Positions 1 to 64,000 of a stretch of 64,000 nt of DNA are shown one piece after another. The stretch's first letter is position 1, and the number at the start of each line of letters is the position of its first letter. The notes under the pieces are model-generated. The model was not told the origin of the DNA and ran no database searches. It worked only from the letters and a program-made list of their open reading frames with translations. A program made the translations under genes and the position numbers. The DNA lies in assembly GCA_963920705.1 (NCBI GenBank), contig OY987231.1, positions 16,531,024 to 16,595,023 of the forward strand, read 5' to 3'. This DNA is from Odiellus spinosus (lineage: Eukaryota > Arthropoda > Arachnida > Opiliones > Phalangiidae).

Positions 1-708
1 ACTAGATGAGGGTCAAGTTTTCGTTGAAGTGTGTTTAAGGTAGAGTTGGGGTGACATCCAATTGTAGAGTTCGTTGAAGGTCAAGCAATGAGCTCTCATT
101 CAGTCAGAAAGTTTGCCAGACCTAATAAAAAGAATGATAAATAAAATCAAAATTATCGTAAAGAAAAACAAGTTATGACAAATTAAATTACTTAAAAACG
201 TGGTTTACATTTATTCCTATTGTTCTTATCTTTAAAAATAACACTCGAAAGAAAAGTTGCTAAAAAAATATGTTAAAATATTAAATCCATATAAGCCGTC
301 CGTTTTATCACGGTAATTTGCAACATAAACCAATTTACCATATCAACTACTTAAGCCGTACTAAGGAATGAAATGATGGCAAATAAGAAAGGGCAAAAAA
401 GCTCGCTTAATTGTACCTTTTAGCTAGAAAACATTAATCATTTTTGGCCTTTAACGATCCGTGCTCGACTCAAAAACTAGAGGAGGGAAAAAGGTCGATC
501 CAAAGGAAAAAAGGGTATATTTATTTTAAATCAAGGCGTCGAAAAATCAATATAAAAACATCGACGTCAGTTTCAGAGTAAAATCTATAAAATTATTTCC
601 AATATATATAAAACGATACAAAATATCGAACAATTTTTCAAAAAAATATCTTGAATGCAATTAAATAAAGTCAATCACGTCCTTTTGCCAGATAAATATA
701 ATAATTGA
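1..708. other. Non-coding AT-rich stretch
   Basis: No reading frame with recognisable protein character is seen on either strand. The sequence is AT-rich with short A and T runs, and ends at the target-site duplication of the first family A MITE. Parts of an undetected large intron or a distal exon cannot be excluded. Confidence 0.5.
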
Positions 709-715
709 CCCTTCA

Positions 716-1034
716 CAAGAATCCATTCAGGTTCCATAAGAATATGGGAGCATAGAGCTTTAGCCTCTGGTACCATCCTCCCGAACTTTGTAACAAAAGT
801 TCGTCTGTAATTTTCGCAACATTTGTACGCTTATATCTTTTTTCAGTCGGCTCCATCTTTATTACCCAAAATATTATGTCAAGGTCGTTAGTGGCGCGGG
901 TTAATAATATAATGGCAGGAGCGATTTACTTGAAAAATCGATTCGAAGCGGACAAACTTTTGCTACAAAGTTTGGGAGGATGGTTATTGAATCGCGGCCC
1001 TCCCATATTCTTATGGAACCTGAATGGATTCTTG
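716..1034 (+). mobile_element. Family A MITE, copy 1 (319 bp, 7 bp TSD)
   Basis: The element begins CAAGAATCCATTCAGGTTCC and ends with its reverse complement; the terminal inverted repeats run about 35 bp. Weaker inverted similarity continues inward, for example CATCCTCCCGAACTTTGTAA near the left against TACAAAGTTTGGGAGGATGG near the right. It is flanked by CCCTTCA (709-715) and CTCTTCA (1035-1041), a 7 bp target duplication with one transition. It has no coding capacity and is presumably mobilised in trans by an unseen transposase. Full-length relatives lie at 9145 and 15622. Confidence 0.9.
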
Positions 1035-1041
1035 CTCTTCA

Positions 1042-1107
1042 TAATAGAAATACATATTTATTTTTCCTAATTTTACTTTATAATATAATTTCTTTTCTTT
1101 TGGAGAT

Positions 1108-1140
<33 letters not shown>

Positions 1141-4100
1141 CTAGTTAATTCGATAAAGCCGTTAGGTCCAGGATTCTCACCCGGAAAGTCACGTCTTCCG
1201 CGTTGAATAATTAATGAAGATTAAAAGGTTTTTCCTCCTTTCTTCGTTCAACTTTGTCTCATTCTTACTCGGAAGACGAAGAAAAATCCTTCCAAACCAA
1301 TTTAACTCGCTAGTTCTGAATAAAGTAAAACCCGGGGAACATTCGCCCGCGTTTCTAAGTCAAGTCAAATAGTCGTTGTTTTAATTTTATTCCAGAATAT
1401 ATACGTTATATCGTGCCAGATCTTTTTATGGTAAATCTAATTATAGTTATCCAATTAGGGCTAAAGCTTTCATGAGGTGGAAATTTATGTATTTGTAGAT
1501 CCGAAAAGGCCTGAAAATACTTGCATTTCGTTTGTCAAAAAAGTATATTGTCATTGGTTACCTGAGCTGTCAGGATATATCGACAAGAACATGGTTTTAT
1601 ATAACTATAATTAACTAAATTATTTTTTTCCTCAGCTAGTTCGTGGATACATCAAGTTTCTTTGGCAAGAGCTGTATAATGAATACCAGAACGTTTTACA
1701 ATAAAAATAATATAAATCGTATCGTCCACTGAAAATTGATTCAAAGCTTTCTTAAAAGTTATTAATTAAAAACTTATTATGAGTGGCTGTTCATCCCACT
1801 CTCAGGAGATTGACAGACGAATGCTTAGGTACGTTTGTTTTTCGATATTCTTCAGAGCCTCAAAATATATATAAATTGGACTTAAGAGGTTTTTGCCCTA
1901 AGGCTAACTTAATATAAGGTTTTCTGACATTCCCAATGGCCGAAAACTAGCGAGATACTACATCAAAACGCCAACCGAACCTCCTCGTTTCTTTGACCTC
2001 CCCTTATATCGCTTTCGGTGGCTGAGGGTCAGAAGCTTTTCCTTTTGTGGCACTGGGCAGTTGGCCAAAGTACAGAGATCCAGAATTGACCTTTATCTAC
2101 GACTAAGGTGACCGGTGGTCAGAGTTATCGCCGAATGACAATAATCGAAATTGCCCGTGCAGCCGGAAAAGCGCACTCTCGCTTTCTAACTTCTCAGCCC
2201 CCTTTTTGCTAGAAAAATGGATTTCCTCTGATAGAGAGCTTGTCCGGATCAAACCTCCAAGAACTTGCCACGGAGGAACCCTAGGTTTCGAGGGATGGAA
2301 GAGGTATAAGGGATTAAGTCGTACCAATTGATATTGTATGAAAACTCTCTAGGGTACGTCTTATTAATTATGTTTGGTTTTAAGTATACATAGTAGTACT
2401 ATTATTGGAAGAAAAATTCAAGACGTGGCTAAGAAATAGACTCAGTATTTAATTATTCGAACCATTTACAACCTCCATAAGTATTTAATCCCAAGACTTA
2501 ATTATTCCAACACTGTAATATTGATATAACAGTGAAATAAAGAAAAGCTACATTTAACGATCGGGACTCTCGTAAAAGATAGAAGAAACAATGAATTTAT
2601 AACTCGAAACTGAAAAGTACTTTAATATGGAATTTTATAGATTTTGTCTATCGGAAATTCTGCCTTATATGGAGGACTATGAACTATCCAAGGCAACACC
2701 ACATTTCACTCAAGTTTACGTCACAAAATCCCAATCCCTGGCCAGAGTAGTATAGTCCGTGTTATACCCAAGTCTACAATGACTGTAAATTACACGGACG
2801 GTCAGGTGTGAAAATCATTCCTCCCTCCGTTGAGCAGCGAACCGCAAACACCAAAGTAAAGATATTTGTAGCTAAAGCGTTTTAAGTCAGACTGGAATAT
2901 AGACTAGAAGTTACCGAGTATTGGATAAAATTTTAGGACGTCTAACGTTTGGCGTCGTAAAAAAGTATTTTTTTTTTTAAGGACTGGCGTTATAGCTGTT
3001 TCTCCTCCCTTGAATTATGGATAACTTCGCGAAGCTCCGACGTAAAAAAGAACTACAAGTATGGCCTGTAAGAACCTTGTAAGGTTTTTGAGGGTAATAT
3101 TCTTCAGTTCAGGCGAACGGTTTTGCGGCCAATTCGTGGAAAAGAGAGGTGAAAACAAGGTGGTAACGTCAAGAAATTATTTTCACACACTACGAATAAA
3201 GATAATTTACATCTGCAGGGTTGTAATTAAGGCCATGTCATTTTTCTGTCCTTATATAACAACCGTCAAACTTGAGCAGTTAAATTCTTCACCAATTTAT
3301 CAGAGCAAAGTCCTACTCATATTACTACAATATGTAACAATCTGAAAGCCAAACGTGCCAGCAGCTGAGTGTCTTAAAACCTTTAAAGTGTCTGTCATAT
3401 TCTTCTACATTGTCAGGAAAGGGGATTGAAATTTTTCTGCTTATATTCCGCCACGAGCTAAGGAGGGAACGGAAAAAGAAAAAACTCAATATCTTTTCGT
3501 TCTTATTCTTGTCAATAAAGCATCAACACCAGCGGTTTAAAACCCAGTGGCTGAGAAGCTTTCGAAAGAAAATCTTTTAAGTCTCTGGTCAGGGAGAATT
3601 TAAAAAAAAAAAAAAAAGATGGTTCGAAAAGTTTAGGTCCCAAAAGGAACAGTTTTGGTTATTGGCTAGAAATTGATTTAAAAATATTACATTTATATAA
3701 TGGACAACGATTGAAAATGTGTCCAAAATCTTTTCAACTATATTTGCACTATAGTAACGTGAATTTATTCAATTCACGTGAATATATTACTGTATTATCT
3801 TGTCTAATTACCAATTCAGAGATGACAGAGACTTCGTGCTAGGTGTGATATTATTTTCTAAGGGTTTTTCTATGATTGTATTAAGTTTTTAAATACGGGA
3901 AAAAAAGAAACATCCGGTTGATAATTAAAGCTAAACAAGTATTTGCATCGTGGACAAATATGAATTAAAAGTAATATTACTTCAATCAAATTTAACAATC
4001 GGTATCTGACCTTGAAAATAAAATATTTCAAACGTAGTAATTTTAAATAAATCTTTAAATAAATTAAAGAGTTGAGAGTAAACGATAAGGGTTCATTTTG

Positions 4101-5396
4101 GGGTCCTTCTCCATCCGTAATCGAATCATTTAGCGCCGCCTATTTTTCCAATTTCGAGCTTATTTTTATTTCCGGGAGGGGGGGGGGGTTCTCATTTTTA
4201 TTTCCGTTTCTTTTCTTATATAGCAAAGTCAAGTTTAAACGATAATGTTCTCACACGCTAGAAAAGAAGAAGAAATGTCTGCCAAAAATAGCGAGCGGTT
4301 CCTTTGGTGGCTGAAGCTTGAAATGGTTCAGATTTTTTGGCCCTAAATCGCCCATTAGAGCTAGTCTCCTTGATTTGACTATAAAGACTAGCGGAAAGAT
4401 GGGCCCATTACGACTTTCGAAGCAATTCGCTACTCTCTAGCTAGATAGCGTCAGAAGGAACGTCAGCTAGCTGAGGGACTGAAAACAAGAGGTTAGAGAC
4501 GTTTTAAGACTACTTGAATTTTCAGATAATCTGGTTAAATATAAGATTAAACCAATGACGCTATAATAGAGGAAATATCAAGTATGGAGGGACTTAAAAT
4601 TAAGATTTTATTGGCTAGTATGCCAAATATTTCGTCTTCAAGAGGGAGTGCTATTAGGATTATGCGTTTACGAGTTCAAGAGTACTTTCCTGAAAGGGAT
4701 TGCCAGCCGTGGATATCTAGAAAACCTTTTTCCCAGGAAAGCAAAAAAAGGCCATATACTAGAAAATTTCCATTTCAGGTTGTATTCGTTGTAGAGATGG
4801 GTGACTATAGGGTGTCGTACGCCATAAGGCCAAATAGCCCGTGACACTTCTCAGGCAAACTCAGTCTAAAAGGCGTTTGCTTTAATGAAAAACGCGCGCC
4901 TTCTGTCAGTATGCGAAACATCTTATTTTCATCGCGTCAAGACTTTTTTAAAGATATACTTTAGAAACAGAGAGATTTCTCGTCTTGAATCATCAACGAA
5001 AAATGTTTCAAATGGGGAAAAAACAAAAATGGAAAACTTTGGATTTTTTCTTTAAAATGACTGTTTGAACTTACTATAAACGAAATTTTAATAATCTGCA
5101 CATATTGTGTCATAAAAACAATGTTTCTTCGATTATCACCCATAACTAGAACTCATTTAAGGACAAAAGAACCTAGAACAACAGAATTAAAATCAGGTAA
5201 AATACTAGCATACTTTATAGCCGAAATTCGTCTGCTATTCGCTCGCTCACATCTTTGGAAAACGTATTAGGTTTAGAAAAGCATTAACTCAATGTTCTTA
5301 AGGTACATACACGAGTTTATGCCTATAATATATTAACAAACTTGTATGATATACCATAATTAAACATTTCCCAAAATAAGAAGTGTATAGACAATC
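1042..5396. other. Non-coding stretch with simple repeats
   Basis: No supportable gene. It holds a (TAA)n/A-run at about 1107-1140, a poly-A run near 3602-3617, a G-run at about 4178-4188 and a short palindrome at about 3761-3783 (ACGTGAATT and its complement around a 5 nt loop). The short open frames here show no conserved motif or compositional bias. Confidence 0.5.
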
Positions 5397-5404
5397 TTTT
5401 TCAC

Positions 5405-5597
5405 CAATGGCGTCGCTAGGCCTTTTTTGGGGGGCTATATCCCCCCAAAATTCAAATTATCAATCCCCCAAAATTTTTAAAAAATACATGTGTTTCCCCA
5501 GAACCCCTTTGAATAGCCCCCCGAATCACCCCCCCCCCCCAAAAGCCCCAATTGCCCAGATTAGCCCCCCAATTTGAAGATCCTAGCGACGCCCCTG
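5405..5597. mobile_element. hAT-type MITE (193 bp, perfect 8 bp TSD)
   Basis: The left end CAATGGCGTCGCTAGG and right end CCTAGCGACGCCCCTG are inverted repeats of 16 bp with two mismatches. The element is flanked on both sides by TTTTTCAC (5397-5404 and 5598-5605), an exact 8 bp target duplication. An 8 bp duplication and a terminus of the CAGGGGCG type are hallmarks of the hAT superfamily. The interior is made of C-runs and A-runs (CCCCCCAAAATT-like blocks) and encodes nothing. The open frame read across it is an artefact of low complexity. Confidence 0.9.
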
Positions 5598-5605
5598 TTT
5601 TTCAC

Positions 5606-6670
5606 TACCGACCATATATAGTAGCAATATGCTAACAGATATTTGTCCAAATTTTGTGTTAAAAATAACAGTATAAATTGGGGGATTGGTTCTCTATCAA
5701 ACCAAGGCCAATTAGAGTAGATATACACTCCGTTTTATTACTAACATAAATATGCCCTTTATAAAACCCCTAGGACCGAAACATCAAAACTATATATATC
5801 TAAATCCTAGACTCGTACCAAGAATAAAACGCTTGAAAATTGGCGAAAGAAAAGCTGGCTCGACATTCTAGAATCGACGCGTTATTGAGGCCTGGCTTAC
5901 AAGGTTCGAGCCCTCATCCCACTTTCTCTTTACCTCTAGGGGAAAAAAGGAATAAAAACGTGCTCTCCTTTCCAAAAAGGGTTTTTTGGTAAAAACTTGT
6001 CCAAATGTTGAATTATTGGGCGACAGTGTCGGTTTGCGGGGCAATACGTTTAAAGGTCTGATTTAGACGTTTATCTAGCCTCGCGTGCTCTTAAATCTAA
6101 AGACGAGGAGGATACGAAAATCCCACGATGTCTTGTATGGCGTATGAAGAAGCATTTTTTTTTTTTAGTTTTTCTCCTCCTACTCTCGATTATCACTCTG
6201 GTTCGTAGCTTCGCGGCCATAATCAGTTTGAAATTTCCGCACGTACAAAAGTAAGACGCTATTTAATTCCATTCTTTGATTTTAATAGATAAGAAGGATC
6301 CTAGCTTTGTACGTATAGAAATTTCCGATTGAACGAGTTATCACTCGGGGCTCTAAAAAAAGGGGACATCACTGATATAGATGACGGCCTAGCTTCGAAT
6401 ATACTGGAAACTCCGAATGAATCTTACCATAAGGGATAAAACGGGTATGGCAGAAATTGGATATGACAAGCCTTCTATTCCAAAATTGCCCCTATCCTGT
6501 TAACAAAGAGAAATCTAAACCGCTATTTAAAGTCTCTAGTTTCGCACCCCAAGCCTCAACGTCGATGGCCTACAAAAAACTCGTTGAAGGCAAAACGTTT
6601 TCTTAATTTTTTTTACGAATAAATATGATCCAAAACCATATAGGTCGCATCGATTCTAAATTTCCAGTTA
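5606..6670. other. Non-coding stretch before the satellite
   Basis: No gene seen. A GGTTCGAGCCC motif near 5913 resembles a tRNA B box, but no cloverleaf can be folded around it. The stretch ends where the first 158 bp satellite monomer starts. Confidence 0.45.
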
Positions 6671-8250
6671 CAAATCATCGTGATTAACTTAATATTAATA
6701 ATATTAATTTTAAATGGATCGAAAAGAACCAGGGTTGCCTCAGTTTTTTCAGATTCCAATTCCCTGATTTTTCAGGTTTTTGCCTGACCTTTTGCAACGA
6801 TTTTCCCTGACCGTTTCAGCTAATACTACAAATCATCGTGATTAACTTAATATTAATAATATTAATTTTAAATGGATCGAAAAGAATCAGGGTTGCCTCA
6901 GTTTTTTCAGATTCCAATTCCCTGATTTTTCAGGTTTTTGCCTGACCTTTTCCAACGATTTTCCCTGACCGTTTCAGCTAATACTACAAATCATCGTGAT
7001 TAACTTAATATTAATAATATTAATTTTAAATGGATCGAAAAGAACCAGGGTTGCCACAGTTTTTTCAGATTCCAATTCCCTGATTTTTCAGGTTTTTGCC
7101 TGACCTTTTCCAACGATTTTCCCTGACCGTTTCAGCTAATACTACAAATCATCGTGATTAACTTAATATTAATAATATTAATTTTAAATGGATCGAAAAG
7201 AACCAGGGTTGCCTCAGTTTTTTCAGATTCCAATTCCCTGATTTTTCAGGTTTTTGCCTGACCTTTTCCAACGATTTTCCCTGACCGTTTCAGCTAATAC
7301 TACAAATCATCGTGATTAACTTAATATTAATAATATTAATTTTAAATGGATCGAAAAGAACCAGGGTTGCCTCAGTTTTTTCAGATTCCAATTCCCTGAT
7401 TTTTCAGGTTTTTGCCTGACCTTTTGCAACGATTTTCCCTGACCGTTTCAGCTAATACTACAAATCATCGTGATTAACTTAATATTAATAATATTAATTT
7501 TAAATGGATCGAAAAGAACCAGGGTTGCCACAGTTTTTTCAGATTCCAATTCCCTGATTTTTCAGGTTTTTGCCTGACCTTTTCCAACGATTTTCCCTGA
7601 CCGTTTCAGCTAATACTACAAATCATCGTGATTAACTTAATATTAATAATATTAATTTTAAATGGATCGAAAAGAACCAGGGTTGCCTCAGTTTTTTCAG
7701 ATTCCAATTCCCTGATTTTTCAGGTTTTTCCCTGACCTTTTCCAACGATTTTCCCTGACCGTTTCAGCTAATACTACAAATCATCGTGATTAACTTAATA
7801 TTAATAATATTAATTTTAAATGGATCGAAAAGAACCAGGGTTGCCTCAGTTTTTTCAGATTCCAATTCCCTGATTTTTCAGGTTTTTGCCTGACCTTTTG
7901 CAACGATTTTCCCTGACCGTTTCAGCTAATACTACAAATCATCGTGATTAACTTAATATTAATAATATTAATTTTAAATGGATCGAAAAGAACCAGGGTT
8001 GCCTCAGTTTTTTCAGATTCCAATTCCCTGATTTTTCAGGTTTTTCCCTGACCTTTTCCAACGATTTTCCCTGACCGTTTCAGCTAATACTACAAATCAT
8101 CGTGATTAACTTAATATTAATAATATTAATTTTAAATGGATCGAAAAGAACCAGGGTTGCCACGGTTTTTTCAGATTCCAATTCCCTGATTTTCTAGGTT
8201 TTTGCCTGACCTTTTCCAACGATTTTTCCTGACCGTTTCAGCTAATACTA
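6671..8250 (+). repeat. 158 bp satellite, exactly ten tandem monomers
   Basis: Monomers start at 6671, 6829, 6987, 7145, 7303, 7461, 7619, 7777, 7935 and 8093, always 158 bp apart, with no indels. They are nearly identical; diagnostic variants are GCCTCAG/GCCACAG, GCCTGACC/CCCTGACC and TTGCAACG/TTCCAACG. TTGCAACG occurs in monomers 1, 5 and 8, and GCCAC in 3, 6 and 10, which suggests blocks of monomers were re-amplified. Monomer 10 is the most diverged. Each monomer is about 59 bp of AT-rich sequence followed by about 99 bp starting CAGGGTTGCC, the terminus of a transposon-like element whose other end lies at 8472-8481. Confidence 0.97.
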
Positions 8251-8481
8251 CCCAATTTTTAACCTTTTATTTTTAAATAATCTACACAACTGACAGTCAG
8301 CTTCAAGTTTTTTCTGCATATAATGATTGTAATTTCATGGCTTCTTGAAAGATCTTTAAATTCCCCGAAATTCCCTGACTTTTTTAAAATATCTTTAATT
8401 TCCCTGACTTTTTTTTAGTTCATTTTCAAATTCCCTAACTTTCACTGATTTCCCTGTTTTCTCTGACCTGTGGCAACCCTG
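8251..8481 (+). mobile_element. Right arm of a hAT-like element adjoining the satellite
   Basis: After the last monomer the sequence continues with CCCTGACTTTT-type blocks and ends CTGTGGCAACCCTG at 8468-8481. This is the inverse of CAGGGTTGCCACAG, found at the start of the element-like part of monomers 3 and 6; monomer 10 has CAGGGTTGCCACGG. The pair looks like the two termini of one non-autonomous element. No target duplication is found beside 8481 (ACTGAACT) and any monomer (AAAAGAAC), so the left flank may have been replaced or amplified. Assignment to hAT rests only on the CAGGG terminus. Confidence 0.6.
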
Positions 8482-9137
8482 ACTGAACTATGAAGTTCGA
8501 AATCTCCCCAAAAATGTAAATATAATAAGCTGTTTTTCTAAACTATGAAGTAGCAGTCTCGTTAATTAATTTAATTATTCAAATAATTTATTTATACGCA
8601 GTTATCATTTTCGAATTCGTGTTAGGTCCAAGCTGATTATTTTAGAGGTTAACACTATTAAAAAAAAAACTAAATTAAATTCATACTCAATAAGCCGAAC
8701 TAAGATTTAAAGAGCAATTTTCTCTCAGTCTTGATTAATTATTGTTAATTTTAATTCACTTTGAAGACAAATATGTCCAAGTACTGCGCGTTTTCTACCT
8801 AGTTTATCAAGTTAAATAGGATCTGAAAGTATATACCACGTTTGAAATCCGTTTCAATACGTTTATTAAAAGGAACAAGTATATGTTCGGAAGATCTCCT
8901 AAAACGTTTATTTAATAAACTGAAACGAGGCAGTAGCGATCTCATAAATTATTCTAATATTATTATAAGGAAATGACCGTTTCGAACAACTGTAGGTGGT
9001 CCCTATCAAAGGTAATATTGTAAAGAATTGAAAGAGTAAGGGGAATTTCAGTAATTTTAATTATGATTATGCCACATACCTAATTAATTTAAAAAGTCCT
9101 TCATTTATTATAATTTTTCAATCCCGTCATTGCTAAT
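8482..9137. other. Non-coding AT-rich stretch
   Basis: Nothing gene-like is seen. AT-rich sequence with an A-run near 8660 lies between the satellite block and the second family A MITE. Confidence 0.5.
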
Positions 9138-9144
9138 GTAATAT

Positions 9145-9461
9145 CAAGAATCCATTCAAGTTCCATAAGAATATGGGAGCATAGCTTTAGCCTCTGGTAT
9201 CATCCTCCCAAACTTTGTAACAAAAGTTCGTCTGCAATTTTCGCAACATTTGTACGCTTAGATCTTTTTTCGGTCGGCTCCATTTTTATAGCCCAAAATA
9301 TGAAGTCAAGGTCGTTAGTGGCGTGGGTTAATAATATAATGTCAGGAGCGATTTACTTGAAAAATCGATTCGAAGCGGACGAACTTTTGCTACAAAATTT
9401 GAGAGGATGGTTATTGAATCGCGGCCCTCCCATATTCTTTTGGAACCTGAATGGATTCTTG
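9145..9461 (+). mobile_element. Family A MITE, copy 2 (317 bp, perfect 7 bp TSD)
   Basis: Same terminal repeats and interior as the copy at 716, in the same orientation. It is flanked by an exact GTAATAT at 9138-9144 and 9462-9468. A few substitutions in each terminal repeat separate it from the other copies. It has no coding capacity. Confidence 0.92.
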
Positions 9462-9468
9462 GTAATAT

Positions 9469-10499
9469 AGATAGTAGCGAGACAAGTATATTTACCGTCT
9501 TATACCTCCTGCCTTTAACAATAGTTTATAATTATTTTTTATAAATTTTAATCAGCGTACTATGACTATTTTTTTATTAATTATAAGTTATATTATTATT
9601 TTTAAAACCAATCAACCTACAAATATATTTATGATTATGAATTATGGGAGGAACTGGAAAAAAACCGGAGATTTAATACTCAAAGGACATTTTCCAACGT
9701 TAGAATTTCGACTAACATCATACGAAAATATTTTCAGTCTTTTATCGTTTTAAAAATAGCAAAGTCATTTTTTTTTCTCCAAACCACGTCCGTTCTCTGG
9801 GAGAATAATCTCGACTGATTGCCTAACGTGAGTTGAATCGAAGAAAATAAAATAAAATATAAAAAAAAAACAGGGGTTATATAAAGCATTGGCCAAATAT
9901 AATTCCCATCAAAATACGAAACCGACAAAGAAAATATCCCATTTTAAAACCACTGACGGTATACCTTACAGGAGATTCGGGAGAAGAAAAAAAATGAGCT
10001 AATTAATGAAGAACTTTTAACGAGAAAGTAAAAAGAAAAAGATTATAAGAAGAAATTAATTTGTAGGCCAATTTAATTTCCTAAAAAGGATGTTTTTAAT
10101 TAGTAGCAAAACGAAGAGCGAAAGACGAGGGGAATTGGTAGGGGAATAGGAATTAAATCCGAAGAGACCGAGATGGAATGAGAATGGGAAACAAGATGTT
10201 AAGCCCAAATGGTTAGTTTCTCTTTCCAAAAATGTTACGTCCATCATGAACTAAGTTTAGAGTAAGGCTAAATCCTATTTTCTATCTAAATAACCAAATT
10301 GTTTCGTTTCAAAGTTATGATTTCAACAAACAATCATAACAAAAGATTTACAACCAACACATGCCCAGTACACGTGCGTACCCATAACGAATACTAGCAC
10401 GATGCAATGTCTGGTTAGTTTAAACTCAATTATGGGTGGGAGGCAGAGTCTGACCGTTGTCCTGTCTGAGCCACATGTACCTAAATCCCGTTATATTGT
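9469..10499. other. Non-coding stretch
   Basis: No gene seen. AT-rich with several A-runs (about 9860-9870). The short frames on both strands lack any recognisable motif. Confidence 0.45.
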
Positions 10500-10790
10500 C
10501 CCAACTACCCGACTCGACCTTGTATGAAGTTCATCACTCAAGACCATGTACGAAGGTCATCCCTCCTGACCTCTTACGACGCGTATTTCTCCTGACCTTG
10601 TATGGTGCCCATCCTTCCTGACCTTATTAAACCAGCTAGTTACGCCTCGTCTGAAAAGGGTATTACACTCTCATTGTTAACATCTTTTGACCTTGAATTG
10701 TTACACTCATCCTTAAACCAATTTGACCCTGAATTGTTACACTCGTCCTTAACCCGATTTCCTCTTGAATCATTATACACTCGCAAAAAA
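10500..10790 (+). repeat. Degenerate ~36 bp minisatellite
   Basis: Repeated blocks of the type CTGACCTTGTATG..TCATCC (10515-10625) pass into a cleaner 36 bp unit, TTTGACCTTGAATTGTTACA followed by CTCATCCTTAAACCAA, seen about 2.5 times at 10685-10785. Because the unit is a multiple of three, it reads as a 12-residue peptide repeat (FDLELLHSSLNQ, FDPELLHSSLTR). The frame is short and nothing else suggests a gene. Confidence 0.65.
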
Positions 10791-13700
10791 GTATATGACA
10801 TAAATTGACGACGGTACTAGTCCCTTCACTTTCAAAGAAAAGAAACCCAAAATAAAACAAAGGATATCTTTCAGATAGCGGATTAAAAACGGTGGGCTGG
10901 CGTAATACGAAAATGAAGATAATCTTGGGAAGGGGAACCCATAAAAGAAATCAATTAGTACTATTATGTCAGCCCTAATTTTGATTATGGCTCAAAGCTA
11001 GGGAAATAAAAAGCAAGAAAACTGGGAATAGAGGAGGAAGACTTGGCTAGAGGCTATATATATATTCCGTTCGACAAACTTGAAACAACGCGTACGTGGA
11101 TGAAGGAGTGGTGATAAGTTTACGATCGCTCCTACTTTGTTTTTTTCTCATTTTCCCCGCATTACTTAACTCGTTGGAATAAGATAAACCCAGTATCGGG
11201 AAAGTGAGGAGAAGAAAAACAAGAGACGGCCTGGAAAATGAAGCGAATGAATCAATAGGAATTTGCCGGCTGAATATTCGACGTAGGCGGAAAGGGGTAC
11301 TGGACGGGGCGAATGCCCAAGGATTCGAACGTATTTAGAGGGATGAAAAAACGGGAGAAAACAGCCAGGGGGGAATGAGGGTTCGCCTTGGCTCGGTTCC
11401 CTCTCGAGGGTAACTCTGATTAACTCGCTCCGTTGCTAATGATAGGCGAATCTAAGCTCCGGCGAAAAGAGGAGATGAGAGGATGGAGTAGCTAATGACG
11501 CGCTTCGGGCTTTCCATTACCAGGGATCTAACCTTTCGCGCTGCATGGCGATACTTAATAGCCCCACCCCCTTCTTATATATCCCCCCCCCCTATTCTTC
11601 TCTACCACTCTGAATCTTAAAGGGGTAACGAAATTAGAAAACATGTTAGGTTGATTCAGATCTCGGAATCTAAAATATTCTGATTTGGTATGCCTAAATT
11701 CAGGATATTACTAAAGGCGACTGGTCTTTGTAACCGTTTATCTACTTATCAAAACTTGTTAAGAGCTTCAATTAGATAGGTAAAGCAGAAAGTGAGAAAA
11801 TGTTCAACCAATTACCAAGAGAATATATAATCGGTATTAGATATAAGAGAAGTGTATTGGATATTTTTCAAATTTTAATTTTGAAGCTACGCGTCAACCA
11901 AGAGGTATAAAATTATGAATATGGCGTTTTAATAGTATGATCAAACTAAAAATATAATCCATAGGCATTCGAAAAGTTAACTGGGATTTAATTAAACTGT
12001 TTTTCAATTGGTATATTGATTTTAAATAGCAAATAGGGGACTTCTTAATCTCTTATTAATCTTGCGAATCATGAAACCAATCAAAACTTACATTTAAAAC
12101 AAAATGTAAAGTATTTTTTAAACAATTGGTTTCTTCTTGCACTATCCCTTTGCGCGTGGCCTAACTTCTTAGCGTTCTTCCTTTTCGGCGATAGAAAGGA
12201 AAAATAATTATAAGACATTGTCAGGGTCTAGTCCCGGCTTATAAATCCGGGAGGAACGGATTAAAATAATATATACGCCTATATAGGATGAAAAAAAAAA
12301 AAAAAAAAAAAAAGAGATTTGGGTTCTTGGTAATGAAAACTCACTCTCTAAAAACGAATTCCCAAGATCCCTATTAACTCTGGGGGCTTCTAGGGACTCT
12401 CCCTCCCTAGTTTCAATCAAGCGCGTAGTGTAAATAGCCTTATATTACAACCAAAAGGCAAGCGAATGTATTGTAATTTTAGCCATTGTAGTATCAGATT
12501 ATGCGGAGAAAACTAAAGATAGCGCTTGAGATATATTGGGAAAATATTCTCGAAAGCTAGAAAAGGCGACTGACGTCACGAAAGTCACCTTAATCCCATT
12601 GGTCGGTAGTTAATGACAAAAAGTCTATTAGAGAAGAATGTCTCGAGGTTCAAACCTAGTGAAATATAGATCGATTTCGGAAAACGTTCTATTTATTTTG
12701 GAAGGGAGAATAAGAATCAAGATCTCTTATAACAAAGGAAAAAGTCATTAGTTTTACAGCAGATTTTATAAACTTTCAGTATTAGAAAGCGTTACGTATG
12801 AGTTATGATCGCAAAAATAGCAGACGACGAATGTTCATTCAGTATGATATTTACGAATGGCTGATCACTTTCACTATGTACGTAGCTTTAAATGTACATA
12901 TATGAAAAAACTTTCTTACGGAACTATTTTCGCTTTTGTTATTCAGAGACACTTGGGAGTTAGGCCTTTTTACCTTCCACTTCGAAATTAAAACCAAAAT
13001 ACAGAAAAAATAGGAAATCCTCATCAAGGTTAGTATCTTAAGCCGCGTTTTCAATCAACGTTTTTGCCTATGAGTCGGATTTTTGCTTCAAAGCAAAGGT
13101 GAAGTTTAACCCACACTAACAGGCTTCAAGTGCGTGAGAAGAGAATATCTAAATAAATTTGATATAAGCTTTAGATTAGCTAAGTCTTGTTGATTGCGAG
13201 ATTTGACATTAGTAGCATGGGCTAAGGGGCTTTCTTATATAGGTGTAATCAGATTATAACTATTCCTAGCATAACTGAGGCTACATAATGAGTTACGAGA
13301 TCGAGGAATCGGTGTAAAGATATTCTCAAAGTGGTTAATTCCTCATATATTTCATCATTAATCTGATTTTGATAGTATAATTAAGTGAAGTAGTCGATTA
13401 ATAAATTGTTCCCATCTTGTTTCGCTATAAAAATTTCGATAAAACGTTTCTAAATCGGAGCATAAATTTTATGACGTGGAAAATTTCGGATAAACTTTTG
13501 TTAACGCGTAAAATAGTCTCACGGAATATTGTAGCGATGTTGCGTGGAAAATAATGGAGTGACAGAAAAAAGTCTATAAAAATTAGTTTAGGGATTAGCG
13601 GCGAGTCATTAGGGGATGTACTATCACTCATCCATCAAGGACGTCGCCCTTTTTTGGCCCCGAGACTGAGAATGATAGAGTGTGATGTAGTTTTAGCATC

Positions 13701-14410
13701 TTTACAATCAGTTGCGGTACACACACACATCCAAAGGGTTAGATAAATGCATGGAATTTAGCGCCAAAACGCTTAAAGGGAGGGCAAAAGAAGGAAAGGG
13801 TTAACTTCTCATATTTATGTTTAATTGCCGAATAAAAATAAACTCATTAAGAAAGTTGTAATAAAAAAAAATCGAAAACGTATATATTCACAGACTTAAA
13901 TTATGATTATAAATTAAAAGACATTCAAGTTCATCAGGTCCAATTAAAATAGTAACTCGGGAGTGACAAATTCAACAAATTTCAATTCATTATCTTTGAT
14001 TTTACGCGAAACAAAAGGAAGCTCTGCCACGAAGGCGGCGACGTTTTCCAAATACTTATTCTAAAGTCCCTGAAACTAATTAGATAGGAAGTTTTGGCCG
14101 TTCGTGACTTTTCAACGAAACCGGAGTAGCCTAAGAATATGAAGGCAAGGTTTAAAATGAAAGGTCCAAGAAGGCTTCGGAATTAAAAAGAAAAAAAGTC
14201 AGTGGCCAAGAAGAAAGACGAGGTTTCCGACTAGTTGTTTGACTTTGGAACGGAAAGTGAGTGATCGTTTTCGCCGAGGTTAGGAATTCTCAGCGAGTAT
14301 TTCTAGTATGAAACAACGTGACAAAACCCCTTATGTTATAGTCGCACACGTGCGGTTAATTTCGTTTATTTTATCCTAACAACCGATTGCGTGAGGCGTA
14401 GAATACTGAA
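10791..14410. other. Non-coding stretch
   Basis: No supportable gene. It contains a C-run near 11582, a 23-base A-run near 12291-12313 and an (AC)n near 13722. A motif GGTTCAAACCT near 12649 resembles a tRNA B box without a matching cloverleaf. Confidence 0.45.
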
Positions 14411-14770
14411 CTATAACCGCGTTCATACTAGGCCTTGAAATCGATATAAACCGTTTCAAAACGTTTCGCTAGAGTTGTGTGAACAGGAAACCGTATATTC
14501 TCGAATCGATTTGATTCGATTTCTCGAAACTGCTTCGGAAATCAGTTTTATAACGATTCGGTTTCAATAACCAATAGATGAAGCTACAACAAATCGATTT
14601 ATAAAGAAAATGCGTGAACACGTGACGCTTAAAACGATTCCTGGCGATTTGAATATTGGTTTGATTCTACCGTTTCAAATCAATTAAAAAATTGCTACTC
14701 ACACGACTCTAACGAACCTTTTCAAAAGGTTTTAAATCGATTCCAAAGCCTAGTATGAACGCGGCTTTAG
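14411..14770 (+). mobile_element. Family D MITE, copy 1 (~360 bp)
   Basis: The left end CTATAACCGCGTTCATACTA and the right end read in reverse, CTAAAGCCGCGTTCATACTA, form imperfect terminal inverted repeats that continue inward (GGCTTTGGAATCGATTTAAA-type). A TA dinucleotide sits at each boundary, compatible with a TA target duplication, but this is weak evidence. The interior has many CGATT/AATCG palindromic words. Related copies lie at 48222 (left end lost) and 60014 (opposite orientation). Confidence 0.75.
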
Positions 14771-15614
14771 CCGCTTTATTACCCGGTTATGATTTCCCCT
14801 AATCCAAATGACTTCAACTATTACTACTACCACATATTATAATCTAACCGAACCCACAGTTTCACCGCTTGCGAAGCTAAAAAGCTGTAAGAGGAGGGTG
14901 GTTATCCCTAAAAGACGAGCTGGTCCTAAGACAAATGGTTCGAAAAGGAAAATCATCCGAGGACGCGTAGGACTAGGAGAAGGTCTACTCGTACTTTCCG
15001 TTTCGTCTTTCCGCAGCGACTGCCTTCAGGGGTACTGGGGACGAGTCTAGAACCACCGCGTTTACCATCGTGGGGGTAAAAGATGAGAGCATCTGTTCCT
15101 TTTCTATCTTAAAAGAAAACAGCGAGGAAAAATGACGAGGGACGGAGGACCGAGTCTTTACGAATGATTGCCAAAGGCGAAGGTTAAAGAGTTAATTAGT
15201 GAATTGTACGAGATAAACTGTCAAACAATAATTGGCTTCATGTTTCCTGATCAGTTATAGGACATTTTCGTGATAACTCTTTATATTTCTGCTTTCTTCT
15301 AACACCTAACTATGGCAATTAGTGGGTCATGAATTTAACGAATCAATCTGTAATTTTTTGGACCACACATAAGCCACGATTACACTAGAAACTTAAGTTA
15401 GAACCACTCGAAGGTTTATCTTTGCACCCTTATTCGCTCTTTAAAAATTTAACTTTGAATGATTAGCAATTTAGTTTACTAATACTGCGTATTGCACATC
15501 TTATCCTCACCGAAATAAGCGTTAGAATATGGAGACAAAACTTAAACATAATAAGCAAGAAAGATACAAAATCAGGTACAATACAATCGTGTTATACGAT
15601 TATCATTATTCCCT
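14771..15614. other. Non-coding stretch between two MITEs
   Basis: No gene is supported. One 80-codon frame starts near 14808, but its translation (TSTITTTTYYNL) has no recognisable domain. Confidence 0.4.
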
Positions 15615-15621
15615 ATGGAAT

Positions 15622-15937
15622 CAAGAATCCATTCAGGTTCCATAAGAATATGGGAGCATAGCTTTAGCCTCTGGTACCATCCTCCCAAACTTTGTAACAA
15701 AAGTTCGTCTGCCATTTTCGCAACATTTGTACGCTTAGATCTTTTTTCTGTCGGCTCCATTTTTATTGCCCAAAATATTATGTCAAGGTCGTTAGTGGCG
15801 CGGGTTAATAATAGATGTCAGGAGCGATTTACTAGAAAAATCGATTCGAAGCAGACGAACTTTTGCTACAAAGTTTGGGAGGATGGATATTGAATCGCGG
15901 CCCTCCCATATTCTTATGGAACCTGAATGGATTCTTG
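15622..15937 (+). mobile_element. Family A MITE, copy 3 (316 bp, 7 bp TSD)
   Basis: Same structure and orientation as the copies at 716 and 9145. The flanks ATGGAAT (15615-15621) and GTGGAAT (15938-15944) are a 7 bp duplication with one transition. Open frames crossing it on both strands are produced by the near-palindromic structure and are not genes. Confidence 0.9.
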
Positions 15938-15944
15938 GTGGAAT

Positions 15945-18900
15945 GACAAGTAAGATTGCGGATCCAAGAGTTATATCTTTCATTAATTGAATAGAAATAA
16001 GTGCTCAGTAAAAGGCCTAGATGTATTGAAATCCCACACTATTAACTATATCATATACGAAGCTCGAGCTTGACTTTCAATAGATAAATTGGTTCATTCT
16101 GATGAGAATACGGTCGGCCATAAAATATTAAACTTAAAGCCATGATTAAAATTCGGGCCACAACGATAAAATCTTTAGGCTATCCTGAAATATCACCATT
16201 ATCATATACTTAGCGATTGGTTTATACAGCGTAAATTCTTCGACTCGCGGAAAGATCTATGAACTTTGAACTACGAGTGAAAATTCGTGACTTCGCCATA
16301 ACCGATTTTACGATTTTGAAGAAGCGAAGAGAAACTTTAAAGCTCGGTTGTTAAAAAGGTTCCTGTCTTTAAACGACTCCCGTTTTCTTTTTACGATCTT
16401 TCCCGGGTTTAATCGTTCTAAAACTAAAAGAAAATATATCTTAATCAAGCGGGTACCCTTTAAACGCGACAATAAACCGCCTATTGTAAAGAATGGGGGG
16501 TATTTCTAATCTGGGGTCCGAAGGCATGAAACTATATACTTTCACTGGACCAAAATTTGTGTAGCTCTTCGAACAGATTCCCTAAGAAGTTTAAAAGGTT
16601 GAAAAAACAAGTTTTTAAATTTGCTAATACCCATAAGGAAAAAAAGTAAAACGTGAAATTAAGAAACGGTTTGAAACAAGGAGGATTTACATTATGTCTC
16701 TTAGAGGTGTAATTAGCGTTATGCCTATATGATCTTTTCCACAACGTAAATTCGATTATATTTCGCTAAAATTAATAAATGAACGAAAGGTCTAGGACTA
16801 GATTGGACGACCTAGTAGAAAACATCTTATAAAGACAGCCAATAAAAATACATTTCTTTCCCCGTGAATATTTAGTATAGACAGAGCGAATAAAAACTAT
16901 CTATCTTCTCTTCGCCCTATTTTGTACAGCGGCTCTGGGTAATACGTTTCCCTCCGGTGAATAGTCAGTGTAATTTCACGAAATGACCCTTTACTAAACA
17001 TTACACGAAACTAACCCATCATAACAATTACTGTTGGCGAAATGGACAATTACACCTGATTGGGTTTGACACGTACTTCAACCGCGCTCGCCTCCCAATT
17101 AAAAAACTTTTACGCGTCGCGAATTGGGGTTCAGAAAATCCTATTTAAACCACCGTACATCATTCGTTGTATCAAAGCCAAGAGCGTATAACGTCAGTCT
17201 ATTATAGAAGGCCCTAGTTTGTTCAATCCATTTAAAACCAGGATTTGCCGCTTCATTTGACTTATGTCAACATTTTCCAACACCGCGCGCCACACCCGAG
17301 GGGTGAATCCTCCTTGCTTTATAATTTGGGGTGGGTTATAATATACGTCGTCCGACGTTGACCGGGTGGGAGAGTGGCGGCGACGTTTCCTTCATTAAGC
17401 CTTGTCGATTAGCCATTAGAACACGTAGAAGAGAGATTCTCCCAGCTGTTACGACGGCCCGCGCTCGTCCGCTTCCATTATTCGGTAATTACCCGTCTCC
17501 GTAAAGCCAAAAATAAACTTTTGGGCACGTCCAGCCATATAGCTATACTACCTCTCTTTCCTTTTCTCTTTCAAAACCCACCTATAAGTAACGTTAAAGA
17601 GATAGTTTTCACGAATTATTTAAAATTTGGTTTTGATTAATATGAGTATTTCGATTTTTTAACTGATGATTTAGCTATAAATAAACTTTAAAACTCATGG
17701 GAATTGATATAGTTAAACTTCGTTCGTGGTTAGATTTTTGTAACGATGATATGTCGTAAAGATATTTTTAAAAAGAAGAAACTGGTTTCGGGGATGGCGG
17801 TGAATCTATCCCTTGTAGCTATATGGACGCAATTTCGAGGTACTATACTTTTGAATAAGAGAGAAAAGGCAAGCGGAGCTCTTTTAAAAATGGTACATCT
17901 TGACTAAAAAAAGAAAATAACATTTCTAAAACGAACGCGACGTCACCCAAAATCACGGTCGAATAAATTTAGGTTAAAAATTAAGGCGATTTTGTTATAT
18001 CCAATCTTACTTCGGACAATTTTAGAAACTATACTAGGAAAGGAGAGACTTTTCGTAAATTTTCTCTACAGAGTTATTGCCAATTTGGCAAGCCAATTTA
18101 AATTGGTCCTTGAAGATAAAAGAAACATAAATTTTAACAGAAGGAAACTCATTTTTTTTTTATTTTTTCAAACAGAAAAGGTAGTTATGTGGTTCCGTTA
18201 AGCGAAATGTTTCTGTTAATAGATTTTTCCAATCAGGTGAAATTGAACCGTTTTCTAACATGTTGATTTCATTCGATAATTTTAATTAAAATTAATTATA
18301 ATGCGTAAAAGCCACAGATATAAAGATTTGTAAAAATATTTACAAGCAGTAAAAAATTAAATTGGTTAATCTACTTTTAAGACATTTTCAATTGGTAACC
18401 CGACAAATCTGGGTTCATAGTTCATATACTACAATTTATTTCCCTATTTTTCCAGGTTTTACCTGTGAAGCATCACCAATTCTTCCAGATGCACCAAATG
18501 TTTAGAGTGTCCCTGACATTTCTCTGAATTTTTTTCAATATTCAAAATTTGATATATCCGAGATATTTTCCAGTAATTAAATTTTTCTAGATTTGAATGA
18601 ACCTGGCCAATTCGTTGTAGAAGCTAACTAACTACACGAAAACGAAAGAGTTCTTCGTTTTGATTTTCTCAGAATGACAAGTAATACCTTCTTTAGACTC
18701 GTTAAACAACCAACACCCAAAAGGCAGTTCATATACGAGTGTCACAAAACTGTTTACAATCGCGGGTCAGAAAGTAGAACACCTCTTTTTTTAAACCTTG
18801 AAAATATGGAGTGAAAGAAATTTAATTTTATATTTCAATTTTTTTTATCTTGTACCAGAAGATGGGGATTATATAAACCCGAACAATACACTTTACTAGG

Positions 18901-20827
18901 ACATGTATGTAACCAGGAATTTCTCGCAGACGAGGGGACATGGCTTCTAAAATAATTACAAAAGCTTGTTCCAACCGACTCCGGTCTACTAGCTAAACAA
19001 TTATAGTCTTGAAGTGTAGGAGAACACGCGGCCTATCACCGAAATGAACGAAAAGAAGTAGAAAAAAAAAAAAAACTCCCATTTTAATTGCATTTCTAAA
19101 GAGAGAAAATTCTCCAGAGATTCTAGTTAGTTTTGCAGGTCCGATTTTTTTTGCTCCTGTTTCATTTAGAAGCTATTTGTAAAGGGACTGACCCAAAAGA
19201 ATTAGAATAGCTAAATGTTTCCCGTTTTTTTACTGGATAGAAAAGAATGATTCTTATTTTCTTCCGAAGCAAAAAAAAAACTACGTTTTAAATGAAATTT
19301 TTCCTCGAGGGGATTTAAATTATAATTTGGAAACTTTTTGTTTTAACGTTATCAAAATTGTATGATAATTCGAGAAAGGTGTCTTTTCTCTTGGGTATTA
19401 AATGTTTTTCCAAAAGATTGAAGTTTTCAAAATGAATGCTAATAAATTGTGTTTTTAATTCAAAAAAAGGATAAAAAAATCTGTCTATAGGCGAATATTG
19501 AAATTTGTAGTTTTGGAACCCAGTTATGAAAGTGCTGAACACAGAGATATAATTATTTAAAAGGTTTTTAAGATAGGACGAGGAAATTTGTTGAATCTCT
19601 TTTTGTAGAAGAGTTCCAACCGTAAAACGTCAGTGTTCATGGTGAAAACTACGCAATGGGGCAGGGTCTATTAAAAGTGAGTTTAGGGTTAAATTTTTTA
19701 ATTTATAATTAGACGTGAAACAAGTTTTGTCTATGTGACCCTCGTAATAATATTATTCATCTCTATTCCATTTTTTCCGAATACGGTTATTTGTTATCTT
19801 GTTTATCGGTTTATCAATTTAAGAATTGTACCATCGTTCAGCACGTGGGCCAAAAAACTACCAAATTTGAACATTATCCTTTGAGATAGAAACAGTGAAG
19901 GTCTTAGTAATATTTTTATCGAGCGTCTTTAAAACTACGCGAAACTTCGGTGTTCGGGGAGTGAGAAGGAGTCTTCTTACTAAAAGATCTCCCCTGTTTA
20001 TGACCAACCATCTAAACAGCTAACTGTATAGAATATAGAGAAAGACTTTTCGTCATAACCACCAACTTTAAGAAAGCTTTTCGGTCCGAGAGAAAGCTCT
20101 GACTAAAAAGAAAAAAAGAAACATCTCGAGAGAAAGATATTTTGGAACTTTCTCTCTTCCATTTTTCTGATCCGGTGGTTTCCTCTTTTCTAAAGTTCTA
20201 ATCCATTACCAAGCGAGGCGAAATATACGAGAAAGCTTTTGGCCCGGAGAATGTAGCGGTAAAAATGGGGACCCGCATGCAGTCGCCAAACCCAAAGGTT
20301 TTTGATCCACGTTAAATCGGGGTTCCAACCTCGCCGACCTTTAATCGATAAGGCTAATGGGCCAGAGACTCCGAAAGGCCAGCCTTATAGCTTTAAAAAT
20401 AGAAAGATTTCCGAAGGCCCAGCCAAAACTCGGCGAAAAAGGCCGCGATACGAGCGCGACTAGATTTATGACAACTTATTTTTATATCATTTCGGACTTT
20501 CCTACACTCCCACATCCGCGCCTAAATTCAGACACCCCTTCGAAGAGATCGAGGGTCGTGGTTACCAATGGATTTCGAAAGCTCTAACCAGTGCTAGTCC
20601 AAGAATGACAGTTGTATACACTAGATCAAATACTGACGTCAACAGTCCGTAGATGAACTTATGAACCACACAATCTTCGTAAGCATGTTCAATTAATGAA
20701 TACGACAGAGTAACGAATTGATGCAGTTTGTTAGTGATATACTTTATCCATATCAATTCGGATTTCAAAGCCAAAACAGAGTAAGTATAAGCACCATCTA
20801 TTACGCCATGCATGTTACTACCTTACT
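15945..20827. other. Non-coding stretch
   Basis: No gene seen in almost 5 kb. Around 18440-18560 there are CCAGGTTTTACCTG and TCCCTGACATTT words like those in the satellite and at 54.5-55.1 kb, possibly a decayed member of the same element family. Several A and T runs are present (about 19059-19075, 18146-18162). Confidence 0.45.
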
Positions 20828-21005
20828 AAAATAAAGCGACTAAAGTAAAGCGATCAAAGTAAAGCGATCAAAGTAAAGCGATCAAAGTAAAGCGATCAAA
20901 GGAAAGCGATCAAAGGAAAGCGATCCAACTAAAATAACCCAAATAAAGTAACCCAATTAAAGTAACCCAACTAAAGTAAACCAACTAAAATAATGTAACT
21001 AAACC
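20828..21005 (+). repeat. 15 bp minisatellite
   Basis: A 15 bp unit AAAGTAAAGCGATCA is repeated about six times with few changes to about 20925. It then degenerates into AACTAAAGTAACCCA-type units of the same period until about 21005. The gradient from regular to diverged units suggests expansion at the left side. Confidence 0.9.
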
Positions 21006-24000
21006 GAACTAAACTCAATCTTTTCAAGGCAATTTTATACAAGTTCATCCTACGATTTGATAAAAAAAAAATCGCGCATCTTAGAAATATTTCAAATATT
21101 TCTATCACCCTTATATATCGGGTTAAAAAAAAATAAGGATGGACGATATAGAAAGCAATATTCAATTGAATAGAAAAATCCGTCCGTATAGATGTTCCGT
21201 CTTTTTCCGGGGCGAACATCTCTCGCCTTTCATTCGATATTCTCAGTGGCGTTTAACAAAAAAAGATCAAAACGTGAAGGGGGAAGGCTAGATGGCTGGG
21301 TGCCACTTAAACGGGAAAGAAGAAGCTAAAAAAGAGTGTACGTTGACATGACGTATTGGCCCAAATGGTTATCGGACATCGGACACTGTGACGAGGCTAA
21401 GCCCGAGGGAAGACACGCGTCGAGCCCTAGATGCGGGGAATGGCGAGGCCCATATACTCGCGCTATAGCTAGGATACGAAAGAATGGGGTGAAAAATTCA
21501 AGTTTCCTTCCTTTCGGACGACGCCACGTATTCGAAATATCCCTTCTTTCCTATCAAATAGTAGAAAAGAAACGGGGGCCGACAAAGAAATATGTTTGGC
21601 TGTTAATCATTCTATAATGTTCAACCCGGCCGGGTTCCTAAGCCATTTCCCGAGATCTTAAATTCGTATTGGGTTGGGGAGGTCGTCCTATAGTTAATCT
21701 ACTTTTCTAGATGTTACTACGTACAGGGTGTTCCGAAGAGTCCATTGGAAGTTTAATCAACAAATGTCAAAGGATATATACGCGAGATACGTATCTACAG
21801 TATCCAGGTTTAGTCCAAAAATGGACCAGAAAGATCCACAAATTATGGTCCTATATAGCTACATCTCTACCCGCTATATAATATTTTCACACCTAAGATA
21901 AGTGTTCTTAAAACACACTGTATACTTTATCTCAATCTTTCCCAAATACTCTTTTTTTTTCTCATATATATACGGCCATATCCACGAAATTGAAAAACAC
22001 TCTCAATTCTATTACCAAGTGGTAAATTTAAATCGTTTAATTTACTTGTTCGAATTTTTTTCTTTACCCTATAAGAATTTTCGATTTATTCCAGAGGGAC
22101 CTTTTTTTTTTACTAAGGATTTACTTCTTTAGAATATTTTCGTGTCAATTTAAAGTTGCCCGGGATTTATTTAACGAGATCGGTCGGAAGGTTTTCAATT
22201 TAAGTGCGGGAAAATAGGAGATTCAATATATCTTTTTCCTTACATTTTACTACAAGGAGCCGTGATACCATATATAAAGACTGGAGGTGAATCTTGGGCT
22301 ATGAAACAATTTAAATCATCTGTGGCCTTATTATAGAATAACTTTCATATGTTTCCCTCAAAGATTTTTAAGCCTTTTTTACAGCATATTTCCAGCATGT
22401 TTCCAACCCTTTTCATCCATTTTTACAACTTTTTCCAAATAAAATCCACTTTCATAAGTTACACAATTGCTATCCACTGATTCGGTCCTTTTTGAATTTT
22501 GACCAATTAAAATTTGTATAGCTATATTTTTATTGTATGCCACGACCGTGAAAATGATTAAAATAAATTAAAATTCAAAAGTCTGGCTTTTATACATAAA
22601 CCTTTTACAAAATTTATCAAGTCTAAAGCTTAGGCGAATTTTCTTTAGCCTCCCAACTTCCTATAACGAATTTTTAGTTTAAATTTAAGAAATTAAATCT
22701 TGGGGGAATGGGTCCACCAGCCTCGGTAATCCACTTTAAACCTAACACTTTCAAAACGTTAAATTATCGGAAATACCGTAATTTTTCCCAGCAGCTGTTA
22801 CGCGAGTTTCATATAATCTTTGAAGCCTGAACAGAAGTTAAGTGAAAGGTCCTTTGAAGTGGCCCGATAGGAAAGTATTCTACCTAGATCTCCCTTAATG
22901 TTATTGGTCAGTCAACTAAGAGCTCCGCTCGCATTTGGCATTACCATTGGGTTTTAAAGGCAGTCGCCATGATTTTTTTTTTTCGAATGTCTATGTTTAA
23001 ACCTATATATTTAAAATTAAAATATATATTCAAAGTAAGTTATTTCTGGAACGTAATTATGATAATTTTGATTCGAATAGTATTGCTTTCTGGATTAAAT
23101 GTGGAATTTTAATATAAAATATATTAGGTACCGAGAAGATGGAAAAATTTAATAAATATTTCCAATTTTTAATATTTAAAAAAATGACTATTTCCGATTC
23201 TTATAGGGAAATCCAATTATTTCCTTTGGCAAAGATTAAAGAAGTAAATCGGATCTCTAGCTAAGTATCGTTTCGTGGAGGATAAAACGAAGTTTCATTT
23301 CATCCGTTCTCTTTTTTTCTTATTGGTTGAAAATAAGCTTTAAAGAATTTGGAGGGTAGTGATACTATATACGGATAGAGTAGGAATTCGTTTTTAACAA
23401 GCAAAGAATGATTTCTATGTCCATTCGACCGGAACTCTGTTGTGCTCTCAGTCTCTTTCTCTTAGAGAGGGCTTGACCACCCACCACACACCCCCGAGCC
23501 TTTCTTTACCAATTTGGCGGAAAAGGTCCCTGGTCCCTTTTAAGGGCGCGTTTTCACGTTCGATTGAGTAGTGATAGAAGACGCTAACAAGAGCCGCGAG
23601 CGTGTTTGTTAGAACCCGTTACAGAATACTAACGTGAAAAAGATATTGGGTCAAAGGGCAAAGTTTGCGTTTTTTTTAGAAAAGAGAAGTTTTCAATCAA
23701 AATTTCAATGAAAAACTCTCCTTAAAGTCATATAAGGGTCAACGGGGATCAAGGGACGTAGGTGGCATATAGGATTTGAGTCGTTGGGTCGAAAAAGCAT
23801 CGCCGGAAGAATGGAACAAAACCGGCGTTAACTGTAATTTTTCGCTTTCTTTCGCGAAGATTGTCCGGCAATTTCATATCGACCAATATATAGGCTATTG
23901 GCTACAGAAAAAAACTAAGGAAAGACTATTGTCACGACCCCGGCGATTCGAAGAAAGATTTTCGTCGATAAGTATTTGGTTCAAATGGATAAACTGGGTC

Positions 24001-24414
24001 TTAAGACATTCCGAGCCCTTAAAGAAATTTCTAGTCTTCGTAAAAATGATCTCTTCAGTAAACCGATATGGTTGGGTTATACAGCCACTGTAAATGTCAT
24101 ATTTGGGGGTAGCTAGCTTACTCAAAGATTTTATTTATTTTATGGGGCAGGCTATCGTCTTTTGGAACTACAGCTTTGTAAAAACCAACCCATATGCTAA
24201 GAATATGTATAACATTTGCAGTACATTCTCGTTCGAGAAGACAGCGGAAAGATGTTAGAAAATTGAGACTTAAGTCTCAGGGCTCCAAGCCATTCCAAAA
24301 AATATTTCAGAAATTATACGATTTTATGTGATCAAAATAACAGAATAAAAATAAGTGTTGAAGGATTTTTTTGAGGGCAAAATAACTTTACATTTCTATT
24401 TAAAAGGAATTATT
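21006..24414. other. Non-coding stretch
   Basis: No supportable gene. A 105-codon open frame near 23776-24093 (plus strand) begins at TTG rather than ATG and has no recognisable motif. At about 23555-23645 a TTTTCACGTT..AACGTGAAAA inverted pair encloses about 70 bp with further CTAACAA/TTGTTAG pairing, possibly a tiny foldback element. Confidence 0.4.
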
Positions 24415-24885
24415 CCCTGCTAATGATGTAATCGGTATATGCCTATCTAGGTGATCTCAAAGAAAGACTATGGCTCATTTTTGAACTTTCGCTCGATTTC
24501 AATCGAGTGGTAAAACACATTTTTCAAATGGCAAATCATAATTTTTTGATCTTAAAATAATCTAGGAAATGTCTACTTTCTAATGGTGTAATCGGTTTAT
24601 GCATAGGAGATTGTAGGGAAAAGCTACGGCCATTTTAAATTAAGGGTAATATTTGGAAATTTTGCTCGATTTCAATTAGTGAGAGGCACCTTTTTTTCGA
24701 GTGGCGAGGCAGGATTTTATTATTTTAAAATAATCTAGGAAATGTCTACTTTCTAATGGTGCCATCGGTTTATGCATAGGAGATTGTAGAGAAAAGTTAC
24801 TACCATTTTAAAATAAGGGTAATGTTTTGGAAATTTTGCTTGATTACAATGCCTACTTTCGAATGGTGCAATCTATTCTAGGAAC
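24415..24885 (+). repeat. Degenerate ~173 bp tandem repeat
   Basis: The block AATCTAGGAAATGTCTACTT..TAATGGTG..ATCGGTTTATGCATAGGAG recurs with its first words at about 24560 and 24733 (173 bp apart). A more diverged copy lies before (CTGCTAATGATGTAATCGGT at about 24418) and a truncated one after (GCCTACTTTCGAATGGTGCA at about 24851). Each unit also carries GGAAATTTTGCTCGATT-like words. It has no coding potential. Confidence 0.8.
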
Positions 24886-25376
24886 TTCCCCCGAAGAAAG
24901 TTCAACTCAATATTTTCCAATAAAATTTCAAATCACAAAAACAGTGACTTTTTAGCCCAAATTTCTTTGTATAACTTTGATTAAATTTTATATTTTTTAA
25001 ATATTTACAACATGTCAATGAATAATTCTAAACTTTATAATAATATTCGAGAATATATTTCCTTCCAGATTTCAAAGAAATATGCATTTAATATTCCATA
25101 GCCCTTCTTTTATGCGAATATGTGAGAACGATGCTCAAAAAAAATCTGTGTCCATCTTTCATCCCCATTCACTTTCCACAGCCGGGACTTTTCCCAGAAA
25201 ATGAAATGGGTTGAATTCTAACCCATCTCTCTCTCTCTCTCTTCGCTATCATTTTGCCTGAGCTGCTCCCGGTCGTCTTTCTAAATTTTTTTCATGTTTT
25301 TTCATTCGCCGACAAAACAGTAATCGATACTAACTGAATTTGTCTTCTCTAAGCCTTGTACCGCTAACTATAAAAG
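24886..25376. other. Non-coding stretch with (TC)n
   Basis: No gene seen. A (CT)n microsatellite of about 16 bp lies at 25228-25243. Confidence 0.5.
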
Positions 25377-25383
25377 GGTGAAT

Positions 25384-25708
25384 CATGGATGTATAAAGAA
25401 CTAACGTTCATGGATATTGCACTCCGAGAAAAACGCGTAAACAGAATTTACGATGTTCACTGGCGCCATCTAGTAACGATGTTTGTCGTTACATTACGTC
25501 ACACTTGAAATTGAAAAACTGCAGAACGTGCAGACGACAATTTGTAAAACAGGAAATTCGTATCGCAAAAATTTCCCAAAAAGTGCCCCACTTCCGCCGT
25601 CGCTAGCGGACGAAATTGTCCGAACTCGCGATCTACTGAAAATGCCTTACAGAAGGTACGAGTGTAATATCCATGAACGTTAGTTCTTTATACATCCATG
25701 CCTCCATG
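25384..25708 (+). mobile_element. Family E MITE, 39 bp TIRs, GGTGAAT duplication
   Basis: CATGGATGTATAAAGAACTA at the left is matched by its inverse at the right (ending 25700) over about 39 bp with almost no mismatch. The right side has an extra CCTCCATG before the flank. With that included, the flanks are GGTGAAT at 25377-25383 and 25709-25715, an exact 7 bp duplication. The interior is about 240 bp, relatively CG-rich and non-coding. The termini begin CATGGAT, as in the element at 61489. Confidence 0.82.
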
Positions 25709-25715
25709 GGTGAAT

Positions 25716-26756
25716 AGTAGGATTGAGGAATGAACTACGCGTTTTATTACAAAAAGGTCCAAAGACGCAGTAGATTATCCACGCTTCTTTTGAAGGGACA
25801 GTGAAACAACCTATCAAACAAGGAATAGCTCTTTTCCATTGGGCTACTTAGGGAATGCTCCGAAAATCAGTTTGTGTCTTATTGGGTTAGTAGTAGAGGA
25901 GTAGTTAAGGTCTAGAGAAAACCTTTCTTAAAACACATACATAGTTTTCGATAAAGGGGCAAAAGAAAGTTTCACCCCTCTTTCCCAGCTTCACTTCCAT
26001 TGCAGGAGCTTGTAAACTCAGTTCAGAACAAATCAGCTACAAAACTGAACTGCTAACCTTTCTCTCTGCTTCAGTTTGCGCTCATAAGTGGTTTGGAACA
26101 CAGGGGAATGGCATTTACCCCTATGTATAGCAGCTATGCCTATAGATAGCTCAAAAGCTGTATTTTACAATCATCTTTATACCAAAATCATCCGTAAGAG
26201 TGTTATTAACCAGAATAACAGATAATATAATAATAAGTTATCAACAATAATTAAATAAAAACCTACTTTATTCAGGCTTGTCGATTCTAGACCCTGGTAG
26301 AGTATCCAATGTGGCTACGGAATCCTTTGAAAAATGTAGATATACGTATTCAAGTCTCTTGATTATTTTATCCGGTACGTGTCAAATCTGTTCAGCTGCC
26401 ACAACTCTTAGTTCCATTTCAAACACTTAACTAATTTCCTTTTTGATTTTAGATTCGGATAAAAATAACTGCACAGTTTAACTGTAGTTCTTTTAACTTC
26501 TTTACGTGTGATGTTACTACTATTTAAATATCAATAATTATTAAGCCTTTGCTTCGCTTGCCTTGTTCCTAGCTTGGGTTATGCCTGCCTTCTTTATTAA
26601 TCCGAGTTTTGGTAAGGGACCACCGACATCACGCTGGCATGATGGCATCAGTTTACGTTTTATACTTTTAAAACTCTTCTTTCTGTACTACTAAATAAAA
26701 CTATTTACCTTAAAAATGCAAATTGTATAATCGCGACATGAACAAACCCAACGCAA
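25716..26756. other. Non-coding stretch
   Basis: Nothing gene-like is seen on either strand. Confidence 0.45.
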
Positions 26757-26940
26757 TGTCACTCGTCGTCTGTTCCACAAGTGAAGTAACAGGGCTGATA
26801 ATAAGAGTTTACTTTGGACATGTGTTATTAGTTTATTACAAATACGAGGAGCCTTCTATCTCTCGTCGTCTGCTACAAGGAAAGTAACAAGGCTGATAAT
26901 ATTAGATTACTTTTGGGCTCGTATTATTTTAATGTTACGG
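26757..26940 (+). repeat. Imperfect ~99 bp direct duplication
   Basis: CTCGTCGTCTGTTCCACAAG at about 26763 and CTCGTCGTCTGCTACAAGGA at about 26862 start two similar blocks. Both continue with AAGTAACA.GGCTGATAATA and a TTACTTT word. The copies differ by substitutions and small indels. It could be a two-unit tandem repeat or an old foldback element. Confidence 0.65.
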
Positions 26941-27934
26941 TGTTATCTTGTTGGCACCATTCTTCTAACTATATTTATAAATTGCAATAACGGTGCAACA
27001 GACTTATAAATAGTAAACATATTTTAGAAAGCCTTGGGTCCTCCGACCTATACCTTATATTACTTTTTTTGGGGAAACCCATTTCAAGAACTAAAAAATT
27101 TTTTTTAGTAGTCATAGAGCACCTGGTTCAATCTATTTACAAATCGCCCAAAAATCTTGGTCCCAATTATTTCGTACAATCTAAAAATACACGTTAGCTA
27201 TAAGTATTGAACTTTCTGCAGTCTCATCCCTCTTAGCTTACCTAAGGGATATGGTTATTCCGGAAACCTTTCTGTATTGGGTTACATTAGGAAGATTTGT
27301 AGTTCCATGTATAGGAAAAGATCATTCTGGTCTTTCCCCATATACCTCCTGGTTTATGCCTTATTTGTAAGACGTAACACTCAATGGACCGCACAGGGTT
27401 CCCATATTTTTTATATTTTTTGCCAGCCTTCTCCTCGGGGGGAAACGATTTTATATCAAGAGACGCTTAGTACAGAATGATATTATCTCGAGGGCAGGGT
27501 TTTCTTTTTCTTTTCGGGGTTTATAAGATGCTGGAAGATTTCTCGTACATCGGGAGCGTCCCCAAAAACCGTTTTGTCAAATTTTCCAAACAAGAGCCAA
27601 GATTTTTTTTGTTTTGTTTTTTTATCTATCTCTTTGGGCAGGCTTCTCGTTGGGTTTTTCAGTACGGGGCTATTTTCTAACTATCATGTTTTATTTATAA
27701 GTCGGAGATCTTTTGGCGGACGAAAGGATTATTAGGAAGGAAGAGGGGTATAATGTAAGCGAAGAAGGTCTTTGTATTTATTTAAAATAACCTCCGAATA
27801 GCCGCGTTGTATATATTTAAAGATTAAGCCACGAATCGGAATATTACAAGGTTAGCAGCGAGGGAGAGATAACATTTTCAGCGAGATGAAGGGTTACACA
27901 ATACACGCGAACTTAGAGGAAGTAATAATAAAAT
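26941..27934. other. Non-coding stretch
   Basis: No supportable gene. Two overlapping frames of 67 codons (27277-27680) read as aromatic-rich chance translations. Confidence 0.4.
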
Positions 27935-28096
27935 CTGGCGTTCACAAGCGTCCTCTAACAGCAAACAGTGGTAAAAGGGGTAAGTAACAAAATCAAGCGC
28001 ATCTACATATTCTTAATTCAAAGTAGCCACGTAAAAGGTTTTGATAGTTACTACTTTTGCCACTGTTTGTCGTTAGAGGACGATTATGAACGTCAG
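27935..28096 (+). mobile_element. Family C foldback element, copy 1
   Basis: CTGGCGTTCACAAGCGTCCT..AACAGTGGTAAAAG at the left is inverted as CTTTTGCCACTGTTT..AGGACG..TGAACGTCAG at the right, giving arms of about 55 bp around a loop of about 50 bp. On the right, similarity to the copy near 44610 continues past the arm (about 28097-28160, ending near TTGTTAATAG), so the true element may be longer than marked. No target duplication could be defined. Another fragment lies at 56261. Confidence 0.7.
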
Positions 28097-28160
28097 ATTT
28101 CGTTTTTCATATTTATTCATATTTATCTATTAAGATCTGGTCTCCATTGTTAATAGTCCG

Positions 28161-31100
28161 AGCATTAACTGTGCGATAAAGCGATCGATCTAGAAAAGTC
28201 TTCGTCGTTTAATTATATACATATAACTACCATAGTCTAATTCTAGATGTTCAATGACAATAAACCTTTATTCCGTTTTGTTATAAATCCGGGTTAATCT
28301 AGAATTATATTCAATATTCATAAGCAAAATATGAGGCGCGAAGAAAGTGCGTCGATTCACTTGGTCATGATTGATCTTTATAATAATAAGATTACCCTTC
28401 AGAATGGTTTATAGCCTAATTATAAGGAACGAATGGCGTCAAGAGAGACGGATGACGACACAAAAAGTGGAAACGCCTCCCTTCCCCCGCTTAAGCGCAC
28501 TTTCTCTATATCTATATATATCGAACGAGAGACAGGGGGTCCGTACATCGCGCCAATAAAGTATACAACGCCCTGTATGATCTTAATAAAAACTAGTCGA
28601 AAATTTCGGTACTTCGCGAGCTAGGTAACCGGGTCTTCTTTAACCAAATATTTGAACGATAATACGAGAGAGACTGGTTATTTGCGTACTGAAACCTCTT
28701 CCAGATTATTATTGTAAGACCGTAGAGGAAAGGCCGGAAAATCACCGAATCCGTTCTCGGGGATTTCGGTAGAAGGGTTTTTAAATATTCACGAATAAGA
28801 AGAGAGCGTGTGGTATATATAGCCGGACTTCTCGGAAGCTGACGGAACTCATCCTTTCTGATCAGCCTAGACAGGGCTGATCCGAGCTGGAGAGAGAGTA
28901 TTTTGATTCTACAAAGTATTTGCGGGCAAAAAAAAAGCGATCGATAGGGGTGGGTGGGTCGAATTCGCTCCGCAACGCGACGAAGGGAAGAATCTCGAAC
29001 GATCACGACTTCCCTAAAGCCTCCCCAACGATTTCTTCTTTTTCTCCGCCGCTTTTCTTCACGGAGATAGGACACACTACCTCTAGAACGTTCAACATAC
29101 TTCAGTTAATGCTTAGAAAGCTACGGTGGTAAGACTTGCATGATGACTAGACTTCCAGCTCTTCGAAACCTTTCTCCTTCCCGCAATATCGCTTCAATGA
29201 CTGAAACCAGTCGATCAAGAGTGCGAGGAAAGCGAAGGAAAAGGATGAAGGAAAAAAAAGGTCTTCATCGCGTGTAGGGACTCGATATAGAATCCGCTTT
29301 TAAGCTTGTCAGCATTTTAATGAGACAAGAAAAAGAGTCGCTTCTGTTCCGAGTTTTAGAGTATCGGCGAACGTGTAAATAGGGAAGCGTCGTGTTTTTA
29401 CACGAGTTAACATAAGTTTCTTTTTTCCCCTTCTTTTACGTATGCTAGGTGTTCTTTTTTTTAAAGAGTCATTAAATTGAAGTTTGTTTAAAAAGGGGGC
29501 CTCCGTATCCTGGTGGGAAACGATGGTACTAAATTGATAGCCTGTATTTAAATGTAAATTAATGTAATTGATTTTTTTAAATATGGATACATAAATTTTT
29601 GCGTAGTATGAAATCGCAAATTATACCAACAAAAAAAATAAAATGGGCATGGTTTCAAGCCTTATCTACATGAGTGACTTCATTTTAGCTCTGAGATATC
29701 AATTTGGGGTAAAAATTGCTTAGAAACAATCAACTATCTTAAAATAACCGAGCGAAAACAACACATATTTTCTAAGAAAAAAATATTAAAATAATAAAAA
29801 AAAAAAATATCAAAATAAAACGGGCTTACCTGTTCAAGCGAGTAGAGTATCTTTCTCCAATCAAAATCTAAAACTTTATCTTCAATATTGGTTTTAAACT
29901 TGGTGTCAGGTGTTGAGGTGTTTAGTCACCCGCATGACAGCCTATATTTCAAACCTGCGTGAATTTTAAAAAATTATCAAGTAACGAAATCTCAATAATT
30001 ATGTTAGAAGAAAAGGAAGATATTTTGTTAGTTAAGGAAGAGGATAGTCGGTTAACCAAGATTTATTCGATATTACAAAGGTTTTTGTTTTTAACAAATA
30101 AGATTATCTAATTGGGGAAGATGAACAAATTCCTGAAACTAACATCTAAATCCCTACGTATAATATATAAATACATATAACACGCGTTAAAAACACATGT
30201 ATATATTTATGTTTTTGCTATATTTAATAAATTTCAATTTTTGTTAAACATTTTCTTTTTTACTTTCAGTCAAAGAGCTCTCTACCAAATATATTCATTC
30301 TCTTAATAATTGGTTAAGAAGAAATCTATTTAAATTCTATTTTTCTTATTTCATTTTTAATACTTTTTGCTTTGCTTTTATGACATAGGAGAAAATTCTT
30401 TCAAATTTCATCAGGTTTCAAAAGTTTAATTTATTTTTTTATTTTTTCATAATTTCTTAGTTTTGGTTTTTGGAATATTAAATTCCGTAGATTTAATTTC
30501 CAAAGTTTAAAAAAAGCTAAAGAGACCGATGACAAAACGATCGAGATATTTTGGTTTTTGGTTTTTTTGTTTGGTTGAAAATTTTATTTATTTAAACTGT
30601 TATAGCTAGAGCGAATTATTTTTTATTATTATTATTTATTCATTATTTAAATTTTTCCCAATATTCTATGTTAAGAGTTAATAATGGAAAATGAATTTTA
30701 GATTTCCATTTTCAAATACAAACTCTATTACGTTTTATTTTTAAATTTTAATTCGGTTAAAATTCATTTTTAGTTTTCGATCGTGCTCTAGTGGCTTAAT
30801 CGAATTTTCTACCTATTTTAAATTCACCGATATCTACCGTCAAAAGGTCTCGACATTTATTTGATCTATTTTTTCTTTATCTAGATTCATTCCGTTATTA
30901 TATATACACGTATATTATCTTCAGATTAATGTTTTTTATAACCAATAATATCGGTTGCTTTTGATATGTCTGAACGAGTGACCGATTTGATTCTAAATTA
31001 CGAGAAAAAACGCTCGAGAAATTTTTTTAATCTCCTACAATCGAATTAACGTTTGTAGTTTTACTAGTACAGACATTGAAATCTAACTCTTCCTTAATGG

Positions 31101-31482
31101 TTAATCCCTGTTGGTCAAATGACGTAGCATTTGGCAGTGGTTAGTTTCTATTTTATATTTATATATTATATTATAATTTTATTTACTTTCCTTAAAAGAG
31201 GGCGCGCTTTTTGTATTATAACATTCATAGCACCATCTTTTTTGAAGAACTCGAATTCTAACGTTTTAAGTGAAGGCCCAAATTCTATCGCGTTTCGTGA
31301 TCTCCCGGGATCACGGCCTTTATCGTTGTTACGGGTTTTAGAAAGTCTATACGTTAATTTAGTTAATTAATATATTAATAAATGATTTGCTAATGAAAGT
31401 GTCCTGATAATAAATTTGATTTTAAAATTGGCCTAATTTTTGTACAGACCTTTCCACCCATTAACGACAATTTTAACGTTTC
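28161..31482. other. Non-coding stretch 3' of the innexin cluster
   Basis: The longest frame is 160 codons on the minus strand (28593-29075). It is Arg/Ser-rich with no recognisable domain, and I treat it as chance. From about 29400 the sequence is very AT-rich with long T and A runs. A 7 bp palindromic pair CGTGATC..GATCACG lies at about 31293-31312. Confidence 0.4.
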
Positions 31483-31536
31483 ACTTAAAGACCAGATGCT
31501 TTACTAATACTACGAAAAGGTTTCTGGTCTTTAAGT
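31483..31536. other. 14 bp perfect hairpin downstream of innexin 1
   Basis: ACTTAAAGACCAGA (31483-31496) is followed after 26 nt by its exact reverse complement TCTGGTCTTTAAGT (31523-31536). It lies about 440 nt beyond the stop codon of the first innexin, possibly in its 3' UTR. The stem is short for an animal microRNA precursor and the function is unknown. Confidence 0.6.
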
Positions 31537-31972
31537 AGAATTCGAGAATGTTAATTTTTTTACGTAAAAACAGGATAAACTTACATTAAACACTGGACTA
31601 CATTCGCAACACACCAACAGCTATATCTTCTATATATATATATATAGACGTCTACTTGACGAAAACAGGCACGAATCGGTCAGATTAAGCTAAAGTGTGA
31701 AATTTAAAATTTTCTTAAACACTACGATTAAACATTTTTTGTTTTTATCTTCTTTAAACGCGCCTAAATGTATATTACAAGGAACTAATTCTAAAACTCT
31801 CTTGTCGCGCCGTATTAAAACACATTATTTACAAGCCTATATACGTACCCTAAACAAAAGTCGGCAACCTACGCGCGTCTCGAGATTGTTTTCAATACCT
31901 TCGAGTTTGAAAATGTTGGTGTTTTAGGAGAGGATCGCGAGGGGAGGGAGAAGGAACGGGGTTGGGGTGCCA

Positions 31973-33376
31973 TCACGAACACTTGTCCCAGAACTCGTCG
32001 TGCGACGACCTCTTGGGGTGTTGAAGGGTGTGAGCGTGCGCCCCGTAGTGAGGAACGTGACAAGGACACGCGGAATGCCAGGAATTGGAAGGCCCCGTAG
32101 AGGTACCGGCCACGGGCGCTTCGGTGTCGCTACCGTTGGCTGCGTCTTCTTGAGCTTTCATCTGGCCAGCGTAGTATTCCCACATGCGACCCAGGATCAG
32201 GGCGGCGATGTTGCTGCCGTGATTGTGCTCGATCAGGCGCAAAACGAACGCCCCGTCCCATCCCAGATAGGTTAGGGAGATTTTTCGAGACACGCGGGGA
32301 AGTTCGCCGGAGGAGACCAGCTTGGTTCGCCAGAGAGTCAGCCGGACGAAGGCTAAGCGATTCCAAGGGAAGCTGCGCCAAGCCCAAGCAGCCATGCTGA
32401 AAGCGTTGAGAGGCAACATGACGGCCAGGTAGAACCAAACGGCGGAGAAGACCTTTTCGTTGAAGACGTTGATGGGTAAGACGCAGCGGCAGATATTAGT
32501 TCGCAAGCCACCCTGATTGGCCGCCCTTACTTTGCACAGAGTCTGCAAAGGGAAACGGGGCGAGTTCCACCATTCACCCTCGGTAGCCAATCGGCGCAAC
32601 AACTCGAACCCGTGCCTGATGAAACCTCTTCCCATGAACATGGTCAGCATCAGGAATTGGATGCCGACGTTCAAGACGTACAAGCCTTTAACGACTAAGT
32701 AAAGAATGCATAGATAACGACTGGGACCGGGGGCGCAGCGGCACATTAAGGGAATGCGGCAGGAAGGGTCGTCGCAACAACCGGCGGTATTTCCCGACAC
32801 CAACGAATGGAATTGGTCGACGAACTCGCTTAAGAGAGCTTCTCTCTGCTGACAACCGGGAGGTAACGCCGCGATATCCGAGGCCCGTTTTAACAGTTTT
32901 CGGAGCTTGACGCCGGCATTGTGGGCGCAGGCTCCCCACAGCACGAACGGGAGATGGAAGCAAAATCCCTGAACTAACAGAATCAGGGGAGCCCACTGGT
33001 AATACCCGACCGTAATTCGACGAATCCGATTAGGTCCGATGGCCGCCACCACTAAGCCACCGTAGTCCAAATCATCGGCCATGATCGGGTTCTGCAAATT
33101 GTCCAGCTCGTCTTCGGCGTCTCCTTCTTCGGATACAATGTAGTAAGTGGAGGACGTCCAACAGAAACTGTTGACGTAACGCGCTTGAGCCTCGGTAAAG
33201 TACGTCGGCGTAAAACACTCGATCGGTTCTCCGATATACTGCTTGGTGAATATAGGTAGGGCTAAAAAGAGGAAGACTATCATGGTATACTTGCGATTCA
33301 GTTTGTCGATGCCGTCGTCGATTGGCACGTGGATCCCGCCGATAAGATCGTGGAATCGGAAGAGAAACGAGGACAT
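31973..33376 (-). CDS. Innexin (gap-junction channel protein), paralogue 1
   Basis: A 467 aa protein predicted to form plasma-membrane gap-junction channels or hemichannels. Layout from the sequence: cytoplasmic N-terminus (DDGIDKLNRKYT, about 20-31), TM1 about 29-45, first extracellular loop with Cys54 and Cys72, YYQW at 125-128, TM2 about 129-149, cytoplasmic loop with a Cys cluster (C200, C201, C206, C212, C214), TM3 about 223-246, second extracellular loop with Cys281 and Cys298 (extra Cys296), CVLPINVFNEK at 298-308, TM4 about 311-331, then a long tail with LGWDGAFVLRLIEHNHG (371-387) and WHSACPCHVPHYG. The ATG at 33376 is the first in frame; the frame remains open upstream to a stop at 33491-33493 without an ATG. 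The coding region is uninterrupted, slightly longer than typical innexins. The GC content is much higher than the flanks. Family call is very sure; orthology is not. Confidence 0.97.
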   Translation of the reverse strand: MSSFLFRFHDLIGGIHVPIDDGIDKLNRKYTMIVFLFLALPIFTKQYIGEPIECFTPTYFTEAQARYVNSFCWTSSTYYIVSEEGDAEDELDNLQNPIMADDLDYGGLVVAAIGPNRIRRITVGYYQWAPLILLVQGFCFHLPFVLWGACAHNAGVKLRKLLKRASDIAALPPGCQQREALLSEFVDQFHSLVSGNTAGCCDDPSCRIPLMCRCAPGPSRYLCILYLVVKGLYVLNVGIQFLMLTMFMGRGFIRHGFELLRRLATEGEWWNSPRFPLQTLCKVRAANQGGLRTNICRCVLPINVFNEKVFSAVWFYLAVMLPLNAFSMAAWAWRSFPWNRLAFVRLTLWRTKLVSSGELPRVSRKISLTYLGWDGAFVLRLIEHNHGSNIAALILGRMWEYYAGQMKAQEDAANGSDTEAPVAGTSTGPSNSWHSACPCHVPHYGAHAHTLQHPKRSSHDEFWDKCS

Positions 33377-33645
33377 GTCTTTGCTTTTTCCCTGGCGAGA
33401 CTTCGCCACGGACTTGACGCAAGTTGAGCGAGACACGGTGTCGGCTGGACGAAACGAAAGAGTGACGGAATCAACCGGAAAGGCGCGGCGTCAAACAGGC
33501 TGATAGTAGTACCAGCCCGAAGACGATCGTCAAAGCTCACCCCAAAGAACCCACGCGGACGAAAGTTAAAAACTTGTTCGTAGCTCGCCGATTGGATCTC
33601 GTTATCTAGATGACTCGCTGCGTTCAGTACGTTTTCCACGACCAT
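33298..33645 (-). other. Upstream ORF overlapping the innexin 1 start
   Basis: An ATG in strong context (AGCGATGG) starts a 115-codon frame (MVVENVLNAAS..) that ends 79 nt inside the innexin CDS, in another frame. The distance from this ATG to the innexin ATG is 269 nt (2 modulo 3). The other two innexins have an equivalent ATG at the same phase. The peptide has no recognisable domain. It is more likely a translational control element than a protein gene, but an unseen intron could change this. Confidence 0.55.
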
Positions 33646-33664
33646 CGCTGGGATGGACCACACA

Positions 33665-33667
33665 CCT
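33665..33667 (-). promoter_or_regulatory. Predicted 3' splice site, innexin 1 5' UTR
   Basis: On the minus strand CGTTTTGCAG is followed by GTGTGTGGTCCATCCCAGCG and then the upstream ATG, exactly 20 nt from the splice junction. The same arrangement occurs before the other two innexins. It is either a cis-intron acceptor or a spliced-leader addition site; the partner exon is not identified. Confidence 0.65.
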
Positions 33668-36600
33668 GCAAAACGGAAACGAGAATGTTACAAATATCGC
33701 TAGCGCAAATCCAAATGAGAGATTTACTTAATAGATGCCCGCCCTTTCGCTTAGTAAAACTGCCTCAGTTCTAAGTAGTAAATTAAGTTGGACTGGTTAC
33801 CTTTGCAACTAAATCAATATTACAATATAGCCTCCTTTAATATAAACAAGGTTTATTACCGAAGAAAGGAGGTTATTCAATATTTAGCATATAGCGTTTG
33901 ACGACTTCTAAAGTGTCCATCTATAGTATCATTCGTTCATGGTACCACTGAGACAATTTTAAAGGCCAAAAGGACGTATTACATCGGTATAGGTAAATCT
34001 TTCGAAGCGATACCTACAACCATGTCCTCCGCGAGAAACCTAGTTCTTACCAACAACTCTTCTCTCTCCCAACAAGAAAAAAGATAAAAACTAACGGGAC
34101 AAAAAAAAAAGGGCCAAAAAAAGAGATGTTGGAAACTTCCATTTTATCCCCAAGTAGGTCATGGAAGAATATTTTACGTCCCTCGATCCCTAGGGAGGGT
34201 GCGAAAGAATTCGACCCCTCCCTCGAGAGGCGACCGGAGAGGGAAGCTATTGGATAAGGAAGGGGAAGAGGGTTATTCCCGCAAAGTGGACGTTCGTTCA
34301 GTTAACCCAAAAAATTCGAGAAACATTCTTCCTTTTTTTCAGGATCTCAACGTCAAAACCCCTTCAAGACTCACAAAGGGCTAGTTGCGTAATTTTAAGG
34401 TCGTAAATACAAGATAATTAATATTTATTATAGTAAAAAATTCCAAGAATCCTAAACGCAAACCACTTTTAAAGTAAATCTAAAGCAGTACCGGTATACC
34501 GTTTGGAAGTTGACTATTCTTAAAAAAATTTAAAGATCTAGATTTCTTAAAATTTCATTAGTTCCACCCAGAATTGGATGTTTTACATTTTTAGCATTGG
34601 TATTTGATTACGAATACATACTTTAAACCTGTTTTAAAATAATTATTTTTGACTGATCGGAAAACATTGTGCAACTCTAATTCTTTAACCCATTCCTGGC
34701 GGGGACAGCGAATTCGAACCAAATAGAACCCAAGCCAACGGCACGATTTTGACAAGAAACCGTCCTATCCTCGAAAGTGGGTCAATTCCCAAACGCGCGA
34801 CACCTCAAATATTAATTACGCCCCGTTTAAGCTCGCTCGTAAACCAATTAAGGGATATTTCCCCTTTACAAAACGCGAATGAAAGAGGTAATCGGGTATT
34901 ACAATCGTCTCACCTATATATTACGGAGTATCCTTCGCGCTTATACGAATGGAACCTGAAACGGAAGTGTTCTTTTAAGTTCGATCGCGCGTGAATAAGG
35001 AGATTGCGGTTATTTCGAGGGTAGCGAAGCTAAACGGATTAGCCTTCTCGCGCTTATTTCCGCGGTTAGATTAGGTTAGAGTTTAGCGACCGACGCCTCG
35101 TGTCGAAAAGAAAGGCGAAGAAACTTTTGTAAGAAACCATAGTTTGCGGTCTACCACGATGCTTTTAAAATCTCTAGTCGGGTTTCCTTTCGGCAGAGGC
35201 GTTGCAACCCAGTAACCTTTTGACTGAAGCCAAAAGAAACATTTCCTTACACCGACGATTTAAAAATGGAAAGTAATCTTCATTTTTGAGGTCAATCAGA
35301 CGCGTTCTCTGATAACCGTCATAAATATGGTTTAACTTAATATCTAACCTATATATGAAGTAAGTTTAAAATCAAAACCAAAATGACGTTCTAATTTAAC
35401 GGACTCGATGTTAAAAGAGTACTTGAAGTAATTACTAAAACGCGTTTTATGTTTATATCTACGACTACGTTTATGACATCATCATATCACTTTAATCTTT
35501 CTAAAATCCTAGATTTCCTTTAGAGATTCGTTAAAAAGATACGAAGTTATGCGGGGAAGTATATAGGGAGTAAATCCGTGCCTAATGTTCGTTACGATAA
35601 GGGAAACGGGTGGTCAAACACCGCGTTATTTTTTTTTAAAAGACCAGTTAGGCGAATTTATGGTTATCGAATTTACGATTAATGATCGAGGCGTAAAAAC
35701 AATTATTGAAATGTCCACGGAAATTTATGTAGGATCCCCGTAGAAAAACGAGAAGAAAATGGTAGGGATGGTTGGCCAGCGCATTGGCGCCAACTCCGAA
35801 ATGGGTTGGAGCGAGGCAAAAGAAGGGGGGAGTCTGTATTCTCGGCCTTCTTTTGGCAGTTACGCGTGCCCGAAAACTTCTTTCCGTTCTCTTTGGACCC
35901 CCTTCCTCCTTACTCCTCCATCGCCGCATTTGCTCTTCCGGAACAAGAGTTCCACCGAGAAATGCCATTGACTACAGCGCTAGCGGAGATGGCAGAAGCG
36001 TAGAAGAAGCGTCTAAAGCTATAGCTTCACATTTCCTTTCCCTGTTTTTGCGTTTTTAAAAGCGTTCCTCTCGCCTTATCCCTTTCTCACTCTCTCTCTT
36101 CCCTTCTTTGCCTAGTTTCATTTCTCTCCTCTCTCTTTCTCCGTTAGGCCTAACATAGCAATCCCTAGAGAAATACTATGGGAGTATTGGGAGCGGGCAT
36201 GGAAGGGTGCGGGTCTTTTTTTTCCCCGCGAAATGGAGAATAAGTCGGAGAAGGATAGGGAAGAGGTTACGAACGATCCGGGGGTACATCTTCGTATTCG
36301 CCTAGCTCCTTTATCCATCAATGTTGAGGAAGTATTCTATATTGTTTTTCAACCTATTACTTCTTCAATAGTTTCGGAGGTGTATGATCAAGAAGGATTT
36401 TATTTTCGGGAGATGCAGTAAGATCCGGTTTTCGTACCTTAAAATGGAACAACCTTTCCTCTACAGCCACGCCATGGTATAAACTACCATACTTAAGTCT
36501 CGGTCACAAAAATTGACAGAAATAGAAAATATTTTATCAAACTCATGCAATACCTTTCACTGCAAAAAAAAAAAAAAAAAACTCGCGGGCCACAGGTTTG

Positions 36601-37016
36601 AAATGTCCCTCTGTGGCGAGTGAAATTTTTACAGTAGAAGGCAGGGATACAATCAACTATCATTCAAGTAGATAATCAGATTAGATTCAGGGGAAGCCTA
36701 TTGTGATTTTTAAAGCACGTATTATTTAGAAATATTATCAAGAAAAATGTAAGGACAAAGACAAAACGGATCTCGCAACATTCCCGACTATAAATCGATC
36801 TCGCGGAGTTGAATTTTGTTCATAATTGCGTATTTATGTTTTAAGAATTCTGGTTTATTGTTACTGATAATACAAAATAAAATAGGCTTATTTTGTTTTA
36901 TTTCCCCCTTGTAATAATTAAATTTGGTCACCCAGTTTAAGAAAATCGGTAAAATAACTTGGTAATTTGTTTTAACCAAAGGTGCGTCCCTAAATACGTC
37001 CTTTTTAATATGAGTT

Positions 37017-37029
<13 letters not shown>
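33668..37029. other. Intergenic region between innexins 1 and 2
   Basis: No gene seen. Upstream exons and the promoter of innexin 1 should lie here but cannot be pinned down. It has GC-richer patches (34740-35130 and 35760-36000) with overlapping chance frames on both strands, and a short hairpin at about 36583-36621 (ACTCG..CCACAG against CTGTGGCGAGT). Confidence 0.4.

Positions 37030-37060
<31 letters not shown>
37030..37060. repeat. Poly-T tract (31 T)
   Basis: The longest homopolymer in the window, read as poly-A on the strand of the innexins. It lies about 1.3 kb beyond the innexin 2 stop codon. No polyadenylation signal lies directly before it on the minus strand, so it is probably a simple repeat and not a retroposed tail. 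Confidence 0.85.
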
Positions 37061-37064
<4 letters not shown>

Positions 37065-38280
37065 AGCCATTCGCGTTAGTTATTGTTTTTTGTATATTTT
37101 CAGTTAATCGAAAAATTAATTTCCGAAAACGGGGCTGGTGTACTTTTAAAGTATCACTTTGTTTAGATTTATTTTTTAAATTGTTTTACTAAGATTGGCA
37201 GTATCGTTTAGTCGTACACACAGCCTGAAAACCAAAAAGCTCGAGTTTAATATTGGTCCTTGTATTTATTTAATTTATTTTTTCCTCGATATTGGCAGTA
37301 AACCATGCACACTTGACAATTTTAAACCCTATCATATCAACCAAATATATGGTTAATTCATGATATGCGGTCTGTTTATCGTTCTTCTATATTTATTTTA
37401 TCTTTAAGTAATAAAAACCTTTTTTCATAGTTATAGAGTTTTTTTTTTTTTAGTTAAATCCGAATATTTACAATTTTTACTTCCTTTCGATTGATAAGCC
37501 TAATTTCGATTAACCAAATTAACTTTAACACGATTAAGGATTTAATCCGGATTATAATCAACAGTTAACTTTTTCAAATAGGGTTTATGGGAGTAATAAT
37601 TCAACCTACGAGCCCTTTAGGTTGAATATTTTGAATTATTTTAATTAATTTTATCGTTTATTTAATTATACTAACTTTATAATTTTTTAACAAATTTAGG
37701 GGTATTTTTTTGTCATTTAACCGTTTAATACCGGAATAAAAAATTATTTCGCGGTATTTTTGTATTTTCTTTTGTATTTGAATAATTTTTAAATTCTATA
37801 ATTATTTCAATTTTTAACTTTTCTGACGATTATTAAATAGTTTTCAAGACACCTGATTGAAATTGATCAATCTTTAACTTTTATACTTCGCGTATTTTCG
37901 TCTCAAACGTCAACTACATTTTTCAAAAATTTCAAACATGATTTTCTTTTTTCCTTATAATAAAAAGGGCAGAATAAATGAGAAATCGCGCTTTTATAAA
38001 ACTTTTCCCTTATTTATTTTTTAATTAGTTTATTTTTCTCTAAACTCGTAAGAAGACTAACAAAGAGAGAGGCACTGTTATCAAGCCTAACTTTCTCCGA
38101 ATATATTTTTATTATATATTTTCGAAATATTTTTGGTTGAACGCGTTCCCTCGACTAATCCTTCTCGACTAGGTATAATTAGAAGAAAAATAGTGATACC
38201 GCGCGACTATTCTAAAGGGCTCTCGTATCGCTTTATATTATTTATTTGTTATTTTTTTTATTTTTTTTTTAAGAATTCGA
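37061..38280. other. AT-rich region 3' of innexin 2
   Basis: Very AT-rich, with repeated TTTATT and TAATT words and no gene. The 3' UTR of innexin 2 probably ends within or at the right edge of this stretch. Confidence 0.45.
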
Positions 38281-38286
38281 TTTATT
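38281..38286 (-). promoter_or_regulatory. Candidate polyadenylation signal, innexin 2
   Basis: AATAAA on the minus strand about 85 nt beyond the innexin 2 stop codon. A second AATAAA lies about 40 nt further on (near 38241). The region is AT-rich, so chance occurrence is possible. Confidence 0.35.
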
Positions 38287-38368
38287 TCGTTTAAATTTTT
38301 GTTAGTGAAATAGACGATTCCCGAAATTGGCAATACGAATGCATAGGTATTAATTACACGATCAGCGA

Positions 38369-39802
38369 TCATAAGCAGTTTTCCCAAACGCCCGGGTGCG
38401 ACCTTCTTTTGGTATGGGGTAGGGAGTGGTGCGAGTGGTGGTGTGGGGTCCCGAAGTGGGGTACGTGGCAAGCGCAGGTGGAGTGCCAGGAGGTGGAGGG
38501 GCCCGCGACGGAAGTGCCCGCAACTGGTTCGACCAGTTCGTTCGCGCCGCCGGAAGTGGCGTCTTCCTGGGCTTTCATTTCGGCCACGTAAAACTCCCAT
38601 ATTTTGCCCAGGATGAGGGTGGTCATGCTACTGCCGTGATTGTGCTCGATCATGCGAAGGATAAACACTCCGTCCCAGCCAAGGTGGCTGAAGGAGATTT
38701 TGCGCGCGACGCGAGACAATTCGCTCATGCCGAACATTTTTGTGCGCCACAAAATAAGTTTGACGAAGGCTAATCGGTTCCAAGGGAAGCAGCGCCAGAT
38801 CCAAATGGCGAGGCTGAAGGCGTTTAGCGGTAAGAGGAAGGCCAGGTAGAACCACACGGTCGAGTAGATCTTCTCGTTGAAGACGTTGATGGGCAAAACG
38901 CAACGGAAAATGAAAGTGCGCAGCGTCAGTTCATCCTCGACCCTGACTCGACACAGGGTTTGTAAGGGGAAACGCGGCGAGTTCCACCACTCGCCGTCCG
39001 TGGCCAGTCGGTGCAATACTTCGAAGCCGTGCCTCAAGAAGCCCTTGCCCATGAACATGGTCAAGAGCAAAAATTGGAGGCCGACGTTCACGACATAGAG
39101 AGCTTTCACCACCAAATACAAGACGCATAAATAGCGGCTAGGGCCGTTCGCCCACCGACAGAGCAAGGGGAAACGACACGTGGGATCTTCGCAGCAGCCA
39201 CCCGTGTCCTTGCCCGTCACCAGGACGCTAAACTGGTCGACGAATTCTACCAAGAGCGCTTCGCGTTGCTGGCAGCCCGGGGGTAGGGCGGCGATGTCCG
39301 AAGCCCGTTTTAAGAGGCGTCGAAGTTTGACGCCGGCGTTGTTCGCGAACGAGCCCCAAATTATAAAGGGCAAATGAAAACAAAAGCCTTGCACTAAGAG
39401 GAATAGAGCCGTCCATTGGTAATACCCGACCCGCACTCTGCGGAGTCGGTCGGGACCGAGAGAGGCCGCGTCCAAACCTTCGTAATAGAACTCTTCCATC
39501 ATGACCGGTTGTTGCGGTTTGGATAGTACTTCTCCGGCGGCGTCGCCGGATTCGTCAGCGACGATGTAATAGGTGGACGAGGTCCAGCAGTGACTGTTCA
39601 TGTAGCGCGATTGGGCTTCGGTGAAGTATGTCGGAGTGAAACACTCGATGGGTTCGCCCATATACTGCTTGGTGAAGATGGGCAGCGCCAGAAAGAGGAA
39701 GATCAGGAGGGTGTACTTACGGTTAAGTTTGTCGATGCCGTCGTCGATGGGCACGTGGACGCCACCGATCAGGTCGTGGAAACGGAATAACAAGGAGGAC
39801 AT
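38369..39802 (-). CDS. Innexin (gap-junction channel protein), paralogue 2
   Basis: A 477 aa four-TM channel protein of the innexin family, clearly paralogous to its neighbours. Key points: DDGIDKLNRKYT at 20-31, TM1 about 29-45, Cys54 and Cys72 in the first extracellular loop, YYQW at 127-130, TM2 about 131-151, cytoplasmic loop with C203, C204, C209 and C215, TM3 about 226-249, Cys284 and Cys301 in the second extracellular loop, CVLPINVFNEK at 301-311, TM4 about 314-334, LGWDGVFILRMIEHNHG at 374-390. The tail has WHSTCACHVPHFG followed by a His-rich HHHSHHS stretch. The start chosen is the ATG at 39802: the conserved MSSLLFRFHD begins there, the next in-frame stop upstream is at 39902-39904 and no other ATG intervenes. 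The first loop carries an insertion relative to paralogue 1. Single uninterrupted coding block. Confidence 0.97.
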   Translation of the reverse strand: MSSLLFRFHDLIGGVHVPIDDGIDKLNRKYTLLIFLFLALPIFTKQYMGEPIECFTPTYFTEAQSRYMNSHCWTSSTYYIVADESGDAAGEVLSKPQQPVMMEEFYYEGLDAASLGPDRLRRVRVGYYQWTALFLLVQGFCFHLPFIIWGSFANNAGVKLRRLLKRASDIAALPPGCQQREALLVEFVDQFSVLVTGKDTGGCCEDPTCRFPLLCRWANGPSRYLCVLYLVVKALYVVNVGLQFLLLTMFMGKGFLRHGFEVLHRLATDGEWWNSPRFPLQTLCRVRVEDELTLRTFIFRCVLPINVFNEKIYSTVWFYLAFLLPLNAFSLAIWIWRCFPWNRLAFVKLILWRTKMFGMSELSRVARKISFSHLGWDGVFILRMIEHNHGSSMTTLILGKIWEFYVAEMKAQEDATSGGANELVEPVAGTSVAGPSTSWHSTCACHVPHFGTPHHHSHHSLPHTKRRSHPGVWENCL

Positions 39803-40134
39803 GCTAGCGTTTTTGCCCCGGCGAGATTGCGCCACGGTCGTCTTGCAGGTCGTCGTACGAGACAGGGCGGCGGACGGGTGCCGCTGCTTGTACGGCGGCC
39901 GCTACGTGCGTTCGACGAAAAAAAGAAAGCGGGGCGAACGTAACCAAGCGGGAAGGGAGCGGACGCGTCCGAGAAGATCGCGGAAGCCGAACGACGACCA
40001 CCGCCGATATCCGTTGCCTGCGAGCGCTTTCGATCCAAGTAGGGCGAGCTTCTTCCTTTCTCTCGTCTGAAATAGATACTTCCGGCTTTCCGTCCTGGTC
40101 CGCTTCTAGATCCGGCGTCAGTTTTGTCGACCAT
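39769..40134 (-). other. Upstream ORF overlapping the innexin 2 start
   Basis: GCCATGG, a near-ideal initiation context, opens a 121-codon frame (MVDKTDAGS..) that ends 34 nt inside the innexin CDS. The distance to the innexin ATG is 332 nt, the same phase (2 modulo 3) as in the other two genes. Its last residues (CYSVSTT) match those of the innexin 3 upstream frame, but this overlap is constrained by the innexin coding sequence. Confidence 0.55.
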
Positions 40135-40153
40135 GGCTCGGATGAGGCGCAAA

Positions 40154-40156
40154 CCT
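40154..40156 (-). promoter_or_regulatory. Predicted 3' splice site, innexin 2 5' UTR
   Basis: On the minus strand CATTTCCGCAG is followed by GTTTGCGCCTCATCCGAGCC and the upstream ATG, 20 nt from the junction. It is closely similar to the innexin 3 site (GTGTGCGTCTCAACCGCGCC). Confidence 0.7.
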
Positions 40157-41558
40157 GCGGAAATGGGAGAGTCCCACTCAGTCTTTGTATGGCGCTCTCT
40201 TCGGGCGGGGCACCCGCACCTACGATATAACTCCATCCCCGGTCAACGCGTCCTGCTCCGAGATCGAGGTCATCTACTGGATAGCGTTTCGCGGAAATAA
40301 ATAACGGGGGGACGCGCGCGGGGCAACGCCGAAGCCTGTCTGACCGATTACTCGGTATCCAGCCCCTTTCTAACTATAAACCGAGGCGACGTCTGGGAAA
40401 CGCGACTCTATTTCGGTACTCGCCCGACTTTTATTTGGAAGTTGATTCATCGACTGCTCTCTGCCCCTTAACGCCTCGACAATTATAAAACAAAACCTCT
40501 CTCTCTTTCTCTCTCTTTCTTTGTCTCTCTCTGTTTCTCTCCGTTTCTTAACTGCATAGGGGTGTCCTCGAAAGTGACTATTTAGCGATTATTAAATTAC
40601 GTCCTCTTAATATTTTCTAAGTTAAGATCACAAAATTCCCGTTCATTTATTGTCAATTGAAAAATATGGCTGGGTCGGTCGATTAAGGTTTTTATTAAAA
40701 AATCTTACTCGAACGAAACCAAAATGCCAATTCTTAAATATTTACACTTTCCTCACCGTTAAATTAATTTTGATTTATATCCCAATTTCTTTAGAAACTA
40801 TAAGCCGCTTATCGTAGCCATTAACAGGGTACTTTTGAAATATGGTAAATTTCTTTTTCTGAGAAAATCTTTACTATTTTCGCAGTTTTATTATTTTTTT
40901 AATTATTTAGGAGTTTTAATGATATGGTTTTGTTAATGAAGTTCATCGAGGCTTTTAATTTTTATTAAATGACCGCCGCATCTAGTCTTTCTAACGACGT
41001 TGGACTATAGTTAATAACGCTAATTTTTGGTTTTCCCAAACTTTTAAAATTTTTTGGAAAGAAGGGCTCGCTTTTAGGAGGGCCGAATGATACAAAATTC
41101 TTGTTCGAAGACGACTTTTTAAAGAACTTTTTTTTCGTTTTGTTTTAAAATACTGTTTGGCTTAACGCGACGTACTGACCGATTTAATTCTACGATTTTA
41201 ATTTTATTTTTACACTCTTATTCTCTTCTTTTCTCCCGTTCAAGACGAATATAATACTTAATAATACAATATAAGGCCGAAAGCACCTTCGTTAATTCCG
41301 TTCAACACCGCACTTGGAAATATTTACAAAAAATTTTATTTCAGTTTTTTTGTTTTTTGTTTTGTTTTCTTGTATAGATATTTTCTTGGGCTAATCGTAT
41401 TAAAAATTAAAGCTTATTTGTTTTCATATTAATATTCTCGTTCATTTGTCACGTATTATTTAAAAAGACGGAAATTTATTCTCGAGTTAGTACGTCGTAA
41501 TAAAATTAAAAGAGTAATATTTTATCATGGATTAGGTTAAGTTGTTTCGTTTTGTTAA
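40157..41558. other. Intergenic region between innexins 2 and 3
   Basis: About 1.4 kb without a gene. The right part is AT-rich and likely contains the innexin 3 3' UTR; the left part, with a (CT)n tract at about 40497-40545, may contain the intron or promoter of innexin 2. Confidence 0.45.
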
Positions 41559-41564
41559 TTTATT
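41559..41564 (-). promoter_or_regulatory. Candidate polyadenylation signal, innexin 3
   Basis: AATAAA on the minus strand about 45 nt beyond the innexin 3 stop codon, in AT-rich sequence. Position is plausible but unproven. Confidence 0.4.
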
Positions 41565-41609
41565 TGTTAATTAGTTATTTATAAAAAAGCGGGTTTATAG
41601 ACTAATCTA

Positions 41610-43040
41610 TCAGGAGCATTTCTCCCAGAAGACGTCGTGCGGGCTACGTTTGGTATGCTGCGTGGTGTGATGATGGTGGGGAGGGGGAGGAGGCGGAGCT
41701 TGGGCTCCGAAATGGGGCAAATGGCAGGCGCACGCTGAATGCCAGGACGAAGAGGACGGTCCCGTAGAAGTCCCGGGGACCGGATCCAGTTCGCTGGTCG
41801 TGGCCTCCTCTTGGGCCTTCAATTGCTTGGCGTAATTCTCCCAAACCTTGCCCAGAATGAGCGTGGCCATGTTGCTACCGTGGTTGTGTTCGATCAGGCG
41901 TAGGACGAAGACGCCGTCCCAGCCGAGATGGTGGAAGGAAATTTTACGCGAAGCCCGGGTCAATTCGGTCATGTTGAACATCTTGGTCCTCCAGAGCGTC
42001 AAACGCACGAAGGCCAATCGGTTCCAAGGGACGCTCCGCCAAATCCAGATAAAAAGACTGGCCACGTTTATGGGCAAGAGAAACGTCAATAAAAACAAGA
42101 CGGCCGCGAATATTTTCTCGTTGAAAACGTTGATGGGCAAGACGCATCGGAAGATGTACGTTTGGAGAGAGAGCTGGTTTTCCGCGCGCATGCGGCACAG
42201 CGTCAAGAGGGGGAAGCGGGGCGAGTTCCACCACTCGCCCTCTACGAAAAGCCGCCGAAGCATCTCGTAGCCGTTCCGCAAAAACCCGCGACCCATAAAC
42301 ATGGTCAGGAACACGAATTGCAAACAGACATTGACCACGTAAAGGCCCTTGACGAACAAGTACAGGACGCACAAATAGCGACTAGGTCCGCCGACACATC
42401 GGCAAAATATAGGGATGCGACACGAGGGATCTTCGCAACAGCCCGTGGCCGTTCCGGCGATTAGCGTGTTAAACTGATCGACAAACTCCGCCAGGAGAGC
42501 CTCGCGCTGTTGGCAACCGGGGGGCAAAGCGGCGATGTCCGAAGCCCGTTTGAGCAGACGCCGCAATTTGATACCGGCGTTATGAGCCCAGGCGCCCCAG
42601 ACGACGAACGGCAAGTGGAAGCAAAAGCCTTGAAGCAAGAGGAAAAGGGCCGTCCATTGGTAATAGCCGACCCGAACTCTGCGAAGTCGGTCGGGGCCGA
42701 TGGCCGCCACTTGCAAGCCGCCGTAATTAAATTCTTCGGGCATGAGCGGCTTCTGCACGGTATCGAGAACGCCTTTGACCGCGTCGTCGTTTTCCGTGAC
42801 GATGTAATACGTGGACGAAGTCCAGCAGTAGCTGTTGACGTAGCGCGCCTGGGCGGTAGTGAAGTAATGCGGAGGGAAGCACTCGATGGGTTCGCCGATG
42901 TACTGCTTGGTGAAGATTGGCAGTGCCAAGAAGAGGAAGATGATAAGAGTGTACTTACGATTCAGTTTGTCAACAACATCGTCGATAGGCACGTGGATGC
43001 CGCCGATCAAGTCGTGGAAACGGAAGAGTAACGAGGACAT
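41610..43040 (-). CDS. Innexin (gap-junction channel protein), paralogue 3
   Basis: A 476 aa innexin, closest in arrangement to its neighbours. It has DDVVDKLNRKYT at 20-31, TM1 about 29-45, Cys54 and Cys72 in the first extracellular loop, YYQW at 126-129, TM2 about 130-150, a cytoplasmic loop with C201, C202, C207, C213 and C215, TM3 about 225-248, Cys282 and Cys299 in the second extracellular loop, CVLPINVFNEK at 299-309, TM4 about 312-332 and LGWDGVFVLRLIEHNHG at 372-388. The tail ends with WHSACACHLPHFG, a proline run, HHHH and a final KCS. The ATG at 43040 is the first in frame after the stop at 43116-43118. The coding block is uninterrupted and GC-rich. It is the most upstream gene of the cluster in transcription direction. 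Confidence 0.97.
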   Translation of the reverse strand: MSSLLFRFHDLIGGIHVPIDDVVDKLNRKYTLIIFLFLALPIFTKQYIGEPIECFPPHYFTTAQARYVNSYCWTSSTYYIVTENDDAVKGVLDTVQKPLMPEEFNYGGLQVAAIGPDRLRRVRVGYYQWTALFLLLQGFCFHLPFVVWGAWAHNAGIKLRRLLKRASDIAALPPGCQQREALLAEFVDQFNTLIAGTATGCCEDPSCRIPIFCRCVGGPSRYLCVLYLFVKGLYVVNVCLQFVFLTMFMGRGFLRNGYEMLRRLFVEGEWWNSPRFPLLTLCRMRAENQLSLQTYIFRCVLPINVFNEKIFAAVLFLLTFLLPINVASLFIWIWRSVPWNRLAFVRLTLWRTKMFNMTELTRASRKISFHHLGWDGVFVLRLIEHNHGSNMATLILGKVWENYAKQLKAQEEATTSELDPVPGTSTGPSSSSWHSACACHLPHFGAQAPPPPPPHHHHTTQHTKRSPHDVFWEKCS

Positions 43041-43324
43041 ACTGTGGTCGCCGCTCGGCCGGGATTTCGCCACGGTGGTGGGGCCGTGTGAGCGAGACAG
43101 GGCGACGGTCGGCGGCTACGACTCGCGACGGGAGGAACGGCGCGAGAGACCGTTCCGAAGGACACTTGGATCGAGCCGAAGACGAGCGGCTCGTCGACGA
43201 CGGCGACGACAGCGACTTCTTTCCCGTTTCCCTCTGGGCGTCCTGCGGCTGCGGCTACGGCGGCGACAGCGGCCGTCCTTCTCAGTCTGCGTCCGGCACT
43301 GGCTCCGGCAATTTTGACGACCAT
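43007..43324 (-). other. Upstream ORF overlapping the innexin 3 start
   Basis: GCCATGG opens a 105-codon frame (MVVKIAGAS..) ending 34 nt inside the innexin CDS. The distance to the innexin ATG is 284 nt, phase 2 modulo 3 as in the other genes. The interior is Ala/Arg-rich, reflecting CGG/GCC-rich leader DNA. A regulatory upstream ORF is more plausible than a functional protein. Confidence 0.55.
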
Positions 43325-43343
43325 GGCGCGGTTGAGACGCACA

Positions 43344-43346
43344 CCT
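43344..43346 (-). promoter_or_regulatory. Predicted 3' splice site, innexin 3 5' UTR
   Basis: On the minus strand CGTTTCCCAAATAG is followed by GTGTGCGTCTCAACCGCGCC and the upstream ATG at 20 nt. Conservation of the spacing and the exon sequence with the other two genes supports real use as an acceptor or trans-splice site. Confidence 0.65.
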
Positions 43347-44609
43347 ATTTGGGAAACGGGAAGCGCTCAGTCAATCGCTGTCCGATCGCCGTCTCTCTCC
43401 TATCTTCGAGGCTCTCCCTTCGCTCGCTCATCCGAGGGCTTTCCCCGCTCTCCTTGCTCTTCTTTAAACCAAATCAATCTCTTCGTCCAAGAAGACCAAG
43501 GAGCCGAAGATCAAACCCCGATAACAGTACCCCGCCAGACTAAAACGAATCCAACACGGACCGCCTGTATTTTTCAATTAATTATTTTCAAAGTGATGGG
43601 ATTAACGTGAGAAAGCCTTTTGTTCTTTCGTTAAGCGAGTGCCACAAAGATAGGGATCATTAACAAAACCATGTCAAACGCGAGGACGATTCGATTCGAA
43701 CAAATAGTAAGCCTGACAATAACATATACACACCCAAAAAACGACACTGAAAACTGACCGAAATCTCAATGGGGAAGCAAAAAAAAAAAAAAAACTAAAA
43801 TCAAAGCCGAAAGTGTGAAGAGAGAAAGAGAGAGGAAAAGCCCTGCTCAAAAAATGGTAAAAATAGTCGATTCAGACCCAAATCCTCACCGCGAGCCTTT
43901 TGCCTCTAAGAGGACGAGAAATATCAGTTTGTTTCTATTTACCAATACTCGCCTAACTTTTTTTCCAACATAATTATGTTGCCATTAAATGCTTCAAAAT
44001 TGGCTTAAAGGAGCACTCGATCGAATACAGTTTGTGGCTTGTGATTTCTCGTCCTTTTAGAATTGACTGTCCCTGTCCTAAGCAACTAAGACCAAGTAAA
44101 AGCAATATGTTTACAGAACTGGAAACTTTCATACGCAAATAGAAACTATTAACGAATTCCCCGTGACGTATCGCGGTATTATACGAATAACAAAAAGATA
44201 CGCTGTAACATGACTAAACAAACCCCGTTCTCCAAATAATACTAGAATAAACTAATTTTCCGAGAAAACCGTCTAGCAAGACAAGAGCGAACGTTATTCA
44301 GGAAGGAAGAGAGGGTGAAAGAGAGAGAGAGAGAGAGAGCGAGAGGGAAGAAGTATAGAAACAAGCAATAACGGAGACTCTTCTAAAGATAATTTGTTTG
44401 AATCACGAAAAAAGTGCACCCAACCAAAGTCATTCCCGAAGTTCAAACAAGTAAGCTAGGTACCTACGTAAAGGATTTTCTCTTCAATATCCGGTTAAGT
44501 CATGTCAAATTTTTAATATCAAATCATAGAACATTCACTTGCTTAAATTATTGTGACTACAAATAGCCCTTCCGTATTATTATCACATCTTCGTTATTAA
44601 ACGGTTCAA
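43347..44609. other. Upstream region of innexin 3
   Basis: No further gene is seen. It should contain the intron, first exon and promoter of innexin 3. A (GA)n tract lies at about 44312-44345 and an A-run near 43780. Confidence 0.45.
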
Positions 44610-44760
44610 ACAGTGGCAAAAGTAGTAACTAACAAACACGTTGGCAGCAGCCACGCACGAGGGTTTCATTAGTTACTACTTCCGCCGTTAGACTTATCTT
44701 ATGAACGCCAGTTTTTGTTATAACTATTTGTCTATGAAGACAGGTGTTCATTGTTAAAAG
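44610..44760 (-). mobile_element. Family C foldback element, copy 2
   Basis: CAGTGGCAAAAGTAGTAACT at the left is paired with AGTTACTACTTCCGCCGTTA to the right, and the right side runs on through CTTATGAACGCCAG, TTTTTGTTATAAC and AGGTGTTCATTGTTAAAAG. The last part matches the region right of the copy at 27935 (CATTGTTAATAG), so the element's outer end lies near 44760. The left outer part appears truncated. Confidence 0.65.
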
Positions 44761-47037
44761 CTCTAGCTGTCTCATGCCAAAACCACTTCGGGAATGAAGT
44801 TGTAAAGAACGAGAGTACAAAAATATGCAATAAACAAGTAATACCCGGTAAAGATACAGTCGGAAGTGAAGCTAAAAAGGTAAAAGGTACATCTTTATAT
44901 ATAAAAAAACGGTAAATTCTCTTTTCTTTAGCCTCACTATTTTTATAGAGGAACGACGATTGGTTGGAGGGTCTGAGGTTGGGTAGTGAAGGGTCTTCAC
45001 CTGCTATCCAGGCGTCTATTTGAGTCCTGCACTATCCACTCGTCACCCACGCCCAAACGACTGACTACACTGTTTACGGCGTCAAACCTATAGTCAGTCA
45101 CCTTCCATCTCGGAAGTATCTTATTTTCCCACTATAAAATGGAGTTTTACGTGGGAATTAAGGTTCCTTGAACACCCTTCTTAGCTCGCAATTTAGTATA
45201 TATAAACTCTGAGTTTTCAACGAAGAAAAATAAAGAATCCTTCCTATATCGAAAAATCCTATCATTTGGAGGCTCCTATAGTTTGGGTACCACGAAAAAC
45301 TTTCAGCGATAAGAAAGAAAAAATAGTATAGCTATATAGGATAGGTAGAAATAAGAACACGTCCCTGTTCTTATTTTATTACGGAGAGTGTTTGGAGCCA
45401 GAGTTAAACGAGCTAGGGGTTCGCCAAGATAGATACTATTCCTAGTTTAGATTAGGGTTAGGGTTGGATTAAATTGATTGGGTTTTGGGCGAGGTACACT
45501 TTTCTCATCTTGTCTCGTGTGTAATATTAGAAACTATTAGTAAACAAGAAATGAGTGAGTAGTAGACCGGATACAGATAGCTTTCCTCGCTTGAAACGTC
45601 TAAGTAGAGATGGGTAAAAAAAGGCTAATTCCAGACAGTTGGAACGAAATCCCGGTATGATTCGCCTAAAATCGGCGATGCATTCTTCCCGCGTAAAAAT
45701 TTCAAACACATTCTGAAGCCTCGCCTTGCATAGTATAGACGTTTAACTAAATTTCATGTTAACTATTAGTTTCTGATAATAAATATACCGAAGGAGGTCA
45801 ACGTTCAATAGAAAACTGGAGTACATTTCTACCTGCGAGGCAAATATGGTATAAATCCCAAAGTTCACAAGGATTTAAACTATAGAGACGTACGCGCAAA
45901 GTTATATTTTCTCTCATCTCTTTGAAAATTCAAGATTTAAATGTATTGAAAATTGAATGTATTATGTACTATAAACTTTTGTTAATCTTTGTAATGGTAT
46001 TTACGAAGAAAAACTAAAACTAATTGCTTCATATTACTTACAATCATTTTTACTTTGTTTGGAAAGTTTTTTCGAAGTAAATTATTACCTTAGTATAGGG
46101 GTGTATTCTACATCTATTATAATTTATTCCTGGAGATAAGTTCAAAGAACGTTCAGTTAAACGTAACAATAACCTAAAACTAACCATTTGAATCTAACGA
46201 TGTGATTTAAAATTCCACAAATACGTGTCGAGAGTTAAATTTCAATTTATCTCAAGAATTATCACGTCAAAGAAAAATCAATCAATTTATATCCCCAAAA
46301 ATATATAAAAGCAATTACAAAAATGTTCCAGTTTCCCTAATGATAACAAAACGCGGCAAATGTCATTTCCTTATTTTTTTTTTTTTTCCTTTCTTTCTTC
46401 TTTTTCTTCTAAGAAACAGGGAGAAAAAAGTTTCAGCTTCAAAAGGGCTATTCTCTCTTTCTTGTCTATCCCAATATAGCTAAGTTCGGACCCTCTTCCA
46501 CTCTAGTTCTAGCTATTACTTCTCGGCAAGAACGACAATCAACATCATTTCATCCGTTAGCGAAAGATCGGCATTAATCTTGGCGAAAAAGCACACAAGC
46601 CGTCATATATTAGGAATTTAAAGGGATGGTTAAACAATTTATTCGCGTTATATTTTGCTCTTAAATTAGCTAGTCAAACAAATAATAATGTGTTGACTTC
46701 CCCCTCGTTTCCTGTCGTGGATTCCGAAATAAACAGAGTGTAAATAATGATAAGTGTTAGTTAACAAGTTCGAAACATTTTAAAAACCTTAAAACGTCAT
46801 AAATATCACTTGCACCGTTAAAAAGGTAAAAAAGGCAAATTAATCGATTTATTTGTATCTTTACCTTAAATCTTTATCAACATGATCAATTATTTTCAAA
46901 ATTTAATTAAAATTAAGGTTTAACGACCTAAAACCTGCGCTTTCTTATAGGATAGTAATAAAGAATGATAGACCTTCTAAATCATACACAATTTCGCGTA
47001 TTGTTATTTACAAAAAAGTTACAATGCCTGTTTGTAA
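44761..47037. other. Non-coding stretch
   Basis: No gene is seen. It contains TTAGGGTTAGGG once at about 45452-45463 and a T-run near 46375-46387. Confidence 0.45.
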
Positions 47038-47044
47038 ATAGGGG

Positions 47045-47382
47045 CAGAAGCCGATGAAACCCTCCTTTGAAGTCTACTACTCCAATGTTCCATATAGCGC
47101 TCCTCTCTGTATGGGTAAAATTCACAATTTTACGAGTTAGAAGGGGTCCTACTTCATCCCCCCCTGTCTATGGAAAATTGGAAATTCTCTCTCTCCACAA
47201 ACGACGACGTTTTTTGGACGAACTCCAAGGCTGCTAGAGATATTCGCTCAACGAGCTCCCGCTCCGAAAACGTCTACCGTTAGGAGGCGTACGAATCGCG
47301 CCTTTTGAGAATAACCCATACAGAGAGGGGTAGACAAGACCCGGGAGTAATAGACTTCAAAGGAGGGTTTCATCGGCTTCTG
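47045..47382 (+). mobile_element. Family B MITE, copy 1 (338 bp, perfect 7 bp TSD)
   Basis: It starts CAGAAGCCGATGAAACCCTC and ends with the inverse; terminal repeats are about 39 bp with one mismatch. Subterminal CTCCTCTCTGTATGGGT words also recur inverted. It is flanked by ATAGGGG at 47038-47044 and 47383-47389, exact. Frames across it are artefacts of the repeat. The copy at 49480 has the same orientation; those at 57193 and 58908 are inverted. Confidence 0.95.
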
Positions 47383-47389
47383 ATAGGGG

Positions 47390-48221
47390 TTATGTGGTAA
47401 ATTAATAATTCTTTGTATATTATGAATGTTTCTATAATTTCTAATCTGATTTATCACGAATTAAAATTATTTACGTTAATTTACCAGTATTGCTTATATG
47501 TACAATATTCACAAAATTTGTATTTTCGCAATCCCGGTTTGACCAATCAGGGATCCACATTTTAATCTTAAACTCAGCTAAGCCTAACTCTCGAGTAAGT
47601 GTTAGAAGTTTATTCTTGGTTTAGATCTGTCCGGTGATAAGAAATAGATTGAAAATAACACGACATAACTTTTCACTTCATCTTCCCCTTACGACGCTAT
47701 AGAAGGAGGGATATATAGAAAAATCTCCCCTTCAAGAAGAGGGATAAAAAAATACCCCTTTTGCTAGCTTCGTGCAGCTCCCAGGGTGGTACTGTCCTTC
47801 GCGAGCTTGGAATAACCTCGTTTTATAACAGGAAAAAAAGCTTTTTTTAGCTTTAAAAGAAGCGCTTTTGAGACTGCGAAAAACTATAGTGGAAAGAATA
47901 TAGGCTTAGTGACCTGATCAGAGATTCAGTAGTAAGGATGGCGCCGATTTTTGGTAAAGTTTTTCTACTTAAGAAAAGCATCGCGCTGGGTACAGGGAAG
48001 TTTGCCAGAAAAAAAAGGGAACGCTGGTAGAAGTACCCAGTTGGGGGGAAGAAAAGAAGAGTTAAGAAAAGAAAATTGAATTAGAACCACCAGTTTTGTC
48101 CCCACCCCCTTCTACATTTCGTCCACCACTCTTAAAGTGAGGCTATCATGGATTTTTCATCAGTTCCAAATAGAGTTTGAGTAACATTTCTGGGAAGATC
48201 GTTAACAAAATTATTATTATT
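47390..48221. other. Non-coding stretch
   Basis: No gene seen between a family B MITE and a family D fragment. Confidence 0.45.
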
Positions 48222-48462
48222 ATTCATACTAGGCCTTGGAATGGATTTAAACCGTTTCAAAACGATTCGTTGGAGTCGTGTGAACTCCCGGGAAACTGCT
48301 TCGGGAACCAGTTTCATACCGATTCGGTTTCAACAACCGATAGATGAAGTTACAATAAATCGATTTATAAAGTTAACGCTTAAAATCATTCCTGGCGATT
48401 CGAACATCGGTTTGATTTTACCGTTTCAAATTGATTAGGAAATGTTAGTGTGTCCGTAGCTA
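48222..48462 (+). mobile_element. Family D MITE, copy 2 (left end lost)
   Basis: Begins abruptly with ATTCATACTAGGCCTTGGAA next to a (TTA)n tract and ends GTTAGTGTGTCCGTAGCTA. Between these, words such as ACCGATTCGGTTTCAACAAC and TCCTGGCGATTCGAACATCG match the copies at 14411 and 60014. The outermost left terminal repeat is missing. Confidence 0.75.
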
Positions 48463-49472
48463 TTTAAAAAGTACTGCAACAGTAAAAATATTTTATAATA
48501 TCCGTCTTGGAACTCTATTTAAATTTTCCCTGCAATACTAGTACGTCATCAGTATATGGTCCTTGTGGCTATATTTTTAAGCCTTCAGTTGATTCTAGCA
48601 CGTTCTAACACGTGATCTTACTCGCAATCTTTATCGTGAATGTGCTTAATACAGAAACTACTTGACTTTCATTCGATAATTTTCATTAATTACCTTTCAG
48701 ATTCATTCTACATCATCAATCGGAATAAATAAATCTATTAATTTTTGTCAATTTAATTTTGAAGGGGTGTAAAATTATGATTATGGGTTTTTAATAGTAT
48801 GAAAAGGCTAAAAATATTACTCGTCAGGCATCAAAACAAATTGTCATATCCTCACTTTAAATATTTGGTGAAAATGAAAAGAATATTATTTCTAATCTAT
48901 ATCTTATTCATTAAAAGAAAGTCTTGCTAATTATGAGGATTAATTAAGACATTATGCTTAACTTGGTTAATTATTGGTTGGAATATGTTTCTTATATGGA
49001 TAAGAAACTGAATCAAATTTAAAATAAATTTAAATATTTTAATATACGGTTGGAGTAACGTGGTGTCAATATAGGTCATAATTAAAAGGTAAATTTTCGA
49101 TTTATTTCTCTTTACATCATCCCTTTAACTGCAATTGGAGAAGTAAAGGAGGTCACTAGAACGCTACATGGCTATAAGCTTACTCTCTCTCTTTCTCTCC
49201 ACCCCTTTCGATCTGAGGAGTCGAAATCGCGTATACCGCTATCGATAGATTTTCAAAAACGATAAAGAGATTTCGATCAAGCTGAGTTGGCACCGTATAT
49301 AGAGCACCGCAACCATCCAACGGAAGGACGCGATTGGTCCGGATAAAGTTATACCATGGAGGGTTTATCAATGGAGACGTTATTATCATCAATTTGGTTT
49401 CTCAACACAAATGATCGAAAGATAAATGGTTATGCGTAGAATTTTTGAAAAATGTCTAAAATTATAATATGA
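48463..49472. other. Non-coding stretch
   Basis: No gene seen. A short (CT)n tract lies near 49182-49198. Confidence 0.45.
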
Positions 49473-49479
49473 ATTAGGG

Positions 49480-49814
49480 CAGAAGTAGATGAAACCCTCC
49501 TTTGAAGTCTACTACTCTAATGTTCAATATAGCGCTCCTCTCTGTATGGGTAAAATTCCTAATTTTACGAGATCGGAGGGGCCCTACTTCATCCCCCCTG
49601 TCTACGGAAAATTGGAGATTCTCTCTCTCCACAAACGACAACGTTTTTTTGAAGAACTCCAAGGCTGCTAGAGATATTCGCTCGACGAACTCCCGCTCCG
49701 AAAATATCTACCGTTAGGAGGCGTACGAATCGCGCTTTTTGAAACTAACCCATACAGAGGGGTAAACAAGACCCGGGAGTAATAGACTTCAAAGGAGGGT
49801 TTCATTGGCTTCTG
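49480..49814 (+). mobile_element. Family B MITE, copy 2 (335 bp, perfect 7 bp TSD)
   Basis: Same orientation and structure as the copy at 47045. Flanked by ATTAGGG at 49473-49479 and 49815-49821, exact. The left terminus carries substitutions (CAGAAGTAGATG), so it is slightly older or mutated. Confidence 0.94.
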
Positions 49815-49821
49815 ATTAGGG

Positions 49822-52800
49822 TGATTTTTGATATCGGTTTTGTAATGAAATAATTGTATTCCCAAGACCTTTGAAGGAAGCCTGAATGTTTTAAAATATC
49901 TTAGAACTGTATTACTGTTTTGTCAACAAAATAGAGCTTTTGATTTTTCCTTGAGGCTTCCCTTTAAATATACATTTTCAAGCTTTTGATATTTCTTTTA
50001 GAATTTCATCTTGTTTCAACAATACTGTTTTTCCTGAAACAAAACCTTTACAGTTAGTTTACAACCATCGGGAGATGGGTTAACGTTATGTGTGTTGCAA
50101 ATTTCTTCGCATATATCTCGAAGGCTTAATTCCCCTATAATCTGACACCCGAAAAAAAAAAAGGACACTGCGCAGATGACACAAAAATTTCGCCTAGATT
50201 TTAGGTTAGCCTGGTGCAGCTGCCGAAATAGTTTTTGAATAGTTTTTTTTTGTGAATTGATTCTGGCTACGAAGGCCAAACTCTGGATATTATATCGAGA
50301 TTTCTTTCAAGCCCTCTCTTCGTCTCTCTCGCCAACGCGGACACGGACCCGACTCTCAACCGCACCAACAAAAGACAGTCATTAGTTACAGATTTTCCAA
50401 CTTTCTTTTCATCTTTTCCGTCGCTTTTATTCCCGTATTTTTCCTCCTCGTCGTAATTTTGGAGCAACTTTCTTCCTTCCCCTTTCAATTTTTTTTTATT
50501 ACGAATAAAGAAATTTCTTCTGCGGATGATTCTTATTCAGTTTTTCAATAGAGAACCCTTATTCATTACGGAATTAATTAAAAAAAAGATGAATTCAGAT
50601 TTTCTTTTCCTCTATTTTTGCTCTTACTCGTGGGCTATTATAGACCACGTGGCCTATTTTCAGAAGTTACTTTTATTATCAATATTGAAATCAAAAGAAT
50701 TGAAAGGGAATATAACACCTAAGTTTTTATAAGGTTTTTTCAACTCTAAGAATTTCAGCGCTCGTTATAGTGACCTTTGTTGGCCGAATCTTCTAAAAAA
50801 TTAAGGGGGTTTTGGGTTCTTTCGTAAATAAATTATTTTAGAGCAGCCAAATTAATTAATATAAGACAATAATAATCGTGATAAATTGCACCAAATGTAA
50901 ATTTTGTACTAAAAATAATTTTTCTACCACAGGTATCCTTATCTGGACTTTTTTCTAACGCAGGTACCCATAAGAATATCTGAACTTTGCCCCTTGTATG
51001 CTAGCTTTGTCATAAACGTCACTGTGCGAAGGATAGAACACTTTTACAGGCGCCAATAAGAAAAGCTTTAGAATGCTGACAATTAGATTAGCGTTTTTGG
51101 TTAATTAACAGGATATTGTGATGAACTAATGAATGAATAATCTACTCATTAATATGAAAGTTACAAAATTATCCGTTTTTATAACACTTTAAACGTTCGT
51201 ATCTTCGGGTAAACCCTATCCCACATCCAATTATCTGACCATAAAAGTAGCCTTTTTTCAATTTAGTTACAAACAATCGGAATATTTGTGAAAATATATA
51301 TGAATAACTGAAGTTAATTGATATTTGATAACACGTCATTTTAAATGATACCTGTCCTTTAAAGTTAAAATCGGTCGATCGAAAAGTTTGGTGAATTTAA
51401 ATAAATTAAAAGAGACAGTATTTTAATCCACTTTGTTCCGAATTAAATTAGACACAGCGCAGTAATCCGCCTAAGCTTAACCTAGCTATACACGAACTGT
51501 TACAATTTTTTTTTTTTTTTTTTTCTCTTCTCCACTAAACCAGACTGTTTATTTAAAACCTACGGAATTTGAAGGGTGGAAGTTTTAAGCCCAATGGAGA
51601 CATTGAGAGTTAAGCCACATCGCAAAATCCCCCACTGGCTGCGGAACGGCGAGAATCTGAATTTAAAATCGATTTATTTAACATTCCACATCGGGAGATT
51701 CGAAATCCGAAAAAAGGGGATTTCTCTTTCTCGGTGAACTTCCTTTTAGCCGTTTCGAGCTTCTCAACACCGTGTACTTTTTTGTTTAGGACAGTTTGCA
51801 AAATAGCCAAAGAAGAGGCGGATTTATACGCCGTATTAAAGTATATACGCTTAAAAAATAGTTTACGCAAATTACTAACGAATAGAAGTGTAAATATAGG
51901 AACCCTACATTTATTCAAAGAAAAATCACTGTACTAGAGAGGAAATGTTCGCCAAAATCTTAAACTTTTTCCCTGCTGGAAAGTGATATGGGCCGAAGTC
52001 ATGACGGAAGCAGTTTTTTTAGTCGGGGTCTTATGTAGACTGGAAAATATTCAAAATAGTTCAAAGGTTATATATTTAGCAATATATTATGTATATATAA
52101 ATTTAGACAGGAGCAGTTCGATCAGGATTAAATTATGTTGAAATCATTTTAACACGATAAAGTAATTCGATCAAAAGAAAACTAATAAATCTATATAAAA
52201 AAGTAAATATAAATTTGGGACAATCATATTATTTCAGCCTTCAGCAGCTCTTGTAATGTCAATTTTTAGCTCCAAGTTTCCCTTTAAACCTTCTTCGATA
52301 ATCTCCTATATTATAAAGATCAAAATTAGACTCAATATCAAAACGTAATTACAGCAAGTACATAGCTAGGTTTAGATTTATCTCCTATGTTTGGTTTTGT
52401 TAGGGATACAAGCGAGCCTAACATTATATCTGCTAAAACGCAATGATAATTTCGTACACGGGAGAGGGGGTGTGGTGGAGGACATTCGTCGAAACTACTT
52501 CCGCGTTTTTACATTAGGGTTAACGTCTAGTTTATTCATGCCCAGGCTTAATCAATCAGGGGTAGTGTACATTATAGCGGTATAAAGGGGTGGCCGGCAG
52601 GCGGTACGCCGAAGAAATTCAGCCCTCCTCATTATTCCAATCACGCTAACGAAATTAAGCCAATAATGAAAGAATATATATAAAAGAAACCAACGCCTCT
52701 CCCGTCCCAAGCACCATTCCTTACTCATTTTATTTAACGAGAAAAGATTAAATTAATCGCCAAGCGTTCGAGAAAACGTGTGTGCCTTGAACGTGCTTCT

Positions 52801-54548
52801 TCAAAACTGCTTCAGAAAGAACGTAAAAAAAAAAATCGACGCCTTATAAGACCACCCACCAATTTTCCAATTCGACTAATTAAAGGTTCCGTTCAGAGGG
52901 GAAAAGTAAAAAAACTCTAGGTAATAATACGTTAAGGTTTTAGTTATAAGAATATATATGAAAGAAAGGTTGATGTATTAATTATATAATTTTAAAGAGT
53001 GCTATTGGCATCCATAACAGAAGAGTTTCGTTTGTCAGAGCTCAGAAATATAAACTGCTAATTAAATCAATTTTACGCCTATCAGAACCCAGATTAATAA
53101 TGAATCGCATATTTGTTAAGAGGTTGTATTAACATTTAAGCTTGAAAGAAAGTTTCAGTAATTAAGTTTTTAAAATTAATTTAACAGGCTCATGAATTGT
53201 TTAAAGGGAAACTTGGTTGCCAAAAAACGGATTCCAGAATTTTTTCACAATTTTTAGACACGTTTTAGGTGTCTTGGAATGGTGATTCTGAAAATAAATT
53301 CAAAAGCTGTTTCATTTTTAGATCCAAGTTTCCTTTAATATTAGAAAAGGAGGAGAGGTAAGACACTAAGCTATGGAATCATGGATTAATTATGAATCGT
53401 CCATTTGGGCCTGATCCTTTGTAAAAACAAAAATAGTTTAAATTGTGTTTCGAAATATCAAAAGAAATTTAAAGATCTTTAACAAATCTAACCAAAAACT
53501 CGTGACAAATGCATTGCAAACTAAAAATATTCCGATATATCATAAATATTAAAATATTGAAAATCCATGTAATACAGGATAACTCGAAAGAAACTGATAT
53601 TTTTCCCTTGTCATTTTAAGTTTCTAGGTACTGGTTTTGTCGCGTGTTAAGCTTGCATATTATATAACTTATTCCGAAAGTTGCCTTAACAGAGAATCAG
53701 TCTGGATAAGTTAAATTTTGAGTACCATTTAGGTTCTTATTTATTGAAAGTCTCCAGGCAGTCTGAAACTCGATTCAATTGATCGACCTAATTGCGGCTT
53801 TACCGAAAATAAAAATCGATAACTCGATTTTCAAAACGGATTTTTAAATTTGTCGCGAAAGAACCCTCCTGCAGCATGGTTCGCGACTTCTAAACTATGG
53901 CAGCTCAATCTCAAATTACTAAGCCTTGGTCATAAGTTAAGCCTAATTTTAGACTTTATTTTTCTATGCCAAGCTTCAATGATGATTTATGGAATACAAA
54001 TAAGGATTTTTAGAGACAGAAGGGTATTACGTCGCGTCAAAGGACAAAAAGATGAAGTGTTTCTTATCGAGGAATCGAGAAAACTGGAAATAATATATAT
54101 ATTTAAAGGATAAGTCGTGGGAAAATTTAGGTCTTCCAGAAAATTATTTAATTGATGTTTAAAATTATTAAGTTTTCACCAGCAACTTTTAAATCCATAT
54201 TTTCTAGAATTTCGATATTTTCCTTAGACTTTCCCTTTAATAGAAGAGAATAATTTTTAACATTAAATTAGGCGACCCAAATGGCCTATTTGTCTTGGAC
54301 CATAACGTAATACGTATCATACATAAGAAGAAAATGAACGAAATAAAAGCTACCAATTTGGCAAAATCAGTTTTCTCAGTTTGGTTATAGACCGTTGGAA
54401 AAATTATTATTAGAGCCAATCCGTTAGCAAAAATGATCAGCCTTCGAAAGACTTATACGATGCGGTACTTTAGCGTCCAAAAGGAAGAGTGAAAAGGACG
54501 GAGAATCAAAGTTATTAAAATTTTCTCTGATTATTCGAAGCTTTTTCT
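49822..54548. other. Non-coding stretch, one possible exon fragment
   Basis: No convincing gene. The minus strand at 50016-50276 holds an 86-codon open frame without an ATG (..NSQKKTIQKLFRQLHQANLK..). Inside it is a polypyrimidine-CAG before LSLRDICEEICNTHNV, which could be an internal exon or a decayed transposon gene, but I recognise no family. Near 51025-51060 CGAAGGATAGAACACTTTTA resembles CGAAGGCTGAAACATTTCTA near 63217, a dispersed short repeat. Confidence 0.35.
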
Positions 54549-55095
54549 AATTGACGGCGTAGTGGTACCTGACTTTTCCAGGTTTTCCCTAACCATTTCT
54601 CGACACGTAACGAAAACCAGCCGTTACACGCACTAGTGGAAACTATGCTTTACAGAGAAACAAAGTTTCATTACAAAATTCCTCGACTTTTCCCTGGATT
54701 TTTAAATTTTCCGACTTTTTTCGACCTTTTGGCCCAATTTTTAAGTTCCATGAATTTTCCATAAACTTCAGGCATATTTTTTATTTTTAAATCCTCTGAC
54801 TTTCCCTTGACCTTTGGCCCAATTTTTAAATTCCCTGACTTTTCCTTAAACTGTAGCCCTATTTGTTAAATTACATGACTTTCTCCTGACCTTTTGAACC
54901 AATTTTTAAATCCCATGACTTTCCCCTAACCTTTTGGACCAATTTATAAATTCCTTGACCTTTTTCACCAATTTTTAAATTCTTTGACCTTTTTCTCCAA
55001 TTTTTAAATTCCTTGACCTTTCTCTCAAATTTTTAAATTCCTTGACCTTTTTCTCCAATTTTTAAATACCCTGACGTTTTCCAGATTTCCCCTAA
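54549..55095 (+). repeat. Degenerate CCTGACTTTT-rich repeat block
   Basis: Words such as CCTGACTTTTCCAGGTTTTC, AATTTTTAAATTCC and TTGACCTTTTTCTCC recur throughout. At 54950-55070 a unit of about 29-30 bp (TTGACCTTTTTCTCCAATTT plus TTAAATTCC) is repeated about four times. The vocabulary resembles the transposon-like part of the 158 bp satellite and its right arm (8340-8481), so it may be a relative of that element. Confidence 0.7.
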
Positions 55096-55690
55096 CGTGG
55101 ATAATATAAGAGCTAAGAATCATAGGCGATAAAAAGCGTTGTAACTCTTTTTCATACCTCCTTTAACAGCAAAGACGGATGAAAGTTAGAGCCATTTCTA
55201 CAACAGAGCTCAGTTATATTTTCAGAGAGGATATTTTTTTATATAAAAGTACTCGGAAGTGTATCAAAGAGTCGCGGTAGAATTTATGAGCGTGCTTTAT
55301 ATGATCCCTAGATTTACGACGAAAAGAGGGTCAAACATTTTTTTTAAAAAATTATATATAGTGAACTTCCAGATATAAATAACGAAACCAAAGTCTTACA
55401 AGGGGAACGTCTTCAAACAACAAAGTAATATCTTACAGCATACTCTTCACTGGTTTCTTTTCATAAATAGAAAAAGTACCAACTAACTCGGTTAGGTTAT
55501 AAACACAGAAATATAAAGTATACGATTATGAGAAAAGTTTATTTAAGCTGAGATAATGTTTACGCTCGATTAAGACTAGATATTAAAAAAAAAAAATGCA
55601 TGATATATTGACTAATTACACAAATAGTGTGGAGTATTTTAACGAGAACTTAATTAAACTTTAAATATTTTATTTAAAAATGTAAAAAGC
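55096..55690. other. Non-coding AT-rich stretch
   Basis: Nothing gene-like is seen. Confidence 0.5.
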
Positions 55691-55696
55691 TTCTTA

Positions 55697-56191
55697 CAGG
55701 GCTCCCAGCGCATAGCCCAGAAAATATTATAGGTATTATAGGTTTTAAAAGCCAAAAATATAGGTAATTTATAGGTCCAAAAATATCAATTTATAGGACT
55801 TTTTATAGGTTTTTAGTTTCGAAAAATAGGGGTTTTATAGGTAGGTTTCGCTGATATGTAATGCAATATAGATTCTATAGCCTATAGACCTGTCCCTCTG
55901 CCTTTCTTTGGCACTACTAGCTACTCACGCCCACTCTCGACAGTCTACCTAACCCCTAAAAAAATAGAGTAATAATTACCAGTGACCTAGGAGAGGAAAC
56001 CTTGCACTTTTTCAAGCAAAAGTATAATTTTTATAGTTATATAGATCATTCTTTTCGAATTTTATCACCTAAATTGAACAAATTCCCCAAAAAATAGGTA
56101 TTATAGGTTAAAAAGTGAAATTATAGGTTTTTATAGGATCACTTCAGAATAATAGGTAATTATAGGTATTATAGGTGGTCTGGGAGCCCTG
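55697..56191. mobile_element. Non-autonomous element with CAGGGCTCCCAG ends (495 bp)
   Basis: CAGGGCTCCCAG at 55697 is inverted as CTGGGAGCCCTG ending at 56191. It is directly flanked by TTCTTA on both sides (55691-55696 and 56192-56197), a 6 bp duplication. Near both ends the interior is crowded with the word TATAGGT in runs such as ATTATAGGTATTATAGGT. No protein is encoded. The 6 bp duplication would not fit a standard hAT (8 bp); the superfamily is left open. Confidence 0.8.
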
Positions 56192-56260
56192 TTCTTACTA
56201 TAGCCAAAAGTTCATAGCTTATTCAGGAAAAGTAATTAACTTAACATATATATGAATAAC

Positions 56261-56320
56261 AAAACCTGGCGTTCATAAGCGTCCACTAACGGTAAACAGT
56301 GGCAAAATTAGGAACTAACA
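56261..56320 (+). mobile_element. Family C fragment, copy 3 (one arm)
   Basis: ACCTGGCGTTCATAAGCGTC..AACGGTAAACAGTGGCAAAA..GGAACTAAC matches the left arm of the copy at 27935. No inverted partner is seen nearby, so it is a solo arm. Confidence 0.65.
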
Positions 56321-57185
56321 AAACCTGATGCGTGATTGCTAGATAAAACAATCAAGAAAGAGATTTAGAGCGATTGAAAGAGTGTTGCGCAGTTTTGATT
56401 TTATTAAGTCAAATGCGGAGCGTCTTTTGATAGGTCGGAGGATCTTCTTTTAATTGAATATGACAAAAGCAGAAGGATTTTTTGTAAACTTCCTAAATGT
56501 TTCACTATATACACAAATGAATCTTAATTTTAGAAGATGAATCAATTCTTTTCCCTTTTCACCCTCACTTTAAAGATATTAGCGTCAGAATGTGTTGAGC
56601 TTACTACTGCAATAACAATCTCACGCTAAAATCCAATTTGCACGCGCGATGAATAACTGATAGTTTATCACGATTCTTCACGCTTATAACGGCGTAAATC
56701 GAAAAACTAAATATTGATCTATTTTCGAAAATGGCCCTAAAAATGGATTTTATATTGTAAATGTACTAAAAATGTTATCTCCTTTTCGCTGTAAAACTAA
56801 AAAAACGAATAAAATTTTATTAAATTAAAATATATTTCACCAACTATTTTAATATTTAAGTCTGAGAATTAAGATTAATTTTAACCGAATCTTCTTTTCA
56901 TGGGAGGAGGGTCTGTATTTGAATTATATGTTACAATTAAAGCTGTCTTTAGGAGATATATTTGGTTTAATTAAACCATTTCACGTGTTTCATGAAACGT
57001 GAGATATTTTTTAAGTTTCATGGACTATATTTCATAAGATATTTTATGGGTTGACAGATTATTTTCCGTGATATAATTAACCATGAGATCTTTTATTCTA
57101 AACTTCTGGGGTTAAAATGTATAACCGTTGCGTTGCCTAAAAGCTATTTTTCCACCAGATCTGTCTGTTGTTGTTGTAAAGATTA
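56321..57185. other. Non-coding stretch
   Basis: AT-rich; no gene seen. Confidence 0.5.
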
Positions 57186-57192
57186 GTTTTGG

Positions 57193-57528
57193 CAGAAGCC
57201 GATGAAACCCTCCTTTGAAGTCTATTACTCCCGGGTCTTGTCTACCCCTCTCTGTATGGGTTATTCTCAAAAGGCGCGATCCGTACGCCTCCTAACGGTA
57301 GATGTTTTCGGAGCGGGAGCTCGTCGAGCGAATATCTCTAGCAACCTTGGAGTTCGTCCAAAAAAGTCGTCGTTTGTGGAGAGAGAGAATTTCCAATTTT
57401 CAGTAGACAGGGGGGATGAAGTAGGACCCCTTCTAACTCGTAAAATTGGGAATTTTACCCATACAGAGAGGAGCGCTATATGGAACATTGGAGTAGTAGA
57501 CTTCAAAGGAGGGTTTCATCGGCTTCTG
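57193..57528 (-). mobile_element. Family B MITE, copy 3 (336 bp, perfect 7 bp TSD)
   Basis: Inverted relative to the copies at 47045 and 49480. Flanked by GTTTTGG at 57186-57192 and 57529-57535, exact. A 134-codon frame runs through it but is simply a translation of the MITE; the same frame type occurs in copy 4. Confidence 0.95.
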
Positions 57529-57535
57529 GTTTTGG

Positions 57536-58900
57536 TGATGTCTATAGATAAATTTCCAATTCCAAGAGCTATTTTAAACGCATTTATAGTAGGGGTTAAA
57601 AGTTAATTTTACATACGTTAGATATTTATCGCTTTAAAAACTAGTTTTCTGCGAGACAATGTTTTACGTATGTCTGTGAAACTCTAGATTTCGGTAATCC
57701 ATGGTCCATTTTTCAATAAACAATTCAAAAACGTTGTTTCCCTCGTAAATATAAATAGTTAAACAGTGGGAGGAGCTCGATACTATTAAGGTTATCAAAA
57801 TCATATTATTTAACAAATATATAAAAAACATGATAATAAAAAACGCAAAGTCAAGAAAAAAAAATGTGAAAATATTCGCATTCCGAAAATGGTGCAAAAG
57901 CGATTTGGAAAGGCTCCTAATGGACCCAACGCTGGTATGAAAGCCAAAGAGGGAAAGGGGGAAGGTTATTACGGGGACACGAGATTCTCCGACGCTGAAA
58001 AGGGTTACTATGACAACCGGCAATGACTCTCCGCTTGACCCATTAAAAGTTACCAGGGAGGAAAGAGTCCTCCATACTCCGCCGGGGATTCTGGGTTCTC
58101 CCGAAGAGGGAAGAAACATCACGTGACATAAGAGGACTGGCTATCGGAAGGGCCGCGTTCTAAGCGTCGTTTTCTCGTCAATATTTCAACGGCTAAAGCC
58201 GGGTATGTAAATATTTATCGCCCGCTTAGTTACGGAGTGGCGATAAAAGTTAAAGAAAATATCCTCCGCGCCTTAAAGGGGACTTCCACGAGGGATCGCT
58301 TTTAAAATCGGAAACCGCGGCGAACCGGGGGCCAAAGGGGTTTTAGAACAATGTTTGGGGAGATTAAAAGATCAAAGAGACGACGCCTCTTTTCCACCGA
58401 ACCGCGTTTCATCCAGCCTCTATCGTTTCCTGACAAAACTGATTAACTTAGAATTTTATTATACCGAATATTCGATACATTCTATTAAATTGAAACGGAG
58501 AGGTTGAGTAAATTTAATAAGTTTAGAAGCGAAATTGCGGTATACTTAGTTAACTTAAGGGTACATGTAATATATTTTGATAATTTTATTAAATTAAACA
58601 CGTAGGCGTGTAAAAAACTGATGGGAACGTTTTAATCTATACGGGCAAGCTTTGGTTCCTTGAAAAAACTGTACAAATTAATCATTTAGTTCAAGATAAA
58701 AATAGAAGAAAGATATTAATAACAAGAATTAATTATAAAATTCGAAACGGACACTTTCTTTATTTTGGTTTTAAATTTAATTGAAATTTGAATTCTAGTA
58801 GCCATTTTAGATGGTATTAACTGAAGAAATGGTTTCAAATAATCAATTTCACTACAGTAGATAATATATTCTTGTATGAACAGTTTTATTAAAGCTCTCA
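57536..58900. other. Non-coding stretch
   Basis: One 151-codon minus-strand frame (ATG at 58119, ending 57664) has a Ser-rich first half and a hydrophobic Phe/Ile-rich second half, with no recognisable family and no similar neighbour. I treat it as chance. Confidence 0.4.
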
Positions 58901-58907
58901 CTCTTAT

Positions 58908-59244
58908 CAGAAGCCGATGAAACCCTCCTTTGAAGTCTATTACTCCCGGGTCTTGTCTACTCCTCTCTGTAAGGGTTATTCTCAAAAGGCGCGATTCGTA
59001 CGCCTCCTAACGGTAGATGTTTTCGGAGCGGGAGCTCGTCGAGCGAATATCTCTAGCAACCTTGGAGTTCGTCCAAAAAACGTCGTCGTTTGTGGAGAGA
59101 GAGAATTTCCAATTTTCCGTAGACAGGGGGGATGAAGTAGGACCCCTTCTAACTCGTAAAATTGGGAATTTTACCCATACAGAGAGGAGCGCTATATGGA
59201 ACATTGGAGTAGTAGACTTCAAAGGAGGGTTTCATCGGCTTCTG
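58908..59244 (-). mobile_element. Family B MITE, copy 4 (337 bp, perfect 7 bp TSD)
   Basis: Same orientation as the copy at 57193, about 1.4 kb away. Flanked by CTCTTAT at 58901-58907 and 59245-59251, exact. Independent target duplications show that copies 3 and 4 are separate insertions and not a segmental duplication. Confidence 0.95.
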
Positions 59245-59251
59245 CTCTTAT

Positions 59252-60013
59252 GTAGATCATTTTCGCGCCAAAATGTGGTGTTGGAAAAGGGGAAGAATTT
59301 AGGACATGGTAAATTCTTAGCGATATTTTTCTAACAATAGCAAAAAAAAAAAAAAAATGTAACGAACGAAGGAGATTTGTAAATGAATATAAATACGATA
59401 TTTAAAATTAAAGAAGATGTTCCAGAGTGTTGTGATGGCCAATTATTAACGTAACCTTTTACATAAAACTTGGGTTATGATTTAATTCGAAATATAAATA
59501 TAAATAATGTCATAATTTAACTCCTACGCTTCGATACGTCGCCATATTTAGTCAGAAATAAAATCTAAAAAAAGATCCCTCTTTGTATTCAAGGCGATAA
59601 CTCCGATTTTCCAGACGATTTGTGGGGGAAAAGTATGGGCCGAGCAAATGCCAAACTGTTTTGGAATTCTAAGGAGCAATACAAACGCGATATAGCCCGG
59701 AAGGGATCAAAGTTGAAGATTGGAAAGCGTCAGCTTCGGAAATCCAGGCCGATCTCGGCCTTTTTCGTTCCCTGACGAAATCCAATAAGCCGCGAGAAAT
59801 GGCGCGAGACTTATCCCCAACCCAACCAACAGAGGAAAAAAAAAATCATATACCAATACACGTACAAAAACGCCCGCTTAAGCCTGTAGCACACTCTAAA
59901 AACAACCAAATCTGGGTAATGCTCTTTAATTTCTCAGTTTTAAATTTAGTTTGATGAAACGAACTAAGAATGCGTACACTAAAGGATTAGTTTGAATCTA
60001 TATCGTAATTAAC
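59252..60013. other. Non-coding stretch
   Basis: No gene seen. An A-run lies at about 59343-59357. Confidence 0.45.
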
Positions 60014-60308
60014 TTAAGCTACGGTCACACTAGCATTTCTTAATCAATTTGAAAAGGTAAAATCAAACTGATATTCAAATCGCCAGGAATCGTTTTAAGC
60101 GTCACGCGTTATCTTTAAAAATCGATTTATCGTAGCTTCATCTATCGGTTGTTGAAACAGAATCGGTATGAAACTGGTTCCCGAAGCAGTTCCGAGAAAT
60201 GGAATTAAATCGATTGCAGAAAACACTGTTTTCCGTTCTCACGACTCCAGAGAAACGATTTTAAATGATTTAAATCGATTCCAAGGCATAGTTTGAACGT
60301 AGCTATAA
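60014..60308 (-). mobile_element. Family D MITE, copy 3 (~295 bp)
   Basis: Starts TTAAGCTACGGTCACACTAG and ends with GGCATAGTTTGAACGTAGCT before ATAA; inverted relative to the copies at 14411 and 48222. Shared interior words include TCGCCAGGAATCGTTTTAAG and ATCTATCGGTTGTTGAAACA. A TA lies at or near both ends, consistent with but not proof of a TA duplication. Confidence 0.75.
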
Positions 60309-61481
60309 TGATGACGTAGTATTACGGAAAAATATTTGGTTTCAAAAATTTCAAATATAATTTTTCTATGGCATATGTATGTATATATATTTCCAAGATC
60401 CAACTTGAAGCAATTACTGCTCTAATTTTCAAAACTTTAGATAAAATAAAGTACTTAAAACGCTCGCGATTTCTCTGAACTCGAGGAAAGCGATATCTGG
60501 TGCGCGACGGACCTTAGAAGCACGTACTATATAACCGCGTTGCAAGGGCGAACGCCCACTCTTTGATGACTGGTGAAAGGTCAGCTACGGACTCGAAATT
60601 TTCCAAACGCCAGATATTGGATTAAGAGAGCGCGCGAAAGGCGCACGAAGAAAAGAGTAAATACGAATCAATAGGAAAATAGCCGACAATAAAAATTCTT
60701 TTGTTGCGAAGTATATGTAACTTTTTCTCTCGACGCCTTTATTTTATATTGTTACAGATATTGGCAGAGTCGTAGGAAAGGAATCTTAATATAATGGAGG
60801 CCTCGTTTTATTTTCGAAATTACATTTTGAATGGTTTTGAAAGGTATAGCTAGCTATTGATATTTATACGTAATATATCGTGATAGTATATAAGCAAATA
60901 AATATTTATTTATTTATTTTATATAACTTTTAACTATCTAGCTCTTCTCTACCATTGTTCAAGGTATTTTTAACTTAGAGATTGTCCACTCCATACGTAA
61001 TAGGTGTACAATGTCTGTAGTTTTGACTATACTATAGTGATTAAGTAACTGAGTACGTATTTAGCATTGCCGATGTCTAAATTTAACGGATGTGGTTAAC
61101 TTACCGTTTGTTACGTAATTAAATAATTATACCGTTATTTTGCGAGAGTATTCTTATTACGTCATGAAATTACTGCTGTATATTTAACTATTCACACCAA
61201 AACTCGAAAATAAATTAGGAGAAAAGGTACAATTTATCATAAAAATAGGGACCAAAATTCTAAAGATAGGAATCAAATGTGGACCAATGAAAACTAAATA
61301 AGATTTTTTATCGCTAATTTATTTTTCGTGGCACATATTTCGAACGCGTCAAAATAATAATTAATTTCTATAGATTCTTGTGAGAATTATTAATTTTATG
61401 GGAAGAATTTTCAGTATTTTAACCGACCCAAACAGAAAAAATCAATTTCCTAGAGTTATTCAAAATTGGGTATTTTATAGG
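60309..61481. other. Non-coding stretch
   Basis: AT-rich with (TTTA)n near 60900-60925; no gene seen. Confidence 0.45.
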
Positions 61482-61488
61482 GACCAAC

Positions 61489-61798
61489 CATGGATTAATC
61501 AACCTCACAGGGATAATTCACTCTTGTAAAATGATTGTTCGAATCGCACCCTGGTGACAAAAATTGTCTACACCGGAAGTTTCTAGCTACCGATACACGG
61601 GGTGAAATATTGAAGGGAAAAAAAACTCGAAAGCAGACGATGCTCTCATGGATTACTTCCGGATTTGTATCGGTAAGGGGGTAAAATTGAGGGGCCGGAT
61701 AAAATGTCTGGCAGCCATGTTTGAAACAAACATCATCAACTACTAGTATAGCAAATTGTACCAGAGTGAATTATCCCTGTGAGGTTGATTAATCCATG
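61489..61798. mobile_element. Family E-like MITE with CATGGATTAATC ends (310 bp)
   Basis: CATGGATTAATCAACCTCAC at the left is repeated in reverse at the right (ending GATTAATCCATG at 61798), with inverted repeats of about 35 bp through AGGGATAATTCACTCT. Flanks are GACCAAC and GACCAAT, a possible 7 bp duplication with one mismatch. Because CCATGG is itself palindromic, a 5 bp ACCAA duplication is an alternative. No coding capacity. The first seven bases equal those of the element at 25384, though the interiors look unrelated. Confidence 0.8.
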
Positions 61799-64000
61799 GA
61801 CCAATCTACCATAGCTTCGGGTAATTATTGAAAAAAATATTAGTAGAAGAATTTGCTTAAGAAACATAAAAACTAAAATAAATATTTAATATTTGCTTAT
61901 TAAACTTAGAAAGCTTCTTTTTTGTATTAAAAAAAAATAAAATAAAAACCGTATTCTAAATTAAATCGTTTCCATTTTTTTTTAAAATAAACATATCACC
62001 TTTTCACACGAGCTAAAAAAATGGTTAAAGCCATAAGAAAAGAAAATCTAGTGGCTCATTGAAAAAAAAATACATATTCCTTCAAAAATGGCTAGAGATT
62101 TTGGGGAAAATTTGCTTTTTTAGTTGAAAGCAGTATGTTTTGGTCTTTGACTAAATCGGTAGACACGAAAAAGGACGAAAAGCAGGGAGTAAGAGAGAGA
62201 AAGCGAAAAAAAATTGTAGTCTGACGGAAATCGCTATTTTAGAAGAAAAGTATCGTAACTCGATTACTTCTAGCGTACAACACTTGCTTCGTCACGTTTC
62301 TCAGGTTAATGACGCGACAGAGAAAATGATTGGACTACGAGAGCAATATATGAAAAAGATTTAGCTTTTTTTACGCAAAACTCCAGAGAAAAAGAAGTGA
62401 AAAATAGGGTTATGAAAAAAAGAAAAATATAAAAACGTTTACGATGTCGTTGCTTAAAAGGAATATTAAAGACACTGGCAAAACGAGCCAGTCTACTTAA
62501 ATATTAATATATATTGGTATTAATATCTCGTAAAAAGAGATGGCCCTGCTTGATATAAATATTGCTTAAACAAGAATAGCCCGCAAAGAAAAGAAAACCA
62601 TATTAAAAGGCATTATAAGAACTTTGCTTTTCACGTAAAAAATTACTAAAATTGGTTCTCAAAACCTCAACAACAAAAGAATTGTTTTTAGGCTTTCATG
62701 GGTTCGTTTAATATTGTCTCGGATTTAAAAAAATGCTTCTGAAATAAGGAAAACAAGACTTCTAAAAAAAGTCGAATTTGAATATTTCCGAATATCAGTA
62801 CAGGTAAGATTAAAGATAAATTGTATTTTAATTAATTGTTTTTTTAATTTTTTGTTAATTAGATTAATTTTACGATAAGGATTCAACAAAAACTTGAATA
62901 CAGCCAAATTTGAAAAACTAATTCCGAGAAGCTATAATATTAAAGTTTAATTATATTTTAATGGTTGCATGGTTAGTAATATTTTGTTAACTAGACCAAT
63001 TTTATGATAAGGAATATCAATAATTAAACTTGAATGACAAACTTCATTGTATCTTTAAATATTTTTAAGCAACAATTATGTTTTGACACTGAATAATGAA
63101 TACCAGCTTTGCATTAAATTTAGGTGCGCAGCAGTTGGAACATTTTTACAGGGGCCAGGCTAAAAATGCTTTGAAAGAAGTCCCCTGAATGGTAGCTTCT
63201 TCCAGAACTTCAACGCGCGAAGGCTGAAACATTTCTACAGGGGCTCAATGAATAACAGAAAAAAAAATCTAAATCTAAGTGAATTTTTTATATATTCTAT
63301 TTGTAAAAAAAACCTATTTTCGTAGGAAAATCTTCAGAAAGCCCATTCAAACAATTAAATAACCCATGAATAAATGGGAGCATTCGTTATTATATATTCC
63401 TGGATACTTAATTGTAAAGAATTACTTAAATTAACTAATATAAAATTCAAACGAGAATGTAAACGTTTAGTTTTATTTAGAAACTATTTAAAATTCAAAT
63501 AAGCTTTCGGATCACGGTCCTAATCTAAAAAAGCTTCGTCATTTCTATAAATCATTCGTTCATCCATTTAGAGGCTTTCAGAATGAAAATAAATCGTCAA
63601 AAACTTCACAGTGACATCACTTCCGGTACGTTCGGGTCCCAGGGATATTCTTTTTAACCCAAAAAACTCTTTCACCCATATAGAACGTGTATAAACTGAG
63701 GATCCGGATAAAACTAATGAACAAGTTGTTTTAAAGTGTTAGAGTGGCTATACGGTCCCTGTCCTAAGATTAAAAAAATGGCTAAAACCTTTAACCATTA
63801 CCAGCGAGGGATTCTGGGAGTTGGTCATATTCCCAACAGCAGCCTATATTTTCTCTGTCCCCCAACCCCGTTTGTCAGAAGGTCGTGGGGCATTAACGGC
63901 TGTCTCAACCTCTTCCAACATCCCCTCCCCAATTGCAGAAGTGACCGGTAGGCAGGCCAGGCCCCTAACGAGATCTTGATGGATCATTTTTCTACGTTTA
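61799..64000. other. Non-coding stretch to the window end
   Basis: No gene seen. At 63123-63250 two words of the type GGAACATTTTTACAGGGGCC and GAAACATTTCTACAGGGGCT lie about 100 bp apart, related to a word near 51030; this may be a small dispersed repeat. Confidence 0.4.

Follow-up and report, generated by a model that had tools for sequence, protein, structure and literature searches.

Three tandem innexin genes are each preceded by a conserved island of 36 nucleotides that begins directly after an acceptor-like AG and contains an upstream ATG, whose frame runs past the innexin start. We give an even chance to the reading that this is a spliced 5′ leader with a repressive upstream AUG in its conserved first part; splicing, presence in the mRNA and repression are what we infer from the DNA.

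The window, meaning the whole 64,000-nucleotide stretch of DNA that was analysed (C7:16531024-16595023, forward strand), lies within a 443-Mb genome of 286 contigs. Its three innexins stand in tandem on the minus strand and are called g1, g2 and g3 here.
31973..33376, minus strand: innexin g1, a single open frame of 467 aa (Pfam PF00876, E 3.7e-79)
38369..39802, minus strand: innexin g2, a single open frame of 477 aa (PF00876, E 3e-78)
41610..43040, minus strand: innexin g3, a single open frame of 476 aa (PF00876, E 6.1e-77)

PF00876 matched all three proteins over the whole length of the family (259.5–266.8 bits against a cut-off of 25 bits; profile positions 1–332 or 1–333 of 333), and g3 also matched Innexin-6 (PDB 5h1q) by phmmer with E 6.2e-23. 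In the first set of ten Pfam queries three were innexins and seven had no family; the second set of seven gave two innexins, one query with two sub-cut-off matches and four without a match. No relatives of g3 were found in viral contigs, and none of g2 in prokaryote contigs. Pairwise identity is 72–74% for the proteins and 70–72% for the coding DNA, with 103–114 changes per pair at codon position 1, 48–60 at position 2 and 229–259 at position 3. Judged by these comparisons, g1, g2 and g3 are paralogues, duplicates under strong protein constraint. Their main ATG keeps what we take to be the usual innexin N-terminal register.

Upstream of each gene the minus strand reads AG (33667-33666 in g1, 40156-40155 in g2 and 43346-43345 in g3) followed by a spacer of exactly 20 nt and by ATGG (at 33645, 40134 and 43324, respectively). 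The innexin ATGs follow at 33376, 39802 and 43040, which places the upstream ATGs 269, 332 and 284 nt before them, each distance being 2 modulo 3. The upstream frames are as follows.
33298..33645, minus strand: overlapping upstream ORF of g1, 115 aa
39769..40134, minus strand: overlapping upstream ORF of g2, 121 aa
43007..43324, minus strand: overlapping upstream ORF of g3, 105 aa

All three are overlapping upstream ORFs in the sense of lying in a different frame and passing the main start, with stops inside the innexin at +76 (g1), +31 (g2) and +31 (g3). The initial annotation had described just this arrangement, and its account stands in full: the AG, spacer and ATG recur at all three sites, every distance and the common phase are right, and the frames of 115, 121 and 105 codons do overrun the innexin start. 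In the list of open reading frames the g2 frame begins at an earlier in-frame ATG, 40236, upstream of the AG.

None of the three leaders contains a further ATG between the upstream and the main one, where base composition alone would predict 3.9 (g1), 3.8 (g2) and 2.4 (g3). This absence is weak evidence, because a first-order Markov simulation gives chances of 0.27, 0.41 and 0.55 for a leader with no ATG and because the control triplet CAT is nearly as rare (one against none in 879 letters).

The conservation is concentrated around the upstream ATG, in an island made up of the 20-nt spacer, the ATG and 13 nt beyond it.
33630..33667, minus strand: AG and 36-nt island of g1, acceptor score 13.8
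40119..40156, minus strand: AG and 36-nt island of g2, acceptor score 8.8
43309..43346, minus strand: AG and 36-nt island of g3, acceptor score 7.2

In an ungapped comparison, 22 of the 36 positions after the AG are invariant among the three genes (11 of 20 in the spacer, 11 of 16 from the ATG on), with pairwise identities of 67%, 67% and 83% and ATGGTCG as the longest invariant run. Both edges are sharp: just upstream of the spacer 4 of 40 positions are invariant, two of them being the AG that forms the left edge, and beyond the right edge, about 13 nt past the ATG, 2 of 44. With up to three mismatches allowed, the pattern of invariant bases occurs three times in the window, always at these leaders, and never in 100 shuffles. 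A search of the genome for a second copy of the g3 island returned only that island itself, and was insensitive enough to miss those of g1 and g2 as well. The middle of the leaders is barely alignable, and the last 57–60 nt are similar again, with one 3-nt length difference.
33377..33433, minus strand: 3′ part of the g1 leader, 57 nt, resembling its g2 and g3 counterparts
39803-39862, minus strand: 3′ part of the g2 leader, 60 nt
43041-43097, minus strand: 3′ part of the g3 leader, 57 nt

No RNA structure was detected in the leaders (z −1.02 for g1, 2.07 for g2 and −0.29 for g3), nor any known RNA family in the window at gathering scores.

In all three genes the AG at the left edge outscores every other acceptor-like site in the 600 nt before the innexin ATG, and pyrimidine-rich stretches precede it in each; its scores, like all splice-site and start-context scores given here, come from approximate matrices, none of them fitted to this species. 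Among the 6,955 AGs of the window it ranks in the top 0.06% (g1), 1.8% (g2) and 4.2% (g3). Two putative coding acceptors, placed at open-frame boundaries of other innexins in this genome, score 6.8 and 11.9, and AGs inside coding exons reach 8.2, so the g2 and g3 scores are not decisive by themselves. As to the proposed splice acceptor at −20, the AG is the best local match and the island begins there, but it is a sequence match rather than an observed splice. Candidate donors upstream score 9.0, 8.5 and 8.1, where two presumably genuine donors reach 12.1 and 7.3, and prove nothing, because 0.5% of the GTs in the window score 8 or more. In the 4.7 kb before g1, the 1.5 kb before g2 and the 5 kb before g3, blastn (E up to 0.05), an insensitive comparison, detected no conserved first exon; local alignment within 1,000 nt upstream, taken without a shuffled control, gave best scores of 15, 14 and 18, and only the g2–g3 alignment lay at the leader. 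A 5′ UTR exon that has retained its upstream AUG is a plausible reading of the leader, its splicing being predicted from the acceptor match.

The upstream ATGs carry G at −3 and +4, a strong context by the vertebrate rule, as the initial annotation had held. With an approximate fly-like matrix over −4 to −1, they score −0.57 (g1), 0.56 (g2) and 0.56 (g3), and the main ATGs 1.44, −0.20 and −0.38; by that measure the upstream start is better in g2 and g3, the main start in g1.

The kept overlap had been taken to suggest selection on the upstream frame, which the tests do not support. Changes within the island fall at codon positions 1, 2 and 3 of the upstream frame in numbers of 4, 4 and 4 (g1–g2), 3, 4 and 5 (g1–g3) and 1, 3 and 2 (g2–g3), showing none of the codon periodicity of the innexin CDSs, although 36 nt give little power. 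The upstream frames have codon-use scores of −0.219, −0.252 and 0.009, against 0.447–0.534 for the CDSs on which the score was itself trained; relative to open shuffles they show no coding-like codon use (z 0.05, −0.30 and 1.57 for g1, g2 and g3), and in g1 and g2 another frame outscores them. A separate frame score placed the upstream frame first among the three over the initial part of each leader, at values lower than those of the CDSs; this score is affected by stop codons in the other two frames. Peptide similarities in the upstream, +1 and +2 frames were 22, 18 and 30 for g1–g2, 47, 9 and 24 for g1–g3 and 42, 43.5 and 41 for g2–g3. The upstream-frame values exceed those of residue-shuffled peptides (means −17.7, −16.6 and −5.0; s.d. 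9.5, 9.2 and 10.4), but the values for the other two frames do the same, as expected of homologous DNA, and the upstream frame is the most alike in one pair of three, g1–g3. Leader gaps that are not multiples of three number 4 of 6, 5 of 6 and 2 of 5, in total 11 of 17, which is the chance level, and 69%, 46% and 49% of aligned leader columns keep phase, rough figures given the poor alignment in the middle. A conserved peptide in the upstream frame was rejected as a candidate on the missing periodicity, the codon use and the gaps, a comparison of three paralogues only. The upstream-frame peptide does not look conserved, and selection on the island including its ATG would be a simpler reading than selection on the ORF.

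An upstream frame is open by chance in 5.9% (g1), 6.2% (g2) and 32.6% (g3) of dinucleotide-preserving shuffles, and in 7.2%, 8.0% and 33.7% of first-order Markov simulations. Three open overlapping frames by chance are therefore somewhat unlikely (the product of the shuffle probabilities is 0.0012 if the leaders are independent), and requiring equal phase as well (1/9) lowers the figure to 0.00013. Independence fails because the genes are paralogous and their leaders homologous, and the feature was picked after being seen, so 0.00013 overstates the surprise and is no test of selection.

According to the reading that we favour, the leader exon of each innexin would start right after the AG, 289 (g1), 352 (g2) or 304 (g3) nt before its ATG, and a scanning ribosome would first meet the upstream AUG, 20 nt into the exon. 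Initiation there would take the ribosome beyond the innexin start in another frame, and innexin synthesis would depend on ribosomes bypassing the upstream AUG or on transcripts without it. The upstream AUG and its neighbourhood would be retained as a cis-acting brake, the peptide and exact frame not being retained, and the common 2 modulo 3 phase would have been inherited from the ancestor of the paralogues, with chance adding the rest. As the genes are paralogous, the three leaders are not independent events, and overlap and phase would need no selection on the frame. The shared translational switch first proposed for these genes may survive as an inherited brake with a kept upstream AUG, which is plausible, but selection on the overlapping frame is unsupported. 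If the leader is in the mRNA, the whole gap-junction gene cluster would share one inherited translational brake, and it would offer a compact test case for an AUG that is kept while peptide and frame drift; if it is not, the trio is a caution that paralogous leaders can imitate repeated selection.

We think it unlikely, while still a serious contender, that the upstream ATG lies outside the functional mRNA, with either a transcript start within the leader or a second acceptor giving a short, AUG-free leader. Second acceptor-like sites do exist at −68 in g1 (9.7, top 1.1% of AGs), −99 in g2 (3.0) and −75 in g3 (3.5), and the renewed similarity of the 3′ leader part, with its single 3-nt length difference, would suit such a short leader; were these acceptors used, alternative acceptors could switch the brake on and off. 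Those of g2 and g3 are weak, however, since 18% and 15% of all AGs reach such scores, they fall in different alignment columns, and an AUG-free leader does not explain the conserved island around the upstream ATG. The island could instead act as a promoter or as some other element at the DNA or RNA level, with the ATG incidental to it, an idea that we hold to be improbable. Conservation without codon periodicity, sharp edges and the failure of the insensitive comparison to find a conserved exon 1 all agree with it, but the pyrimidine-rich tracts that precede each of the three AGs fit an acceptor, and the longest invariant run includes the ATG itself. Examples of such elements are an initiator around the CA at exon positions 11–12 or a splicing enhancer.

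Another suggestion of the initial annotation was an unseen intron that places the upstream ATG in frame; lying within the leader, it would yield an N-terminally extended innexin. The innexin frame is open from −114 (g1), −99 (g2) and −75 (g3), and the last 57–60 nt differ in length only by three; yet the best in-frame donor–acceptor combinations (introns of at least 40 nt) score 12.3, 1.7 and 4.3 at different sites, so that no good pair is shared by the three leaders, and changes in the extension over the three pairs fall 24, 18 and 25 times at positions 1, 2 and 3. We regard this reading as very improbable. An innexin extension upstream of the ATG, with a conserved-looking VAKSR stretch, was likewise discarded as a candidate for want of clear codon periodicity in the innexin frame. 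Pure inheritance, by which the leaders of tandem paralogues are still alike and nothing is selected, has equally little to recommend it, as only 4 of 40 and 2 of 44 positions are still invariant in the flanks, against 22 of 36 in the island. Only slightly less of a long shot is that g1, g2 and g3 serve as alternative last exons within a single transcription unit with a distant promoter and first exon. That exon would be joined to one or another of the three closely similar acceptor islands; the same upstream AUG would come with each, acting as a common translational gate, and splicing would set the channel type, scanning its amount; this is kept in view because the acceptor islands are similar, the orientation is common and a limited search found no separate conserved first exons.

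The nearest known systems include the other innexins of the same genome, where the 25 profile matches divide into 17 on contig C2, three on C7 (all in the window), three on C11 and two on C1. These are likewise PF00876 proteins, and several C2 matches are partial, as expected for split genes. The C2 proteins inspected look like insect innexins; the C7 genes are a divergent trio, and no such island was seen by eye in the 150 nt before the start codons of three C2 innexins. Literature searches returned nothing on innexin leaders among the matches listed, and the papers on innexins and upstream ORFs concern connexins by title. For vertebrate connexin43, PMC8869330 discusses the start-codon choice of a gap-junction mRNA through 5′ UTR features and leaky scanning. 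The likeness lies in the gap-junction mRNA, the 5′ UTR features and the choice of start; that case concerns AUGs downstream within the CDS, unlike the upstream AUGs of the innexins, and connexins have no sequence similarity to innexins. Upstream-AUG repression is a kind of control already known. In Drosophila, PMC6070289 reports stronger conservation of upstream AUGs than of the triplets beside them, and repression of the main CDS by upstream ORFs; that study has ribosome profiling and cross-species alignments, where the innexin comparison covers the DNA of three paralogues. What the Drosophila 5′ UTRs, with their upstream AUGs and overlapping upstream ORFs, would share with these leaders is a conserved upstream AUG and, as we infer here, repression.

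The C-terminal tails of the three tandem paralogous innexins, g1, g2 and g3, are encoded in these regions:

about 31973-32080, minus strand, C-terminal tail region of g1
about 38369-38490, minus strand, C-terminal tail region of g2
about 41610-41740, minus strand, C-terminal tail region of g3

WHSxCxCHxPHxG was common to all three tails and was followed by a His-containing stretch and then by W[DE][KN]C[SL] as the terminus; this Cys/His cluster may be metal-binding. The intergenic DNA holds, on the + strand, a CT-rich simple repeat between g3 and g2 (40497-40541) and a run of 31 T bases between g2 and g1 (37030-37060).

Elsewhere in the window, a 158-bp unit is arrayed in ten tandem copies (6669-8251, 98% matches), and a nearly identical peptide of ~60 residues occurs in two + strand open frames, 9114-9470 and 15555-15893, which are probably parts of a dispersed repeat.

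Judged by sequence, innexins on another contig of the same genome, C2, are unlike the g1-g3 trio (31973-43040). In phmmer searches (E up to 0.01), the C2 proteins L003 and L001 (the latter queried as one exon of 308 aa) matched Innexin-6 at 57.9 and 77.2 bits, respectively, and neither matched a pannexin, whereas g3 scored 84.7 bits against Innexin-6 and also hit pannexins, with 18.8-33.9 bits.
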